From assembly GCF_008086205.1 (NCBI RefSeq), contig NZ_VSKK01000001.1, forward strand, positions 1-64,000: 64,000 nt of DNA. Direction: 5' to 3'. Source of the DNA: Bizionia myxarmorum. GTDB taxonomy: Bacteria > Bacteroidota > Bacteroidia > Flavobacteriales > Flavobacteriaceae. This document shows, piece by piece, positions 1-64,000 of this stretch. The notes under the pieces are model-generated. The model was given only the letters and a program-made list of their open reading frames with translations. It was not told the origin of the DNA and did not search any database. Each line of letters begins with the position of its first letter. Within the stretch, counting starts at the first letter, position 1. Both the position numbers and the translations under genes were made by a program.

Positions 1-115
1 AAAGAGAGGGGATTTTCAATGTTGACGAGATCAAAGTCTCTGCGTATATAATAACCTTACTCCTCTCTTTTGTGCTTTCTTATTTATAGACCTTAATTTA
101 GTGTTTTTATTAAAA

Positions 116-320
116 CGCTAACTTAAGCCGTATATAAAAAATAGCGCGAGTTGTTGCTAACACAAAGGTTCGGGCATTTTTGGGAAGTCGCCAAATTTTT
201 AAATTTGACAAATTCCCAAAAATAAAATAATTAGTAAAATTTAAAAATTTGGCTTGTGTTTCATCCGAAAATTATCGCTTATTTTCAGCGCTACTTTTCA
301 TATACAAGACCGTTACCTGC
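116..320. repeat. attC-like hairpin 1
   Basis: The outer stem pairs 130-147 with 288-305 (16 of 18 bases). An inner stem of 17 perfectly complementary bases pairs 190-206 with 237-253. The left boundary is cgctaac (116-122) and the right boundary is gttacctgc (312-320). The cassette that owns the left boundary should begin with gttagcg, which is not in the window, so the array continues leftwards. At about 205 bp it is longer than the other two hairpins. Confidence 0.65.
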
Positions 321-788
321 CATTGAAAAACCACTCAAACGCAAGCAACACGGAATCGAAACGCTTCGGATTTTTCTCAATTATTAAACTGACTTTAAGC
401 TGATTACACTCTGCCGATTTATCACTCGAACGTACAAAACAAACCTAATTTTAGCCAATTTGCCCATTCTACTCTGCCGAAAATCATTAAAGCGGAATTT
501 ATAAACTTCACGAAAAACCAAACATAAAAAATTACTCTTTCGGTTTTCTCACTGAAACGGAATTGATAAAAGTTTGCGGATTAAAACTACCGATTTCACT
601 CAAATGCGAAAAAATAGAATGCGGAATTTAGCCAGATCCTTTGAAAACAAAAAAACAACAGCAGGTAACAACGTGTATAAAAAATGCTTACTTTAGTGCT
701 TAATCAAAAGAAAGTGCGTGTTTGGTTCTTCCGATTTTCCTTCGGAAAATCCTCGAGCACAAACCCGCACATTTCATACACAAGGACG
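313..788. other. Cassette 1, apparently non-coding
   Basis: This cassette lies between the GTT of hairpin 1 and the GTT of hairpin 2, and its last part (661-788) is hairpin 2. Reading 313-660 on both strands I find no open reading frame longer than about 20 codons from an ATG. It contains short recurring words such as gcggaattta and actctgccga. It may be a decayed cassette, a promoter or small-RNA cassette, or carry a gene too degraded to recognise. Confidence 0.55.
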
Positions 789-796
789 TTGTATGC
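661..796. repeat. attC-like hairpin 2
   Basis: The left boundary is gcaggtaac and the right boundary is gttgtatgc. The outer stem pairs gtgtataaa with the catacac side near 774-780. The middle stem pairs gtgcgtgtttg with caaacccgcac (one mismatch), and the tip is gattttcc-ttc-ggaaaatc. It is nearly the same length as hairpin 3 and clearly homologous to it along its whole length, as expected for sites recognised by one integrase. Confidence 0.72.
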
Positions 797-815
797 AATT
801 AAAAAAAACTCATCT

Positions 816-1367
816 ATGACAAGAAACCTACTTCTGATTTTAACAATTCTGACTTTCATATCGTGTGGAAATAAATCGAATGAAACTATTTATAAAACCA
901 AATCTGGCGAATATGCTTCAAAAACAGGAAATTTTATAGCTGCCTTTCCATTTGAACCAAACTACACTGCAATTGACAATCAAATGGGACTCGATAAATT
1001 CCAAATACATTTATACCGTTCGGCTTTAAATCAAAATAAAATATTCTCGATAGAATACTACGATTATCCTGAATATCTATCTAAATCTATGACTGACGAA
1101 CAACTTTATTTACAAGGAGTTACTAATTTCTCAAATAAAATGGCTGAATCGTTTAAATTAGAGTTTCAAGAAGCTATAGAGCAACACGGACTGAAAGGAC
1201 AATATTTCGTTTTAAACCTTAAAAAGAACGCTTTAGATAAAGGGATTAAAGGTCATATTCAAGGAAAAATATTTAGAAAAGGAAACCGAATTTATACAAT
1301 TACTTATGTTGGGCAAGATGACAAAAACGTGGATTCTTTTATGAAATCATTTCGTCTGATAAAATAA
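816..1367 (+). CDS. Cassette-borne lipoprotein of unknown function
   Basis: This 183-residue protein is the only gene of cassette 2. The reading frame is open upstream to 684, but that extension would translate hairpin 2. The start at 816 gives a proper lipoprotein signal: MTRN, a hydrophobic stretch, then the lipobox FISC with Cys at about residue 17. That start is 27 bases inside the cassette, a typical cassette leader, and the stop codon ends 2 bases before the cassette's terminal repeat. The mature part is polar, with a closing FMKSFRLIK motif resembling small PsbP-like or stress-related lipoproteins, but I do not recognise a named family. It is probably exported and anchored in the envelope. 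Without a visible promoter it may depend on read-through from the array. Confidence 0.8.
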   Translation: MTRNLLLILTILTFISCGNKSNETIYKTKSGEYASKTGNFIAAFPFEPNYTAIDNQMGLDKFQIHLYRSALNQNKIFSIEYYDYPEYLSKSMTDEQLYLQGVTNFSNKMAESFKLEFQEAIEQHGLKGQYFVLNLKKNALDKGIKGHIQGKIFRKGNRIYTITYVGQDDKNVDSFMKSFRLIK

Positions 1368-1369
1368 CT

Positions 1370-1507
1370 GCATACAACACTGTGTATAAAAAATGCGTAG
1401 TTTAGTTCTAAATCAAAAGGAAAGTGCGTGTTTGCTTTCATCCGATTTTCGTTCCGAAAATCCGCTGACACAAACACGCACTTTTCATACACAAAACCGT
1501 TGGCAAC
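1370..1507. repeat. attC-like hairpin 3
   Basis: The left boundary is gcatacaac and the right boundary is gttggcaac. The outer stem is gtgtataaaaaatgc with its counterpart ending catacac. The middle stem gtgcgtgtttg/caaacacgcac is perfect over 11 bases, and the tip is gattttcg-ttc-cgaaaatc. The matching terminal repeat gttgccaac expected for a third cassette is not found downstream before 2424, so the array stops or is broken just after this site. Confidence 0.72.
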
Positions 1508-1738
1508 CATTGTGACCCGTCCTGAATAAAGGCTACATAATTAAATAAAATCCAATAGAATTATCAAGCAAATTATAAGATACACATGTATTCACGTAAA
1601 TTATTTTGGCTGGTTTACTATTTCGAATTTTTTAGAATTTTAAAATAGATAAATTGAAAAACTACTTTTATCATAGTCTTATTTTAGAAATTTGTAATTT
1701 TAATTCATCTTATTAGATCAGGTTAATTATTATTAAAA
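1508..1738. other. Gap with possible IS-end scar
   Basis: Just after the last attC-like site, a short block beginning tgacccgtcctgaataaagg (1512-1531) resembles, from memory, the terminal repeats of IS3-type elements in Bacteroidota. No transposase gene follows. The rest is AT-rich with no gene seen. If the resemblance is real, an insertion and later deletion truncated the cassette array here. Confidence 0.25.
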
Positions 1739-2155
1739 ATGAACAAACCTAATTCAGAAATCATAAGTGAAATCGTCCAAGAATTAGATTCTGGTTGCGA
1801 TTGTTACCTCAATAGTAAAACTCACGAAATTATAGCCATTCCAAATTTCGGTAACTTTCCTGATGAAGTAGAGTTTCAAGAACTATTTAAAGAGGATTTA
1901 ATGAAGGTTGCAGAGCAAGCTTCAACTTGCATTAAGATAGAAGTTTTAAAAAGCTATGAATCATTTAAAATTATGGAACGATTTACACATAAGCTGCCTA
2001 ATTCACAATTTAAGATTAAATTTGAAACAATTTTACTAAATAAAAAGCCATTCCAAAATTTTAAGTTGACTGTTGAAACTTCAGAATATAGAAAACTATG
2101 GTTTGATTTTAAACGTCAAGAAATGGAAGAAATGATATATCAAAAATTAGCATAA
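1739..2155 (+). CDS. UPF0158 family protein
   Basis: This 138-residue soluble protein has no signal peptide. The C-terminal half carries the pattern of the uncharacterised UPF0158 family: YESFKIMERF, then a block around KPFQNFKLTV, then YRKLWFDFKRQEME near the end. An N-terminal segment has the short strand pattern CYLNSKTHEIIAIPN typical of the family. The biochemical role is unknown. It stands alone, with long AT-rich flanks, between the cassette array and the recombinase module, which suggests accessory cargo rather than a core operon. The start is the only sensible ATG. Confidence 0.75.
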   Translation: MNKPNSEIISEIVQELDSGCDCYLNSKTHEIIAIPNFGNFPDEVEFQELFKEDLMKVAEQASTCIKIEVLKSYESFKIMERFTHKLPNSQFKIKFETILLNKKPFQNFKLTVETSEYRKLWFDFKRQEMEEMIYQKLA

Positions 2156-2378
2156 AATTGATTGATGACTAAAATTAATTTCATGTAAATGCATGGGTAA
2201 ACATACTCAATAAAACTAATATTTAGATTTTTACAGATACGAACACAGAAATTACTTAAAATTTGTATCACACGCATTTAAAATAATTCGACACTTCTTT
2301 GAGATTTGCACTCAAAAATAGCCATATTCGACGGCATCTTTTGTCAAAATCAACGGTGAGAATTTATTTTATTTTTTT

Positions 2379-2420
2379 GTGATAATTTTTTATCACAAAA
2401 TTATCACATAAAAAATCACA
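2379..2420. repeat. TTATCAC palindrome and direct repeats
   Basis: An 18-base perfect palindrome (2379-2396, gtgataa-tttt-ttatcac) is followed by a second ttatcaca at 2401 and a weaker aatcaca at 2414. It sits directly downstream of the RHH-type gene at the distal end of the recombinase module. A T-tract does not follow the hairpin on the minus strand, so it does not look like an ordinary terminator. A binding site for the neighbouring DNA-binding protein, or an element-end site, is possible. Confidence 0.4.
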
Positions 2421-2424
2421 AAAA

Positions 2425-2985
2425 TTATTCTTTGATTTTTGAAACAACCGGAAACTTAAAATCCTTCATTCCTTTCATATTAACAAACAAATTTAGATTC
2501 ATATCACTCAATAAAAACCGTTCTACCTCTATTAGATTGAATGTTTTTTTATCCTCTGTAGACGAACTATGAAAAGAATAATATGTGAAATACTCCTCAT
2601 CCATTACACGATATATATCAAACAACACCTTATCAAACTCCTTCACTAATTCTTTTGGCATGTGACCCTCAATCCTTTTTAAGGTTTTGATGTATTTATC
2701 AAGATCAACAGCGCTTTCCGTCTTATCTCTATTTATTTTTTTTGAGTAAATCCATATCATCAATTGCATAAACTCCTTTGAAAAAAGAAACGAATTGATT
2801 TCTTCTTTCACGTGTTCTGCATGGCAATAGTCTCCATTGTGAACGCGCTCCAGCAAATCTCTAACATAAGCGGACGTTGTTATGTTTTTCTCCTGTGCTT
2901 TATTCTCAATAATGCCCTTTAATTTATTGGACAACCTAAAGTTAATTGAGGGGTCATTATTCTTAATGGTTTGTTTTTTAGCCAT
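2425..2985 (-). CDS. RHH-like small DNA-binding protein (accessory)
   Basis: This 186-residue protein has a charged N-terminus, then a segment of about residues 14-48 (SINFRLSNKL through YVRDLLE) with the strand-helix-helix spacing of ribbon-helix-helix or MobC-like proteins. The remaining part is helical and not recognised. It is the last gene of the three-gene unit led by the recombinase, 18 bp after its neighbour. A role in regulating or assisting excision or mobilisation is plausible from context, but no relaxase or other conjugation gene is visible. The palindromic repeats immediately downstream may be its target. Confidence 0.6.
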   Translation of the reverse strand: MAKKQTIKNNDPSINFRLSNKLKGIIENKAQEKNITTSAYVRDLLERVHNGDYCHAEHVKEEINSFLFSKEFMQLMIWIYSKKINRDKTESAVDLDKYIKTLKRIEGHMPKELVKEFDKVLFDIYRVMDEEYFTYYSFHSSSTEDKKTFNLIEVERFLLSDMNLNLFVNMKGMKDFKFPVVSKIKE

Positions 2986-3003
2986 GCTTGTAGATTTGGG
3001 GTT

Positions 3004-3705
3004 TTATGATTTCATATTAAATACAGTTCTTAAAAGAACGTCTGTTGCTTCTTCTTCAGTGACCAGTATCTTCTTTTCTTTTTTGAGCTGCTGTGGTTTC
3101 TCGTCTTCTTCTTTGATGTTTGATTTAGTTTGAGTAATACTCGGAAATTCACCAGATGGATTCATCAAATCTTTAAAGGTTTTAAAATCCTTTTTATTTA
3201 ATACAATCTCATTGGTTTTTTTATCAATTTGGGTAATACCTACAAAGTTTTCTTGAACATAGGTCCAATGCTCTATAATTGCTTTTTGTTGCAACTGAAA
3301 TGATAAATAGGTTTCTTGCTTTAGACTTTCTATATCCTTTTGGACATTCTCAAACATCCAAATAGATATTCGTTTTATGAAATCTAATTGCGTGATATAC
3401 TTATTCAATATAAATTCGAATTGCTTCGCATCTAAATCACTTTGTAATTCAAGAAGCTTGAATGTATTTAAATCCAAACACTCCTTTTTAACCATGATAT
3501 AATGGCTTGACTGTTCATTATTCAGCAGTGCATTTGAACCATCTGGTTTGATGAGCACCACTTTATCGAATAGATTGTCATACTCCTTGTCATTCCACTT
3601 TTCTTTATCAAATTGATTCCAAATACGTCTTGGCATATAGAAAACCATTGGCACATATAAACGTTTGGTCATAGCTTCGTATATCTGATTGAATGTTTCT
3701 TTCAT
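3004..3705 (-). CDS. Hypothetical protein of the recombinase operon
   Basis: This 233-residue protein has no signal peptide or membrane segment. It is rich in aromatic and charged residues, with a helical, probably coiled segment in the middle (about 95-145) and a very charged Lys/Glu tail around residues 195-215. I recognise no family. It starts 17 bp after the recombinase stop and is followed 18 bp later by the RHH-like gene, so the three are probably co-transcribed. A link to element maintenance is inferred from position only. Confidence 0.65.
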   Translation of the reverse strand: MKETFNQIYEAMTKRLYVPMVFYMPRRIWNQFDKEKWNDKEYDNLFDKVVLIKPDGSNALLNNEQSSHYIMVKKECLDLNTFKLLELQSDLDAKQFEFILNKYITQLDFIKRISIWMFENVQKDIESLKQETYLSFQLQQKAIIEHWTYVQENFVGITQIDKKTNEIVLNKKDFKTFKDLMNPSGEFPSITQTKSNIKEEDEKPQQLKKEKKILVTEEEATDVLLRTVFNMKS

Positions 3706-3722
3706 TATATTTCTATTTGGAA

Positions 3723-5048
3723 TTATAACATGTGTGAATAATCTTCTGGCAATTCAGCATCTATATCTCGCAAGTATTTTTCTAGTGCTGACATAGACGT
3801 ATGTCCTGTAATAAGCATTAATTTACTTTTAGCTTCAAAGGGTGAGGATTCTTTTACCAAATGTCTGTATAATTTAGTGATATACGTGTGTCTAAAACTA
3901 TATAGACCATAATCACTACTTAATCCAAAATGGTCTTTTACAACGCGTTTAAATCGCTTGGAATAATAGTTCCGCTTATTCTCCAAATCGGTATCCCACT
4001 CCGCTCCTATGGCGTCTGGCGTAAACAGTGAATCTCTTTTCTTTAATTTAGAAAGGTCGGGTAATTCCTTTATTAGTAGATCAGGAATTATCTTGGTTTT
4101 CATCGGACTGTTTTTCGCCTGAAACTTAATCGTTTTATTTTTTAAGTCGATGTCCCCTACTTTAAGTCGGCAGACTTCTATAGGTCTTAAAAAATTATAG
4201 GAAATAAATTTAATGAACAATAACAGGTTGGTATCTTCCTTTTCCAAATACTCAAAGATTTCTTCCTGCTTATCTTGGGTATAGGTTTTATTACGTTTGG
4301 GTATGGCTTTTAATACAGGGATTTGTTTAATGATATTAGTCTGTATAATATCATTATCAAACAAAACTTGCATGATACTTCCTAAATCTGTTCTGAAATT
4401 ATTTCTATTTCTTGGACTGGTTCTTTCTAACGTATCACTTAAAAATCCTGAAACTACTTTTTTGTCAATTTCATGGATTCCTTCAATTTTAGGATGCGTT
4501 TCTTCTACCCATTTGATAAAGTTCTTTAATCTGTTTTCGAAACTGCGTCTGGTAGTGTCGTTTATTAGCTTCTCTTTCTGTTTTAAACCAAAAGCGAACG
4601 CTTCTTGATAAGGCATGCTGGAAACTTCAACTGGAGCTGTATTTTCCCTTTCAACTACTTTCGTCTTTAAGGTAATTGGTTCTTGTTTGGCTTTTGAAGA
4701 AGCTGTCTTTATATTTTCGTTCAGACTTGAATAAACGGCTTTATTATCTGAATAGGGACTGTATCCTTTCTTAAGGAGTTTAATTAATGCCTTTCTATAG
4801 GTGACTAAAACGGAAAGTCTATCTTCTTTGGTTTTATATTTATTGGCATTAGCGTATACGGGCGTTTGCCTTTTAAGCTTCCCAGAGTTTGGGTCTCGAT
4901 AAGAAAAGTAGATGTACCAACGCTTCGTTAAATCGCCATTGGCTGAATAAATTTTGGGGGCGGAAAAGTTTTTTTTCAAATGTAAATCGTATTCACTTTC
5001 GTATTCATTTTGCAATTCGCCTGCAAGATAATCAAAAATTGTATGCAT
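3723..5048 (-). CDS. Tyrosine recombinase / integrase
   Basis: This 441-residue site-specific recombinase has an N-terminal arm-binding-like region, a core-binding SAM-like domain around 150-245, and a catalytic domain from about 260. Visible catalytic motifs are the first Arg in NFLRPIEVCRL, the box YSFRHTY (Tyr in place of the first His, common in Bacteroidota enzymes), the GHTSMSALEKY segment with the late His, and the nucleophile Tyr in EKYLR. It probably integrates and excises the island at the adjacent tRNA-fMet. It is not an IntI-type integron integrase, since I see no IntI-specific extra helix. Its ATG directly follows the poly-T of the tRNA terminator, leaving almost no room for a promoter of its own. 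Confidence 0.88.
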   Translation of the reverse strand: MHTIFDYLAGELQNEYESEYDLHLKKNFSAPKIYSANGDLTKRWYIYFSYRDPNSGKLKRQTPVYANANKYKTKEDRLSVLVTYRKALIKLLKKGYSPYSDNKAVYSSLNENIKTASSKAKQEPITLKTKVVERENTAPVEVSSMPYQEAFAFGLKQKEKLINDTTRRSFENRLKNFIKWVEETHPKIEGIHEIDKKVVSGFLSDTLERTSPRNRNNFRTDLGSIMQVLFDNDIIQTNIIKQIPVLKAIPKRNKTYTQDKQEEIFEYLEKEDTNLLLFIKFISYNFLRPIEVCRLKVGDIDLKNKTIKFQAKNSPMKTKIIPDLLIKELPDLSKLKKRDSLFTPDAIGAEWDTDLENKRNYYSKRFKRVVKDHFGLSSDYGLYSFRHTYITKLYRHLVKESSPFEAKSKLMLITGHTSMSALEKYLRDIDAELPEDYSHML

Positions 5049-5077
5049 AAAAAAACGGTTTGACGAAAGCCAAACCG
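5049..5077 (-). terminator. tRNA-fMet terminator abutting the integrase start
   Basis: Read on the minus strand, a 7-bp stem cggtttg/caaaccg with an 8-base loop is followed by seven T residues that end exactly at the integrase ATG. It terminates tRNA transcription, and read-through would feed the recombinase gene. Confidence 0.7.
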
Positions 5078-5103
5078 CTGTTTTTAGTACGATTCAAATT
5101 TAG

Positions 5104-5176
<73 letters not shown>

Positions 5177-5247
5177 ATATAATTTCCTTGTGGTTATTTA
5201 GCTCTTAACAAATCGCTTCATAATGGCGACTTAACCGTTTCGGACTG

Positions 5248-5277
5248 CAAATATACAATGCTTTTTAGATATAACAA
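5248..5277 (-). promoter_or_regulatory. Promoter of tRNA-fMet
   Basis: On the minus strand there is TTG (-33 type), a 19-bp spacer, then TATATTTG, a full match to the Bacteroidota -7 consensus TAnnTTTG. It sits about 70 bp upstream of the mature tRNA. Confidence 0.65.
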
Positions 5278-5294
5278 TAATATTTTAAATAAAT

Positions 5295-5477
5295 TTATTG
5301 ATCTATATTTTCAGCTCTAAAACTAACTACATTTTGGTCTTCAAATGTTACCGAAATTTGGATGGGGTTACAACATACTTCACAATCCTCAATATATTCT
5401 TGTTCAGACTGTGAGCTATCTAAAAGCATTGAAATAGTTTCCCAACAATGCGGACATAGAAATTCGTGTTCTTCCAT
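5295..5477 (-). CDS. CPXCG-type cysteine-rich small protein
   Basis: This 60-residue protein carries two paired-cysteine motifs, CPHC near residue 8 and CEVCC around residue 33, as in the small CPXCG zinc-ribbon-like family. The open frame extends five codons further upstream, but the start at 5477 (MEEHEFLCPHC) matches family members best. It is probably a small zinc-binding protein, and its target is unknown. It lies alone between the tRNA and the LRR gene. Confidence 0.75.
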   Translation of the reverse strand: MEEHEFLCPHCWETISMLLDSSQSEQEYIEDCEVCCNPIQISVTFEDQNVVSFRAENIDQ

Positions 5478-5491
5478 AAATTTAAGGTACA

Positions 5492-5523
5492 AAAAAAGAG
5501 GTCATTTAAAACATAACCTCTTT
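5492..5523 (-). terminator. Terminator near the LRR gene 5' side and CPXCG gene
   Basis: An 8-bp stem aaagaggt/acctcttt with a 13-base loop is flanked by poly-A and a short T-run. On the minus strand it lies between the CPXCG gene and the LRR gene. No gene reads into it from the right, so its role is uncertain. Confidence 0.4.
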
Positions 5524-5547
5524 GAAAAATAATTTTAATAGTAGATT

Positions 5548-6288
5548 TTAGTCATTATCTGTAATAACAGATCCTGAATTTAAATCTAGCATATTAGGGT
5601 TATTACCATTAATAACGCTAATGTAGTCTTGGTTCAATTTGTTGTCGCTCACCATAAATGTTTTTAATTTGGGGAAATAAGATAATTCAAATGGCACATC
5701 TCCTGTCAATTCATTACTCGATAAAACCAATTCTTCTAATTGGGTTAAAGCCATAATTTCAACTGGAATCTCACCACTTATCTTATTGTCGATTAAACTT
5801 AATTTCACTAATTTATTCAGACCACTAAATTCTGTAGGTATTTGGCCTGATAAGTTGTTACTGCCTAGTTCTAATATACGTAAGTTTGATAAATTGCTTA
5901 AAGATGAAGGAATCTGACCTTCCAACATATTCATGGACAGGTTTAAAGTTTCTAAATTTTTCAAGTTTCCTAATGAAGAAGGAATTGTTCCATTTATTTT
6001 ATTCAATCCGAAGTTTAAATGCTGTAAGTAAGCCAATTCTCCCAATTCTTGAGGAAGAGATCCTTGTAAGTTGTTAAATTCTAAACTTAACCCAACTACT
6101 TGATTGTTTTTAACCGTTACGCCATACCAGTTTTGTATTGGTGCGTTTAAATCCCAAGTGTTTGTCCATTGTGCCCCGTTAGTAGCATTGTATAGAGCAA
6201 TAAGTGCTTGTTTTTCGCCAGTTGTAACGTTTGCAACAGACATGGCTGTTACAAATAAGCAAAGGATGGTTAGTTTAATAGCTTTCAT
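5548..6288 (-). CDS. Secreted leucine-rich-repeat protein
   Basis: This 246-residue protein has a Sec signal peptide (MKAIKLTILCLFVTAMSVAN). Residues 24-60 resemble the cap preceding plant-type LRRs (ALIALYNATNG, then W-containing segments). About six repeats follow with the consensus LxxLxxLNLSxNxLxGxIPxxL, e.g. NLETLNLSMNMLEGQIPSSL. Such proteins are usually extracellular binding modules in Flavobacteriaceae. It ends without a T9SS sorting domain, so it is probably periplasmic or carried by another route. No catalytic domain is visible. It is monocistronic. Confidence 0.85.
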   Translation of the reverse strand: MKAIKLTILCLFVTAMSVANVTTGEKQALIALYNATNGAQWTNTWDLNAPIQNWYGVTVKNNQVVGLSLEFNNLQGSLPQELGELAYLQHLNFGLNKINGTIPSSLGNLKNLETLNLSMNMLEGQIPSSLSNLSNLRILELGSNNLSGQIPTEFSGLNKLVKLSLIDNKISGEIPVEIMALTQLEELVLSSNELTGDVPFELSYFPKLKTFMVSDNKLNQDYISVINGNNPNMLDLNSGSVITDND

Positions 6289-6401
6289 AATTGGTGATTT
6301 TAGAATAAATCTACAACAATATTAAGGAGAAAATAGATTAAAAACAAAATAATTCGACGAAATGCTTATTTCATTAACATATCGAAATAAAAAAATAAAA
6401 T

Positions 6402-8309
6402 TTAATCTAGAGCTTCCAATGATTCTTGTACTTGTTCCCAGTCCTTCATCAACACTTCTAATTTATCTTTTTTACCTTGGTAGCTATCAAAAAACTGCGG
6501 ATTAGAAACTGCTTTATCATAATTAGTCGCTAATTCCACATCAATTTCTTTAATGCCCTTTTCTAACTGCTGGATTTTAGATTCAATATTGCTTAACTTA
6601 TTATTTAAGGATTTGAATTTCTTCTGATATTCATAACTCTCTTTATTACTTTCTTTTGGTGCTAACTTTTCAACATCGCGCTTTTCAACTTCACGCAAGT
6701 TTTCTACATTACGCTGTTGTAAATAGAAATCAATGTTCCCGAGGTATTCTTTTATTTTATGATCTTTAAACTCATAAACGGTATCTGTTAAATCTTGAAG
6801 AAAATCTCTATCATGAGAAACCAGAATTAAAGTACCTTCAAATTTTTTCAACGCATCTTTTAAAACGTTTTTCGATTTTATATCCAAGTGGTTTGTAGGC
6901 TCATCCATTACCAAAACATTAAAAGGCTGAAGCAATAATTTGGCTAAGGCCAAACGGTTTCTTTCACCTCCTGATAATACCCGCACATACTTGTCTACTT
7001 CATCACCGCGGAATAAAAACGATCCTAAAATATCACGAACCCGACTTCTATTTTTTTCATTTGCAGCATCTATCATAATATCTAGAACGGTTTTGTTTCC
7101 ATCTAAATACTCTGCTTGATTTTGTGCGAAATATCCAATCTGCACATTATGACCGAGTTTTAATTCTCCTTCATGTTTTAATTCACCCACAATAATTTTA
7201 GCCAAAGTGGATTTCCCTTGACCATTCTGACCAACAAATGCCGTTTTAATATCGCGTGCTATATGCAAGTCAATATCTTTTAAAACGGTTAAATCGCCAT
7301 AGCGCTTCGTGATATTTGTAGCTTCTACAACTACTCTACCAGGAACTATTGATACCGGGAATTTAAGTGTCATAACGCTATTATCGTCTTCATCCACTTC
7401 AATGCGGTCCATTCTGTCCAACTTCTTGATTAAAGATTGAGCCATGGTAGCTTTGGAAGCTTTGGCACGAAACTTTTCAATGAGTTTTTCGGTTTGTTCA
7501 ATTTCTTTTTGTTGATTTTTCTGCGTTGCTAACTGCTGTTCCTTTATTTCCTTACGCAATACCAAGAATTGAGAATAGGGTTTATTATAATCGTAAATAC
7601 GACCCAAGGAAATTTCAACAGTTCGGTTGGTTACATTATCCAAAAACATTTTATCATGCGAAACTATCACCACAGCACCTGAATAGTTCGTTAAAAAACC
7701 TTCTAACCAGATTATAGATTCTATATCCAAGTGGTTGGTTGGCTCATCAAGAAGCAACAAATCGTTGTTTTGTAATAATAGTTTTGCCAATTCTATACGC
7801 ATACGCCATCCACCGGAAAATGTATCAGTAAGTTTATTAAAATCTTCGCGCCTAAAACCTAAACCTTGGAGAATCTTCTCTGTTTCACCTTGATAATTAT
7901 AACCGCCTAAAATTTCATATTGGTGTTGCATATCATTTACATCCACCATTAATTGATGGTACACATCACTTTCGTAATCGGTACGTTCAACAAGTTGGGT
8001 GTTAATATGCTCTAACTTTGCTTCAACTTCCTTAATCTCTTTAAAAGCTTCATAGGATTCTTCCAGAACGGTTCGACCCAAAACAAAATCAATATCTTGT
8101 TTTAAAAACCCAATACGTAGATTTTTATCAGCTGCCAACTGTCCGGAATCTGCCTCCATTTCCTTTGCTAAAATTTTTAGCATGGTCGATTTTCCTGCGC
8201 CATTTTTTCCGATGAGTCCAATACGGTCACCAGCGGTAATTTTAAAGGTAATTTCTTCAAAGAGATAATCACCTTGAAAGGACACTGAAAGATTATGGAT
8301 ATTGAGCAT
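6402..8309 (-). CDS. ABC-F family ATPase
   Basis: This 635-residue cytosolic protein has two ABC domains and no membrane segment. Domain 1 has Walker A GKNGAGKST (34-42), signature FSGGWRMRIELAK and Walker B LLLLDEPTNHLD. Domain 2 has Walker A GQNGQGKST near 363, signature LSGGERNRLALAK and VLVMDEPTNHLD. The linker between them is charged (about 245-300), and the C-terminus ends in a coiled coil (about 550-635), as in Uup-type members. ABC-F proteins act on the ribosome or its assembly, and which subgroup this is cannot be fixed by eye. It is single-gene, divergent from the DUF983 gene. Confidence 0.93.
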   Translation of the reverse strand: MLNIHNLSVSFQGDYLFEEITFKITAGDRIGLIGKNGAGKSTMLKILAKEMEADSGQLAADKNLRIGFLKQDIDFVLGRTVLEESYEAFKEIKEVEAKLEHINTQLVERTDYESDVYHQLMVDVNDMQHQYEILGGYNYQGETEKILQGLGFRREDFNKLTDTFSGGWRMRIELAKLLLQNNDLLLLDEPTNHLDIESIIWLEGFLTNYSGAVVIVSHDKMFLDNVTNRTVEISLGRIYDYNKPYSQFLVLRKEIKEQQLATQKNQQKEIEQTEKLIEKFRAKASKATMAQSLIKKLDRMDRIEVDEDDNSVMTLKFPVSIVPGRVVVEATNITKRYGDLTVLKDIDLHIARDIKTAFVGQNGQGKSTLAKIIVGELKHEGELKLGHNVQIGYFAQNQAEYLDGNKTVLDIMIDAANEKNRSRVRDILGSFLFRGDEVDKYVRVLSGGERNRLALAKLLLQPFNVLVMDEPTNHLDIKSKNVLKDALKKFEGTLILVSHDRDFLQDLTDTVYEFKDHKIKEYLGNIDFYLQQRNVENLREVEKRDVEKLAPKESNKESYEYQKKFKSLNNKLSNIESKIQQLEKGIKEIDVELATNYDKAVSNPQFFDSYQGKKDKLEVLMKDWEQVQESLEALD

Positions 8310-8349
8310 TATGTTACAATTATTACTGAACTATGTTAAAATAAATGGC

Positions 8350-8357
8350 TAATTTTG
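8350..8357 (+). promoter_or_regulatory. -7 box of the DUF983 gene
   Basis: TAATTTTG matches TAnnTTTG. It lies 35 bp upstream of the chosen start codon at 8393 and overlaps the alternative ATG at 8345, which argues against that earlier start. No clear -33 TTG is seen. Confidence 0.45.
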
Positions 8358-8392
8358 CATTTCTTACAAAGTGCAAAAATAAACTAATAAAT

Positions 8393-8773
8393 ATGATAAA
8401 AAAAGGAACGAAGCTTTATAGTATTTTTACAGGAGCATGCCCTAAATGTCATCAAGCATCCATGTACGTAAATAAAAACCCGTATGTACTAAAAGACATA
8501 CAAAAAATGCACGAAAACTGTAAGCATTGTGGTTTTAAATTTCATATTGAACCAGCCTTCTTTTATGGTTCCATGTATGTAAGCTATGGCGTTGGAATTG
8601 CTTTTGCCATGGCGGCGTTTATAATTAGTTACAATTTTATAGGAACCGGATTAATAACGGCATTTATAGCTATTGTTGTTACCCTAATCGGTTTTTCGCC
8701 TATTATAATGCGTATTTCTCGAAATATTTGGATTAATATGTTTGTGGATTACGACAAAGAAAAAGCTAAATAA
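8393..8773 (+). CDS. DUF983 family membrane protein
   Basis: This 126-residue protein has an N-terminal zinc-ribbon-like pair of motifs (CPKCH near residue 16 and CKHCG near residue 44) followed by two hydrophobic segments (about 55-105), the layout of DUF983. Its function is unknown. The frame is open back to 8345, but that ATG lies within the promoter -7 box, so the start at 8393 is preferred. Its 3' end overlaps the convergent oxidoreductase gene by 8 bp. Confidence 0.85.
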   Translation: MIKKGTKLYSIFTGACPKCHQASMYVNKNPYVLKDIQKMHENCKHCGFKFHIEPAFFYGSMYVSYGVGIAFAMAAFIISYNFIGTGLITAFIAIVVTLIGFSPIIMRISRNIWINMFVDYDKEKAK

Positions 8774-9809
8774 TAAATCTATTTATTGAAATTTCAGGAT
8801 TCATATTTTGCTTATTTTCAATGAAATTAAAAAGTTCTTGTGCCACATAAGGTGCAATCATAACACCGCGAGTTCCTAAACCGTTTAATACGTGTAAATT
8901 ATTATAGGTTGCATGCGTTCCTACTAGAGGTCTTCTATTATTTACGGTTGGCCTTATACCAGCAAAGTGACTCACCACCTCAAACGGACATTTAAGAAAT
9001 GTTTTCAATTTTGAAACCAATTCTACTTTTGCTAATTCAGTTGGTATGTTTGTTTTATCCGTCCAATTATAAGTTGCTCCCACATAATATTCATCATTCC
9101 CATTAGGCATGATGAACACGGATGATTTAACGGCGAAATCAATTTTCAAACTGGGTGCTTTTATAGTGATAACTTCGCCTTTCGTTCCATTTAATGGTAA
9201 ATGCTTAAAGAATGGATTTTTCAATAAGCCGAAACCTTCACAGAAAACTAGCTGTTTTGCTTCATGATCTTTATAATGAAGTTTAGTTCCTTCTAATGCT
9301 AAATCATCATATTGAAACGAATCACTTATTAATTTTGAATTTTTTTCTAGATACTTTTTATAGGCTGAAATTAAAAGATCCGTATCCACGCGACCTCCTT
9401 CCAGCACTTCTCCATATCCAAAAGGCGCATCAATATGCGGATTTGAATTTGAAACTATTTTAGTGGACATGTATTTTTCTAACTTCGGATTATCAGAAGC
9501 TGTAAACCAGGTATTCTGTTCTTCTATAGAAGCAAAACGCCTGTAGATTTTTAACTTATGATCAATTTTAACCTCAAGTAATTCTTCCAATTCTTTATAT
9601 ACTGGCAAAGCTAGAATCAATTGCTCATCTGCCATCCAGACCTCTGTAAAACGTTTTAGAATTACCGGATTATACATACCGGCCGCCACGATGGACGATT
9701 GTTGAGAACCATCATCAAAAACCAAAAACGTTTTATTAGCTTTTCGTAATTGCTCACAAAATGCAATTCCTGCCAAACCGAGCCCTACAATAAAATAATC
9801 TACTTTCAT
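8766..9809 (-). CDS. FAD-dependent oxidoreductase (DAO family)
   Basis: This 347-residue protein has an N-terminal dinucleotide-binding motif GLGLAGIAFCEQL (residues 8-20) followed by an acidic strand end (FLVFDDG). A C-terminal GIRPTVNNRRPLVG / GLGTRGVMIAPYVA region is typical of the D-amino-acid oxidase (DAO) fold, as in glycine oxidase or the oxidase domain of MnmC. The substrate cannot be read from sequence. It lies downstream of gldN but is separated from it by a terminator, so it is probably a separate unit. Confidence 0.82.
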   Translation of the reverse strand: MKVDYFIVGLGLAGIAFCEQLRKANKTFLVFDDGSQQSSIVAAGMYNPVILKRFTEVWMADEQLILALPVYKELEELLEVKIDHKLKIYRRFASIEEQNTWFTASDNPKLEKYMSTKIVSNSNPHIDAPFGYGEVLEGGRVDTDLLISAYKKYLEKNSKLISDSFQYDDLALEGTKLHYKDHEAKQLVFCEGFGLLKNPFFKHLPLNGTKGEVITIKAPSLKIDFAVKSSVFIMPNGNDEYYVGATYNWTDKTNIPTELAKVELVSKLKTFLKCPFEVVSHFAGIRPTVNNRRPLVGTHATYNNLHVLNGLGTRGVMIAPYVAQELFNFIENKQNMNPEISINRFII

Positions 9810-9814
9810 AAGCG

Positions 9815-9822
9815 CAAAGGTA
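9815..9822 (-). promoter_or_regulatory. -7 box very close to the oxidoreductase start
   Basis: On the minus strand TACCTTTG matches TAnnTTTG and ends only 5 bases before the ATG at 9809. A transcript from it would have almost no leader. No -33 TTG is seen at the usual distance. Confidence 0.35.
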
Positions 9823-9857
9823 CTATGCTTTTTAAATTAATAGCCGGTTTAAACAAA

Positions 9858-9885
9858 AAACGCTCACTTAAAAAAGTGAGCGTTT
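9858..9885 (-). terminator. Terminator of the gldKLMN operon
   Basis: A perfect 12-bp stem aaacgctcactt/aagtgagcgttt with a 4-base loop lies 22 bp after the gldN stop and is followed on the minus strand by further T residues. Confidence 0.85.
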
Positions 9886-9907
9886 ATAATTGTATTAATA
9901 AGCTTTA

Positions 9908-10807
9908 TTAGTAAGCCCACATATCTAATTCAAAGTTTCTAATTTGCTCCTTGATTCTATCAGATTCTAATAATTGCATCAGCGCATTTTCCGCAACGTA
10001 TTCTGAAACCTTACGGTCACCATATACATTTTCCTCTTTGTAAATATAGCCGTTAAAACGTCTAGAGTTTAACAAATGATCAAACGAAAATGGTACAGCA
10101 CTATTTTCATTATTGAAAGCTTTTGCCTCATGCAAGAATTTTCTAGCATCTGGATAAAAGATCCAGAATAATGGAATCGGCTCTTTATTTGCCATGTCAT
10201 CAGAATCAATAAAGTTAACATCTGGTGCTGCTGGTGCAATACCAATTAAACGATATTTCAATTCACCTTGACGCTTGTCAAAATACCAAAGACCTTTAAT
10301 TAGATAAGCACTTACATCATAAGATGTAATATCACGCTTAACAACATACTCTGGGTCTACATAACCATCAGCATTATACTGCTCATAACCAATATCCAAA
10401 GTATCTACTTTACTCATACTTGCACGTAAATCTTTAATGGTGCGTTCAGCTGTAAAATACGAATCATCATAAACGGTTTCTAAATTGCCGTTCTTAATAT
10501 TCTTCCAAATAACATCAAATAAAGAACGTCTTTCTTTTCCAATGTTGTTCGTATCCACAGGATAGTAAAACGGAAAATTAACACGCTCATCAAGAACAAC
10601 GCGTTCCCATGTCATTTTAGAATACAGAATGTCTCTATCATCCACATAACCATACTCCAATGGCTTATCATTATCCACTGCTTTTTGCGCTTCTGTACGC
10701 ACACCAATTTCACTTGGCGTTTTTGCACTTAACAAGTTTGCTTGTGCAAAGGTAGCAGTCATAAAAGACATACCTAAAACGGTTAATAAAAAACTTTTAT
10801 AATTCAT
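9908..10807 (-). CDS. gldN: Type IX secretion / gliding protein GldN
   Basis: This 299-residue exported protein has signal peptide MNYKSFLLTVLGMSFMTATFAQ. GldN (PorN family) is a periplasmic partner of the GldK outer-membrane lipoprotein, forming ring structures of the type IX secretion system (T9SS). The family pattern is visible in the central DxxYFTAERT and LFWIFYPDAR segments, and the length is normal. It is the last gene of gldK-gldL-gldM-gldN, 50 bp after gldM, and a terminator follows. T9SS exports sorting-domain proteins such as the one at 57441 in this window. Confidence 0.95.
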   Translation of the reverse strand: MNYKSFLLTVLGMSFMTATFAQANLLSAKTPSEIGVRTEAQKAVDNDKPLEYGYVDDRDILYSKMTWERVVLDERVNFPFYYPVDTNNIGKERRSLFDVIWKNIKNGNLETVYDDSYFTAERTIKDLRASMSKVDTLDIGYEQYNADGYVDPEYVVKRDITSYDVSAYLIKGLWYFDKRQGELKYRLIGIAPAAPDVNFIDSDDMANKEPIPLFWIFYPDARKFLHEAKAFNNENSAVPFSFDHLLNSRRFNGYIYKEENVYGDRKVSEYVAENALMQLLESDRIKEQIRNFELDMWAY

Positions 10808-10857
10808 CGGTTCTAATTTTAATTATTAGGGCTTAACATGAAATGGTAAATCCTATA

Positions 10858-12408
10858 TTAATTTGATAATTCAACAATTACTGGCGATACACCTTTTAAT
10901 TTGTAAGATGTGTTTCCTTTAATTTGAGCTGAAATATCGAAAATTGATATTTGATCGCCACGTCTTGCTTTACGCAATGCGTTTTTAGCTTGTTCGTTTA
11001 ATTTTGTTCCGCTAACATTTACGGAAGGTTGTCCAGGTACTTTCACTTTAAATGAAGTTACTTGGATTGGTAATTCAAAATCGAAATCGTCTAACAATGC
11101 ACCAATAGTTGAAATTTCAACACTGTTACGTGGTAATTTTACAATACCAGTTTGACCACTTACAGATCCTGTTGGTTTTGGAATATCCTTAATTCTAAAC
11201 GTAGCTTTATCATTTACTTTAGAACCATCTGGTAATGTTCCAGAAACATTAATAGTTACTTCTCTACCAGAACCTGGATTCATAGTATATTTTCCAGTTC
11301 CAGAACCTTTACTTAATCCTGCAGCGTTAGCTGATACATTATTATCAGATACACCAGCAAAAGAAATAGTCATTGGGTTTGAAACACCACGATACACTAC
11401 ATTCATTTTATCAGCTGAAATAGTTGCTGAGTTTGGTTTTGGTACAACTGCGTAAGTTGATTTAACTGGAATAGATATAATTGAATCACCTTCCTTAAAT
11501 TGGAATTCACCTACAATTTCTCTTTCACCTACAGCACCTGCAGGGAAATCTAAAATAGTTTTACCCGCTTGCATAGAAGACTTATCCAATTCTTGTCCGT
11601 TGATAATTACTTTATCAGCTTGTAAGGTATTATCCTTTTTACCTAAAATAATGGTACCTGTAAAGTTTTCTCCCGAAAAGAAAGCCGTTTTACTTGGTAC
11701 AACAATCGCGTCAAAGTTCGTTAAAGATGCTTCAACTTTTAACTTCCCAGCTAACATAGATGATAAAACTTCAGATTGTGTTGTTTTAACGTCTGCTTGC
11801 AATTGCGTCATTTTAGTTAAAGATGCTACCAATGGAAAATCTTTGTAATGGTAGCTAATCCAATCCACTTTATTACCATCTCTATTTGTAACAACTTCTG
11901 TGGCAAACTTATCCTTTACGTCTTCAGCAATACCTTTCATATCAGGATTCTCGCTTAATACAGCAACCACACCATCTCTATAGGTATTGATTTGATTTAA
12001 GAACTCTTGACCTTCTGGTTTTAACTTATCACCTTTAAACCAATGATTGTTTAAAAAGTCGGCTTTATCCATAACTTCGTAATCATTCGCATCATCAACC
12101 GTTCCGGTCATTTGATTTTTCAAATCAGCTAAATAAGAATTTAAATTATTGGATAATACACTTATTTGATCTGCTTGCGCTTTTAACGGTTGGTATTTTG
12201 CTGGTTGTTCGCTAACTTTTTCAGCTAAACCAGTCATAAATGCATCGTTTCTTTCTGTTGTTGCTTGGTTTGAAACGACTAATTTTTCATTCATTAAGCC
12301 GAATGCTGAAAGCACTTCTTTTGACATATTCAATGCTAACATTGCAATGAAGATTAAATACATCAAGTTAATCATTTTCTGCCTTGCAGATAATTTTCCT
12401 CCTGCCAT
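10858..12408 (-). CDS. gldM: Type IX secretion / gliding motor protein GldM
   Basis: This 516-residue protein has one N-terminal membrane helix (LMYLIFIAMLALNMSKEVL, about 14-32) and a large periplasmic part of successive helical and beta domains ending in a conserved PVIVELSN. GldM forms with GldL the proton-driven inner-membrane motor that powers T9SS secretion and gliding, reaching across the periplasm to GldK/GldN. The membrane-helix acidic residue Glu in MSKEVL is present. It sits between gldL (51 bp) and gldN (50 bp) in one operon. Confidence 0.96.
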   Translation of the reverse strand: MAGGKLSARQKMINLMYLIFIAMLALNMSKEVLSAFGLMNEKLVVSNQATTERNDAFMTGLAEKVSEQPAKYQPLKAQADQISVLSNNLNSYLADLKNQMTGTVDDANDYEVMDKADFLNNHWFKGDKLKPEGQEFLNQINTYRDGVVAVLSENPDMKGIAEDVKDKFATEVVTNRDGNKVDWISYHYKDFPLVASLTKMTQLQADVKTTQSEVLSSMLAGKLKVEASLTNFDAIVVPSKTAFFSGENFTGTIILGKKDNTLQADKVIINGQELDKSSMQAGKTILDFPAGAVGEREIVGEFQFKEGDSIISIPVKSTYAVVPKPNSATISADKMNVVYRGVSNPMTISFAGVSDNNVSANAAGLSKGSGTGKYTMNPGSGREVTINVSGTLPDGSKVNDKATFRIKDIPKPTGSVSGQTGIVKLPRNSVEISTIGALLDDFDFELPIQVTSFKVKVPGQPSVNVSGTKLNEQAKNALRKARRGDQISIFDISAQIKGNTSYKLKGVSPVIVELSN

Positions 12409-12459
12409 TTCTAATTGAGTTTTGTGTTAATTAGTTATAATTTATACTTCTAAACTTAA

Positions 12460-13104
12460 TTAGTTTTTATTCATTGCAGATAACATACCACCGTAAACGC
12501 CGTTTAAAGAAGATAAATTAGAGGCTAATGCTTGCATTTGCTCTTTTAATTTCTGTGCATTTTCAACAGACTCTTCGTTAATGGTGGCCTGACGGTTTAC
12601 ACTTTCTAATTGTACTTTATATAAGCTATTTAAAGATTCCATTTGTGCAGCTGCTAAAGATAACTCTTCACCATACTTTCTAGTTGCAGCCATAGAGTCT
12701 ACTGTAGGAGCAATTCCTTTTGCAGCACCTTCAAAGTTTTTTATACTGTTTCCTAAAGAAGCCATTAACTCACCGTCAATTTTTGCTTCTTTTAATAAAT
12801 TATCTAATTTTTGAGACAACAATCCTTGAGCTTCTAAAGGTTGTTCTTTCTTTTTAGTAGTAGTCATACCACCAGCTAATTCTGGATATACTAATGCCCA
12901 GTCTAAATCATTATCTACTGGTTCGAAAGCAGAAAGCGCGAAAATTATTGCCTCTGTAACAAGACCGATAGTTAACATCACGTTACCTGTTAATGGACCT
13001 ATTTCAAAGTGAATAATTTTGAATAATGCTCCAATAATTACAACAGATGCTCCTAACCCGTAAGCCATTGCCATAAATTTCTTGAATCCTCTTGATTGTG
13101 CCAT
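12460..13104 (-). CDS. gldL: Type IX secretion / gliding motor protein GldL
   Basis: This 214-residue inner-membrane protein has two membrane helices near the N-terminus (about 10-30, containing AYGLGASVVIIGALFKI, and about 37-60) and a cytoplasmic helical region to the C-terminus. The membrane Glu in HFEIGPLTG is the type of residue linked to proton conduction in this motor. GldL pairs with GldM. The length matches the family. It is the second gene of the operon, 59 bp after gldK. Confidence 0.96.
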   Translation of the reverse strand: MAQSRGFKKFMAMAYGLGASVVIIGALFKIIHFEIGPLTGNVMLTIGLVTEAIIFALSAFEPVDNDLDWALVYPELAGGMTTTKKKEQPLEAQGLLSQKLDNLLKEAKIDGELMASLGNSIKNFEGAAKGIAPTVDSMAATRKYGEELSLAAAQMESLNSLYKVQLESVNRQATINEESVENAQKLKEQMQALASNLSSLNGVYGGMLSAMNKN

Positions 13105-13163
13105 AATTTTTAATTTTTAGTTTAGTTTAATAATTAGTTTAGTTTAAATTGGTTTTCCTCGAG

Positions 13164-14540
13164 TTAATTAAGACCGTTAAGTGTAATATCTGTGCCCAAG
13201 TAATCTTGAACCGTTCTGAAACCAATGTAGCTTCTTGCAGAATCAGCATACTCATAATCTCTTGAACTTACTTGTAAGTAATATGCAACATCTTTCCAAG
13301 ATCCGCCACGTACTACTTTACGGTTATTATTAATATCATTTACACTTGGGTTAATACTAGATACAAATTCATAAGAAGATGGATCATAAGAGGCGTGCAC
13401 CCATTCTGAAACGTTTCCTGCCATGTTATATAAATTATAATCGTTAGCTTCGTAAGATTTTGCTTCTACAGTATATAATGCTTGGTCGGCAGCATAATCA
13501 CCACGCAAAGGTTTAAAGTTTGCCATAAAACAACCTCTGTCGTTTTTAGTATAAGGTCCACCCCAAGGAAATGTTGCAGCCTGTAAGCCACCACGTGCAG
13601 CATATTCCCATTCAGCTTCTGAAGGTAAACGGTATTTTGCAACGTTATGTTTTTTTGTACTCTTTCTGTATGCGTTGTGGTAAAGTGTACGCCATTCGCA
13701 GAATGCGTTAGCTTGTTTCCAAGTAACACCTACAACTGGATAATCATCATAGGCAGCATGCCAGAAATAATCGTTGTGCATTGGTTCATTATAAGAATAC
13801 GCAAAATCACGAATCCAAGCTGTTGTATCTGGATAAATTTCTACAGCTTCCGTAATTAAGAAATCAGAACGCTTTTTACCTTTATTGCTCATTTTGGCAG
13901 CTTTCTCGATATCCATGTACGTATATTGGAATTTAAATTTCTTAACATCCCAAGTGCGTTGCCCGTTATAAGATTCTTCTATAGGTAAATACATAGTATC
14001 CATAACCTCCGCGTAATACTCGTCAATATATCCAGCAGTATCGAACTCAATATCAATATCTTTGTTCAATTTTCTGCCTTCATAACCAGTTGGGCCTAAA
14101 CCAGAATAATTATCATACATATACTTTTCATATACAGACATATCAGCAGGATCTGCATCTACAAAGGCAAAATCGCCAATAGTACCTGCATCTGCTTGTG
14201 TTAAACCAACCTCATCAGCTAAAATTGCCATACGCGTTCTAATGGTTGAATCGCGAACCCAATTAACAAATTGTTTATACTCACTATTTGTTATTTCCGT
14301 AGCATCCATATAATAAGAACGAACCGTAACGGTTTTAGCCGGCGCATCATGAACTCCAGCAAGATCATCGTCTGCTTTACCCATAATAAATGCACCACCA
14401 GGAACGAGTTCCATACCAAAAGGTTTTTCGGGATGCCATTTTTTTCCTTTAACTCCCACAAGCTGACCTCTGTCACCAGATCCGCAGCTAGTTAGCACAG
14501 CTAAAATTGCAGTTAATAAAATTAGTTTTTTCATATCCAT
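13164..14540 (-). CDS. gldK: Type IX secretion lipoprotein GldK
   Basis: This 458-residue outer-membrane lipoprotein has signal and lipobox LAVLTSCGSG (Cys about residue 19). The rest is a formylglycine-generating-enzyme (sulfatase-modifying factor) type domain, with motifs such as AEWEYAARGG, NMAGNVSEW and VRGGSW. In GldK this fold is structural, forming the ring with GldN, rather than an enzyme. Two ATGs two codons apart could both serve; the first is given. It is the first gene of gldKLMN. Confidence 0.96.
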   Translation of the reverse strand: MDMKKLILLTAILAVLTSCGSGDRGQLVGVKGKKWHPEKPFGMELVPGGAFIMGKADDDLAGVHDAPAKTVTVRSYYMDATEITNSEYKQFVNWVRDSTIRTRMAILADEVGLTQADAGTIGDFAFVDADPADMSVYEKYMYDNYSGLGPTGYEGRKLNKDIDIEFDTAGYIDEYYAEVMDTMYLPIEESYNGQRTWDVKKFKFQYTYMDIEKAAKMSNKGKKRSDFLITEAVEIYPDTTAWIRDFAYSYNEPMHNDYFWHAAYDDYPVVGVTWKQANAFCEWRTLYHNAYRKSTKKHNVAKYRLPSEAEWEYAARGGLQAATFPWGGPYTKNDRGCFMANFKPLRGDYAADQALYTVEAKSYEANDYNLYNMAGNVSEWVHASYDPSSYEFVSSINPSVNDINNNRKVVRGGSWKDVAYYLQVSSRDYEYADSARSYIGFRTVQDYLGTDITLNGLN

Positions 14541-14586
14541 TGAATACTCGAGGTTAATTAATTCGGTCTTAAAATTTTTAAGAGCG

Positions 14587-14617
14587 TAAACATATTTATA
14601 TATTTTGTAAAAAACAA
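14587..14617 (-). promoter_or_regulatory. Candidate promoter of gldKLMN
   Basis: On the minus strand TTG is followed by a 20-bp spacer and TATGTTTA, which differs from TAnnTTTG only at the last base. It is about 47 bp upstream of the gldK start. Confidence 0.45.
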
Positions 14618-14697
14618 CTTTTTTTTACTAAAACTACTCGTTTCGTCGCGAAAAAGTGCATTTTGTCGATAAAACGCAATCTTAGAACGTTAAAGTT

Positions 14698-15864
14698 TTA
14701 AACACAATTCTTTTGAAATGCTTTGTACCATCTTTCTGGAACATTATTTTGGCAAGCATCTTGATAATCTTGATGCGTACAAGGTAATAACGTATGTCTC
14801 TTTAATTTATTATTTATCTTTTCTAAAAAAGGTATTTCTATCCACCAACGACCTGTTTTCGTGCTTTTATAAAAAATAAGTTCTTGGAGGTCTACTAAGG
14901 TAATAAATTTTTGATAGTTATCGTCATCTGAAAAATCATCGTCTTTTACCCTATAATTCACGCCTTCTACAAAATACCACAACATTTGTGCTATTAAACC
15001 AGAGGTTAAATCGTCAATACTAGAGGGTTTATACTCAAAAATTCCAAAAGTGGTTACTTTATTACTAATTCCTGCATAGCGGGAAATGGCACAGATTTCC
15101 TTGCCATCAAAGCCGTTTGGAGATTCTTGTTGATTTAAGCCAACTTCAGAACCTTTAACAGATCCTAAATCCACACTAACAATATTAGCGTCACGCAAAG
15201 CGGGCTCTACTAAAGTAATATCTTTTGAAACAGATCCTAATCGATAAGATTCAAAAAAAAGCTTATCCATTAAATCTATTTCTTCTTGAGAATTAAAATA
15301 AGTTTGATACCCAATAGTAGCGTAGTTAAATAAATTATAAGGTTCGTCTAAAATAATTTTTCCAACAAAACTATTGTTTTTCATGGGCTTCGCAGAATCA
15401 CCCAAATTAAATTTTGAATCTATATTGGCTATATTTACCATAGGCATCAATGCATCATAAGCGCGATAGATTGGATAGGTTAAATCCTGACTTCCACCAA
15501 TAATTACCGGAATAATACCTTTTGGAATTAATAAAGCCACCGCTGTTTTTAAGGCATAATACGTATCTTCAATAGATTCACCTTTATGAATATCGCCTAA
15601 ATCGGCAATTTTAGTATGCCAGTTTCCAGGAAAAAGGGCATAAAGTGATTTACGAATCTCGTTTAAATTGAAATCCTCACCTATGTAATGCAAATCATTT
15701 CTGTTTTCCAATACACCAATTATGGCTATATCTACACCTTCTAAATCTGTTATGCCGCTTTGGGCAGAATGAATATTAATTTTTCTCCCAAGCGCTTGCG
15801 TTGATAATAATTCATTATGAGCTAAAACACTATCCGGTACTGGAGTCAAAAAATTAAAGTTCAT
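14698..15864 (-). CDS. Arginase/formimidoylglutamase-fold protein, metal site lost
   Basis: This 388-residue protein shows the ureohydrolase fold, but the binuclear manganese motifs are degenerate. GG(D/N)H is GGSQD (123-127), the DAHxD motif is IDSKFN (148-153), and DxDxxDP is VDLGSVKGS (231-239). Most metal ligands are therefore absent. The family is usually annotated as formimidoylglutamase or arginase. This copy is unlikely to hydrolyse guanidino substrates and is better seen as a pseudoenzyme or a binding protein. It starts 6 bp after topA ends, so it is probably co-transcribed with topA, and it precedes gldK. That neighbourhood looks familiar from other Flavobacteriaceae, from memory. 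Confidence 0.8.
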   Translation of the reverse strand: MNFNFLTPVPDSVLAHNELLSTQALGRKINIHSAQSGITDLEGVDIAIIGVLENRNDLHYIGEDFNLNEIRKSLYALFPGNWHTKIADLGDIHKGESIEDTYYALKTAVALLIPKGIIPVIIGGSQDLTYPIYRAYDALMPMVNIANIDSKFNLGDSAKPMKNNSFVGKIILDEPYNLFNYATIGYQTYFNSQEEIDLMDKLFFESYRLGSVSKDITLVEPALRDANIVSVDLGSVKGSEVGLNQQESPNGFDGKEICAISRYAGISNKVTTFGIFEYKPSSIDDLTSGLIAQMLWYFVEGVNYRVKDDDFSDDDNYQKFITLVDLQELIFYKSTKTGRWWIEIPFLEKINNKLKRHTLLPCTHQDYQDACQNNVPERWYKAFQKNCV

Positions 15865-15870
15865 TTGCTA

Positions 15871-18405
15871 TTACTTCTTTTTAGTCGTTGCTTTTTTGGT
15901 GGCAACTTTTTTAGTTGCCGTTTTTTTTGCAGGTGCTTTCTTTTTGGCTACTTTTTTCTTGGGAGCGTTTTTTTCTATAATGGCTTGTACGTCTTCCAAA
16001 GTCATATTAGTAACATCTTCTGATTTTGGTAATTCAATTTTTGTTTTACCTTTTAGAATATTATGCCTTCCCCAACGTGCTTTTTCTATACGAATACCTT
16101 CATCTTCCCAATTATGAATAACCTTATCTATTTCCTTTTGAATTTTATCTTCAATAAGTTGAACGATATCAGCATCTGATAAATCATCCCAATCATATTT
16201 TTTATTTACGTTAATAAACATATCGTTCCACTTAATAAATGGACCAAAACGTCCTTTACCTTTTTGAACCGGTTTATCTTGATACATATATATAGGTGCA
16301 TCGGCTTTTTGCTTTTCTTTAATTAAAACAATAGCATCTTCCAATTCCACACTTAATGGATCCGTTCCTTTAGGTAAAGAAACAAACTGCTCACCAAATT
16401 TAACATACGGGCCATAACGACCATTATTTACTTCAATAGGTTCTTCTTCATAAGTACCTAAAGATTTTGGAAGCTGGAATAAATCCATAGCCTCTTCAAA
16501 AGTAATAGATCCTAATTGCTGATCTTGAGATAAACTTGCAAATTGTGGTTTCTCTTCATCATCTACAGTACCAATTTGAACCATAGGACCAAATTTACCT
16601 AAACGCACACTTACTTGCTTTCCTGTTTCAGGATCTTTACCTAAAATACGTTCACCAGATTCGCGATCTGCATTTTCCTGAACATCCACAACTATAGGAT
16701 GAAAATCCTTGTAAAAATCTTTCATCATTTGCGTCCAGTTCACTTTTCCTTCCGCAATTTCATCAAAATCTTCTTCTACTTTCGCTGTGAAATTATAATC
16801 TAAAATGGTTGCAAAATGATTCACTAGGAAATCCGTAACAATAGTTCCAATATCTGTTGGTACTAATTTACCTTTATCAGATCCTACTTTTTCTGAAAGC
16901 ACTTTACTTTCAACCGTACCATTTTTTAAAGTTAGCAAGGTATATTCACGTTCTACACCATCAACCATTCCTTTTTCAACATAATTTCTATTTTGAATCG
17001 TAGAAATTGTTGGCGCATAAGTAGACGGACGACCAATACCAAGCTCTTCCAATTTCTTAACCAAAGCGGCTTCAGTATATCGTGCTGGAGGTCTTGTATA
17101 ACGTTCAGTAGCTGTTATATAATTGTTTAGCAAGATTTCATTAACCTTCATGGCTGGCAACATACCATCTTGCTCTTCGTCTTCATCATCTGTTCCTTCT
17201 AAATATACTTTTAAGAAACCTTCAAATGTAATGACTTCACCATTTGCTGTAAAGTTTTCGTTATGTGTAGACGCATCAATTTTTAAATTGGTACGTTCTA
17301 ATTCGGCATCACTCATTTGCGAAGCGATAGCGCGTTTCCAAATTAAATCATATAATCTAGATTGATCTCTGTCTATATCTACCGAATGATTTGCAAAATC
17401 GGTAGGACGAATAGCCTCATGCGCTTCTTGAGCACCTTTCGCTTTACTCTTATACGTACGTGGTTTACTGAATTTAGAACCATAAGCGCTTTCAATTTCA
17501 GCTTGAGCGCCTTTACGCGCTTCATCAGAAAGATTCACACTATCGGTTCTCATATAAGTAATTAAACCCGCTTCATATAGGCGCTGCGCCATATTCATGG
17601 TTTTACTTACCGAGAAATACAATTTACGAGCCGCTTCCTGTTGTAAGGTAGACGTTGTAAATGGTGCTGCTGGCGATTTTTTAGCCGGCTTTTTCTCTAA
17701 TTCACCAATTTTAAAAGTAGCAGTTGCATTTTTTTCTAAAAAGGCTTGAGCTTCTTTCTTGGATTTAAAGTTCTTAGGAAGTTTCGCTTTAAAGGTGTGT
17801 CCTGCTTCGTTCGAAAATTCCGCATCAATTCTATAAGATGCTACTGGATTAAAACCTTGAATATCGCGTTCACGCTCTACAATAAGTCTCACAGAAACCG
17901 ATTGTACACGTCCAGCTGATAATCCACCTTTAACTTTTCGCCATAAAACAGGCGATAATTCGTATCCTACTATTCTATCTAAAACACGACGCGCTTGTTG
18001 CGCATCCACTAAATCGTAATCTATACCACGTGGATTTTCAATAGCCTTTTGAATGGCCGTTTTCGTGATTTCATGAAAAACAATACGTTTTGTTTTCGCT
18101 TTATCTAAATTTAAAGACTCGGCCAAATGCCAAGCAATAGCTTCACCCTCGCGATCCTCATCACTTGCTAGCCAAACCATTTCTGCTTTTTTCGCTAAAT
18201 CTTTCAGTTTTTTTACAACTGCTTTTTTATCTTTAGAAACCTCATAAACAGGTTTAAAATCACCTTCTACATCTACACCTAATTCCTTGGAAGGTAAATC
18301 AGCTATATGTCCAAAACTGGATTCTACTTTAAAATCTTTTCCTAAAAATTTTTCGATTGTTTTTGCCTTTGCAGGGGACTCCACAATTACTAAATTCTTT
18401 GCCAT
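15871..18405 (-). CDS. topA: DNA topoisomerase I
   Basis: This 844-residue type IA topoisomerase relaxes negative supercoils. The N-terminal TOPRIM domain begins LVIVESPAKAKTIEKFLG, with the acidic triad segment SDEDREGEAIAWHL near 80-93. The active-site Tyr lies in GLITYMRTDSVNLS near residue 300. After the core come several C-terminal repeats with GxYGPYVKFG-type motifs and no cysteine zinc fingers, as usual in Bacteroidota. The protein ends in a Lys/Ala-rich tail of about 30 residues (KKxAxKK repeats) likely to bind DNA non-specifically. A partial promoter (-7 box) lies 20 bp upstream. Confidence 0.97.
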   Translation of the reverse strand: MAKNLVIVESPAKAKTIEKFLGKDFKVESSFGHIADLPSKELGVDVEGDFKPVYEVSKDKKAVVKKLKDLAKKAEMVWLASDEDREGEAIAWHLAESLNLDKAKTKRIVFHEITKTAIQKAIENPRGIDYDLVDAQQARRVLDRIVGYELSPVLWRKVKGGLSAGRVQSVSVRLIVERERDIQGFNPVASYRIDAEFSNEAGHTFKAKLPKNFKSKKEAQAFLEKNATATFKIGELEKKPAKKSPAAPFTTSTLQQEAARKLYFSVSKTMNMAQRLYEAGLITYMRTDSVNLSDEARKGAQAEIESAYGSKFSKPRTYKSKAKGAQEAHEAIRPTDFANHSVDIDRDQSRLYDLIWKRAIASQMSDAELERTNLKIDASTHNENFTANGEVITFEGFLKVYLEGTDDEDEEQDGMLPAMKVNEILLNNYITATERYTRPPARYTEAALVKKLEELGIGRPSTYAPTISTIQNRNYVEKGMVDGVEREYTLLTLKNGTVESKVLSEKVGSDKGKLVPTDIGTIVTDFLVNHFATILDYNFTAKVEEDFDEIAEGKVNWTQMMKDFYKDFHPIVVDVQENADRESGERILGKDPETGKQVSVRLGKFGPMVQIGTVDDEEKPQFASLSQDQQLGSITFEEAMDLFQLPKSLGTYEEEPIEVNNGRYGPYVKFGEQFVSLPKGTDPLSVELEDAIVLIKEKQKADAPIYMYQDKPVQKGKGRFGPFIKWNDMFINVNKKYDWDDLSDADIVQLIEDKIQKEIDKVIHNWEDEGIRIEKARWGRHNILKGKTKIELPKSEDVTNMTLEDVQAIIEKNAPKKKVAKKKAPAKKTATKKVATKKATTKKK

Positions 18406-18424
18406 TTCACGTTTTTTAAGGCTA

Positions 18425-18432
18425 CAAATGTA
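18425..18432 (-). promoter_or_regulatory. -7 box of topA
   Basis: On the minus strand TACATTTG matches TAnnTTTG 19 bp upstream of the topA ATG. No TTG is seen at the usual -33 position. Confidence 0.4.
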
Positions 18433-18503
18433 TATGAAAAAAAAGACATGAACCTAATTTTTAAAATTTCCTATGCTTTATTTTTCCAATGACACCAATA
18501 AAA

Positions 18504-18536
18504 AACCTGTATTTAAATACTTTTAAATACAGGTTT
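18504..18536 (-). terminator. Terminator of the membrane-protein gene
   Basis: A 14-bp stem aacctgtatttaaa/tttaaatacaggtt with a short loop is followed on the minus strand by a T-run, 28 bp after the stop codon of the gene at 18564. Confidence 0.85.
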
Positions 18537-18563
18537 TGAATATGAAAATATCACTTTTTATAA

Positions 18564-19337
18564 TTATGATACGATATGACTTGTTGGTTCCTTTTCTGGA
18601 AAACCAATAACATTTTTATAAATAAGATAAAGCGGATGATATGCAAATGCAGCCGTAAAAAGCAAACCTATTCCGCACAACAGCATTCCAACCATTTGGG
18701 ATAATACGGAAGAGATTATGATTAAACCAAAAGCTAAAAGCCATTTTTTGTTTCCTAATTTAAAACTAGCTGAAATAATATCGCCAGCAGATAATTCTGG
18801 ATTAAAAGCAAACATTACGGTGAAAAACGATAGAGGTACAATTACATAAAATATGGGTAACACACACAACATGGCTGCTATAGAGCCAATAAACACCGCT
18901 GCTAGCATTAAAATAAATAGTTTTCCTAAATACTTTCCTTTAAAATAATAAAAGAAATCTGCTGTTTGAACAGACTCATTATAATCCAACTGTTTCATGA
19001 TTCGGTAAAAACCAGCTTGAAGCGCCATAGAAATGACCGAAATAACCATAATTCCTAAAACAAAAAACATAACATAGAGTATTCCTAAACCAGCAAAATA
19101 AGCTTGAAGCGCATCAGGGTCTTGATCTCCGGCAGCTGCTTGTGAAATAATAATACCTATTAGGGGTAAATACAATAGGATAATAAGCGGTAAAGCAATT
19201 AGCGCAGTAAAAATTTGTAATAAAAATCCTTGCAACCAAGTTTTTTTAAACAATTCAATAGCGTCGTTAAAAATAGTTCCAAAATCTAGCATGGGTGCAT
19301 TTACGATTTTTTCTAAAATAGAATTCATGGTATTCAT
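18564..19337 (-). CDS. Integral membrane protein of unknown function
   Basis: This 257-residue protein has an N-terminal amphipathic segment and about five to six hydrophobic helices (about 33-58, 66-108, 138-165, 170-190, 205-235). No catalytic motif is visible. Similar flavobacterial proteins are often labelled beta-carotene monooxygenase in databases, which this sequence gives no reason to accept. It is monocistronic, with its own terminator, and divergent from miaB. Two close ATGs (MNTMNS) make the start uncertain by three codons. Confidence 0.75.
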   Translation of the reverse strand: MNTMNSILEKIVNAPMLDFGTIFNDAIELFKKTWLQGFLLQIFTALIALPLIILLYLPLIGIIISQAAAGDQDPDALQAYFAGLGILYVMFFVLGIMVISVISMALQAGFYRIMKQLDYNESVQTADFFYYFKGKYLGKLFILMLAAVFIGSIAAMLCVLPIFYVIVPLSFFTVMFAFNPELSAGDIISASFKLGNKKWLLAFGLIIISSVLSQMVGMLLCGIGLLFTAAFAYHPLYLIYKNVIGFPEKEPTSHIVS

Positions 19338-19427
19338 AATATTTATAGGTAGATGATTAGTTGCTGAAAGATATCAATTTACAGGTAATTATATACATTG
19401 GTAAAAATATTTAATATTATATGACAC

Positions 19428-19460
19428 TTTGTCACAGTGTAAAAAATAATTGTAACTTTG
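19428..19460 (+). promoter_or_regulatory. Promoter of the miaB-secG operon
   Basis: TTTG (19428-19431), a 21-bp spacer and TAACTTTG (19453-19460) give a full Bacteroidota-type promoter, 37 bp upstream of the miaB ATG. It should drive the closely spaced genes from miaB through secG. Confidence 0.7.
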
Positions 19461-19497
19461 CAAATCAATTGAGTGAACCTGATTTTCAGACACATTT

Positions 19498-20937
19498 ATG
19501 GAGAAGATACAAGACGAAAATAAACAAGGACAAACCTTAATTTTAGAGGCTAAAGAAACCAATACACGTAAACTTTTTATTGAAAGTTATGGCTGCGCTA
19601 TGAATTTTAGCGACAGTGAGATAGTAGCTTCCATTCTATTTAAGGAAGGTTATAATACGACAAATAAATTAGAGGAAGCCGATTTAGTTTTGGTAAACAC
19701 CTGTTCTATTCGTGATAAAGCCGAACAAACCATCCGGAAACGTTTGCAAAAATACAACGCGGTAAAAAAAATAAACCCAAAAATGAAAGTGGGCGTATTA
19801 GGCTGCATGGCAGAACGCTTGAAAAGCAAATTTCTTGAAGAAGAAAAAATTGTTGATCTCGTTGTTGGACCAGATGCTTATAAAGATTTACCCAATTTAC
19901 TTTCTGAAGTGGAAGCTGGACGAGACGCTATTAATGTGATGCTTTCCAAAGAAGAAACGTATGGCGATATTTCCCCCGTTCGGTTAAACACGAATGGTAT
20001 TACCGCTTTTGTTTCCATTACACGTGGTTGCGACAATATGTGTACTTTTTGTGTAGTTCCTTTTACACGTGGTCGCGAACGCAGCCGTGATCCTCAAAGT
20101 ATTTTGGAGGAAGTAAACGATTTATGGAATAAAGGGTACAAGGAAATTACCCTTCTTGGTCAAAACGTGGATAGTTATTTATGGTATGGCGGCGGACTTA
20201 AAAAAGATTTTGAGAAAGCTAGCGATATGGAAAAAGCGACGGCTACTAATTTCTGTAAACTATTAGAACTTTGCGCGGAAGCACAACCCCAAATGCGCAT
20301 TCGTTTTTCAACCTCTAATCCGCAGGATATGACTTTAGATGTGGTAGAAACCATGGCTAAATATAAAAATATATGTAAGCACATTCACTTACCAGTTCAA
20401 AGTGGTAGCAACCGTATTTTAAAGGAAATGAATCGTTTGCATACGCGTGAAGAATACATGGAATTGATAACCAACATCAGAAAAATTTTACCAAATTGCT
20501 CAATTAGCATGGATATGATTGCAGGTTTCCCAACAGAAACAGAAGCAGATCATCAAGATACGTTGAGCTTAATGGAATTTGTAAAATATGATTTCGCTTT
20601 TATGTATTCTTATTCAGAAAGACCAGGAACTATGGCGGGACGAAATATGGAAGATGATGTTCCTGAACCCGTTAAAAAACGCCGTTTACAAGAAATAATT
20701 GATGCACAACGTGCTCATGGCCATATAAGAACACAAAATAATTTAGGAACCATTCGCGAAGTATTAATTGAAAAGGAATCTAAAAAATCAGATTTAGAAT
20801 GGTCAGGACGTACTTCAGAAAACACGGTGGTCGTATTTCCTAAAGAACAGTATAAAGTAGGCGAATTTGTAAATGTAAAAATAAACGATTGTACCACGGC
20901 TACGCTTATTGGCGAAGCAGTTGGTTATTCAAACTAG
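19498..20937 (+). CDS. miaB: tRNA-2-methylthio-N6-dimethylallyladenosine synthase MiaB
   Basis: This 479-residue radical-SAM methylthiotransferase adds the 2-methylthio group to i6A37 of tRNAs. The N-terminal MTTase domain has cluster cysteines in [17 protein letters not shown] and LGCMAER. The radical-SAM motif is [11 protein letters not shown] near residue 180, and the C-terminal TRAM domain ends the protein. The N-terminus carries about 25 extra residues before the domain, as in other Bacteroidota. It is first in a plus-strand operon and is preceded by a good promoter. Confidence 0.97.
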
Positions 20938-20946
20938 ATTTAAACC

Positions 20947-21825
20947 ATGAAATATTCAATCGTACTTTTAGTAGTTTTTTCTTTGTTTTCTTGTTCGTCG
21001 GATGACAATCCAATTTATATTAATGAAGAATTAGAAACGCCAATCTTTAAAAATATGCGCAAAGAACGTGTTGATGATAGCGCCACTGAAAATTATTATT
21101 TCAATGTATCAGGGGAATTAAATTCTTTTAGTAGCATTGCCACAAATTACTATGACCCTGATAGTTTCATTAATTATTCATACAACACTAATAATCTATT
21201 AACAGAATATAAAGAATTTTTCGAAACAGATACCTTAACTTCTATATTAAGTTATTCTAACGGTATTCCTAGCCGTATAGGCCACAGTAAAAACAACGTT
21301 CATTACGAATCCGCCATAACCATAAATAATAATGTATTATCTTATATAATCCCCGATTATGAATATTTTGATAGTTTAGACGCGGAAGTAATAATTACCT
21401 TTGAAACGGATCAATTAAAGAAAATAATTGAATATCGCATGAATAAATTGGAGCCAGGAAATACAACTATTTATATTTTAACTAATTTTGAATATGATTC
21501 TAAAGGGAATTTATCACGTTATGGAAAGGAAATTATGTATGGACGTCATGTCAATGATTCTTTTACGTTTACTTATGATGATTCCATCAACCCTTTTGCT
21601 GCATCTCTAAACCAAAATGCCATTCCCCTTATCCTTATGGAGGGATACTACAGAATTAACATCAAAAATTTAGTATTGATTTCACCCAATAACATTATCA
21701 GAGACAATTATCATCAAAAAGCTTACAGTTACAAGTATAATATTTTTAATCACCCCTATTCAGGAAACATAATTGAAATACAGACGCAACGAGATTTTGA
21801 AACATTAACGTTTACCTATTATTAG
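20947..21825 (+). CDS. Lipoprotein of unknown function
   Basis: This 292-residue protein has a lipoprotein signal MKYSIVLLVVFSLFSC with Cys at residue 16, followed by SSDDN. The mature part has repeated strand motifs such as FEYDSKGNLSRYG, with the YD-repeat-like style of DUF4595-type flavobacterial lipoproteins. No enzymatic motif is seen. It is inserted in the miaB operon 9 bp after miaB and 4 bp before the next gene, so it is co-transcribed, though its role need not be linked. Confidence 0.8.
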   Translation: MKYSIVLLVVFSLFSCSSDDNPIYINEELETPIFKNMRKERVDDSATENYYFNVSGELNSFSSIATNYYDPDSFINYSYNTNNLLTEYKEFFETDTLTSILSYSNGIPSRIGHSKNNVHYESAITINNNVLSYIIPDYEYFDSLDAEVIITFETDQLKKIIEYRMNKLEPGNTTIYILTNFEYDSKGNLSRYGKEIMYGRHVNDSFTFTYDDSINPFAASLNQNAIPLILMEGYYRINIKNLVLISPNNIIRDNYHQKAYSYKYNIFNHPYSGNIIEIQTQRDFETLTFTYY

Positions 21826-21829
21826 CCCT

Positions 21830-23098
21830 ATGGAATCAGTACAAGCAACCAAACAACGTTTCGGCATTATTGGAAACGACCCAACACTTAATCGTGCCAT
21901 AGAAAAAGCCATTCAGGTAGCGCCAACAGATATTTCTGTTTTAGTTACTGGCGAATCTGGTGTGGGTAAGGAAAGTATTCCTAAAATTATTCATCAATTA
22001 TCACACAGAAAACACGGGAAATATATTGCCGTAAATTGCGGTGCCATTCCAGAAGGAACCATAGATTCAGAACTTTTTGGTCATGAAAAAGGCTCTTTTA
22101 CAGGCGCAACAGCCACCAGAAGCGGGTATTTTGAAGTGGCCGATGGTGGAACTATTTTCCTAGACGAAGTGGGTGAATTACCCTTAACAACGCAAGTACG
22201 ACTTTTACGTGTTTTAGAAAATGGCGAATTTATAAAAGTAGGTTCTAGTAAAGTACAAAAAACCAATGTACGCATTGTTGCAGCGTCCAACGTGAATATG
22301 TTTGAAGCCATTAAAAAAGATAAATTCCGTGAAGACTTATACTATCGTTTAAGTACCGTTGATATTCATTTACCACCATTGCGTAACAGGAAAGATGATA
22401 TTCACTTACTTTTTAGAAAATTTGCTAGTGATTTCGCTTTAAAATATAAAATGCCAACCATTAAGTTAGATGATGACGCGGTGAACGTTTTATTAAAATT
22501 TCGCTGGAATGGAAATATTAGACAATTACGCAATGTAGCCGAACAAATTTCCGTTTTAGAGCAAACTAGGGTTATTACTGTCGAAACTTTAAGACAGTAT
22601 TTACCTTCAGAAAGTAGCCAGTTACCCGCCGTAATTAGCAACACCAAATCGGAAAGTGATTTTAGTAGCGAGCGCGAAATTTTATACAAAGTGCTTTTTG
22701 ATATGAAAAGCGACTTAAAAGACTTAAAGAAACTCACTATGGAACTGATGAAAACCGGCAACGGGTCTGAAGTTCAGAAGAAAAACGAAGGCCTTATTGA
22801 AAAAATATATGGTCAGACGGACGAAGATATGCAGGAAGCTTATGAGGATTTAGAAGTTTTATCCATTGGAGAATCAAATGAAGAAGACACGCTGGATACT
22901 TCCCCAGAATTAGTTCCCGACAAATATCATTTTGCTGAAGAAATTGAAGAAGAGGAAACGCTTTCTTTGCACGACAAAGAGTTGGAATTAATAAAAAAAT
23001 CTTTGGAACGCCATAGCGGAAAACGCAAATTAGCGGCAGCCGAATTAGGCATCAGTGAGCGTACCTTATACAGAAAAATTAAACAATATGATCTGTAA
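21830..23098 (+). CDS. Sigma-54-type activator, AAA+ and Fis HTH, no receiver domain
   Basis: This 422-residue transcription activator has Walker A GESGVGKE (41-48), the sigma-54 contact loop as GSFTGA (88-93, Ser replacing the usual Ala of GAFTGA), and Walker B GGTIFLDEVGEL (105-116). A linker of variable acidic sequence follows (about 260-370), then a C-terminal Fis-type helix-turn-helix (KLAAAELGISERTLYRKI). There is no N-terminal sensory domain. Family members open promoters with RpoN. Targets are unknown, and the operon context (miaB, lptE, secG) offers no clear regulon. Confidence 0.93.
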   Translation: MESVQATKQRFGIIGNDPTLNRAIEKAIQVAPTDISVLVTGESGVGKESIPKIIHQLSHRKHGKYIAVNCGAIPEGTIDSELFGHEKGSFTGATATRSGYFEVADGGTIFLDEVGELPLTTQVRLLRVLENGEFIKVGSSKVQKTNVRIVAASNVNMFEAIKKDKFREDLYYRLSTVDIHLPPLRNRKDDIHLLFRKFASDFALKYKMPTIKLDDDAVNVLLKFRWNGNIRQLRNVAEQISVLEQTRVITVETLRQYLPSESSQLPAVISNTKSESDFSSEREILYKVLFDMKSDLKDLKKLTMELMKTGNGSEVQKKNEGLIEKIYGQTDEDMQEAYEDLEVLSIGESNEEDTLDTSPELVPDKYHFAEEIEEEETLSLHDKELELIKKSLERHSGKRKLAAAELGISERTLYRKIKQYDL

Positions 23099-23118
23099 TG
23101 TATCATAACCCTATATTT

Positions 23119-23625
23119 ATGAAAATTATAAAAATAGTTTTATCCTTGGCAGTTTTAATAACCCTTGTAGGTTGTGGTGCCTATTCGTTTACAGGCGCTT
23201 CCATTTCTCCAAATGTTAAAACATTTCAGGTTAATTATTTTCAAAATAATGCTATTTTAGTGGAACCGGGTTTAGATAGGGATTTCACTAACGCACTAAC
23301 AGATTTGTTAATCAATCAAACCAATTTAAACTTGGTGAAATCAAGTGGCGATTTAATATATGAAGGAGAAATCACCGAGTATCGTATTTCACCAACCACT
23401 GCTACAGCTAATAACACCGCTGCACAAAACCGGTTATCAGTAACGGTTAATGTTCGTTTTTTTAATATGAAGAATGAAGAAGATAATTTGGAGCAACGTT
23501 TTTCATTTTTCTTTGATTATGCGGGATCAGCCCTACTCACAGGTGCCCAAAAAGACACCGCTTTGGCTGAAATATTTGAGCGATTAACACAAGATATTTT
23601 TAATGCAACTTTAGCCAAATGGTAA
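23119..23625 (+). CDS. lptE: LptE-type LPS-assembly lipoprotein
   Basis: This is a 168-residue lipoprotein with signal MKIIKIVLSLAVLITLVGC and Cys at residue 19. The LptE partner of the LptD barrel in the outer membrane is expected to help insert lipopolysaccharide. The fold pattern is visible in GAYSFTGASISPNVKTFQV and the C-terminal QDIFNATLAKW. An alternative start 7 codons earlier (23098) overlaps the upstream stop, but it would add residues before the signal peptide, so 23119 is chosen. Confidence 0.85.
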   Translation: MKIIKIVLSLAVLITLVGCGAYSFTGASISPNVKTFQVNYFQNNAILVEPGLDRDFTNALTDLLINQTNLNLVKSSGDLIYEGEITEYRISPTTATANNTAAQNRLSVTVNVRFFNMKNEEDNLEQRFSFFFDYAGSALLTGAQKDTALAEIFERLTQDIFNATLAKW

Positions 23626-23626
23626 C

Positions 23627-24619
23627 ATGATCACAGCTGCTGAATTTTCTAAAATAATACAACAACCGCAACATATAACGGCCAACCAAACTTCGCAAAT
23701 AAAAGAAGTTTTGGAAGCCTTTCCTTATTTTCAATCGGCTCGGGCTAGTTATTTAAAAGGTTTAAAAAATAGAGCTAGTGTAAAATATAATCATGAATTA
23801 AAAGTAACGGCTGCTTACACAACTGACCGAAGTATTTTATTCGATTTTATTACTTCGGAAGCATTCCTGCAAAATGAAATTTCGCAACACATTAAACAAC
23901 ATTTGGATCATATAAAATCCATGGATGTGGATTCTGAAGATATCTCCGTTGATAAAAGACAGCGAGATGACGCCATTTTAAAACAGCAAATTACCGATAC
24001 AGAAGGCACATTAGATCCCGAGTTATTTCAACCTAAATTCAGCAGACCTCCTATTGCCCATTTTCAACTTGATGAAAAACTGCCAGTAGAAACCGTTTTT
24101 ACAGTTGATGAAACGGAGGGAGATTCAAAAACTGTAGACATTACAGAAGTAACAGAAACTCCAGATGGCATATTAAAAATCGGGCAACCTTTGCAATTTG
24201 ATCATCAGGAAAAACATTCATTTAATGAATGGCTGATGTTAGCCCGTTTTGATCCAATTGAACGCAAAAAAGAAGAAGAAGTCAGTAAAAAAAAAGATGA
24301 AAAGTCAACAGAAGAGGCTGATAAATCTGAAATAGAACGTCATAAAAAATTCGATTTAATAGACCAATTTATCAGCAACAATCCCAAGCTTAAACCCAAT
24401 AAAACACCCGTAAAAAACACCAATATTGCTGACGCGCAAATGATTCAGCCCGAAGCTTTAATGACGGAGACATTGGCACGAATTTACTTGGAGCAAAAGA
24501 ACTATAAAAAGGCAATTCAATCTTACAACATTTTAAGTTTGAAATATCCAGAAAAAAGTGGTTTCTTTGCAGACCAAATTAAGGCAGTAAAACAATTACA
24601 AGAACAAAATAACGAATAA
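23627..24619 (+). CDS. TPR-containing protein of unknown function
   Basis: This 330-residue protein has an N-terminal globular region, a highly charged, low-complexity middle (about 210-265, rich in Glu and Lys), and a C-terminal TPR-like repeat (ETLARIYLEQKNYKKAIQSY, about 280-300). No signal peptide is present. It begins 1 bp after lptE and ends 3 bp before secG, so it belongs to the operon. A scaffolding role linked to envelope biogenesis is a guess from context. Confidence 0.75.
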   Translation: MITAAEFSKIIQQPQHITANQTSQIKEVLEAFPYFQSARASYLKGLKNRASVKYNHELKVTAAYTTDRSILFDFITSEAFLQNEISQHIKQHLDHIKSMDVDSEDISVDKRQRDDAILKQQITDTEGTLDPELFQPKFSRPPIAHFQLDEKLPVETVFTVDETEGDSKTVDITEVTETPDGILKIGQPLQFDHQEKHSFNEWLMLARFDPIERKKEEEVSKKKDEKSTEEADKSEIERHKKFDLIDQFISNNPKLKPNKTPVKNTNIADAQMIQPEALMTETLARIYLEQKNYKKAIQSYNILSLKYPEKSGFFADQIKAVKQLQEQNNE

Positions 24620-24622
24620 CCC

Positions 24623-24979
24623 ATGAGTACGTTTACCATCTTTTTAGCACTAATTGTAGTAGTTGCGTTTTTACTTATTGTAGTAATAATGGTTCAAAAC
24701 CCTAAAGGTGGCGGATTATCTTCATCGTTTGGCGGTGGTGGAACACAGCAGTTAGGTGGCGTTAAAAAAACAACTGACTTTTTAGACAAAAGTACTTGGA
24801 CACTAGCAACAATAATGTTGGTGTTAATTTTAGTTTCAAACGTTGCAATTAATAAATCAGGGACTGCAGAGTCTAAAGCTATTGATCAAATCAATACGCA
24901 ACAACCATCTGTACCTGTTGCACCTGCAGCACCCGTGCAAACTAATGAAAACACAGACCCTCAAAACGATTCTAATTAG
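24623..24979 (+). CDS. secG: Preprotein translocase subunit SecG
   Basis: This 118-residue small membrane protein of the Sec translocon has two membrane segments (about 3-23 and 57-76) joined by the conserved QNPKGGGLSSSFGG loop near residue 29. A hydrophilic Pro/Ala/Gln-rich tail follows, common in Bacteroidota. SecG assists SecYE during protein export. It is the last gene of the miaB operon, with a terminator directly after it. Confidence 0.95.
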   Translation: MSTFTIFLALIVVVAFLLIVVIMVQNPKGGGLSSSFGGGGTQQLGGVKKTTDFLDKSTWTLATIMLVLILVSNVAINKSGTAESKAIDQINTQQPSVPVAPAAPVQTNENTDPQNDSN

Positions 24980-24997
24980 AACGTTTTATAAAAAATT

Positions 24998-25028
24998 AAA
25001 AAAGCCAACTTTTCAGTTGGCTTTTTTT
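24998..25028 (+). terminator. Terminator of the miaB-secG operon
   Basis: A 13-bp stem aaaaaagccaact/agttggctttttt with a 4-base loop and a T-run follows secG by about 19 bp. Confidence 0.9.
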
Positions 25029-25135
25029 GTGCCCAAAAATCTCACCGTGTAATTTTGTCAGTATATAGCTATTGGCACATTTTTAGTACTGTCTTAAGCA
25101 CTAAACAATTTTATAAATAATAAAACAACATAAAA

Positions 25136-25411
25136 ATGGCATTAAAAATTAAACCATTAGCAGATCGTGTTCTTATTGAACCAGAAGCGGCTGAAACTAA
25201 AACAGCATCTGGAATTATTATTCCTGATAACGCCAAAGAAAAACCACAACAAGGTAAAGTTATGGCAGCTGGAAAAGGCACCAAAGACGAGCCTGTGACA
25301 GTAAAAGTTGGCGATACCGTACTTTATGGTAAATATGCTGGAACAGAATTAAAATTAGAAGGTAAAGATTACCTAATAATGCGTGAAAGTGATATTCTGG
25401 CAATAATCTAA
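25136..25411 (+). CDS. groS: Co-chaperonin GroES
   Basis: This 91-residue protein forms the heptameric lid of the GroEL cage. The motif [11 protein letters not shown] at residues 6-16 and the mobile-loop region [15 protein letters not shown] are visible, with the usual C-terminal strand [13 protein letters not shown]. It is followed 125 bp later by groEL in the standard order. The intergenic region shows no CIRCE-type inverted repeat to my reading. Confidence 0.97.
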
Positions 25412-25527
25412 TTGCAAATTTTCAAAAACAACAAAAATAAAATTCCAAACATTTTAAATTGAGATACTCGAATTCCTTTTTGGAATTTTAGTCTTTGGGT
25501 TTTGGAATTTAAAAATTTTAAAAATAA

Positions 25528-27162
<1,635 letters not shown>

Positions 27163-27194
27163 GTCGAAAAATCTTCGAATTATAAATTTATAGT

Positions 27195-27225
27195 AAAAAC
27201 GCCTCAAAAATTTGAGGCGTTTTTT
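27195..27225 (+). terminator. groEL terminator
   Basis: The stem aaaaacgcctcaaa/tttgaggcgttttt with a 2-base loop is followed by a run of T residues 33 bp after the groEL stop. Confidence 0.9.
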
Positions 27226-27357
27226 TTTATTTATGTCAGGTTTACATGCCGTTTTCAAACAAAAAAAATGAATTTAAAGGAAAACCGTTTTCTGTTAATT
27301 CCAGAAAATATTATATTTCATCCTCAAATACGTAACTGTTAACTTTAATTCAAAAAA

Positions 27358-29709
27358 ATGATTAAAAATTTATTTATTTTATCCCTAATCTTACTTTGCT
27401 TTTCCTCTGGAATGGCACAAAATCCAGAATTCGATTTTGTTGAAAAAGCTTATTTAGATTATTTTAAATTAAGGCCTGAAACCATTTACACGCAAATAAA
27501 TAAAACCAAATATTTAAATTTAGAGGAACTTTGGTTTAAAAGTTACATTTACAATACACATACCCAAAAACCCTATTTAACCACTAGTAACGTTTACGCC
27601 AGTATTTATGATGTAGATGGACACTTAATGGATAAACAAATTTACTATGCCGAAGACGGCGTGACTCATGGGAGTTTCAGCCTAAAAGAAAAATATGAAC
27701 CTGGTATTTACTTTTTAAAGATATCTACCAATTGGATGAAGAATTTTAATGAACCTTATTATAGTTTAGATCAATTTGAAATTTTAGGAGATAGTAGTTC
27801 ATCAGAATATACTGAAGAAACCACTGAAAAGCACGACTTCCAATTACTACCTGAAGGTGGCCACTTATTATTAAATGCTACTAATAGTATTGGCTTTAAA
27901 GCTATGGACGTCAATGGGAATCCACTTCTTATTACCTCTGGAAAAGTATTAGATAGCCAGAAAAACACAGTTTCCACTTTTAAAAGTAATGAATTTGGCA
28001 TCGGAAAATTTAGTTTATTAATTTCTGAAAACCAGACCTATTCGGTTGAAGCTACTTTGGAAGATGAATCTATAATCAATCAAATAATTCCTAAAGCAGA
28101 CGTGATTGGTTTAACCATGTCCGTAAATACTTTGAACCAAAATACAGTATTTATAAGTATCAAAACCAACACAAAAACGCTGCCTTATTTGTTAGATAAG
28201 TCCTATAATTTATTGATACATAGAGACGGACTTCTTAAAAAAATTGACATTAAATTTAAAGCAGAGACTTTAGAGTATACCATAGCCGTTCCAAAACAAG
28301 ATTTATATAGTGGCATGAATATTTTAACGGTGTTTAATGAGAAAAACCAAGCCGTTTTAGAACGATTAATATTTCATAAAACTGAAAATTTAATAGAAGA
28401 TATTTCTTTTTTAGGAAAAGATGTTGGTTATGATTCTACACAAATTCGCTTAATTACCAACAAAAGTAATACTCTTAAAAAAAGCATAAGTGTGTCCGTT
28501 TTACCTGCCTTAACTGGAGCCTACAATACCAATAACACCATAACGTCTGGATTTTTACTAAAGCCTTATATTAAAGGACCTATAGAAAATCCGAATGCTT
28601 ATTTTTTGAATTCTGATAGAAAAACTGATTATAATTTAGACTTACTGCTTATTACGCAAGGCTGGAGTCGTTATGAATGGCGAAATATTTTCTATTCCCC
28701 TCAAATAGCGAAATATAATTTTGAAGCCGGTTTCCAACTTCAAGGGAAAATTAATAATGCAGACGCTGAAGATTATAAAGAGGTCGTACTGTTTTCGGCT
28801 AAAAATGAATTGATGCTAACTTCAGATGTTAAAGATTCTTATTTCAGCTTTGAAAACTTATCCTTAATGAACAACTCTATCGTTTCCTTAAGTGCTAAAA
28901 CCAAGAAAGGAAAATTAATAAACCCACAAGTCTATTATAATATATATCCAAACTTTGTTTTAGATTCCATTGAAACTAAAAATGTACTAAAGCAACCCGT
29001 AAAAATTACTGGAAAAAACGAGAGTTTTATTTATGATGATTCCATCACCGAACTTGATACTATTATGCTTTCCGTAAAGAAATACGAGAAAAAGGAAAAA
29101 TTTATGGCAACTGGTGGCGTTAATAATCGCGCAATAGATTTACAAATCATGTATTCTTTTTCCACAAGAATTATAGATGTCATTAGAAGCAATGGTTTTG
29201 ATGTTATGGAAAGTGGAATTGAAGTTAAAATTCTTTCTAGACGCGGCACGAACCTACAAGGCCAATTGCGACCGCAAATTTATTTGGATGGCATGGTAGT
29301 GTCGGATCAGTTAGACTTGATTCAGAATTTAACTGTTGGCGAGGTTGAAGAATTGTATGTTGCAAAAACTGGCTATGGTATGGATGGCGCTGGCGGCACT
29401 ATTAATATATTTAGAAAAGTAGGTGGGAACTCAAATAGAAAATTCAAGGGTAATTTTAATAGCAACGAAATTAAACTGGGATATTCGGAACCTAAAAGTT
29501 ACTATTCGCCTTTATATAATACTTCCAAACGTGAAGTTTTTTCAAAATTAGGTGTTTTAAATTGGATTCCAAATGTATCCGCTAATTCCAACGGTGAGTA
29601 TATATTTAAGGTACCCAATTACTTTTATGATGCTATAAACTTATATATTGAAGGCATGACAGAGGATGGCCGTCTAATTTCGAAAGTGGAAACCATTCAA
29701 TTAAAATAA
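27358..29709 (+). CDS. MG2-like / TonB-plug-like envelope protein, copy A
   Basis: This 783-residue exported protein has signal peptide MIKNLFILSLILLCFSSGMAQ. The first half resembles the MG2-type beta domains of macroglobulins (TIYTQINKTKYLNLEELWFKSY). Near the C-terminus a TonB-receptor plug-like segment is present (KTGYGMDGAGGTINIFRK, about 672-690). There is no beta-barrel, so it is not itself a receptor. Similar Bacteroidota proteins are listed as TonB-dependent receptor plug or carboxypeptidase-regulatory-like proteins, with unknown function. Copy B (30041) is roughly two-thirds identical by eye and in the same order, so this is one half of a tandem duplication. Confidence 0.78.
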   Translation: MIKNLFILSLILLCFSSGMAQNPEFDFVEKAYLDYFKLRPETIYTQINKTKYLNLEELWFKSYIYNTHTQKPYLTTSNVYASIYDVDGHLMDKQIYYAEDGVTHGSFSLKEKYEPGIYFLKISTNWMKNFNEPYYSLDQFEILGDSSSSEYTEETTEKHDFQLLPEGGHLLLNATNSIGFKAMDVNGNPLLITSGKVLDSQKNTVSTFKSNEFGIGKFSLLISENQTYSVEATLEDESIINQIIPKADVIGLTMSVNTLNQNTVFISIKTNTKTLPYLLDKSYNLLIHRDGLLKKIDIKFKAETLEYTIAVPKQDLYSGMNILTVFNEKNQAVLERLIFHKTENLIEDISFLGKDVGYDSTQIRLITNKSNTLKKSISVSVLPALTGAYNTNNTITSGFLLKPYIKGPIENPNAYFLNSDRKTDYNLDLLLITQGWSRYEWRNIFYSPQIAKYNFEAGFQLQGKINNADAEDYKEVVLFSAKNELMLTSDVKDSYFSFENLSLMNNSIVSLSAKTKKGKLINPQVYYNIYPNFVLDSIETKNVLKQPVKITGKNESFIYDDSITELDTIMLSVKKYEKKEKFMATGGVNNRAIDLQIMYSFSTRIIDVIRSNGFDVMESGIEVKILSRRGTNLQGQLRPQIYLDGMVVSDQLDLIQNLTVGEVEELYVAKTGYGMDGAGGTINIFRKVGGNSNRKFKGNFNSNEIKLGYSEPKSYYSPLYNTSKREVFSKLGVLNWIPNVSANSNGEYIFKVPNYFYDAINLYIEGMTEDGRLISKVETIQLK

Positions 29710-29724
29710 AAAATAACCAAATTT

Positions 29725-29935
29725 GAATTAGTTGTTTAATAGAATTCTATAAGTAGCAAAGCTTTGGTTTAACTGGACTCTTCTACATAAATTTGAAATT
29801 GATGAGTTCTTTTTAAGATCGTTTAGATTATTTCCTCTATTGGTTTCATTACTTGAATGCTTTAGTGAATTGCTATTTAGAGAAAGGAAATTAGAACAAA
29901 AGCATCTCAAGAAACTGTACTGGTTTTTTGTTTTG
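29725..29935 (-). pseudogene. Decayed duplicate of the DUF2007 gene
   Basis: The stretch right after copy A can be aligned by eye with the DUF2007 gene that follows copy B. Shared blocks are gaattagttgttta (29728 and 32411 regions), a ctttggtt/ctttggct block, cttctacataaattt/cttctacgtaaattt, tattggtttc/tattgatttc and gaattgctat. Deletions and substitutions have destroyed the frame; the 72-codon open frame on this strand does not code a DUF2007-like product. A segment of gene plus neighbour was duplicated and this neighbour decayed. Confidence 0.6.
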
Positions 29936-30040
29936 CAATCTAGCAATAAATTTTTTATCTGAATTTTCTTACTTATATTTTATTTAAAAACACTATATTC
30001 AAATTCATAAACACCTCGTTTACAAATTAAAACGCCAATT

Positions 30041-32395
30041 ATGATTAAGAATTTTCTGCTTTTATGCCTATCCGTGCTTTGTTCTACCTCGGGAATAGCC
30101 CAGAACCCAAAATCTGATTCAGTAGAAAATAAATACCTCAATTACTTCAACTTACAACCTGAAACCATTTATACGCAGGTAAATAAATCAAAATATTTAA
30201 AATCTGAAGAACTATGGTTTAAAAGTTACATTTATAATACGCAGACTCAAAAACCTTATATAACGACGTCCAATGTTTACGCAAGTATTTACAACGCTGA
30301 TGGTCAATTAGTAGAGAAGAAAATATATTATGCCGAAAATGGTGTCACCCATGGAAATTTCAACTTAAAAGAAAATTATGAGCCTGGAATATATTTTTTA
30401 AAAGTAAGTACCAATTGGATGAAAAACTTTAATGATCCCAATTACAGTTTGCAACAATTCGAAGTTTTAGGATCTGAAACAGATTTTAATAGCGTTGAAA
30501 AAACAGATCAGAAATATGATTTCCAACTTTTACCAGAAGGCGGACATTTGTTAGAAAACACTAAAAATACCATTGGATTTAAAGCCAGGAACGCTAATGG
30601 AGAACCATTAATTATAAAGTCTGGAAAAGTTTTAGATAGTAAGAAAAACACAATCTCTACATTTGAGAGCAATGAATTTGGTATTGGGAAATTTAGCGTA
30701 ATCCTTTCTGAAAACGAATCTTATTATGTGGAAGCTACAGTTGACGATGGGTCTATAATTACAGAAAAAATAGCGAAACCTGAAGCAATAGGTTTAGCCT
30801 TATCTGTAAATACACTTAACCAAAACATGTTATTTATAATTATAAAAACGAACAAAAAAACATTGCCTTATTTATTAGATAAACCGCACTATTTATTGAT
30901 TCATCGTGATGGGCTTCTTAAAAAAATTGACATAAGATTTGAGGCCGAAACTTTAGATTACACCTTAGCGGTTCCGAAACAAGAATTATATAGTGGTATG
31001 AATATTTTAACGGTTTTTAATGAAAAAGATCAAGCAATATTAGAACGCTTGGTCTTTCATAAGACAGAAAACTTAACGGAAGACATGTCTCTTTTAGGTA
31101 AAAAGGTCGGAAATGATTCTACACAAATTCGCTTAAAGTCTAGCAAAGCAAACAGACTTAAAAAAACAATAAGTGTATCGGTTTTACCAACGTCTACAGA
31201 ATCCTACAGCAGCAATAATACCATTATTTCTGCATTTCTATTGAAACCCTATATAAAAGGAGATATTGAAAACGCGAGAGCCTATTTTACAAGTAATGAT
31301 AGTAAAACAAATTATAATTTAGATTTATTGCTTCTTACACAAGGTTGGAGTCGCTATGAATGGCAAGACATTTTCAATAAACCGCAAATTGATAAATATG
31401 CTTTTGAAGCTGGTTTTCAATTACAAGGAAAAGTTGATGATGAAAATGTTAGTGATTTCAAAGAAATGGTACTTTTCTCACCAAAAAACGAAATCATGTT
31501 GACGGCAGATGTAAAAGATTCGTTGTTTAGTTTTGATCGTTTATTTTTAACCAATGATGCCATCTTATCTTTAAGTGCTAAAAACAAAAAAGATAAATTA
31601 ATAAATCCTAAAGTTTATTATAATCTGTATCCAACCTACATTGTGGACTCCATTAACACAGAGAAGGCAAAGAAGAAGCAAATAAAATTAGTAGTTAACA
31701 ACACTGATTTTATATATGATGATTCTTTTACAGAATTAGACACCGTTATGTTGGATGTTAAAAAATATGAGAAAAAAGAAAAATTTATGCCGACTGGTGG
31801 TGTTAATAATCGCAACATAGATTTAAAAACGGTTTATTCCTTTTCCACTAGAATACTAGAAGTAATAGGGAGTAACGGATTTGATATTATAGATAGAGGC
31901 GGAGAAAACATTACAATTTTGGCTAGACGGAGCCCAAATTTACAAGGAAGGTTAAGCCCGGAGGTATATTTAGATGGCGTTCTTGTTTCAGGCCAGTTAT
32001 ACCTGATTTTTCATTTAACAGTTTCCGATGTTGAAGAATTATATATTGCGAAAACTGGTTATGGAATAGATGGTTCAGGTGGAACTATAAATATATTTAA
32101 AAAAGGTGGAGGAACCTCTAAAAGTAGACTAAATAGCAACTTTATTAGTAACGATATCAAAATTGGGTTTTCTGCACCTAAAAGCTACTACTCCCCTTTA
32201 TACAATACTTCCAAGCGTGAAATATTTTCTAAATTAGGTGTTTTAAATTGGATTTCTAATGTAGAAGCTAATGAAAATGGTGAGTTTGTTTTTAAGGTAC
32301 CAAACTACTTCTATGAGTCCGTAAACCTTTATATTGAAGGCATGAGTGAAGATGGCAGTTTGATTTCGAAAGTTGAATCTATTCAATTAAAATAA
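30041..32395 (+). CDS. MG2-like / TonB-plug-like envelope protein, copy B
   Basis: This 784-residue protein has the same architecture as copy A: signal peptide ending GIAQ, MG2-type region TIYTQVNKSKYLKSEELW, and a plug-like C-terminal segment KTGYGIDGSGGTINIFKK. It is close to copy A along the whole length, with near-identical stretches such as YSPLYNTSKRE. The offset between the two starts is 2683 bp. It is followed 18 bp later, on the opposite strand, by the intact DUF2007 gene. Function is unknown and probably extracytoplasmic. Confidence 0.78.
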   Translation: MIKNFLLLCLSVLCSTSGIAQNPKSDSVENKYLNYFNLQPETIYTQVNKSKYLKSEELWFKSYIYNTQTQKPYITTSNVYASIYNADGQLVEKKIYYAENGVTHGNFNLKENYEPGIYFLKVSTNWMKNFNDPNYSLQQFEVLGSETDFNSVEKTDQKYDFQLLPEGGHLLENTKNTIGFKARNANGEPLIIKSGKVLDSKKNTISTFESNEFGIGKFSVILSENESYYVEATVDDGSIITEKIAKPEAIGLALSVNTLNQNMLFIIIKTNKKTLPYLLDKPHYLLIHRDGLLKKIDIRFEAETLDYTLAVPKQELYSGMNILTVFNEKDQAILERLVFHKTENLTEDMSLLGKKVGNDSTQIRLKSSKANRLKKTISVSVLPTSTESYSSNNTIISAFLLKPYIKGDIENARAYFTSNDSKTNYNLDLLLLTQGWSRYEWQDIFNKPQIDKYAFEAGFQLQGKVDDENVSDFKEMVLFSPKNEIMLTADVKDSLFSFDRLFLTNDAILSLSAKNKKDKLINPKVYYNLYPTYIVDSINTEKAKKKQIKLVVNNTDFIYDDSFTELDTVMLDVKKYEKKEKFMPTGGVNNRNIDLKTVYSFSTRILEVIGSNGFDIIDRGGENITILARRSPNLQGRLSPEVYLDGVLVSGQLYLIFHLTVSDVEELYIAKTGYGIDGSGGTINIFKKGGGTSKSRLNSNFISNDIKIGFSAPKSYYSPLYNTSKREIFSKLGVLNWISNVEANENGEFVFKVPNYFYESVNLYIEGMSEDGSLISKVESIQLK

Positions 32396-32413
32396 CCTAA
32401 AAGTAAAAGAGAA

Positions 32414-32620
32414 TTAGTTGTTTATTAAGTCTTCAATAGTAAGTAACGCTTTGGCTTCATCGGCTTCTTCTACGTAAATTTCAATCTGACCTAAAATTCC
32501 AGGATAGGAAGAATCGGACTTATTGATTTCGAAATATGCAATCTGCGCTTCATCTAATGCATTTTTAACACCCGAAGCCTGCACTTGGGAATTGCTATAT
32601 AATATTAACTTTCTGGACAT
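32414..32620 (-). CDS. DUF2007 family protein
   Basis: This 68-residue soluble protein matches the DUF2007 (putative signal-transducing) pattern: an N-terminal ILYSNSQVQASGVKNALD and a C-terminal VEEADEAKALLTIEDL. Family members are small and their ligand is not established. The stop lies 18 bp from the convergent copy-B gene. A broken copy of this gene follows copy A. Confidence 0.8.
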   Translation of the reverse strand: MSRKLILYSNSQVQASGVKNALDEAQIAYFEINKSDSSYPGILGQIEIYVEEADEAKALLTIEDLINN

Positions 32621-32736
32621 AGTTTTCTTTTTTTAAATGATAAGTAAGTTAGTTATTTAAATGGAAATAATCCCTATTAAAGTTTCAACATAACCTGAAA
32701 TTTCCTAACTCATTAATTCTTGCTTAAAAAAAGTTT

Positions 32737-33024
32737 TTATAAGTAAGACCACATCAGGAATAGTAAGAACATTATGTGAATTATAATACTGACTAAAAAT
32801 ATTTTCCGTTTAAACCTATATAAGGCGAGGCATAAAGAAATACCTGTCAAACCAGCCAATAAAATATTTAGAGGCGTTATATCTTCGGTTAAAATAAACA
32901 AGTCTAAAAAAACCTGAACTCTTTCTTGATGACCAGAATAAGTATTTAATATCCATAACCACAACAGGGAATAGTAGACATTCAGGATTGTTATGAACAG
33001 AATATATATATTTTTTATCTTCAT
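32737..33024 (-). CDS. Small membrane protein of unknown function
   Basis: This 95-residue protein has three hydrophobic segments (about 5-27, 50-68, 75-94). The charged gap SGHQERVQ follows the first helix, and RFKRK separates the last two. No known family is recognised. It is monocistronic, with AT-rich flanks on both sides. Membrane topology is inferred from hydrophobicity only. Confidence 0.55.
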   Translation of the reverse strand: MKIKNIYILFITILNVYYSLLWLWILNTYSGHQERVQVFLDLFILTEDITPLNILLAGLTGISLCLALYRFKRKIFLVSIIIHIMFLLFLMWSYL

Positions 33025-33091
33025 TTTTTCTCTAGGTTCAACATGTAACTTTCACTGTATTTTTTAAAGATAAAAAAGTTAAAAGGCACAT

Positions 33092-33124
33092 AAAAAAACC
33101 CAAACGAGTGGTATGGGTTTTTTT
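33092..33124 (-). terminator. Terminator of the metal-linked gene cluster
   Basis: The stem aaaaaaccca/tgggtttttt with an 11-base loop lies 20 bp after the stop of the secreted HMA gene and has a T-run on the minus strand. Confidence 0.8.
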
Positions 33125-33143
33125 GTAACTAATTTAGAGAATA

Positions 33144-33500
33144 TTACTTCTCTTTGTGGTCTTCTTTGACCACATCATCTCTATATAAACAACAGGCATG
33201 AAGACTATTGTAAGCAACATCACTTGCTACTATTTCTTTCGTATCATGACCAACATCCGCAATACTTTGATTAATAGTTTTTAAATCTGTTTTGCGGGCA
33301 TCATAAATCAATTTTAATTCATGAGTTTCAACGCTCCATACAGCCGATTTCACACCTTTAGTTCTAATACAAGCCTTCTCTATACGTTCTTTACACATAG
33401 TACAAACGCCGTCCACTTCTATAGATGCTCTGGCGTTTTTATCTTGTGAAAAAGCCATTAAGCCAAAAAGCATTATAAATACAATTCCTAATTTTTTCAT
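33144..33500 (-). CDS. Secreted heavy-metal-associated (HMA) domain protein
   Basis: This 118-residue protein has an N-terminal signal peptide (MKKLGIVFIMLFGLMAFSQ). It carries an HMA fold whose metal site is CTMC (Cys33 and Cys36), and a C-terminal HACC motif with a His/Lys-rich tail. It probably binds copper or a similar soft metal in the periplasm. It is the last gene of a minus-strand group with a TonB receptor, a cytosolic HMA chaperone and an HYC_CC_PP protein, ending in a terminator. Confidence 0.83.
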   Translation of the reverse strand: MKKLGIVFIMLFGLMAFSQDKNARASIEVDGVCTMCKERIEKACIRTKGVKSAVWSVETHELKLIYDARKTDLKTINQSIADVGHDTKEIVASDVAYNSLHACCLYRDDVVKEDHKEK

Positions 33501-33555
33501 TTTCTTGTTTTTATGAATTCTGCAATGGCAGAAATTCTATTATTATATATAATTC

Positions 33556-35793
33556 TTAATTAATTTTAAATCGTAATCCCGCATAATACATACTACCAAA
33601 AACAGGACCGTAAACAAATGTGGAATCAAAATTCGCTCCAAAAGGATCATCTGCGGCTAAAATAGGATTGTCCTGGCGCACATTTGTTACGTTTTCGCCA
33701 CCTAAATATACTTCAAATTTAGGTGAAAATACTTTGGTTACTTGCAAATTTAAAGTTCCTACGGTTGGTGTATAATCTGGTAATTGATATACTAACGGAT
33801 TGCTTCGTGTTGATGAAAATCGTTGTTTTCCTAACCAGTTATAAGTAGCATCGAATTTCCAATGCGCACCTTTGTCTTTCAAATTCGTTTCATAGCCTGC
33901 ATTGGCAAATAAACGATGTTTAGGTGTTAATGGATTTTCTAACTTACCAGTTTGATAGGTCGTTTTTACATCATAAAACTTATAGGCCAAGCGTAAATCA
34001 AAATCTTTGAATAGGTTATACCCAATTTCTGCTTGAAAACTATTGGCATAACTTTCGCCTTCTAAATTATAGAAGCTTACAGCCAACGGATTTTCATAAT
34101 CTACAACAATTTGATTTTTAAAATTAGTGCGGTAATAATCGATAATTAAGTCGCCCTTTTTACCAAACAAATTAAAGCCTTGTAAAAAAGAAACACCATA
34201 ATTCCATGCAATTTCTGGGTCCAATCCGTAAATATCGCCGCCTGTATTTAAAATATTGATAGTTCTAGACGTGGCAAATATTTGCTGATTTTCAGTAAAA
34301 ATATTGGCGCTTCGTTTTCCGCGTCCAATAGATGCTCTAAAAGCAGATTTCTCCCATGGCGTATAGCGTAGATGCAATCTTGGTGTTACAAAAAACCCAA
34401 ATAAATTATGCTGATCTACGCGTATTCCAGCCGTTAGGTTCAGATTATCTAAATTGTCATAATTATATTCAAAAAAAGCACCAACAGAAGATTCAATTCG
34501 CTTATAATCTTGCGTGTTTACCATTTCATCATAATCATCATAAGCGTAGGTTAAACCCGTTTTAACTTTGTGTCGCGTATCACCAATTAACGTGTTGTAA
34601 ATAACATTTGCATATAAACTATTGTGAACAATATCATATTGATTCAAGCCAAAATACGAATCCTGATCATGTCTACTAAACGCGGTTTGCACGCCAATAC
34701 TTTGATAAGGTATTTCGGGATTAACATAGCCTAATTTTGCGGAAACCTCAAAACGTTCGGTATTAATTTTGCTTCCCCAAGCATTGGTAGTGCCCTTATC
34801 GGTGTTTGGATTGAAATTTATTTCACCCGATTGTTTGGCATCATTTAAATACTTCAAATTAATAAAACTAACAAAGCCCTTTTCTGGATTCGTGTATTGC
34901 CAACGATTCATTAAATTAATTTGATCGTAGATTGGCATATCCATAAAATTATCACCGTTATTATCATGTTTCTTATTCTGCGTACTACCGTGAACATATA
35001 AACCAGTATCCCATCTATTACTTACTTTAGTGTTAAAATGGGTGTTTAATTCCAAGCGTTCATTACTTCCGCCATATAAATTAACGAAGAGTTTTTTATC
35101 GGTTGATGGTTTTACCAATTCCGCATTTATTTGCCCTGCAATGCTTTCATAACCGTTTACAACACTTCCAGCACCTTTAGTTATTTGAATACTTTCTACC
35201 CAAGTTCCTGGAATAAAACTTAAACCATAAGCTTGAGCTGCGCCACGAACGGATGGAATATTTTCAGTAGCAATTAAAATATAAGGTGTTGTTAAACCCA
35301 ACATTTTAATTTGCTTTGTTCCTGAAACCGCATCAGCAAAGTTGACATCAATTGACGGATTGGTTTCAAAACTTTCAGATAAATTACAACAGGCTGCCTT
35401 TAGCAATTCGTCACTACTTACCATCATAACATTGGCCGATTGTAAATAGGACTTTGCTGTGGCTTGCTTTCTAGAGGTTACTATAACCTCATCTAAATTG
35501 CTAGTTGATTGCAGAAAATGTAGGATAGGTTTGAATGAATTTACAGTTAAGGTATCCGTTTTATAGCCAACATAACTAACAACGAGTTTCTTATAATCAG
35601 GTTGATACGGAATGGTGAATTTTCCATCAAAATCCGTAACTGCTCCAACTGCCGTGTTTAACCAATACACATTGGCACCCGTTATAGGAGTTTCTTTTTT
35701 TTGTTCATTTACTTCTAAAATAACACCTTGAATCTCGTTTTGTGAAAAACTAACAAAAGGCAAAAGGCCTAAAATAATTAGCAGCTTTTTCAT
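33556..35793 (-). CDS. TonB-dependent receptor, metal-associated
   Basis: This 745-residue outer-membrane receptor has a signal peptide, an N-terminal CarboxypepD-like domain (about 20-90, GVILEVNEQKKETPITGA), a plug domain with LDEVIVTSRKQAT near residue 100, and a 22-strand-type barrel ending in the aromatic-rich YYAGLRFKIN. The plug has a Cys-Cys pair (ELLKAACCNLSESF, about 130-143), which together with the adjacent HMA genes suggests metal rather than sugar substrate. Its ATG overlaps the stop of the upstream HMA gene by 4 bp, so translation is coupled. Confidence 0.88.
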   Translation of the reverse strand: MKKLLIILGLLPFVSFSQNEIQGVILEVNEQKKETPITGANVYWLNTAVGAVTDFDGKFTIPYQPDYKKLVVSYVGYKTDTLTVNSFKPILHFLQSTSNLDEVIVTSRKQATAKSYLQSANVMMVSSDELLKAACCNLSESFETNPSIDVNFADAVSGTKQIKMLGLTTPYILIATENIPSVRGAAQAYGLSFIPGTWVESIQITKGAGSVVNGYESIAGQINAELVKPSTDKKLFVNLYGGSNERLELNTHFNTKVSNRWDTGLYVHGSTQNKKHDNNGDNFMDMPIYDQINLMNRWQYTNPEKGFVSFINLKYLNDAKQSGEINFNPNTDKGTTNAWGSKINTERFEVSAKLGYVNPEIPYQSIGVQTAFSRHDQDSYFGLNQYDIVHNSLYANVIYNTLIGDTRHKVKTGLTYAYDDYDEMVNTQDYKRIESSVGAFFEYNYDNLDNLNLTAGIRVDQHNLFGFFVTPRLHLRYTPWEKSAFRASIGRGKRSANIFTENQQIFATSRTINILNTGGDIYGLDPEIAWNYGVSFLQGFNLFGKKGDLIIDYYRTNFKNQIVVDYENPLAVSFYNLEGESYANSFQAEIGYNLFKDFDLRLAYKFYDVKTTYQTGKLENPLTPKHRLFANAGYETNLKDKGAHWKFDATYNWLGKQRFSSTRSNPLVYQLPDYTPTVGTLNLQVTKVFSPKFEVYLGGENVTNVRQDNPILAADDPFGANFDSTFVYGPVFGSMYYAGLRFKIN

Positions 35794-36026
35794 ATTTTAA
35801 AACGTTTAAAAATATGAGACTTTTCTTTTTTTGAAATGGTGTATGAACCGGAAAGCGCATCTTGAAGAATAGCCATTTCCACCTTTTTGTTCATGGTGAT
35901 TTTTGCTTCGGCAGTTTCAAGATTTATGTTTACAGCATCAATAGCTTCCAATTTAAGTAAAGCTTCTTCAACTGATTTTTTACAGCCACTGCAAGTCATA
36001 CCCGAAATAGTATATGTATCTATCAT
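35790..36026 (-). CDS. HMA-domain metal chaperone
   Basis: This 78-residue protein is a CopZ-like HMA domain. It begins MIDTYTISGMTCSGC, with metal-binding Cys12 and Cys15. The open frame continues to 36065, but the residues before Met at 36026 would break the domain's usual start. It has no signal peptide, so it should act in the cytosol, though the receptor is in the outer membrane. Its last 4 bases overlap the TonB receptor start. Confidence 0.85.
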   Translation of the reverse strand: MIDTYTISGMTCSGCKKSVEEALLKLEAIDAVNINLETAEAKITMNKKVEMAILQDALSGSYTISKKEKSHIFKRFKI

Positions 36027-36149
36027 TATATAGTGATTAAAATTTAACGAATTTGTGAGTCGCATTCACAGCCATTCAGCATGTGAACACAAAATATATA
36101 CACCGTTTTCAAACTAAAAAAAAGTCTAAAAAAGTAGCGTTAAAAAAAA

Positions 36150-36551
36150 TCAAATAATGAAAACCTGATCCAGAATCTGTATATCTGCAATCAAATTAGG
36201 GGGAGAATAATTTTGATGAGGCACAACCAATTCTGGAAGTCCTTCAAATAAATTTAAATACGAATAGGTTAATGTGCTTAAAAAAAGTTGATGATCAAAA
36301 TCTAAATCTTGTAATGCCTTCACACTTAATTCATCTTGACCTTTAATAATGTCCAAGATGTCTTTACAGCAATCCACTGCTGTTTTCACTTCCGCATTAT
36401 CAGGCGTGCATTTTTCAGCAGAATTAAAAATAGACGTGTCAATTAAAACATCACCACAGAAATGTTTTTCAACCGTAAAAGAAACGGTTGAAAACAAGAC
36501 TAATAAAGCCATGTTCGCAGAAAACACTTTATGCACCATTTTTTTTAACAC
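36150..36551 (-). CDS. HYC_CC_PP family protein
   Basis: This 133-residue protein has an N-terminal hydrophobic signal-like segment. It carries the family's three markers, HFC (residues about 30-32), DCC (about 61-63) and a PP near YSPPNL, with a C-terminal VFII. HYC_CC_PP proteins sit next to metal-linked TonB genes in Bacteroidota, and their role is unknown. It begins the minus-strand cluster 123 bp before the HMA chaperone. The start could be the ATG at 36551 or the one four codons later. Confidence 0.75.
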   Translation of the reverse strand: MLKKMVHKVFSANMALLVLFSTVSFTVEKHFCGDVLIDTSIFNSAEKCTPDNAEVKTAVDCCKDILDIIKGQDELSVKALQDLDFDHQLFLSTLTYSYLNLFEGLPELVVPHQNYSPPNLIADIQILDQVFII

Positions 36552-36600
36552 AGTTCAAATTTACAAAAAATACATGATAAACTATAGTGTAAAATAAAGA

Positions 36601-37035
36601 TTATCCTTGTAAGCGCTTTTTATAATAGTAAAATGCTGGAATCAATAACAGCAAAATAAGCGGCTGAATTAAAAAACGTCGTAAATTAAAAAAGAGGTAA
36701 TAATCCTCCTGATCCGGATGAATTACAAAATAAAGAAAAAGTGCAATAAGAATTATGTAAGCAAACCCATAAATAATGGCCGAAAATTTAACAATACCAA
36801 AATCTTTAAACAACGCGAATAAAATACCTAAAGACAAAACAGTATTTAATAAATATCGCAGGCTGGTGAAGGCTGTTAATTTTAAAACTTCGCGTCTTGG
36901 TGAATCGATGTACAAATAATCATTTTGAAAAAACGTGAGAAATGGATCGTAGAATAGCTGCTCTTCATAAACCCGAATCAAAACGAGTAAAACACCTAAA
37001 AAACCGACGGATATATAGGATAATGCTTTATTCAT
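36601..37035 (-). CDS. Exosortase F system-associated membrane protein
   Basis: This 144-residue protein has four hydrophobic segments (about 5-21, 58-76, 83-104, 122-138). The short loop YDPFLTFFQNDY and the tail YYYKKRLQG fit the flavobacterial partner of XrtF. It follows xrtF with a 4-bp overlap, so the two are co-translated. Its biochemical role is unknown. Confidence 0.85.
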   Translation of the reverse strand: MNKALSYISVGFLGVLLVLIRVYEEQLFYDPFLTFFQNDYLYIDSPRREVLKLTAFTSLRYLLNTVLSLGILFALFKDFGIVKFSAIIYGFAYIILIALFLYFVIHPDQEDYYLFFNLRRFLIQPLILLLLIPAFYYYKKRLQG

Positions 37036-37580
37036 TTTTTGGAAGCTATAAACGAAAACCGATTAACCCAAATTACCCAAAGCAAACAAACCATTCCATA
37101 AATAATAGCGGGAAAAATTACGGTGTGCAAAATATCTTTACGCCAAGGATAATGATATAAACCTATGGAAAGTATCACCACACGAACCAAATTGGCCACA
37201 TAAAGTAAAACACTTCCTGCCAAAATATAAATGGCCGTAATTTTAAAGCGTCCCGAAAACCCTAGAATAAAGGAAATAAATAAAATTATGACGCTTATAG
37301 AATTGCAACCTTCAATAACCCGAGCTACAAATTTGTCATTAATTATAAGCTTCATAGAAGCTTCTTTAGGGTGCGGAATCACTTCTGAATTATAACCCAA
37401 TGTTTCTAACATATCGGCGCTTTGTTGCGCTACCAAATGCGTCATATAATCCGGGTAATATTTTTCTCCCGTTGAAAGTTCTAAATAAAATGAATATGAA
37501 AAAGTTAACACCGCATAAACCACCAAAAATGTGATAATAAACTTCAATACGGACTTATATTTCACAAGTAATTTTTTCAC
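37032..37580 (-). CDS. xrtF: Exosortase family protein XrtF
   Basis: This 182-residue multi-spanning transpeptidase-like membrane enzyme has the three expected catalytic residues: Cys92 (VIEGCNSIS), Arg133 (ANLVRVVIL) and His152 (DILHTVIF). Exosortases cleave C-terminal sorting signals such as PEP-CTERM and hand the protein on, and XrtF is the flavobacterial subtype. No target with a recognisable sorting tail is nearby. It is followed by its associated protein with overlapping codons. Confidence 0.9.
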   Translation of the reverse strand: MKKLLVKYKSVLKFIITFLVVYAVLTFSYSFYLELSTGEKYYPDYMTHLVAQQSADMLETLGYNSEVIPHPKEASMKLIINDKFVARVIEGCNSISVIILFISFILGFSGRFKITAIYILAGSVLLYVANLVRVVILSIGLYHYPWRKDILHTVIFPAIIYGMVCLLWVIWVNRFSFIASKK

Positions 37581-37674
37581 TATAAATTTTTAAGGATTTC
37601 ACTGTTAAAGTTATTCAAATTGTCTGTTAAAAATCACTGCAATTTAAATACTTTTACCGAAACTTTGATAACTA

Positions 37675-38130
37675 ATGACACTTCAAGAATTAAAACCTGC
37701 TGTTACTGCTATTGTTGAGCAAACTGAAAAAACCGTAAACCAAAGACTATTAGAGGTTTGCGCTCTTTTAGAACATAGAGTTCCCTATTACAATTGGGTT
37801 GGTTTTTATTTTAAAAATGGCGATAAAAATGAACTAAAGCTAGGCCCTTACGTTGGTGAACCTACAGATCATGTAATTATTCCTTTTGGAAAAGGTATTT
37901 GCGGCCAAGTTGCTATTAGCAATAAAAATTTTGTGGTGCCGGACGTTTCTGCTCAAGATAACTATATTGCCTGTAGTATTACTGTTAAAGCTGAAATTGT
38001 CGTGCCAATTTTTGTCAATAATCAGAACATTGGACAAATTGATATCGATTCAAATACAGCAGATCCTTTCACAGATATGGACGAACGTTTTTTGGAGTTT
38101 GTATGTAAAAAAGCAGCTTCAATTTTATAG
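37675..38130 (+). CDS. GAF-domain protein, free-methionine-R-sulfoxide-reductase-like
   Basis: This 151-residue single GAF domain has the cysteines typical of the fRMsr family: GKGICGQVA (about 75-83) and NYIACSITVKAEIVVP (about 101-116). It probably reduces free methionine-R-sulfoxide as part of oxidative repair, unless one of the catalytic cysteines has another role. There is no signal peptide. It is a single gene divergent from xrtF and upstream of purH. Confidence 0.82.
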   Translation: MTLQELKPAVTAIVEQTEKTVNQRLLEVCALLEHRVPYYNWVGFYFKNGDKNELKLGPYVGEPTDHVIIPFGKGICGQVAISNKNFVVPDVSAQDNYIACSITVKAEIVVPIFVNNQNIGQIDIDSNTADPFTDMDERFLEFVCKKAASIL

Positions 38131-38210
38131 TTGTTAATAACTTCTTTTTTAAGTTGAAAAACAGTGGTGTTTTATGCAAAAACACAACCGCTTTTTTTAA
38201 TGTATTTGCC

Positions 38211-38218
38211 TACTTTTG
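38211..38218 (+). promoter_or_regulatory. -7 box of purH
   Basis: TACTTTTG matches TAnnTTTG 24 bp upstream of the purH ATG. A TTG at the usual -33 distance is not apparent. Confidence 0.45.
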
Positions 38219-38242
38219 CACCCATAAAACAACACAACTGAA

Positions 38243-39775
38243 ATGAATACTACAAAAACTATTAAATCGGCCTTAATTTCTGTTTTCAGTAAAGACGGAT
38301 TAGCGCCTATTGTAAAAAAATTACACGAACAAAACGTTACTTTATATTCCACAGGTGGCACTGAGAAATTCATTAAGGATTTAGGCATTCCTGTTGTTCC
38401 TGTTGAAGATGTAACCTCCTACCCTTCTATTCTTGGTGGCCGCGTAAAAACATTACATCCTAAAGTTTTTGGTGGTATTTTAAACAGACAAAACAACGAA
38501 AGTGATGTGGCTGAATTAGAAGAATTCGGTATTCCTCAAATTGACCTGGTAATTGTAGATTTATATCCATTTGAAAAAACAGTCGCTTCGGGAGCTAGCG
38601 CCCAGGATATAATTGAAAAAATTGATATTGGCGGTATTTCTCTTATTCGAGCAGCCGCTAAAAATTACGCTGATGTAGTTTGTGTTGCTTCAGTTAACGA
38701 TTACAAGGAATTTTTAGAATTATTAGAATCTAAAAATGGCGAAACATCTGAAGAAGACCGTAAACGTTTTGCGGCTAAATCTTTTAATGTTTCATCTCAT
38801 TACGATTCGGCTATTTTTAATTATTTCAATCAAGATAAAGAAATAGCAAGTTTCAAATTAAGTGAAACGGATGGTCAAACATTGCGTTATGGCGAAAACC
38901 CACATCAAAAAGGTTATTTCTTTGGCGATTTTGATGCCATGTTCACCAAACTTCACGGAAAAGAATTAAGCTACAACAACTTATTAGATGTAGATGCTGC
39001 TGTGAATTTAATGAACGAATTTAAAGGTGAAGCACCAACGTTTGCTATTTTAAAACACAATAATGCTTGTGGTTTTGCACAAAGAGATACGGTGAAATCA
39101 GCGTATACAGATGCATTAGCTGGCGATCCAGTTTCGGCATTTGGTGGAATTTTAATTAGCAATTCGGAAATTGACGAATCAACAGCAAATGAAATTCATA
39201 GTTTATTTTGTGAAGTTGTCATTGCGCCTTCATATTCTGAAACCGCTTTAAACGTTTTAAAAGGTAAAAAGAATCGTATTTTATTAATTCAAAATGAAAT
39301 TGAATTGCCAAAAACTACGGTTAGAACCTGTTTAAATGGTGTTTTAGTTCAAGATCGCGACGGTTTAACAGACAGCATTGAAAATTTAACCTATGCTACC
39401 AACAATAAACCAAATCAAAGTGAGTTAGAGGACTTGATATTTGCATCAAAAATCTGCAAGCATACCAAATCCAATACAATTGTGCTAGTTAAAAACAAAC
39501 AATTATGTGCAAGTGGAACTGGACAAACAAGTCGTGTAGACGCTTTAAATCAAGCTATACATAAAGCACAATCTTTTAAATTCAATTTAAAAGGATCTGT
39601 TATGGCTAGTGATGCCTTTTTTCCGTTTCCAGATTGTGTTGAAATAGCAGATAACGTAGGGATTTCAGCAGTAATTCAACCAGGAGGATCTATAAAAGAT
39701 GAATTAAGTGTGGACTATTGCAATGCTCATAATGTTTCTATGGTATTTACAGGAACACGTCATTTTAAACATTAA
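38243..39775 (+). CDS. purH: Bifunctional AICAR transformylase / IMP cyclohydrolase
   Basis: This 510-residue enzyme catalyses the last two steps of de novo purine synthesis (AICAR to FAICAR to IMP). The N-terminal cyclohydrolase (MGS-like) domain has STGGTEKFI and ILGGRVKTLHP. The C-terminal transformylase domain has LRYGENPHQKG and the KHNNACGFA motif (catalytic Lys/His). The length is normal for the family. Confidence 0.97.
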   Translation: MNTTKTIKSALISVFSKDGLAPIVKKLHEQNVTLYSTGGTEKFIKDLGIPVVPVEDVTSYPSILGGRVKTLHPKVFGGILNRQNNESDVAELEEFGIPQIDLVIVDLYPFEKTVASGASAQDIIEKIDIGGISLIRAAAKNYADVVCVASVNDYKEFLELLESKNGETSEEDRKRFAAKSFNVSSHYDSAIFNYFNQDKEIASFKLSETDGQTLRYGENPHQKGYFFGDFDAMFTKLHGKELSYNNLLDVDAAVNLMNEFKGEAPTFAILKHNNACGFAQRDTVKSAYTDALAGDPVSAFGGILISNSEIDESTANEIHSLFCEVVIAPSYSETALNVLKGKKNRILLIQNEIELPKTTVRTCLNGVLVQDRDGLTDSIENLTYATNNKPNQSELEDLIFASKICKHTKSNTIVLVKNKQLCASGTGQTSRVDALNQAIHKAQSFKFNLKGSVMASDAFFPFPDCVEIADNVGISAVIQPGGSIKDELSVDYCNAHNVSMVFTGTRHFKH

Positions 39776-40010
39776 AATCCTCACTAAGGTGGGATATCAT
39801 GAGAATCTCTCGGGAATCTCTTATAATATTTAAAGCCACTTTTCATCAGCATTTTCAGTTAGTGTGAAAAGTGGTTTAACAACAAGAAGTTGTAAGAAAA
39901 TAATTATAAATAAAAAAAACTCAAAAAGAATACCAATCATAATAATTGCCTAAACTTTTATTACATTTACAAGAATTGATTAACAACCCTTTAATACACC
40001 TCTGAAACGC
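39776..40010. other. purH-mreB gap with a hairpin
   Basis: This 235-bp stretch has no gene. It contains a near repeat gagaatctctcgggaatctc and an inverted repeat around 39832-39877 (gccacttttca / tgaaaagtggt) with a long loop and only a short T-run. It is perhaps a weak terminator of purH. Confidence 0.4.
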
Positions 40011-41039
40011 ATGGGATTTTTTGACTTCTTAACCGAAGAAATTGCCATAGATTTGGGAACTGCAAACACACTAATTATTCACAATGATAAAGTAGTTGTA
40101 GACAGTCCATCTATTGTTGCACGCGATAGAATTTCTGGAAAAATAATTGCTGTTGGAAAAGAAGCCAGCTTAATGCAAGGTAAAACGCATGAAAACATAA
40201 AAACAGTTAGGCCACTGAAAGATGGTGTAATTGCGGATTTTGATGCCAGTGAACAAATGATTAGTATGTTCATTAAAAATATTCCTGCTTTAAAGAAAAA
40301 ATTATTTCCGCCATCTTTGCGTATGGTTGTTTGTATTCCTTCAGGAATTACAGAGGTTGAAATGCGTGCTGTAAAAGAATCTTGTGAGCGTGTTAATGGT
40401 AAAGAAGTCTATTTAATACATGAACCTATGGCCGCGGCTATTGGTATTGGCGTAGATATTATGCAACCTAAAGGGAACATGATTGTTGATATAGGTGGTG
40501 GTACTACTGAAATTGCTGTCATAGCTTTAGGCGGCATTGTTTGTGATAAATCTGTTAAAATTGCAGGTGATGTTTTTACAAACGATATCATTTATTACAT
40601 GCGTACACAACATAACTTATATGTGGGTGAACGTACAGCTGAAAAAATAAAAATTCAAATTGGTGCTGCTACTGAAGATTTAGAATTGCCTCCAGAAGAC
40701 ATGAGTGTTCAGGGTCGTGATTTACTAACTGGGAAGCCAAAACAAGTGCAAATTTCCTACCGTGAAATTGCTAAAGCATTAGATAAATCTATTTTACGAA
40801 TTGAAGATGCTGTAATGGAAACATTATCTCAAACACCTCCAGAATTAGCTGCCGATATTTATAATACCGGTATTTATCTTGCAGGTGGAGGTTCTATGTT
40901 ACGTGGTTTGGACAAGCGTTTGTCTCAAAAAACAGATTTACCAGTATATATTGCTGAAGATCCATTACGTGCCGTTGTTCGTGGAACAGGAATTACATTG
41001 AAGAATTTATCGAAATTTAAAAGCATTTTGATAAAATAG
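40011..41039 (+). CDS. mreB: Rod-shape determining protein MreB
   Basis: This 342-residue actin-fold protein forms filaments at the inner membrane and guides lateral peptidoglycan synthesis. Nucleotide-binding motifs are seen in IDLGTANTLI (about 13-22), IVDIGGGTTEIAVI (about 157-170) and LAGGGSMLRGL near residue 290. It is first in mreB-mreC-mreD-mrdA-rodA, an operon with overlapping or nearly touching genes. Confidence 0.97.
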   Translation: MGFFDFLTEEIAIDLGTANTLIIHNDKVVVDSPSIVARDRISGKIIAVGKEASLMQGKTHENIKTVRPLKDGVIADFDASEQMISMFIKNIPALKKKLFPPSLRMVVCIPSGITEVEMRAVKESCERVNGKEVYLIHEPMAAAIGIGVDIMQPKGNMIVDIGGGTTEIAVIALGGIVCDKSVKIAGDVFTNDIIYYMRTQHNLYVGERTAEKIKIQIGAATEDLELPPEDMSVQGRDLLTGKPKQVQISYREIAKALDKSILRIEDAVMETLSQTPPELAADIYNTGIYLAGGGSMLRGLDKRLSQKTDLPVYIAEDPLRAVVRGTGITLKNLSKFKSILIK

Positions 41040-41050
41040 CCATTTAGGTC

Positions 41051-41875
41051 ATGCAACAAATCATTAAATTCTTTTTAAGAAACAAAACTTTTTTGTTGTA
41101 CTTATTCCTGCTTTCTATTGCCATTGTTTTCACCATTCAATCGCATTCATATCACAAAAGTAAATTTATAAACTCGGCTAATTTTGTTACGGGAGGCATT
41201 TATAATTCCACAAATAATTTGTCCATTTATTTTAGTTTAAAATCGCAAAATCTACTTCTACAGGAAGAAAATGCGCGTTTAAGCTCCATAGTTTATACAC
41301 CTAATGACACCGTAAATGGTAGTTTCATTACAGACACAATCTATTCAGGCGTTAACTATAAATTTACGCCAGCACAGGTTATTAAAAATAGTTATTCAGC
41401 AACAAACAACGTGTTACTTATAAATCGTGGAAAACGTGATAGTTTAAAACAGGATTTCGGTGTTATTACTCAAAAAGGAATTTTAGGTATTGTAGACAGA
41501 ACGAGTAATAAATTCGCAACCGTTTTATCTATTTTAAATACCAATATTAAAATTAGTGCTCAATTAAAAAACACCAATCATTTTGGATCTTTAATGTGGG
41601 ATACTAAATCGCCTCAAGTTGTTCAATTACATGAAATTTCGAAAATTGCACCTTTAAAAAAGGGTGATACGATTGTTACTTCCGGACGTTCTATAATTTT
41701 CCCGAAAGGAATTCCTGTAGGAACCATTAAAGATTTCAGATTGGATTCTGCCGAAAATTTCTACACCGTAGACATTCAACTTTTTAATGATATGACCAAC
41801 ATAGAATATGTTTACATCATTGAAAACGTTGATAAAAGTGAGATAAATAGCCTTATAAAACCAAGCAATGAATAA
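41051..41875 (+). CDS. mreC: Rod-shape determining protein MreC
   Basis: This 274-residue membrane-anchored periplasmic protein has one N-terminal helix (about 11-29), a helical coiled segment, then the beta-rich core with LLINRGKRDSLKQDFGVIT and ISAQLKNTNHFGSLMWD. It bridges MreB to the PBP2/RodA synthase. Its stop overlaps the mreD start by 8 bp, so expression is coupled. Confidence 0.93.
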   Translation: MQQIIKFFLRNKTFLLYLFLLSIAIVFTIQSHSYHKSKFINSANFVTGGIYNSTNNLSIYFSLKSQNLLLQEENARLSSIVYTPNDTVNGSFITDTIYSGVNYKFTPAQVIKNSYSATNNVLLINRGKRDSLKQDFGVITQKGILGIVDRTSNKFATVLSILNTNIKISAQLKNTNHFGSLMWDTKSPQVVQLHEISKIAPLKKGDTIVTSGRSIIFPKGIPVGTIKDFRLDSAENFYTVDIQLFNDMTNIEYVYIIENVDKSEINSLIKPSNE

Positions 41876-42371
41876 TACGGCAATCTCATTTAGCGTTCAG
41901 TTTATTGTGCTTATGCTAGCGCAAGTTTTGGTATTAAACCATATCAACTTTTTGGGACATATTAATCCGTATTTATACGTTTTGTTTATACTTTTATTTC
42001 CCATTAATAACAACCGTTTGGTTTTTCTGTTAATTAGTTTTGCTTTAGGGCTTGGTATCGACATTTTTTCAGATTCTGGAGGCGTACATGCTGCCGCCGC
42101 TTTAAGCATTGCTTTTATTAGACCAGTTGTGCTTAAGTTTTGTTTTGGCTCCGTTTATGAGCATCAAACTATCAAATTTAAAAATGTGGATTTTGGCGCG
42201 AAAGTTATTTATTTTATCATCTTAATCGTTATTCATCATTTTATACTTTTCGCGCTGGAAATTTTTAACTTAAGAGATATAATTTTAGTCCTTCAAAAAA
42301 CGTTATTCTCAAGTATATTCACTATTATACTTTGTTTAATGGCAACCATCATATTCAGTAGAAAAACCTAA
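41868..42371 (+). CDS. mreD: Rod-shape determining protein MreD
   Basis: This 167-residue protein has about five hydrophobic helices and the motif GLGIDIFSDSGGVHAAA (about 61-77), expected in MreD. It overlaps mreC by 8 bp, and its last base is the first of the next gene. It is an inner-membrane part of the elongasome. Confidence 0.92.
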   Translation: MNNTAISFSVQFIVLMLAQVLVLNHINFLGHINPYLYVLFILLFPINNNRLVFLLISFALGLGIDIFSDSGGVHAAAALSIAFIRPVVLKFCFGSVYEHQTIKFKNVDFGAKVIYFIILIVIHHFILFALEIFNLRDIILVLQKTLFSSIFTIILCLMATIIFSRKT

Positions 42372-44302
42372 TGCGACAATTTTTACTCTTTTTTATAATT
42401 ATCCTTGTAGGTCTTACCTTTATTGGAAGACTCTTCTATTTGCAAGTTTATACAGCAGACGGCTACAATATTCTGGACGATAATGCCATTAGAAAGGTTT
42501 ATGATTACCCAAAACGTGGCTTTGTTTATGACAGGGATAATAATCTTCTAGTAGGAAATCAGCCTTCTTATGATGTCATGGTTATTCCGCGTGAAGTTAA
42601 GCCGCTAGATACTTTAGAATTTTGTTCACTTTTAAAAATCACCAAAGAACAATTTATAAAAACCTATAAACGCGCTTATAACTATTCGCCCAGATTACCT
42701 TATGTTTTTGTAGCGCATCTTTCCAAAGAAGATTATGCCGTTTTACAAGAAAAAATGCGAAAGTATGAAGGTTTTTATATTCAAAAACGATTATTGCGTG
42801 ATTATCATACAGCAGTGGGCGCCAACGTTTTAGGATTCATTGCAGAAGCGAGTCCAAGCCAAATTGAAGAAAACCCCTATTATAAAATGGGTGATTTAAT
42901 TGGAAAACAAGGCGTGGAATTATCTTATGAAAAAGAACTGCGCGGTGTAAAAGGTATTAAATTCATTCAAAAAGATCGCTTCAACAGAGATATTGGCCCC
43001 TATCAAGATGGTGCTTTTGATACTATTCCGAAACCAGGAAAAGATATCACCATTACCATAAATCAAAAGCTGCAAGATTATGGTGAGTTATTAATGACCA
43101 ATAAACGTGGAAGTATTGTAGCTATTGAACCTAGTACCGGAGAAATTTTAGCGCTTATTTCAGCCCCATCTTATGATCCTAATTTATTAGTAGGCAGAAA
43201 GCGTTCAGCGAATTACACCAAGTTATATCGGGACAGTGTGCATTTACCACTGATAGACAAAGGTCTGTTGCGGGTTCATGAGCCGGGTTCACCATTTAAA
43301 GTTATTGTTGCATTAACTGCTTTACAAGAAGGCGCCATTACACCACAAACTAACGTGTTTTGCTCGGGCGTTTATAGATACGGCCGTCGTGGAACTATGG
43401 GATGCCACTGTGGTGGAGGAAACCGCGATTTAATAACTGGTATTGCTAAATCCTGTAACTCCTATTTTGCAACGGTATATAGAAAAAGTGTCGATTTTTT
43501 TCCTAATGCTAGCAAATCCATGGACATTTGGAGCGACCATGTAAAAAGTTTTGGATTAGGGCAGTATTTAGGTACTGATTTACCTATCGGGAAAAAAGGA
43601 AATATTCCGGACGGTGCCTATTATGATAAATGGTATCCCGATTTTAATTGGGGTTCTACAACTATTATATCCAATTCCATTGGACAAGGTGAAATTTTAG
43701 TAACGCCCATTCATTTAGCCAATATGACTGCCGCAATAGCCAACAGAGGATTTTACTTTACACCTCATATTATAAAAAGTATTGAAAGTCAGGAAAAGGA
43801 TCCGAAATTTACAACACCGAATTACACAACAATAGATAAAAAATATTTTGAACCCGTAGTTCAAGGCCTTTTTGATGTTTATGAAAACAATGGAACAGCC
43901 CGATCTTTGCGCGTTCCAGGGATAGAAATTTGTGGAAAAACAGGAACTGCCGAAAACTTTGCCATCATTCAAGGAAAGCGCACGCAGCTGTCCGATCACT
44001 CTTTATTTATTGCATTTGCCCCTAAAGATAACCCAACTATTGCCATTGCCGTATTTGTTGAAAATGGCCATTACGGTTCTACTTATGCTGGTAGAATAGC
44101 TAGTTTAATGATTGAGAAATATATCAATGATAACATTTCAAGAACCGATTTAGAAAACTGGATTTTAGCCCATAGTTTGGAAGATGAATACTTAAAACCT
44201 TTTTCTGGAACACCTTTCAAAATTAACAGAGAAGCTGGTTATCAAGTTATTTCTCCAGAAGAATTAGAAATATTAAAAAGCCAATTAGTTAAAAAGCTAT
44301 AG
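42371..44302 (+). CDS. mrdA: Penicillin-binding protein 2, elongasome transpeptidase
   Basis: This 643-residue class B PBP has an N-terminal helix (about 5-23), a dimerisation domain and a transpeptidase domain. Active-site motifs are SPFK (the SxxK in EPGSPFKVIV, about residue 311), SCN in KSCNSYFATV, and KTG in CGKTGTAEN near residue 519. It cross-links lateral-wall peptidoglycan together with RodA. Its start overlaps mreD and it is followed 5 bp later by rodA. Confidence 0.96.
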   Translation: MRQFLLFFIIILVGLTFIGRLFYLQVYTADGYNILDDNAIRKVYDYPKRGFVYDRDNNLLVGNQPSYDVMVIPREVKPLDTLEFCSLLKITKEQFIKTYKRAYNYSPRLPYVFVAHLSKEDYAVLQEKMRKYEGFYIQKRLLRDYHTAVGANVLGFIAEASPSQIEENPYYKMGDLIGKQGVELSYEKELRGVKGIKFIQKDRFNRDIGPYQDGAFDTIPKPGKDITITINQKLQDYGELLMTNKRGSIVAIEPSTGEILALISAPSYDPNLLVGRKRSANYTKLYRDSVHLPLIDKGLLRVHEPGSPFKVIVALTALQEGAITPQTNVFCSGVYRYGRRGTMGCHCGGGNRDLITGIAKSCNSYFATVYRKSVDFFPNASKSMDIWSDHVKSFGLGQYLGTDLPIGKKGNIPDGAYYDKWYPDFNWGSTTIISNSIGQGEILVTPIHLANMTAAIANRGFYFTPHIIKSIESQEKDPKFTTPNYTTIDKKYFEPVVQGLFDVYENNGTARSLRVPGIEICGKTGTAENFAIIQGKRTQLSDHSLFIAFAPKDNPTIAIAVFVENGHYGSTYAGRIASLMIEKYINDNISRTDLENWILAHSLEDEYLKPFSGTPFKINREAGYQVISPEELEILKSQLVKKL

Positions 44303-44307
44303 TTTTT

Positions 44308-45585
44308 ATGACAAGAGAGACCAATAGGTATTTTAAATTTGATTGGATTACCATCGTCTTGTTTTTGATGTTAACCGGTTTTGGTTGGATGAATATTTTG
44401 TCCGCTTCTCATATGGGCGACACCATTGATTATACCGATTTTTCGCAACCATACGGCAAGCAACTTTTGTTTATTTGTTTAACCGTAGGGCTAATTGTCA
44501 TTATCCTTTCATTAGAATCGAAATTCTATGAACGTTTTTCCAGTGTCATTTACATTATCTCCATGCTTTCCATGTTGGGTTTATTTGTATTTGGGAAAAA
44601 TGTAAATGGCGCCACTGCTTGGTATGGAATAGGCGGCATGACCATACAACCTAGTGAATTTGCCAAAGCGGCCACAGCTCTTGCCATAGCCAAACATTTA
44701 AGCGATTTACACACGGATTTAAAGCTCTTTAAAGATCAAATTAAAGCCTTTATCATTATAGCTATTCCAGCAGTTTTAATATTGCTACAAAATGACACGG
44801 GAAGTGCCATTGTTTACGTGGCATTCATTTTCGTTTTTTATAGAGAAAATCTACCTAAAGCATACTTGGTTTTTGGCGTTCTTTTAACCTTAATTACTTT
44901 GAGTTCCTTGAAGTTTGGAGACATAGCTACGAGCATCGTGGTTGTCATTTCTATTCTAACTTATCATTTTACTAGACGTAAAAAACCAGCGATTTTAAAA
45001 ACGCTTTTAGCCTTAATTGCTTGTGTAATTTTAAGCTTTGGTGTTGATTTTTTATATGATAATATTCTGCAAATCCATCAAAAAGATCGGATTAGCTTAT
45101 GGTTAAGACTAGAAAAAGATCCATTGAAATTGCAAGAAATGCAGCGCGATATTTTGTATAATTTATACGAATCTGAAAAGGCTATTAGTTCGGGCGGATT
45201 AACTGGAAAAGGCTATTTGCAAGGCACTAGAACAACAGGTAAATTTGTTCCGGAACAACATACAGATTACATTTTTAGTACCGTTGGTGAAGAATGGGGT
45301 TTTGCGGGAACTGTTTTCGTGGTGGTAGCTTTTGTGCTACTCTTGCTGCGTATTCTGCATTTGGCAGAACTTCAAAAGCTACAATTTAGTCGGGTTTATG
45401 GTTATAGCGTTGCGGCCATTTTATTTTTCCATTTCTTAATTAATATAGGAATGGTTATGGGCTTAATTCCCACCATTGGTATACCACTTCCATTTTTTAG
45501 TTACGGTGGCTCTGGACTTTGGGGTTTCACTATTTTATTGTTTATTTTCATAAAATTAGACTCCAACCGGATTAATGAGTGGTAA
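44308..45585 (+). CDS. rodA: Rod-shape determining glycosyltransferase RodA
   Basis: This 425-residue SEDS-family integral membrane enzyme polymerises lipid II into glycan strands with PBP2. About ten membrane helices are seen, with conserved motifs IQPSEFAKAA, LQNDTGSAIVY, HTDYIFSTVGEEWGFAG and PLPFFSYGGSG. It is the last gene of the mre operon. Confidence 0.96.
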   Translation: MTRETNRYFKFDWITIVLFLMLTGFGWMNILSASHMGDTIDYTDFSQPYGKQLLFICLTVGLIVIILSLESKFYERFSSVIYIISMLSMLGLFVFGKNVNGATAWYGIGGMTIQPSEFAKAATALAIAKHLSDLHTDLKLFKDQIKAFIIIAIPAVLILLQNDTGSAIVYVAFIFVFYRENLPKAYLVFGVLLTLITLSSLKFGDIATSIVVVISILTYHFTRRKKPAILKTLLALIACVILSFGVDFLYDNILQIHQKDRISLWLRLEKDPLKLQEMQRDILYNLYESEKAISSGGLTGKGYLQGTRTTGKFVPEQHTDYIFSTVGEEWGFAGTVFVVVAFVLLLLRILHLAELQKLQFSRVYGYSVAAILFFHFLINIGMVMGLIPTIGIPLPFFSYGGSGLWGFTILLFIFIKLDSNRINEW

Positions 45586-45924
45586 TAATTTATCATTTCA
45601 ATTATTCTCTTAAAATTCGCCCAAACTACCAATAATAAATGGTGAATTTAATAACCTAAAATCTTTCATACCTTTTAAGCAAATTAGCTATTCTTAACTT
45701 GTTTCCGCTTCCTTACACTTATTAATAAAAACCCATCTAAAGCATTCAAATCCCATAAGACAATGTTTTCTAGGTGATTAAAAATAATTTAATTTGTCGT
45801 TTTAATTATTTTATCAATTAAATATGTATCTTTAATTTCCATCCGATAGTTTTCAGAATAGCAAAAGTTAAATATTACTTGTAATATTCATAATCGTTTT
45901 AATAATCTTTAAATGTAGGTTCCT
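45586..45924. other. Long AT-rich gap after rodA
   Basis: This 339-bp region has no open reading frame of note and no good terminator. A short stretch near 45826-45836 (atgtatcttta) loosely resembles a -7 box for the gene at 45925, but the spacing to an upstream TTTG is wrong. Confidence 0.4.
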
Positions 45925-46725
45925 ATGAGAAAACTTTTACTATTTGCGTTGTGTTTGCTATGTTTTACTTTTGCAAAAGCTCAAGATGAAGAAGAGCAAC
46001 CTGATTACTCACCATTTGATGACGGTAAGTTTTTACCAGATAAAATTCAGAATCCTCTTGCCAATATAGTTAATTTACCTATTAGCTATCAGCTCTCTTT
46101 TGGAGATGATTACGCAAATGTCTTAAATCTAGAACCCAGCATTCCCATTCTTATAACTAAAAAGTGGATGATGGTAACAGAAACAATTATTCCCATTTTG
46201 AGCATGCCCACAGTATCCGGTTATAATAGTGGACTTGGAAATATTCGTTTTATTACCAGCTTGACCACGGTTAAACAAACCGGCTTTAGTTGGGGAATTG
46301 GTCCGGCATTTATGCTTCCCGCAGTTAAAGAGTCATTAGGAAATAACAAGTTTTCTATTGGACCTTCTTTAGTGGCTTTAAAACAAACATATGGTTTCAC
46401 CTACGGATTAGCAGTTCAGAATTATTTTTCAGTGGTAGGTTCTAGTACTAAAGCAGATGTTAATATCTTATATGCTGAAATTATCCTATCTAAAACCTTT
46501 TCAAAAGATTGGTATGTATACTCGAATCCACAAATTACAGCGGATTGGAATGCAGATAGTGACAATCAATGGACGGTTCCTTTAGGTCTTGGAATTGGCA
46601 AGTTGGTTAACCATCGGTATCTGCCACTCAATTTAAAAGCTGGTTTTTACCGATACATTGCAAACCCTATGGATGCAGATTGGTTAATACAAGCGCAGGT
46701 TTCGTTCTTAATAAACACAAAATAA
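45925..46725 (+). CDS. Exported outer-membrane-type barrel protein
   Basis: This 266-residue protein has signal peptide MRKLLLFALCLLCFTFAKAQ. The mature part has alternating strands with aromatic girdles, e.g. SYQLSFGDDYANVLNL and SWGIGPAFMLPAV, and resembles transporter-like proteins of the MetA-pathway phenol-degradation group, also listed as neuromedin U or hypothetical. The substrate is unknown. It stands alone, convergent with gldC. Confidence 0.72.
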   Translation: MRKLLLFALCLLCFTFAKAQDEEEQPDYSPFDDGKFLPDKIQNPLANIVNLPISYQLSFGDDYANVLNLEPSIPILITKKWMMVTETIIPILSMPTVSGYNSGLGNIRFITSLTTVKQTGFSWGIGPAFMLPAVKESLGNNKFSIGPSLVALKQTYGFTYGLAVQNYFSVVGSSTKADVNILYAEIILSKTFSKDWYVYSNPQITADWNADSDNQWTVPLGLGIGKLVNHRYLPLNLKAGFYRYIANPMDADWLIQAQVSFLINTK

Positions 46726-46776
46726 CGCCTAATTAATAATCGTCTTAAACCCATACATTCAAAGAATTAACTGGCT

Positions 46777-46817
46777 TAAAAATGGGAGAAAAGGTTTAGA
46801 CCTTCCTCCTATTTTTT
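46777..46817 (+). terminator. Terminator-like hairpin, overlapping the gldC end
   Basis: An imperfect stem aaaaatgggagaaaaggt / accttcctcctattttt ends in six T residues. It follows the plus-strand gene at 45925 and runs over the gldC stop codon at 46809, so it could act for both genes. Confidence 0.5.
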
Positions 46818-47141
46818 AAGATCTAATTTTTCAGCAAAATAATCGCAGAAATCTTTCATGGTAGCCGTCATTTTATCATCTTGAGTGGCTCTACTAAACG
46901 TATCGCTCATGGCTACTAAAGTTTGGTGAAAGAATATTTTCATTTCATCAACAGGCATATCCTTCGTCCATAAATCAATACGAAGTGATTCTTGCTTATT
47001 ACTGTCCCAAACAGATAATAACATGGCTTTTGCCTCTTCGTTATCAATTCCGCCATCTGGTGCTGTCCAATTTAATTTTTCAGGAACACGGTTTTCATCT
47101 AATTCAACATGAAGTTCTATGGTTGATTTTATGTTAGCCAT
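46809..47141 (-). CDS. gldC: Gliding motility protein GldC
   Basis: This 110-residue soluble protein, associated with gliding in Flavobacteriaceae, contains the family's core TIELHVELDENRVPEKLNW (about 6-24) and a C-terminal FCDYFAEKLDLKK. It overlaps the upstream gldB by 8 bp, so translation is coupled. Its biochemical role is unknown; it enhances gliding in studied species. Confidence 0.93.
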   Translation of the reverse strand: MANIKSTIELHVELDENRVPEKLNWTAPDGGIDNEEAKAMLLSVWDSNKQESLRIDLWTKDMPVDEMKIFFHQTLVAMSDTFSRATQDDKMTATMKDFCDYFAEKLDLKK

Positions 47142-48099
47142 TATCTTTCGGTTTATATTTACTATTATTAAAAATTTCTAAAGGTTCTGTGGAAAGCATC
47201 TTTTTTAAAGACACCGCGTTATTATCCATATAGGATTTCACTATTTGCCAGCCCATATATTGTCCAATTCTACCTGGCGATTCATTATCTACTTGCTCTA
47301 AATAAAATTTAGAAAATGGCGCTGGGTTAATAAAACGTGATGGTAATTTGGCATTGGTATCATAAAGTAATTCTTCACCTATAAAATGATTCCATATAAA
47401 CCATTCATTTTCTTGAGACCATTGGATTTGTGCATTTGTATAACCAATTTTTTCAGCATCGCTTACAAATGGAATCATCATGTCTTTAAAATAAAGCTGC
47501 TTCCCGTAATAAATCATTTCATCCAGTAAGCTTTTTCTAGCAGATTGAAAAATATATTTTTCGGCATAAGCGCCTGCCAAATCCACAACAATTTGATTCC
47601 TTTCAAAATTAGTCTTTAAATAATTCTGGATGCCTAAATAAAATTCATGATCCTTTCCTAAATACGTATCAATGGAAATTAAAACGATAGTATCCGTTGC
47701 AATAACTTTATTCCTATAATCTACATTAGAAGTGGATGTGATGACGCGAGGCGTTTTAAATTCAGGAAAATAGTATTTCAGATGTTGAAAAAGTTTTAAT
47801 ATATCATCTTTCTCGGCGCTAAAATCTTTAAAAACACGACTGGTTTCCGCCATTAATTGCTGCTGCAAAGTGTCTTGCATTCGGGCTTCCCAAAATTCAT
47901 CTGGATATTGTTCCGGAAACATAAAAGGATAAACTTCCTTTAATTTCGGCAAGTTAGCCGGAGTAGCTTGAGCGAATGCTTCGTCAAAACGTTCTACTGA
48001 AAAATTAATATCAACTTTTTCAATATCTTTTTCCAATTGACTCTCTTGACCACAAGAAAACAAACAGAAAATGACAAGAAGATTCACTAAATATTTCAT
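47134..48099 (-). CDS. gldB: Gliding motility lipoprotein GldB
   Basis: This 321-residue lipoprotein has signal MKYLVNLLVIFCLFSC with Cys at residue 16. The mature part carries family segments such as FSVERFDEAF, DTYLGKDHEFYLGI and a C-terminal RIGQYMGWQIVKSYM. GldB is required for gliding in model species and structurally resembles a peptidase-like fold without established activity. It is the first gene of a two-gene operon with gldC, divergent from nadE. Confidence 0.94.
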   Translation of the reverse strand: MKYLVNLLVIFCLFSCGQESQLEKDIEKVDINFSVERFDEAFAQATPANLPKLKEVYPFMFPEQYPDEFWEARMQDTLQQQLMAETSRVFKDFSAEKDDILKLFQHLKYYFPEFKTPRVITSTSNVDYRNKVIATDTIVLISIDTYLGKDHEFYLGIQNYLKTNFERNQIVVDLAGAYAEKYIFQSARKSLLDEMIYYGKQLYFKDMMIPFVSDAEKIGYTNAQIQWSQENEWFIWNHFIGEELLYDTNAKLPSRFINPAPFSKFYLEQVDNESPGRIGQYMGWQIVKSYMDNNAVSLKKMLSTEPLEIFNNSKYKPKDNG

Positions 48100-48144
48100 A
48101 ATAAACTTATCTGTCGTTAATTTTTATTAATTTAACGATTACGC

Positions 48145-48152
48145 TATTTTTG
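48145..48152 (+). promoter_or_regulatory. -7 box of nadE
   Basis: TATTTTTG matches TAnnTTTG. It overlaps an in-frame GTG at 48152 that would give a longer nadE, and so supports the shorter start at 48194. Confidence 0.45.
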
Positions 48153-48193
48153 TGCTGCAAAGGTACATCACTTTGTTTAAAAAATCCATTAAA

Positions 48194-48982
48194 ATGCAAA
48201 CAGAAAAAATTGTCAATCATATTGTATCATGGCTTACTAGCTATGCTGGTAACGCTAAAGTTAATGGTTTTGTTGTGGGTATTTCTGGCGGCATTGACTC
48301 GGCAGTGGCATCCATTCTTTGTGCAAAAACAGGATTGGACGTTCTATGTATTGAAATGCCCATTCACCAAGCAGAAACTCATGTATCCCGAGCCAAAGAG
48401 CATATACGTTTTTTAAAACATAATTTTCCAAATGTCCGTGATACTCAAACCAATTTAACCCCTGTATTTGAAACATTTAAAAGTGCGGTTTCATTAAGTG
48501 GCGAGAAAGAGATTATTGACATGGCTTTAGCCAACACGCGCGCACGTTTGCGCATGACGACATTATATTATCACGCTGGAATAGATAAATTATTGGTGGC
48601 TGGAACTGGTAATAAAGTTGAGGATTTTGGCGTCGGTTTTTACACGAAATATGGTGATGGTGGTGTAGATTTAAGTCCGTTAGCTGATTTAATGAAATCT
48701 GAAGTTTATACTATTGGAAAATATCTAGAAGTGCCGGATTCTATTATTAACGCGGCACCAAGTGATGGTTTATTTGGCGATTCTCGAAGTGACGAAGATC
48801 AAATTGGTGCTTCTTATCCAGAATTAGAATGGGCCATGAATATGATGGAATCTGGTAAAAAAGCCGAAGAATTTGAAGGCAGAGAACACGAAGTCTTTTT
48901 AATATTTCAAAAATTAAACAAAGCTAACAAACACAAAATGAATCCAATACCTATTTGTGAAATTCCAAAAATTTTAAGATAA
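48194..48982 (+). CDS. nadE: NAD synthase (ammonia-dependent)
   Basis: This 262-residue enzyme converts nicotinate adenine dinucleotide to NAD with ATP and ammonia. The PP-loop SGGIDSAV (about 31-38) and the FDGxGDL-type segment DGGVDLSPLADLMKSEVYTI are visible. It lacks a glutaminase domain, so it is the ammonia-using form. The frame extends to 48152 with GTG, but the promoter box there argues for the ATG at 48194. It is monocistronic. Confidence 0.95.
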   Translation: MQTEKIVNHIVSWLTSYAGNAKVNGFVVGISGGIDSAVASILCAKTGLDVLCIEMPIHQAETHVSRAKEHIRFLKHNFPNVRDTQTNLTPVFETFKSAVSLSGEKEIIDMALANTRARLRMTTLYYHAGIDKLLVAGTGNKVEDFGVGFYTKYGDGGVDLSPLADLMKSEVYTIGKYLEVPDSIINAAPSDGLFGDSRSDEDQIGASYPELEWAMNMMESGKKAEEFEGREHEVFLIFQKLNKANKHKMNPIPICEIPKILR

Positions 48983-49074
48983 TAGTTCAGAATCTACTAA
49001 TAATTATATATATTTACAATACACTCTCAACAATAGCATTGCCTCAACAGTATTAATTTCAAAACGTTATTATT

Positions 49075-49701
49075 ATGATAAAACTGTTGGTAGTTGACAA
49101 CCATCCTATAGTTAGAAAAGGTCTCGAGTTATTATTTGTTACTTCTCCTCAAATTCAAGTGGTTGGAGGTGTTAATAATGGCGAAGCTATTTTCGACTTC
49201 TTAAAGCAAAATTCAGTAGATATTATTTTAAGTGAAATAGATTTACCCAAACTGAATGGCATTACAGCGTTACGGCGTTTGCGTAAAGAATTTCCGCATG
49301 TTAAAACCATTATCTTTAGCGCACAGCCCGAAGAAATTTATGCTATAAACACGATAAAATCTGGTGCTGAAGGCTATTTGATGAAGACGGCAGACATCAT
49401 GACTATTAAAGAAGCTATTTTAAAAGTTTCTGAAGGTAAGGTCTATTTAAGTGATGAAATTGCTGAACAGATGTATAATAAAAAACGCTCCAGCAGAACG
49501 GGATCTTATTATAAGAAACTTTCAACTCGAGAAATTGAAGTTTTAAAACTATTAGCTTCCGGTAGAAAAAATAAGGAAATCGCCATAGAACTAGATATTA
49601 ATGAAAAAACAGTGAGCACATACAAAGCGCGCCTCATGAAAAAATTAAATGTCAGTAATATTGTGGATTTAATTAGCCGAGCTAAATTATTAGAATTATA
49701 A
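49075..49701 (+). CDS. NarL/LuxR-type response regulator with Glu at the phospho-acceptor site
   Basis: This 208-residue protein has a receiver domain (1-115) and a LuxR-type HTH (about 143-206, TREIEVLKLLASGRKNKEIAI, DINEKTVSTYKARLMKKL). In the receiver the acidic pair is D8-N9 and the phospho-acceptor position is Glu54 (IILSEIDLP). The switch Ser82 and Lys104 are kept. A Glu there mimics phospho-Asp in some proteins, so it may act without a kinase. No histidine kinase is adjacent. The 3' end overlaps dnaG by 6 bp, convergent. Confidence 0.92.
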   Translation: MIKLLVVDNHPIVRKGLELLFVTSPQIQVVGGVNNGEAIFDFLKQNSVDIILSEIDLPKLNGITALRRLRKEFPHVKTIIFSAQPEEIYAINTIKSGAEGYLMKTADIMTIKEAILKVSEGKVYLSDEIAEQMYNKKRSSRTGSYYKKLSTREIEVLKLLASGRKNKEIAIELDINEKTVSTYKARLMKKLNVSNIVDLISRAKLLEL

Positions 49702-51657
49702 AACACGATTGAGTTTTCTAGAAAGCAACATTTTCAATCCCGAGTAATCTTTTACTTCCTCCAAAACATTGCGATTGGTATCCGCTATATTATTCAGAGT
49801 TTCTTGTTGAAATTCTCGAACCTTCAAATCTATTAAGTAACAACGTAAACTTAAAATAGTTTCACTCACCAATTGTGCAATAGTTGAATTTTTAGATTTT
49901 GGAAAAATATTTTGGCGTTCCCAATCTGATAAAGAATAACGTTCATCTTCCATTAAAATGGTGGTTATTTCCATAGCCATTTTGGGTTCTACGGTATTGA
50001 CTATATTCTCAATTAAAAAATCTGGATTTTGATTTAATGCATCTATAATGGTATAATATAAATCTCGAAAAGTTTCGTTAGTAAACTGCATTTCGTCTTC
50101 CTGTAAATCCAGATATATTTTCTCAAATACTTTTGCTTGATGCTTTATAGGTTCTAAAATGAGCTCATTAGTATCACTTTCTTTCAAAATTAAATCTTCA
50201 AAATCTTCCGTTTTTGAACCGTATAATAATAGAATTTGAATTATTTTTCGCTCTAATTCATACTGAACATCTACTTTTTGTGTGCCCTGCTCTTGATTTT
50301 TTATAACCTGGAACGCTTTATGTTCTTGATTGGATTGCTTGTTTGTTTCTTGAGATTCTTTTTTGGTTATTTGGGCTAAAGTACTGAACAAAACTTCCTC
50401 ACTAATATCCATAATGCGCGCACATTCTTGAATATAGATTTCTGTTTTAATACGATCTGGAATTTTAGCAATACTATTTACAATATCTCGGATAGTTTCG
50501 GCCTTTTTAATAGGATCGTTTTTGGATTCTTTCACCAAAAGAGACGCCTTAAACTGAATAAAATCTTGAGACTTATCTTCAAGGTAAGTTGAAATTTCTT
50601 CCAAAGTATTTTTCCTGGCAAAACTATCAGGGTCATCGCCTTCGGGAAATGTACAAACCTTAACGTTCATGCCTTGTTCCAAAATTAAATCTATCCCACG
50701 TAAAGAAGCTCGTAATCCTGCAGCATCACCATCAAACAGCACAGTGATATTTTTGGTTAAGCGGTTTATTAATCGAATTTGCTCTGGAGTTAAAGCAGTT
50801 CCAGACGATGAAACTACGTTTTTAACACCCCTTTGATGAAATTGAATAACATCCGTATAACCTTCCACTAAATAGCAATTATCTTCTTTCGCAATACTTT
50901 GCTTCGCATGAAAAATACCATAAAGCACTTTGCTTTTATGATAAAGATCACTTTCTGGCGAGTTTAAATATTTGGCTGCTTTTTTATCCGTAATTAAAAT
51001 CCGACCACCGAAACCTAAAACACGACCACTCATACTCTGAATAGGAAACATGACGCGTCCTTTAAAACGGTCAAATCTTTTTTCGCCTTTCACAATGGTT
51101 AAGCCTGTTTTCTCAAGAAATTCCAGCTGATAGCCTTTTTTTAAAGCTTCGTCAGTAAAGGCTTGCCATTCATCGAGTGAATAGCCTAAATCAAACTTTT
51201 TAATGGTTTCTGTTGTAAAACCACGTTCTTTAAAATAACTCAAACCTATAGCTTTTCCAGGATCTGTTTTATGCAGAATATTTTGAAAATAGGTACTGGC
51301 AAACTCACTTACTAAATACAAACTCTCACGCTCATCAGCCTGATCCTTCTCTTCATTGGACTGCAGCGTTTCTTCAATTTCAATATTGTACTTTTTAGCT
51401 AGATATTTAATAGCTTCTGGATACGTAAAATGCTCATGTTCCATTAAAAAAGCAACCGCATTCCCACCTTTTCCACTAGAGAAATCTTTCCAAATTTGTT
51501 TTACGGGAGACACCATAAAACTCGGTGAACGCTCATCACTAAAAGGACTCAAGCCTTTATAATTACTTCCAGATTTTTTCAATTGTACGAAATCGCCAAT
51601 AACCTCTTCAACACGAGAGGTTTCAAAAACTTGATCTATGGTAGATTTTGAAATCAA
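49696..51657 (-). CDS. dnaG: DNA primase DnaG, zinc-ligand residues absent
   Basis: This 653-residue primase makes RNA primers at the replication fork. The N-terminal zinc-binding domain keeps its shape (GLSPFSDERSPSFMVS, then KQIWKDFSSGKGGNAVAF) but has no ligand cysteines or histidine: the CPFH motif is SPFS (37-40), and the CFGC-type motif is DFSS (58-61). The TOPRIM catalytic core is intact, with the Glu motif CYLVEGYTDVIQFHQ and the Asp motif LFDGDAAGLRASLRG. A helicase-binding C-terminal part follows. Loss of the zinc site seems a lineage trait from memory. Confidence 0.95.
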   Translation of the reverse strand: MISKSTIDQVFETSRVEEVIGDFVQLKKSGSNYKGLSPFSDERSPSFMVSPVKQIWKDFSSGKGGNAVAFLMEHEHFTYPEAIKYLAKKYNIEIEETLQSNEEKDQADERESLYLVSEFASTYFQNILHKTDPGKAIGLSYFKERGFTTETIKKFDLGYSLDEWQAFTDEALKKGYQLEFLEKTGLTIVKGEKRFDRFKGRVMFPIQSMSGRVLGFGGRILITDKKAAKYLNSPESDLYHKSKVLYGIFHAKQSIAKEDNCYLVEGYTDVIQFHQRGVKNVVSSSGTALTPEQIRLINRLTKNITVLFDGDAAGLRASLRGIDLILEQGMNVKVCTFPEGDDPDSFARKNTLEEISTYLEDKSQDFIQFKASLLVKESKNDPIKKAETIRDIVNSIAKIPDRIKTEIYIQECARIMDISEEVLFSTLAQITKKESQETNKQSNQEHKAFQVIKNQEQGTQKVDVQYELERKIIQILLLYGSKTEDFEDLILKESDTNELILEPIKHQAKVFEKIYLDLQEDEMQFTNETFRDLYYTIIDALNQNPDFLIENIVNTVEPKMAMEITTILMEDERYSLSDWERQNIFPKSKNSTIAQLVSETILSLRCYLIDLKVREFQQETLNNIADTNRNVLEEVKDYSGLKMLLSRKLNRVL

Positions 51658-51695
51658 AAAAATATAGTTTTAAAGGTTAGAACACAAACGTAATG

Positions 51696-51703
51696 CAAAT
51701 ATA
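51696..51703 (-). promoter_or_regulatory. -7 box of dnaG
   Basis: On the minus strand TATATTTG matches TAnnTTTG about 38 bp upstream of the dnaG start. No clear -33 TTG is seen. Confidence 0.4.
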
Positions 51704-51927
51704 GGTTTAATGCTGAAATATGTTAAATCCATACCAAGGAATAGTAAAACATTTACACTTTTAATTATCTTAAAACAATAAACAGGATTAGAGTCCTTTC
51801 CTAGCAAGGAAAATAGAATATTTACAAATCAGGAATATAGAATTTAATAGATGTAGGCATTTGATTTGGCCTTTAAAAACACTAAATTCGTTATCCTATT
51901 TTTTTAAAATTATAAAGCAGATATTAT

Positions 51928-53760
51928 ATGAAAACACGTTTAAATTGGTTCGTTTTTGGCATGCTCTCATTATTGAGTATAACTATAGCGAACGCTCAAG
52001 AAAAAGCCGTACCCGTTTTTACAGATGGGGAAGCACAAATAGTAGAAGCATTCAGCAATCCTGACGATTGGATTCGCCATGATTTATGGGTAGAAACCAC
52101 ATTTGATACTGATGGCGATGGAAAACTAGATCGGATGCATGTAGATGTTACGCGTCCAAAACAAACAGATACCGAAGGATTAAAACTGCCTATAGTTTAT
52201 GAATCTAGCCCCTATTATGCTGGCGTAGCTGGTGATGCTGATGGACTTTTTTGGGACGTTAATCATGAACTGGGTGAAGTTGAAAAACCAAGAACGCATG
52301 TAGAAGTTGTAAGAACTGGCGAGCGACCAATTATTTCTAATTCACAAATACGTACTTGGGTTCCTCGTGGTTATATTGTTGTACATTCTTCATCTCCAGG
52401 AACAGGTTTATCTCAAGGTGCGCCTACAGTTGGTGGAATTAACGAATCTTTAGCGCCAAAAGCGGTTATTGATTGGTTAAACGGCCGCGCTAAAGGTTAT
52501 ACAACACCAGATGGTGACGAGGCTGTTGAAGCATTCTGGAGTACTGGAAAAGTTGGTATGACAGGAACGTCTTATAATGGAACCATTCCATTGGCTGCTG
52601 CAACTACGGGTGTTGAAGGCTTGGAAGCCATTATTCCAATTGCACCAAACACCTCTTATTATCATTACTACCGATCAAACGGTTTGGTACGTTCACCAGG
52701 CGGCTATTTAGGTGAAGATATTGATGTTTTATATGATTTTATTCATAGTGGTGACGAATCTAAACGTGCTTATAATAATAAAACAGTTCGAGATACCGAA
52801 ATGAAAAATGGTCTAGATCGTTTAACTGGCGATTATAATGATTTTTGGGCTGGACGTGATTATTTGAATCAAATGAAACCTATGAAAGCGGCCTTATTAA
52901 TGTCTCATGGTTTTAATGACTGGAATGTGATGCCAGAGCATAGTTACCGAATTTATAAAGCAGCTAAAGAACAAGGCTTGCCATCTCAAATTTATTATCA
53001 CCAATTTGGTCATGGTGGACCACCACCAATGTCTATGATGAACCGTTGGTTTACACATTATTTACATGGCGTAGATAACGGCGTTGAAAATGATGCAAAA
53101 GCTTGGATTGTTCGTGAAAATGATAATATGCAAAAACCAACTGCCTATAAAGATTATCCAAATCCTGATGCTAAACAAGTAGTCATGTATTTAGGAAAAG
53201 GCGGTATGATTGCAGGTAACTTACAAGCCAATAAAGATAAAAAACAAGGCAAAGAAGTTTTAGTGGATGATGCTACTATTTCGGGTAACGATTTAGCACA
53301 AGCCGAAAAGTCTAAAAATCGTTTATTATATGTATCACCTATTTTAACTGAAGATTTACATATTTCGGGTGTTCCACAAATTTCGGTAACATTAGCAAGT
53401 AGCAAGCCTGCCGCCAATTTATCCGTTTGGTTGGTGTCATTGCCTTGGAACTCTGAAAAAGGAACAAAAATAACCGAAAATATTATTACGCGTGGTTGGG
53501 CAGATCCGCAAAACCATAAATCAATTAGCGAAAGTGAACCATTAAAACCCGGTAAATTTTATACCGTAACTTTTGATTTACAACCGGATGATCAAGTTAT
53601 TCCTAAAGGTCAGCAAATTGGATTAATGATTTTCTCTAGTGATAGTCAATTTACAATTCTACCTAAACCAGGAACGGAATTAACTATAGATTTAGACAAA
53701 ACAACTTTACAACTGCCAATTGTTGGCGGCGAAGAAGCTTTGAAAAAAGCAACAAAATAA
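51928..53760 (+). CDS. Secreted Xaa-Pro dipeptidyl-peptidase (S15)
   Basis: This 610-residue exported serine peptidase has signal peptide MKTRLNWFVFGMLSLLSITIANAQ. The catalytic triad is seen as Ser215 (GTSYNG, 213-218), Asp331 (GFNDWN) and His362 (FGHGGPP). The N-terminal X-Pro peptidase domain is followed by the C-terminal jelly-roll type domain of the S15/CocE family (from about 460). It releases X-Pro dipeptides from peptides in the periplasm or outside. It ends with a strong terminator. Confidence 0.92.
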   Translation: MKTRLNWFVFGMLSLLSITIANAQEKAVPVFTDGEAQIVEAFSNPDDWIRHDLWVETTFDTDGDGKLDRMHVDVTRPKQTDTEGLKLPIVYESSPYYAGVAGDADGLFWDVNHELGEVEKPRTHVEVVRTGERPIISNSQIRTWVPRGYIVVHSSSPGTGLSQGAPTVGGINESLAPKAVIDWLNGRAKGYTTPDGDEAVEAFWSTGKVGMTGTSYNGTIPLAAATTGVEGLEAIIPIAPNTSYYHYYRSNGLVRSPGGYLGEDIDVLYDFIHSGDESKRAYNNKTVRDTEMKNGLDRLTGDYNDFWAGRDYLNQMKPMKAALLMSHGFNDWNVMPEHSYRIYKAAKEQGLPSQIYYHQFGHGGPPPMSMMNRWFTHYLHGVDNGVENDAKAWIVRENDNMQKPTAYKDYPNPDAKQVVMYLGKGGMIAGNLQANKDKKQGKEVLVDDATISGNDLAQAEKSKNRLLYVSPILTEDLHISGVPQISVTLASSKPAANLSVWLVSLPWNSEKGTKITENIITRGWADPQNHKSISESEPLKPGKFYTVTFDLQPDDQVIPKGQQIGLMIFSSDSQFTILPKPGTELTIDLDKTTLQLPIVGGEEALKKATK

Positions 53761-53768
53761 TAAGACAC

Positions 53769-53805
53769 AAAAAAAGGCTTCAATTAAATTGAAGCCTTTT
53801 TTTTT
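53769..53805 (+). terminator. Terminator after the S15 peptidase
   Basis: The stem aggcttcaa/ttgaagcct with a 5-base loop is flanked by A- and T-runs. It can serve both the plus-strand peptidase and the convergent gene at 53829. Confidence 0.88.
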
Positions 53806-53828
53806 ACTAATTCAATTAACACTTAAGA

Positions 53829-54908
53829 CTAATCCATATCAAAACGCAATCCTAATGAAATGTTGTTTTGATCTATTGCTTGATTTTTGAACATAGTTGA
53901 CAAATCATATTTCGCATAAATACCCACATTTCCCCAAGAAACATAACTACTTACTCCGTAAACAAAGTTGTTGGTATTGTAATCCTTAAACTTATCTTTT
54001 TGGCTGTTACCATTTTCATTATACTTCAACTTTTGAAGCGATTGTAAAACAATACCACCATAGCCACCAATTCCAAATTTGAATTTTTTATACGTAGAAT
54101 ATCTAAAATAATCATCGCCTTCTATCTTTTTAGATGGACCAAATTCAAAATGCATAGGAATAACCAAGTTGGTCGTTCTAAATTTCGATTTATTTACATT
54201 TAAAGGAAATTCTTCTAAAGTAACCACGCCGTTATCTTCAGCAAAATATAAATTATCTTTTATGTCTAATTTGTTCCATTGAACTGAAAGTCCATATTTA
54301 AAACGAACCGCATTTGAGTTTTCAAAAACACGTGTTTTCCAAGCCCAACCCAATTCTACAAATCCAGAACCACCTAATTTATAAGGTGAATCATTTAAAG
54401 ATTGCCCTTCTATAATAGCATTATTAAAACCAATAGCAAAAACGAAATCGCTTGAAGTACGTCTATCATAAACCGTTGGCTTCTTCTTTGTCTTCGGGCC
54501 TATATAAATACCACCCATATCATAAGCGTCAGAGTCTTTATCTTTTCCAATCATAATTACAATACCGTCACCGTACATATCTGAATCTTTAGAAACGCTT
54601 TCATTTCTACCTAATAAAGCAATTTGGTTGTCAATGATAGTTAATCGGTTTTCAATATTTAAAGCATGTTTCTCTGCTGCTGCTCGTTTCAATTCTGTAG
54701 CTTCTTCTTGGCTAATTTCTTTAGCATCTAAACGATTATTGATGGCTTCGACAGCTTCTTTTAATTGTGCCTTTTCTTCATTTTGAACAGTCGTTTTTTG
54801 TTCCTGAAGTTGTGAAATTTCCTCACTATTCTTAACATCTTGTGCATAATTAAATTGCACGAAAAAGGCTAGCATAAAGCCTACTAGAAATTTGGTAATG
54901 TTTTGCAT
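53829..54908 (-). CDS. Exported coiled-coil and outer-membrane-barrel protein
   Basis: This 359-residue protein has a signal peptide (MQNITKFLVGFMLAFFVQFNYAQ) and a Glu/Lys/Ala-rich coiled coil (about 25-95). A C-terminal barrel-like region ends in LGLRFDMD. No family is named with confidence. It is the third gene of a sigma-factor operon, 28 bp after the putative anti-sigma gene, which suggests an envelope role. Confidence 0.78.
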   Translation of the reverse strand: MQNITKFLVGFMLAFFVQFNYAQDVKNSEEISQLQEQKTTVQNEEKAQLKEAVEAINNRLDAKEISQEEATELKRAAAEKHALNIENRLTIIDNQIALLGRNESVSKDSDMYGDGIVIMIGKDKDSDAYDMGGIYIGPKTKKKPTVYDRRTSSDFVFAIGFNNAIIEGQSLNDSPYKLGGSGFVELGWAWKTRVFENSNAVRFKYGLSVQWNKLDIKDNLYFAEDNGVVTLEEFPLNVNKSKFRTTNLVIPMHFEFGPSKKIEGDDYFRYSTYKKFKFGIGGYGGIVLQSLQKLKYNENGNSQKDKFKDYNTNNFVYGVSSYVSWGNVGIYAKYDLSTMFKNQAIDQNNISLGLRFDMD

Positions 54909-54936
54909 AACTGTTTGATTTTAGATTGATGAATGA

Positions 54937-55704
54937 TTAATTATTTCTGTCGGCAACGGCCGTTTTTACTATTTTGAAATTTTCTTTTATGGTTTGGAAA
55001 ACTTTATCACGAAAGGATTGGTCTATATCCATTTCCACATCTTGCAATAAATTATTCACATTTACAGAATAGGTATTTTCATTAGAAATATCCTGAATCG
55101 TTAACTTGTTTTTAGCTTGACTCAATAATGCATCTACTTCATTATTTAAAGAGGCGTTGGCAATAGCCTGTTCTACAGCGCTTTTTTCTGGACTCGTTAT
55201 AGAATTAATAGGGCGTAACGCATTTACTTCTTCTAAATCCCTTCTTAATTGTTGTGTTTTATAGCTCTTATTTGCTGATGCCACGCGAGTTTCGGTCTTA
55301 TTTTCAACATTAGATTTGGTTTGTTTTTTCGAAATTTTAGCTTCTTTTACTTCCGAAATATTATCACTTTCTTTTTCCGAAGTTGAAACCAAAGCTTCAG
55401 AAGTATTCTTAATTGGTGGCTCTTCAGATGGTATTTCATTTTTAATTATAATTTCAGAAGTTGAATTCACTACAGATGGTGTAGCAGAATTCTCTATATT
55501 TTGAAAAGGCTGAAACGAATTCACAACAAACAACAATCCAATAATACTAGCGGCAATTCCTAAAAACCACATATAAACTGGAGTGGTTTTTTTATCGGCC
55601 TTATCTAATGAATTGGATAATTGACTCCAAGCATTGGCAGATGGCTGAATTTGTCGTTCCTCCATGATTTTTTTAATGTTATTCTCGAATTTATTTGCTG
55701 CCAT
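54937..55704 (-). CDS. Putative membrane-bound anti-sigma protein
   Basis: This 255-residue protein has a cytoplasmic N-terminus (1-40, FENNIKKIMEERQIQPSANA), one membrane helix (about 43-65) and a large charged, Ser/Glu-rich periplasmic part. Gene order (sigma factor then this gene, overlapping by 14 bp) and topology fit an anti-sigma factor, but the sequence shows no zinc or RsgI-like motif. It is followed by the envelope protein at 53829. Confidence 0.68.
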   Translation of the reverse strand: MAANKFENNIKKIMEERQIQPSANAWSQLSNSLDKADKKTTPVYMWFLGIAASIIGLLFVVNSFQPFQNIENSATPSVVNSTSEIIIKNEIPSEEPPIKNTSEALVSTSEKESDNISEVKEAKISKKQTKSNVENKTETRVASANKSYKTQQLRRDLEEVNALRPINSITSPEKSAVEQAIANASLNNEVDALLSQAKNKLTIQDISNENTYSVNVNNLLQDVEMDIDQSFRDKVFQTIKENFKIVKTAVADRNN

Positions 55705-56263
55705 AATGCGTAGTATTTAATGCGTTTATTTCTTGTTGAAGCTGCTTTCGTGCCTTAAACAATTGTGATTTAGAAGTGCCTTCTGATATTTGAAGCATTT
55801 CAGCAATTTCTTGATGCTTGTAGCCTTCAATAGCATACATAACAAACACCATTTTATAACCTTCGGGCAACTGATCAATAAGTTGTTGAATTTCCGCTAC
55901 CTCCATATTGCTATAAACATTATTATAGCTATCTGAACTCTCGACGGTTTCCATAGAAAATTCAATATTTTTAGCTTGGCGCAAATAGGATATAGCTTCA
56001 CGAACCATAATTTTTCGCAACCAACCTTCAAAACTTCCTATGTCTTGAAATTGATCTAAATTTGTAAAGGCTTTCAAAAAACCGTTTAGCATCACTTCTT
56101 CTGCTTTATGGATATCTTTTACATAATATCTACAAACGCTCAACATTTTGGAAGCGTGCGCATCAAAAAGCTGCTGTTGCGCTTCCCGATTATTAGTCGC
56201 TGCCTTTTTTATAAGACTTGTATTATTTTTATGTAATTGGATAACCTTCAAAATTGCTTTCAT
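55691..56263 (-). CDS. ECF-type RNA polymerase sigma factor
   Basis: This 190-residue sigma-70 family ECF factor has region 2 visible around ADSKMLSVCRYYVKDIHKAEE-like residues (about 35-60) and the loop GSFEGWLRKIMVREAISYLR (about 77-96). The region-4 HTH is visible as YKHQEIAEMLQISEGTSKSQLFKARK (about 150-175). It probably controls its own operon, namely the putative anti-sigma and the envelope protein. It is the first gene. Confidence 0.92.
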   Translation of the reverse strand: MKAILKVIQLHKNNTSLIKKAATNNREAQQQLFDAHASKMLSVCRYYVKDIHKAEEVMLNGFLKAFTNLDQFQDIGSFEGWLRKIMVREAISYLRQAKNIEFSMETVESSDSYNNVYSNMEVAEIQQLIDQLPEGYKMVFVMYAIEGYKHQEIAEMLQISEGTSKSQLFKARKQLQQEINALNTTHYGSK

Positions 56264-56324
56264 TAGAGCTTCTATTTAGTAAGACGCAAATTTTATAAGA
56301 AAGGTTGCCTGACGTTGAAAAAAT

Positions 56325-57302
56325 TTATTTTTTTCTTTGAATAACATAATTCACCATAAGTTCTAATGAATCACGAAAATCTGATTTTGGGTAAGTATTA
56401 AGTATTTCTAAAGCCTCTGCTTGAAAGGCTTTCATTTTAACAATGGCGTAATCTAAACCGCCGTTATCTTTAACAAAAGTAATAACTTGGTTTACGCGTT
56501 TTCTATCTTTATTATGATTTTTAATAGAATTTATAAGCCAGTTTTTATCTTTTTTAGAAACCGTATTGAGAACATAAATTAATGGCAAGGTCATTTTTTG
56601 TTCTTTAATATCGATGCCTGTTGGTTTGCCTATTTTTTCGGTACCATAATCAAACAAATCATCTTTTATTTGAAATGCCATACCAATAAGTTCACCAAAC
56701 TTACGCATGCGTTCCACATGATCCGAGGCTGGCTTCACTGAAGCCGCACCCAAACTACAGCAGGCGGCAATAAGCGTCGCGGTTTTTTGCCTGATTATTT
56801 CATAATAAACAGTTTCGGTAATATCAAGTTTTCGGGCTTTTTCTATTTGAAGTAATTCGCCTTCACTCATTTCACGAACGGCAATGGAGATGATTTTTAA
56901 TAAATCGAAGTCATTATTATCAATAGACAGCAACAAGCCTTTAGACAATAAATAATCGCCAATAAGCACGGCAATTTTATTTTTCCAAAGGGCATTAATA
57001 GAGAAAAATCCGCGGCGTCTGTTGCTATCATCTACTACATCATCATGCACTAATGTTGCAGTATGAATCAGTTCTATAACGGATGCACCGCGATAGGTAC
57101 GTTCACTCACTTCGCCATTAGAAACCATTTTGGCTACTAAAAACACAAACATAGGGCGCATTTGCTTCCCTTTTCGGTTTACAAGATAATGCGTAATTCG
57201 GTTTAAAAGCGCCACTTTAGAAGACATAGCTAGTTGAAACTTTTGCTCGAAAAGTTCCATTTCATAGGCTACAGGTTGTTTTATTTGCTCTACTATTTTC
57301 AA
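56325..57302 (-). CDS. Polyprenyl diphosphate synthase
   Basis: This 325-residue enzyme elongates isoprenoid diphosphates for quinone side chains. The first Asp-rich motif is DDVVDD in LVHDDVVDDSNRRRG (about 90-104), and the second is QIKDDLFDYGTE (about 215-226). The Lys/Arg-rich KGKQMRPMF segment binds diphosphate. The length fits octaprenyl-type (IspB) synthases; chain length cannot be fixed by eye. It is monocistronic, with a -7 box upstream. Confidence 0.9.
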   Translation of the reverse strand: MKIVEQIKQPVAYEMELFEQKFQLAMSSKVALLNRITHYLVNRKGKQMRPMFVFLVAKMVSNGEVSERTYRGASVIELIHTATLVHDDVVDDSNRRRGFFSINALWKNKIAVLIGDYLLSKGLLLSIDNNDFDLLKIISIAVREMSEGELLQIEKARKLDITETVYYEIIRQKTATLIAACCSLGAASVKPASDHVERMRKFGELIGMAFQIKDDLFDYGTEKIGKPTGIDIKEQKMTLPLIYVLNTVSKKDKNWLINSIKNHNKDRKRVNQVITFVKDNGGLDYAIVKMKAFQAEALEILNTYPKSDFRDSLELMVNYVIQRKK

Positions 57303-57348
57303 AAGTGAATTTGGCTAAAATATTATAGCGAAAATACTAAAAATGCAG

Positions 57349-57356
57349 CAAAGATA
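57349..57356 (-). promoter_or_regulatory. -7 box of the polyprenyl synthase gene
   Basis: On the minus strand TATCTTTG matches TAnnTTTG 46 bp upstream of the ATG. The nearest TTG is 25 bp further up, longer than the usual spacing. Confidence 0.38.
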
Positions 57357-57440
57357 CTATGGATATGAATTGTTTAGGGAACAAAAATGAATTTGATAAA
57401 TTTTTCTTATATTGCATACTTAACCCAAACATATAATACT

Positions 57441-58262
57441 ATGAAAAAAATTACATTACTATTAATTATCTGTCTAACCTTTTCATTTAGTGCGAAAGCG
57501 CAATTATTCTCTGATGACTTTGAAGATCAAGATATCTCAGATTGGACATTGTTAGATGAGGATGGAGATGGCTTTAATTTTAAAGCTTATGACCCTAGTA
57601 TTGCTCAAAATGGACTCAATAATTACATGTCTTCTGAATCTTGGGACCCTACAGCAGGCGCCCTTTTTCCAAATAATTATGTTATCTCTCCAGCCATCGA
57701 TGTTACTGATAATATTGATTTAGAATTAAATTACCTAGTTGGTGGTGCAGATCCAAGTTTTTATGCAGAGGTTTATACCGTGTATGTTTCTACTGGAAAT
57801 ACAATTGCAGATTTTATGAATCCTGCTATTACTGTTAGTTTTAATGAAAATATAGGAAATGATCCAAATGCAGCCGGATTATTTGTGAATAGAGTTTTAG
57901 ATTTATCTGCACTTGACGGAGCAACTACTATTTATATTGCTTTTAGACATCATGATGTTTCAGATCAATTTATTATTAATTTTGACGATGTAAGTGTTTC
58001 AGGACAATTATTAAGTGTTGACGAATTTGCTTTAAACAATTTATTTATTGGTTGTAAGGATAGAGTTATTACTATTTCTAATATTCAAGGAGACGCGAAT
58101 TATAGAGTATTATCTATTACCGGACAAGATGTTCTTAATGGTAATACACGTTTAGAATCTCAAAATATTGACGTAAGCAATTTAGCTTCTGGAATATATA
58201 TTGTAGAAGTAACGGATGCTAATTCAAATGCTCAAAAAAGAAAGAAAATTATTGTTCAATAA
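57441..58262 (+). CDS. T9SS-sorted secreted protein with jelly-roll-type domain
   Basis: This 273-residue surface or secreted protein has signal peptide MKKITLLLIICLTFSFSAKAQ. A choice-of-anchor/cleaved-adhesin-like beta domain follows (about 24-185, with FSDDFEDQDISDWTLLDEDG and a closing INFDDVSVSG). The C-terminus is the T9SS type A sorting domain, with the expected RVLSITGQDVL and LASGIYIVEV motifs and terminal KKIIVQ. It is exported by the gliding/T9SS machinery whose core genes lie in this window. The frame opens further upstream, but the start at 57441 gives the signal peptide. Confidence 0.85.
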   Translation: MKKITLLLIICLTFSFSAKAQLFSDDFEDQDISDWTLLDEDGDGFNFKAYDPSIAQNGLNNYMSSESWDPTAGALFPNNYVISPAIDVTDNIDLELNYLVGGADPSFYAEVYTVYVSTGNTIADFMNPAITVSFNENIGNDPNAAGLFVNRVLDLSALDGATTIYIAFRHHDVSDQFIINFDDVSVSGQLLSVDEFALNNLFIGCKDRVITISNIQGDANYRVLSITGQDVLNGNTRLESQNIDVSNLASGIYIVEVTDANSNAQKRKKIIVQ

Positions 58263-58276
58263 TATCTGAATAATGT

Positions 58277-58308
58277 AAAAAGCGGCTTATGAAAATAAGC
58301 CGCTTTTT
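58277..58308. terminator. Bidirectional terminator between the T9SS protein and rlmN
   Basis: The stem agcggcttat/ataagccgct with a 4-base loop is flanked by A- and T-runs, so it works for both converging genes. Confidence 0.9.
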
Positions 58309-59349
58309 TTATGAACTTTTATTTGCTAATTGGCCGCAAGCCGCGTCAATATCTTTTCCGCGAGAGCGCCTAACGGTGACGGTAATATTATTTTTTTCTA
58401 GCATTTTTACATACATATCAATAGCTTCTTCATTTGCTTGCTGAAACATCCCGTCGTCTATGGGGTTGTATTCAATTAAGTTTACCTTACTTGGTGCAAA
58501 CTTGCAAAACTCTATCAAAGCATCTACATCTTTTTTCTGATCGTTAATGCCTTTCCAAACTATATATTCGTAAGTAATTCTGTTTTTTGTTTTGGCATAC
58601 CAATATTCCAAAGCCTCCCGTAAATCTTTTAAAGGAAATGTGGCATTAAACGGCATAATGGATGTTCTAACCTCATCAATAGCAGAATGTAAAGAAACAG
58701 CGAGTTTGAATTTCACGTCTTCATCTGCCATTTTCTTAATCATTTTAGGCACACCTGAAGTAGAAACAACAATTCGTTTCGGCGACATCCCCAAACCTTC
58801 TGGCGAGGTAATTTTTTCAATGGCTTTCAATACATTATTGTAGTTCATAAGCGGTTCACCCATTCCCATAAACACAATATTGCTCAAAGGTTTATCATGA
58901 TACAAACGACTTTCCTTATCTATAGCAACCACCTGATCGTAGATTTCATCAGGATTTAAATTTCGCATCCGTTTTAAACGTGACGTAGCACAAAACGAAC
59001 AATCCAAACTACAACCAACTTGGCTAGATACACAAGCTGTAGTACGCGATTTTGTAGGAATTAAAACCGATTCCACGGTTAAGCCATCATGTAACTTTAC
59101 AGCATTTTTAATGGTACCATCGCTACTTTTCTGCATCTCATCCACTTTAATATGGTTGATAACAAAGTTAGCTTCAAGCATAGTTCGGGTTTCTTTGGAT
59201 AGGTTTGTCATATCCGCAAAGCTATGTGCTGATTTACTCCAAAGCCACTCATAAACCTGATTCCCACGAAAAGCTTGATCACCTTCTTTTTCAAAAAATG
59301 CGCGCAATTGCTCTTTGGTTAGTGCTCGTATGTCTTTTTTATCACTCAT
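58309..59349 (-). CDS. rlmN: 23S rRNA/tRNA adenine C2 methyltransferase RlmN
   Basis: This 346-residue radical-SAM enzyme methylates A2503 of 23S rRNA and A37 of certain tRNAs. The cluster motif is CSLDCSFCATSRL (about 112-124), and the second catalytic Cys is in the C-terminal IDAACGQL. The conserved VFMGMGEPLMNY and RIVVSTSGVP are present. It is monocistronic. Confidence 0.97.
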   Translation of the reverse strand: MSDKKDIRALTKEQLRAFFEKEGDQAFRGNQVYEWLWSKSAHSFADMTNLSKETRTMLEANFVINHIKVDEMQKSSDGTIKNAVKLHDGLTVESVLIPTKSRTTACVSSQVGCSLDCSFCATSRLKRMRNLNPDEIYDQVVAIDKESRLYHDKPLSNIVFMGMGEPLMNYNNVLKAIEKITSPEGLGMSPKRIVVSTSGVPKMIKKMADEDVKFKLAVSLHSAIDEVRTSIMPFNATFPLKDLREALEYWYAKTKNRITYEYIVWKGINDQKKDVDALIEFCKFAPSKVNLIEYNPIDDGMFQQANEEAIDMYVKMLEKNNITVTVRRSRGKDIDAACGQLANKSS

Positions 59350-59372
59350 ATAAAAGGCAAAAAATAAAATAA

Positions 59373-59397
59373 AAAAGCCTTGTAAAACAAGGCTTTT
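59373..59397 (-). terminator. queA terminator
   Basis: A 9-bp stem aaaagcctt/aaggctttt with a 7-base loop is followed by T residues on the minus strand, 11 bp after the queA stop. Confidence 0.85.
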
Positions 59398-59408
59398 AAA
59401 AATGTTTA

Positions 59409-60458
59409 TTAGATAATTAGCATGGCATCACCATAGCTATAGAATTTGTATTTTTCTTTTACAGCTTCATCATAAGCTTTCTTAATAAATTCATGACCTG
59501 CAAAAGCTGAAGCCATCATTAAAAGCGTTGATTTTGGTGTATGAAAATTGGTAATCATACAGTTAGCAATGCTAAAATCGTATGGCGGGAAAATAAATTT
59601 ATTGGACCACCCATCAAATTCATTTAATGTACCACTTGAAGACACCGCGCTTTCCACAGATCTCATAGCCGTTGTACCAACAGCACAGATGCGTCTTTTA
59701 TTTTTAATAGCATTATTAATAATTTCTGTTGTCGGTTTTTTAATAATGATTTCCTCACTATCCATTTTATGCTTTGATAAATCTTCAACCTCAACAGGAT
59801 TAAAGGTTCCTAAACCAACATGTAATGTTACTTCAGCAAATTTTACACCTTTAATTTCTAATCGCTTTAATAAGTGTTTAGAGAAATGTAAACCAGCCGT
59901 TGGGGCTGCAACAGCACCTTCATTTTTAGCAAAAATAGTTTGGTAACGCTCCTCATCTTCTGGCTCTACCTCACGCTTAATATATTTAGGAAGTGGTGTT
60001 TCACCTAATTCCGTTAATTTCACTCTAAAATCTCTGTATGAACCATCATATAAGAAACGAAGTGTTCGTCCTCTAGATGTGGTGTTATCAATAACTTCCG
60101 CTACTAATGATTCACCTTCACCGAAATATAATTTATTACCAATACGGATTTTTCTAGCTGGATCTACCAACACATCCCAAAGGCGTTGTTCTTCATTTAA
60201 TTCACGCAATAAAAATACTTCAATCCGCGCACCTGTTTTTTCCTTATTTCCATATAATCGAGCTGGGAAAACTTTGGTGTCGTTTAAGATCATAACGTCA
60301 TCCTCATCAAAATAATCAATAATATCTTTGAACATTTTATGTTCTATAGTCTGATCTTTTCTGTTTAATACCATTAAACGTGACTCATCCCTGTTTTCAG
60401 AAGGATACTCGGCTAATAACTCCTCAGGTAACTCGAAGTTAAAATGCGATAATTTCAT
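59409..60458 (-). CDS. queA: S-adenosylmethionine:tRNA ribosyltransferase-isomerase QueA
   Basis: This 349-residue enzyme makes epoxyqueuosine from preQ1-tRNA with SAM. Conserved motifs are [46 protein letters not shown] and the C-terminal [11 protein letters not shown]. The length is normal. It has its own strong promoter and terminator, so it is a single-gene unit. Confidence 0.97.
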
Positions 60459-60512
60459 TTTTTTGATAGCAGTATAGGTTTTAAGGGTTCATAAATTGTA
60501 AATGCAAGGTTG

Positions 60513-60544
60513 CAAATATACGACCTGAAAGTAGGCGTTGTCAA
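60513..60544 (-). promoter_or_regulatory. Promoter of queA
   Basis: On the minus strand TTG, a 21-bp spacer and TATATTTG give a complete Bacteroidota-type promoter, about 54 bp upstream of the queA ATG. Confidence 0.65.
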
Positions 60545-60559
60545 GTATTTAGCCATTTA

Positions 60560-61789
60560 TTATTCAAAATGCTTAATTCCCAAGGTTTTTAGGTCCTTCC
60601 AAAATGTTGGATAAGATTTTGAAACCACTTCTGCATCCTTAATAATGATGTCTGTTTTTAGCGCTAATGGCGCGAAAGCCATAGCCATTCTATGATCGTT
60701 ATACGTTTCAATAGATACGTCTTTCTTTATGCTGGTTGAAACATCTAATTTCAAAGAATCTTCTGTAATGATAACGGTACCTCCTAATTTCTCTAATTCC
60801 GTTTTCAAGGCTACTAACCTATCCGTTTCTTTTATCTTTAAGGTGTGCAAACCGGTTAAATGGCAAGAAATACCCAATCCGAAACAGGTAACGGCAATTG
60901 TTTGTGCAATATCGGGGGCGTTGACTAAATTTAATTTTATTTCTGTAGAGCTATTAATTTCCGCTATCTTTTTAAGTGTAATGCTAGTTTCGTGAAAACT
61001 TGTGGAAACTCCAAATTGCTTATAAATATCAGCTAAAACCGAATCGCCTTGCAAACTAGTACTTTTATAAGATGACAATGTTACTTCCGTATCAATAGCG
61101 CTCATCGCCATTAGACTGTAGAAATAGGAAGCGGATGACCAATCGCTTTCAACTGTTAATTCTGTTTCCTTTAAAGCTTTTAAAGGTTTAATTCGAATTT
61201 CATTATTTTCAAAAACTGTTTCAATCCCTATTTGATTTAATAATTGAAGCGTCATTTTGATATAAGGAATCGAGGTCATTTCACCAGCTAAAGTCAAATT
61301 TAATCCGTTTTCTAATTTGGAACCGATAAGCAATAAGGCAGAAATATACTGACTGCTAACGCCTGCATCTATAGTAACCTGATTGCACTTTAAAGTTTCA
61401 CCTTTAATTTGCATTGGCGGAAATCCATCATTTTCTAAATAAGTGATACTGGCACCCAATTGATTTAAAGCGTCCACTAAAATTTTAATGGGACGTTCTT
61501 TCATGCGTTGCGAACCAGTTATAGAAACCGTTCGGTTTTTTTGAATTGCAAAATAGGCCGTTAAAAATCGCATGGCCGTTCCAGCATGATGTACATCAAT
61601 AGCATTTGAATTGGAAGACAAGGCTTTTTTCATGAAAACCGTATCGTCTGAATTGGAAAGGTTATTAATTTTTATTTCAGGATAAAGAGCTTGAAGTAAT
61701 AATAACCTGTTGGATTCGCTTTTTGAACCCGTAATTTTTATAACAGCCTGTGGACTTTGAAGAGTTGATTTTTCGAGTTTAAGATTCAT
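60560..61789 (-). CDS. aroA: 3-phosphoshikimate 1-carboxyvinyltransferase (EPSP synthase)
   Basis: This 409-residue enzyme catalyses the sixth shikimate-pathway step. Substrate-binding motifs are KSESNRLLLLQAL (about 23-35), DVHHAGTAMRFLTAYFA (about 60-76) and the later IKETDRLVALKTELEKLG and YNDHRMAMAFA. It is slightly shorter than many homologues. A chorismate-mutase-containing gene at the right edge serves the same pathway. Confidence 0.95.
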   Translation of the reverse strand: MNLKLEKSTLQSPQAVIKITGSKSESNRLLLLQALYPEIKINNLSNSDDTVFMKKALSSNSNAIDVHHAGTAMRFLTAYFAIQKNRTVSITGSQRMKERPIKILVDALNQLGASITYLENDGFPPMQIKGETLKCNQVTIDAGVSSQYISALLLIGSKLENGLNLTLAGEMTSIPYIKMTLQLLNQIGIETVFENNEIRIKPLKALKETELTVESDWSSASYFYSLMAMSAIDTEVTLSSYKSTSLQGDSVLADIYKQFGVSTSFHETSITLKKIAEINSSTEIKLNLVNAPDIAQTIAVTCFGLGISCHLTGLHTLKIKETDRLVALKTELEKLGGTVIITEDSLKLDVSTSIKKDVSIETYNDHRMAMAFAPLALKTDIIIKDAEVVSKSYPTFWKDLKTLGIKHFE

Positions 61790-61834
61790 GATTTTATTAA
61801 ATATTTTGGTCTCGAATATTCTATTTTGTAACTA

Positions 61835-62161
61835 TTATTTCAACTTCGGATTGTTCTGATGACGCTCATGGTCACGTTTCGTTTTGATATCTAATTTTTT
61901 ATCGAAAGCAGCCTGCAAGTCTATGCCTGTCTGGTTTGCTAGGCATAACACCACAAAAACAACATCAGCTAACTCTTCGCCTAAATCTTTATTTTTATCG
62001 CTTTCTTTTTCGCTTTGTTCACCGTAACGACGCGCAATAATTCTGGCCACCTCACCTACTTCTTCAGTTAGCTGTGCCATATTTGTCAACTCGTTAAAAT
62101 ACCGAACACCATGTTCTTTTATCCAAGAATCAACAGCTAATTGTGCGTTTTCAATATTCAT
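61835..62161 (-). CDS. MazG-like nucleotide pyrophosphohydrolase
   Basis: This 108-residue all-alpha hydrolase has the metal-binding pattern EEVGEVARII (about 30-39) and ELADVVFVVLCLA (about 63-75). It probably hydrolyses non-canonical or stress-related nucleoside triphosphates. Its start overlaps the stop of dtd by 1 bp, so the two are co-transcribed. Confidence 0.9.
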   Translation of the reverse strand: MNIENAQLAVDSWIKEHGVRYFNELTNMAQLTEEVGEVARIIARRYGEQSEKESDKNKDLGEELADVVFVVLCLANQTGIDLQAAFDKKLDIKTKRDHERHQNNPKLK

Positions 62162-62613
62162 TAGTCTTTATTTTTTGTGTCAATAATAATTGTAACAGGT
62201 CCATCATTTATAAGTGCCACTTGCATATCGGCACCAAACTCTCCAGTTTGAATGGATTTTCCTAAATCCAATTCCATTTGCTTAATAAAACTCTCGTAAA
62301 GCGGAATAGCGACATCTGGTTTTGCCGCTTTTATATAACTTGGCCTGTTCCCTTTTTTAGTATTGGCATGCAGCGTAAATTGACTTACAATAATAACATC
62401 ACCATTAATATCTAGTAGGGATTTATTCATGACGCCTTCCGCATCTGGAAAGATCCGCATGTTGACAATTTTATTAGATAGCCACGAAATATCTTCAGAA
62501 ACGTCTTCATTCACAATACCCAAAAGCACTACTAAACCGTCGTTTATAGACGCTACTTTTTTACCAATAATAGTTACGCTTGCTTGTGAAACACGTTGAA
62601 TAACTGCCTTCAT
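62161..62613 (-). CDS. dtd: D-aminoacyl-tRNA deacylase
   Basis: This 150-residue enzyme hydrolyses D-amino acids from tRNA. The characteristic SQFTLHANTKKGNRPS (about 78-93) and the cross-subunit NDGPVTI (about 137-143, the Gly-Pro motif) are intact. It lies between rsgA and the MazG-like gene in one minus-strand unit. Confidence 0.96.
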   Translation of the reverse strand: MKAVIQRVSQASVTIIGKKVASINDGLVVLLGIVNEDVSEDISWLSNKIVNMRIFPDAEGVMNKSLLDINGDVIIVSQFTLHANTKKGNRPSYIKAAKPDVAIPLYESFIKQMELDLGKSIQTGEFGADMQVALINDGPVTIIIDTKNKD

Positions 62614-62663
62614 GGGAATAGGAAATTTATATTTGATTAATTACATTTTAAAGTTTTGAGTAC

Positions 62664-63614
62664 TTATTTCATCCATTCTTCAGTTCGGTAATGCTCATCA
62701 TCACCTTCTAGAATTTGCAAATAGCTACGATAGCGTGAAATAGCAATTTCATTGGCTTCCACGGCGTCTTTTATAGCGCATTGTGGTTCTTCAACATGAA
62801 TGCAATTATGAAATTTGCAATTTTGTTTTAAAGCGAAAAACTCTGGAAAATAATCGCCAACTTCAGCTTTATCCATATCTACAACACCAAAACCCTTGAT
62901 ACCGGGAGTATCGATAATTTTAGCATCAAATGTTAAATCGAACATTTCTGCAAAAGTTGTGGTGTGCATACCTTGCATATGTTGGTTTGAAATAGCTTTG
63001 GTTTTTAAATCCAAAGTCGGTTCCACGGTATTTACTAAAGTCGATTTTCCAACACCCGAATGTCCAGCAAACATGCTTACTTTTCCGGTCATTAGCGCTT
63101 TTACCTTATCTATATTTTTTCCTGTTGCTGCGGAAATTCCAATGCATTCATAACCTATTTTTCGATAAATATGCGCGAGATAACGAACTTCATTCAGCGT
63201 ATCTTCATCATAGGTATCTACTTTATTAAAAAGCAAAACGGTTTTAATGGAATAGGCTTCTGCAGTCACTAAAAATCGGTCTATAAAACTGGTAAATGTT
63301 GGTGGATTATCAATAGTAATCAATAAAAAAACTTGATCAATATTAGCGGCAATGACGTGTGTTTGCTTGGATAAATTAACCGATTTCCGAACAATATAAT
63401 TCTTTCGGTCGTGAATTTTTTTAATAACACCAACAGGTTCTTCGTTGTTATCATGATCCAAATCAAAATCTACACGATCGCCAACCGCCAAAGGATTCGT
63501 GCTTTTTATCCCCTTCATGCGGAATTTACCCTTAATACGGCATGGATAAACCGCACCCATATCCGTTTTCACGGTGTACCAACTTCCTGTAGATTTGTAT
63601 ACTATTCCTGTCAT
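62664..63614 (-). CDS. rsgA: Ribosome small-subunit GTPase RsgA
   Basis: This 316-residue protein is a circularly permuted GTPase that acts in late maturation of the 30S subunit. An N-terminal OB domain is followed by the G4 motif NKVD (LLFNKVDTYDED), the G1 loop GHSGVGKST (about 181-189), the G3 DTPGIKGFG, and a C-terminal zinc site (CKFHNC with a later Cys in EPQCAI). It begins the unit rsgA-dtd-mazG. Confidence 0.96.
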   Translation of the reverse strand: MTGIVYKSTGSWYTVKTDMGAVYPCRIKGKFRMKGIKSTNPLAVGDRVDFDLDHDNNEEPVGVIKKIHDRKNYIVRKSVNLSKQTHVIAANIDQVFLLITIDNPPTFTSFIDRFLVTAEAYSIKTVLLFNKVDTYDEDTLNEVRYLAHIYRKIGYECIGISAATGKNIDKVKALMTGKVSMFAGHSGVGKSTLVNTVEPTLDLKTKAISNQHMQGMHTTTFAEMFDLTFDAKIIDTPGIKGFGVVDMDKAEVGDYFPEFFALKQNCKFHNCIHVEEPQCAIKDAVEANEIAISRYRSYLQILEGDDEHYRTEEWMK

Positions 63615-63673
63615 TATTACAAAGATGCGATATTAATTTATATCGAAAAATTAATCCTTAATAAAACACATTT

Positions 63674-64000
63674 TTACTGCTTGATAATGCGCTCTTGATG
63701 CACAATAGATTCTTGATGCACGGCTTTGAAAACACGTAAAATAAATTCTTCACTTAAATTCTTTTCTTCACCTTGAAGAATCATTTTTCCTAAAATTTCA
63801 TTCCAACGTTTGGTTTGTAAAACGGCTACGTTGTGTGCTTTTTTAAGCGATCCAATATCATCCGCAACTTTCATACGTTTGCCTAACATATCAATTAATT
63901 GATGATCTATCACATCAATTTGCGTTCGTAACGTGTTGATTTTGTTCTTAAACTCCGTGGCTTCGCCTGTTTCTTTTCTGATTTTTAAATCGTCCATAAA
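63674..64000 (-). CDS. Chorismate mutase domain, gene cut by the right window edge
   Basis: The readable part is 107 codons plus one more upstream (TTT) with no stop before the edge, so the gene continues beyond 64000. The visible part is an AroQ-type chorismate mutase helix bundle, with LRTQIDVIDHQLIDMLGKR and WNEILGKM. In Flavobacteriaceae this domain is usually the C-terminus of a bifunctional DAHP synthase/chorismate mutase, and the preceding MDDLKIRKETGE linker fits that. The Met at 63997 is therefore probably internal rather than the start. Confidence 0.85.
   Translation of the reverse strand, partial: FMDDLKIRKETGEATEFKNKINTLRTQIDVIDHQLIDMLGKRMKVADDIGSLKKAHNVAVLQTKRWNEILGKMILQGEEKNLSEEFILRVFKAVHQESIVHQERIIKQ

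Follow-up and report, generated by a model that had tools for sequence, protein, structure and literature searches.

A probable integron gene-cassette array at a contig start of Bizionia myxarmorum and a tyrosine recombinase without the IntI additional domain

The start of a Bizionia myxarmorum contig carries hairpins whose outer bases pair across the intervening genes. The locus raises the question of whether these units are the gene cassettes of an integron and, if so, which recombinase serves them. The window analysed here is the whole stretch of 64,000 nucleotides that begins at base 1 of the contig (contig C5 of genome G000; G000:C5:1-64000). A sequence-only reading had proposed integron-type cassettes of a divergent Bacteroidota family, and this proposal is supported by an integrase gene, by linked arrays in relatives, and by cassettes that have moved with sharp boundaries. 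From sequence comparison, we consider it very probable (about 0.9) that the region is the end of an integron gene-cassette array served by a patch-less tyrosine recombinase, that is, one without the additional domain of IntI.

Hairpins and cassettes at the contig start

Direct reading of the window confirmed the hairpins and the complementarity of the cassette ends. In the first pair of ends, GTTACCTGC (312-320) is the exact reverse complement of GCAGGTAAC (661-669); in the second, GTTGTATGC (788-796) pairs with GCATACAAC (1370-1378) and the match extends to 10 bases. Three related hairpins had been claimed. Two of them are full attC-like sites (667-790 and 1376-1501), and the first (about 120-314) is degenerate. 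The array features from position 1 to 1512 are given on the forward strand. Positions 1-119 are probably, to judge from position alone, what is left of an earlier cassette truncated at the contig start. attC 1 (120-314) has a degenerate 5' arm and falls in the class of about 190 b; the model matches it at 126-314 on the minus (bottom) strand with 48.8 bits. The AAC at its left edge (120-122) leaves a 7-base spacer against the usual 2-3 bases, so the partner GTTAGCG predicted by the sequence-only reading is doubtful.

Cassette 1 with its attC runs from the GTT at 312 to the base before the next GTT (312-787; ends GTTACCTGC and GCAGGTAAC), and no internal ORF of at least 60 aa appears for it in the ORF list of the window. 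The site that closes it, attC 2 (667-790, 124 b from AAC to GTT), scores 95.9 bits with the covariance model. Cassette 2 with its attC (788-1498; ends GTTGTATGCA and TGCATACAAC) contains an ORF of 183 aa (816-1367), counted from the first ATG past attC 2 and in frame with a listed ORF (684-1367) that begins inside attC 2 and extends into this cassette. The 183-aa protein has a lipoprotein-like start (LTFISC, read by eye) and matched 0 Pfam families. attC 3 (1376-1501, 126 b from AAC to GTT) scores 96.8 bits; both this site and attC 2 are among the 45 sites used to build the model. Rfam gave nothing at the hairpins under its gathering scores. Folding of the bottom strand, a check suggested along with the original claim, was more stable than that of the top strand for all three hairpins: -33.3 vs -29.7 for attC 1, -20.3 vs -16.9 kcal/mol (DNA parameters) for attC 2, and -26.1 vs -22.9 for attC 3.

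A third cassette starts at 1499-1512 (GTTGGCAACCATTG) and its closing site is missing: neither GGTTGCCAAC nor GTTGCCAAC was found within the first 20 kb, so the array breaks off here. Complete cassettes with the same start are present on contigs C1 and C8 of this genome. No integrase of the patch-less family was found nearby on contig C5; this, the one degenerate site, and the broken last cassette indicate that the window piece may be a remnant.

Two side observations concern the DNA next to the break. At 1511-1530 the broken cassette continues into TGTGACCCGTCCTGA, which may be an insertion-element end; three short pieces of it have no inverted copy within the window. Positions 2425-5176 encode a NikA-like protein (below its Pfam cut-off), an unknown protein, and a 441-aa tyrosine recombinase; these genes end beside a tRNA gene (5104-5176), resembling an integrated mobile element that adjoins the broken array end.

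Complementary ends, array heads, and moved cassettes

The covariance model was built from an alignment of 45 sites, which is without attC of the classes of about 60, 162, and 188 b and in which one row (L048:11425-11541 of alignment A2) was kept although 6 bases short. The model ends at AAC and GTT and excludes the bases outside. A search with one hairpin gave 16 matches in G000, including some to a site's reverse arm, and was positive in 23 of 60 genomes, G000 among them. The model (E <=0.001, at most 150 candidates scored per genome) gave at least 31 sites in G000 and from at least 12 to at least 109 in six relatives. The bases outside the sites were then compared for 169 of 180 model hits in stretches of G000, G006, G014, G024, G025, and G101; five hits in L054, four in L062, L053:19775, and L055:4157 were left out, and three of the 169 hairpins are rows of the model itself (two in the window and one in L048). 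Hairpins were taken as adjacent if less than 4 kb apart. Complementarity of at least 6 bases beyond GTT/AAC was found in 136 of 151 adjacent pairs and in only 505 of 28,036 non-adjacent pairs. The claim that pairing across a gene exceeds chance therefore held, and a reading of the hairpins as terminators or repeats was rejected on this test. Four of the 15 failing adjacent pairs reach 5 bases and eleven fewer; some are off by one base and others have unrelated ends.

Position +8 after GTT is occupied by A in 164 of 167 sites located with the model and in 171 of 172 linked sites. The script used for scanning had been developed on these same sites, and the sites behind the model had originally been picked out through their linked ends; as a control, a classical Vibrio array was detected with the same script and threshold (10 linked sites, not individually inspected). 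The stretches of G014 and G101 hold dozens of cassettes: in G014, 47 cassette pairs and 38 linked attCs lie in 52 kb and another 53 and 42 in 50 kb, and in G101, 38 pairs and 29 linked attCs lie in 47 kb. Tandem cassettes bounded by attC hairpins and running in a single direction are thus present, as in an integron.

The sequence-only reading had suggested a look for an integrase gene, and the lack of further sites and of an integrase in this or related genomes would have counted against it; neither was lacking. Contig C14 of G000 carries a gene for a 375-residue recombinase (219362-220489), 1.6 kb from the contig end, followed by a short, attI-like palindrome and an array of the same type with three hairpin-closed cassettes (ends GTTAGCACCA...TGGTGCTAAC, GTTAGCGAAC...GTTCGCTAAC, and GTTACCTACA...TGTAGGTAAC). 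At E <=1e-50, the family profile matches this recombinase and nothing else among the G000 candidates scored (6 of 15); its frame is open and its catalytic residues are conserved. The array family could be a true integron that is inactive in G000, the window piece being a decayed, CALIN-like remnant. We regard this as unlikely; it would be compatible with the main explanation and limit it. In its favour, attC 1 is degenerate, the last cassette is unclosed, and the integrase lies on another contig, but that integrase is intact and heads an attI-like site and three complete cassettes, and the contig break hides a possible junction of the window piece with the C14 array.

Ten aligned integrases were used as the query, and the best 80 of at least 552 stretches encoding a relative were analysed. 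By title, these best 80 loci belong mostly to Flavobacteriaceae genera, with a Crocinitomicaceae MAG, Brumimicrobium, and a few unnamed Bacteroidetes. At least 1200 b follow the integrase at 58 of the 80 loci, where a cassette pair was found downstream in 49 and a linked attC in 39 (9 and 19 loci, respectively, had none). Upstream of the same integrases, a cassette pair was found in 19 of 57, the level of chance, and a linked attC in 1 of 57; in total, 199 cassette pairs lie in 286 kb downstream vs 26 in 276 kb upstream. The other 22 loci have less than 1200 b of contig left, as expected if arrays break assemblies. The first partnered cassette starts 35-194 b past the integrase stop codon (median 44; 59 of 80 loci). 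The 40 b preceding its GTT contain a perfect inverted repeat of at least 6 in 52 of 59 cases, 48 of which end at most 9 b from the GTT; such a repeat is present in 9 of 59 control stretches taken from within cassettes and in 16 of 59 shuffled ones. We call this palindrome the putative attI on account of its position, its symmetry, and the start of the first cassette; it resembles a short attC. A recombinase gene and a candidate attI would thus head the array, as in an integron.

In a survey of 296 genomes of the phylum, at least 31 have a match that begins within the first 20 profile positions; among the matches listed, 10 of these genomes are of the same family as the window, 9 of the same class, and 12 from elsewhere in the phylum. 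The survey figure of 200 of 296 should not be taken for the size of the patch-less family, since it includes Xer-like partial matches. Among 30 survey loci, where the downstream sequence mostly spans about 1.4 kb, the first cassette is partner-confirmed in 17 (8 in the same family, G000 included, 4 in the same class, and 5 elsewhere); 10 have the start motif alone, and 3 have neither. In four of the five confirmed loci outside the class, the genome also carries a canonical IntI, so the arrays there may be shared. One near full-length integrase relative (42% identity over 98%) is located on a large plasmid of Persicobacter (L179, CP012862.1), with no partner-confirmed cassette in the first 8 kb downstream.

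A rival reading is an ordinary integron, in which a canonical IntI with its additional domain serves the arrays and the adjacent recombinase is a bystander. A classical array also has end complementarity and hairpins, and among the candidates scored per genome a canonical IntI is above the cut-off in 84 of 296 phylum genomes, some of them also with the patch-less kind. However, none of these 84 belongs to the window's family or order and one belongs to its class, and 0 of 100 genomes of the family exceed the TIGR02249 cut-off (again among the candidates scored), which largely refutes the reading there. The gene preceding the arrays is the patch-less one. We consider this reading highly improbable.

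Evidence for the movement of cassettes came from a comparison of 452 cassettes, which gave 93 full-length pairs, 86 of them reaching both ends and 15 of the 93 between genomes or loci. A cassette of 437 b is present in 11 copies on C1 of G014, in two arrays and with differing neighbours. Another, of 448 b, is 100% identical, attC included, in G101 and Xanthomarina sp. F2636L, and the sequences just outside it are unrelated; on the closing side the identity ends one base past the GTT, and on the opening side 13 b ahead of the GTT, within the shared L' box. This cassette occurs in two genomes, apparently of two species. Transfer between genera was rejected as an interpretation: a neighbouring gene of the Xanthomarina array has 90% identity in G101, so the two may be one genus. 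One of the 15 pairs between genomes or loci, L074/L081 at 8039/8040, was false; it precedes the integrase, its flanks are alike, and it has no attC. Comparison of these copies points to the mobility of single cassettes at a fixed point, again as in integrons.

REP or MITE-like repeats, palindromes that a transposase spreads and that flank genes by accident, would account for similar hairpins across many contigs. They do not predict the complementarity of neighbouring ends, the fixed orientation, the integrase at the head, or identical whole cassettes, and are in our view very improbable. The array structure, the integrase linkage, the one-way ORFs, and the identical moved cassette argue instead for a system that works like an integron.

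The cassettes of G014 and G101 contain an ORF of at least 60 aa in 99 of 115 cases (one counted twice); 97 of the 99 ORFs run in the array direction, with a median of 93% of the cassette. A scan of 95 proteins (94 from these cassettes and the one of the window) gave matches that include families of WapI-like immunity proteins, ParE, cation efflux, and short-chain dehydrogenases. Defence homologues in cassettes of L049-L057 (G014, G101) are HamB (E 4e-244) and PtuA (E 3e-122), one each. Small cassettes (about 211-360 b) without a clear ORF were also seen in G000 and G101 (window 312-666, L067 and L066, and L048 11539-11827). They share motifs such as GATTTATCACTGTT and may be regulatory.

The recombinase and the folded sites

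The spacing between the motifs around two catalytic arginines is 90-95 residues in 37 of 37 family members; it is 90-97 in XerA, Xer, and other rows, and 132-133 in canonical IntI (5 of 5 measured, a set that does not include nine further IntI of the tree). A segment of about 42 residues, the one that carries the additional domain in IntI, is missing from the patch-less integrase, which in this respect is not an IntI. In agreement, four members are matched by the IntI family model in two separate stretches, the two IntI-model pieces of the genome survey omit about positions 180-240, and 2a3v aligns to the integrase in two pieces. R235, K260, H324, R327, H350, and Y359, which we take to be the catalytic tyrosine-recombinase residues, are invariant in the aligned integrases. 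The best NCBIfam match of four members is NF040815, with 241.8 bits in the window's genome (cut-off 220) and 205.6-215.4 in the other three, and the best PDB matches are archaeal XerA. The integrase has about 105 extra N-terminal residues. Sequence searches with this domain returned nothing firm; by prediction, it may have a fold like that of the XPB-DRD, HARP, and UvsW N-terminal domains.

In a tree of 59 rows, 14 IntI lie on one side of a branch (100/99) and the patch-less proteins fall outside this clade; L195, one of twelve IntI loci, has no frame and was omitted. IntI, the patch-less rows, and four others group apart from XerA and Xer (99/97). The tree, which has 3 changes and long branches, does not establish the patch-less rows as a single clade; they may still have one origin. 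The sequence-only reading had based the divergence of the family on the site consensus. It goes deeper, because the integrase has no IntI-specific domain.

The sites themselves are asymmetric. With DNA parameters, the bottom strand is more stable in 286 of 306 attCs (273 of 291 unique), whereas among classical Vibrio attCs it is so in 4 of 11. The outer 16 pairs of the top strand include 649 A.C vs 41 G.T, and each such A.C corresponds to a G.T pair in the bottom-strand fold. G.U occupies two columns of the stem, in 43 and 34 of 45 sites, respectively, and the stem covaries, with both-side changes in 13 of 16 pairs. As a control, 118 non-attC hairpins upstream of integrases were folded, of which 50 favour the bottom strand and 65 the top (A.C vs G.T 73:219). 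The bias runs against the site-finding script, since the script rewards top-strand G.T. Similar changes would also result if deamination acted preferentially on an exposed bottom strand, but columns fixed in 43 of 45 sites are hardly expected from it.

Extrahelical bases are named as common to all known attC in the accessible part of one source (PMC2727003). In the insertion column of the 16-pair stem here, a base is present in 10 of 45 sites and none in 35 (two poorly aligned there), so the extrahelical bases that mark the bottom-strand L stem of a classical attC are mostly lacking. Given the bottom-strand G.T bias and these 35 sites, strand choice may rest on wobble pairs. The unpaired central spacers are unequal, as in classical attC, the combination of 3 and 6 bases being commonest (83 of 134 sites in one set and 58 of 172 in another). 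The classical attC consensus is RYYYAAC / GTTRRRY. Beyond AAC/GTT the boundaries depart from it, as had been noticed from the window, with GTTRRRY in 6 of 172 sites and RYYYAAC in 9 of 172. The R-box consensus was dropped as a discriminator, since 10 of 11 classical Vibrio sites fail GTTRRRY too. By length, the attC cores group at about 60, 125, 162, and 188 b, a pattern that stepwise changes in the terminal loop would give.

Proposed mechanism and comparison with known systems

The region is most likely the end of an array that belongs to a cassette integron system present in several classes of Bacteroidota. The tyrosine recombinase, about 375 residues long, has its gene immediately before the array and pointing into it, and would most likely join the folded bottom-strand attC hairpins at GTT to attI or to each other, attI presumably being the short palindrome just past the integrase stop codon. 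Circular cassettes, each a gene with its attC, would be inserted, excised, and shuffled. The recombination chemistry, the use of the bottom strand, and the crossover (G^TT as in classical integrons) are assumed, and the N-terminal domain and the wobble pairs may replace the roles of the IntI additional domain and the extrahelical bases. By anatomy and signs of cassette movement, the system is an integron as judged from sequence; by the defining domain, it is not of the IntI family. It is a variant with an origin possibly separate from that of IntI. More tentatively, and with somewhat less than even confidence, we suggest a second, separately evolved integron, in which a XerA-like recombinase of Bacteroidota, without the IntI additional domain, turned into a recombinase of single-strand cassettes by gaining an N-terminal junction-binding domain (XPB-DRD/HARP-like), and in which attC sets strand choice thermodynamically, with conserved bottom-strand G.T pairs (A.C on the top) replacing the extrahelical bases.

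A literature search, with subscription journals and preprints outside its scope, returned no account of a patch-less integrase or its arrays in the text available. The accessible parts of two papers give the additional domain as the basis on which integron integrases are recognised (PMC8352920, PMC9668308); integrase searches that rest on this domain (PMC8352920) would miss the patch-less integrase by design, and the missing domain may be the reason why such Flavobacteriaceae arrays have hardly been noticed. According to the IntegronFinder 2.0 paper, Bacteroidetes were previously credited with In0 only, integrases that have no cassettes, and one complete integron is reported there, in Salinibacter ruber (PMC9024848). 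If arrays of dozens of cassettes, some with defence homologues, follow a patch-less integrase in many Flavobacteriaceae, a large store of mobile genes has been overlooked. Whether a Xer-like enzyme became able to act on folded single strands by acquiring the I2 domain is an open question raised in another paper (PMC4792948). A natural system that seems to manage without I2, and mostly without extrahelical bases, makes this question testable by comparison.

Among related enzymes, the simple tyrosine recombinases XerA, XerC, and XerD share the catalytic core; the integrase here differs in its extra N-terminal domain and in the attI-like site and array that follow it. The integrases of the Treponema chromosomal integrons differ from it in that they are called IntI and probably carry the additional domain. 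According to the part of the description available, intI is transcribed in these integrons towards attI, along the cassette direction (PMC3607928), an arrangement that is shared. In an 'Integron-like' subgroup of YRs, the CAT insertion is not fully conserved, and the patch-less members may therefore belong to it; the accessible text calls the insertion essential for integron function and reports no patch-less members with arrays (PMC8138268).

A case from the same order is Riemerella anatipestifer (Flavobacteriales), in which, according to the available sections of a 2026 paper, aph(3')-IVb, flanked by 27 bp upstream and 140 bp downstream, enters a specific site independently of homology, and the 140 bp were found to fold like attC (PMC13148043). 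Those sections name neither a recombinase nor an array, and VRprofile2 gave no integron near the site (PMC13148043). The inserted unit, as described there, has the size and shape of the cassettes here. By this analogy, the insertion may be linked to the patch-less cassette system, and such arrays may explain the homology-independent gene uptake in Riemerella (PMC13148043).

The classical integrons (Vibrio superintegron, class 1) differ in that their IntI has the additional domain, is without the extra ~105 N-terminal residues, and forms a separate clade. They share with the arrays described here an integrase with an adjoining attI and a long one-way array, a hairpin attC with unequal spacers and a GTT boundary, complementary cassette ends, and the mobility of whole cassettes.
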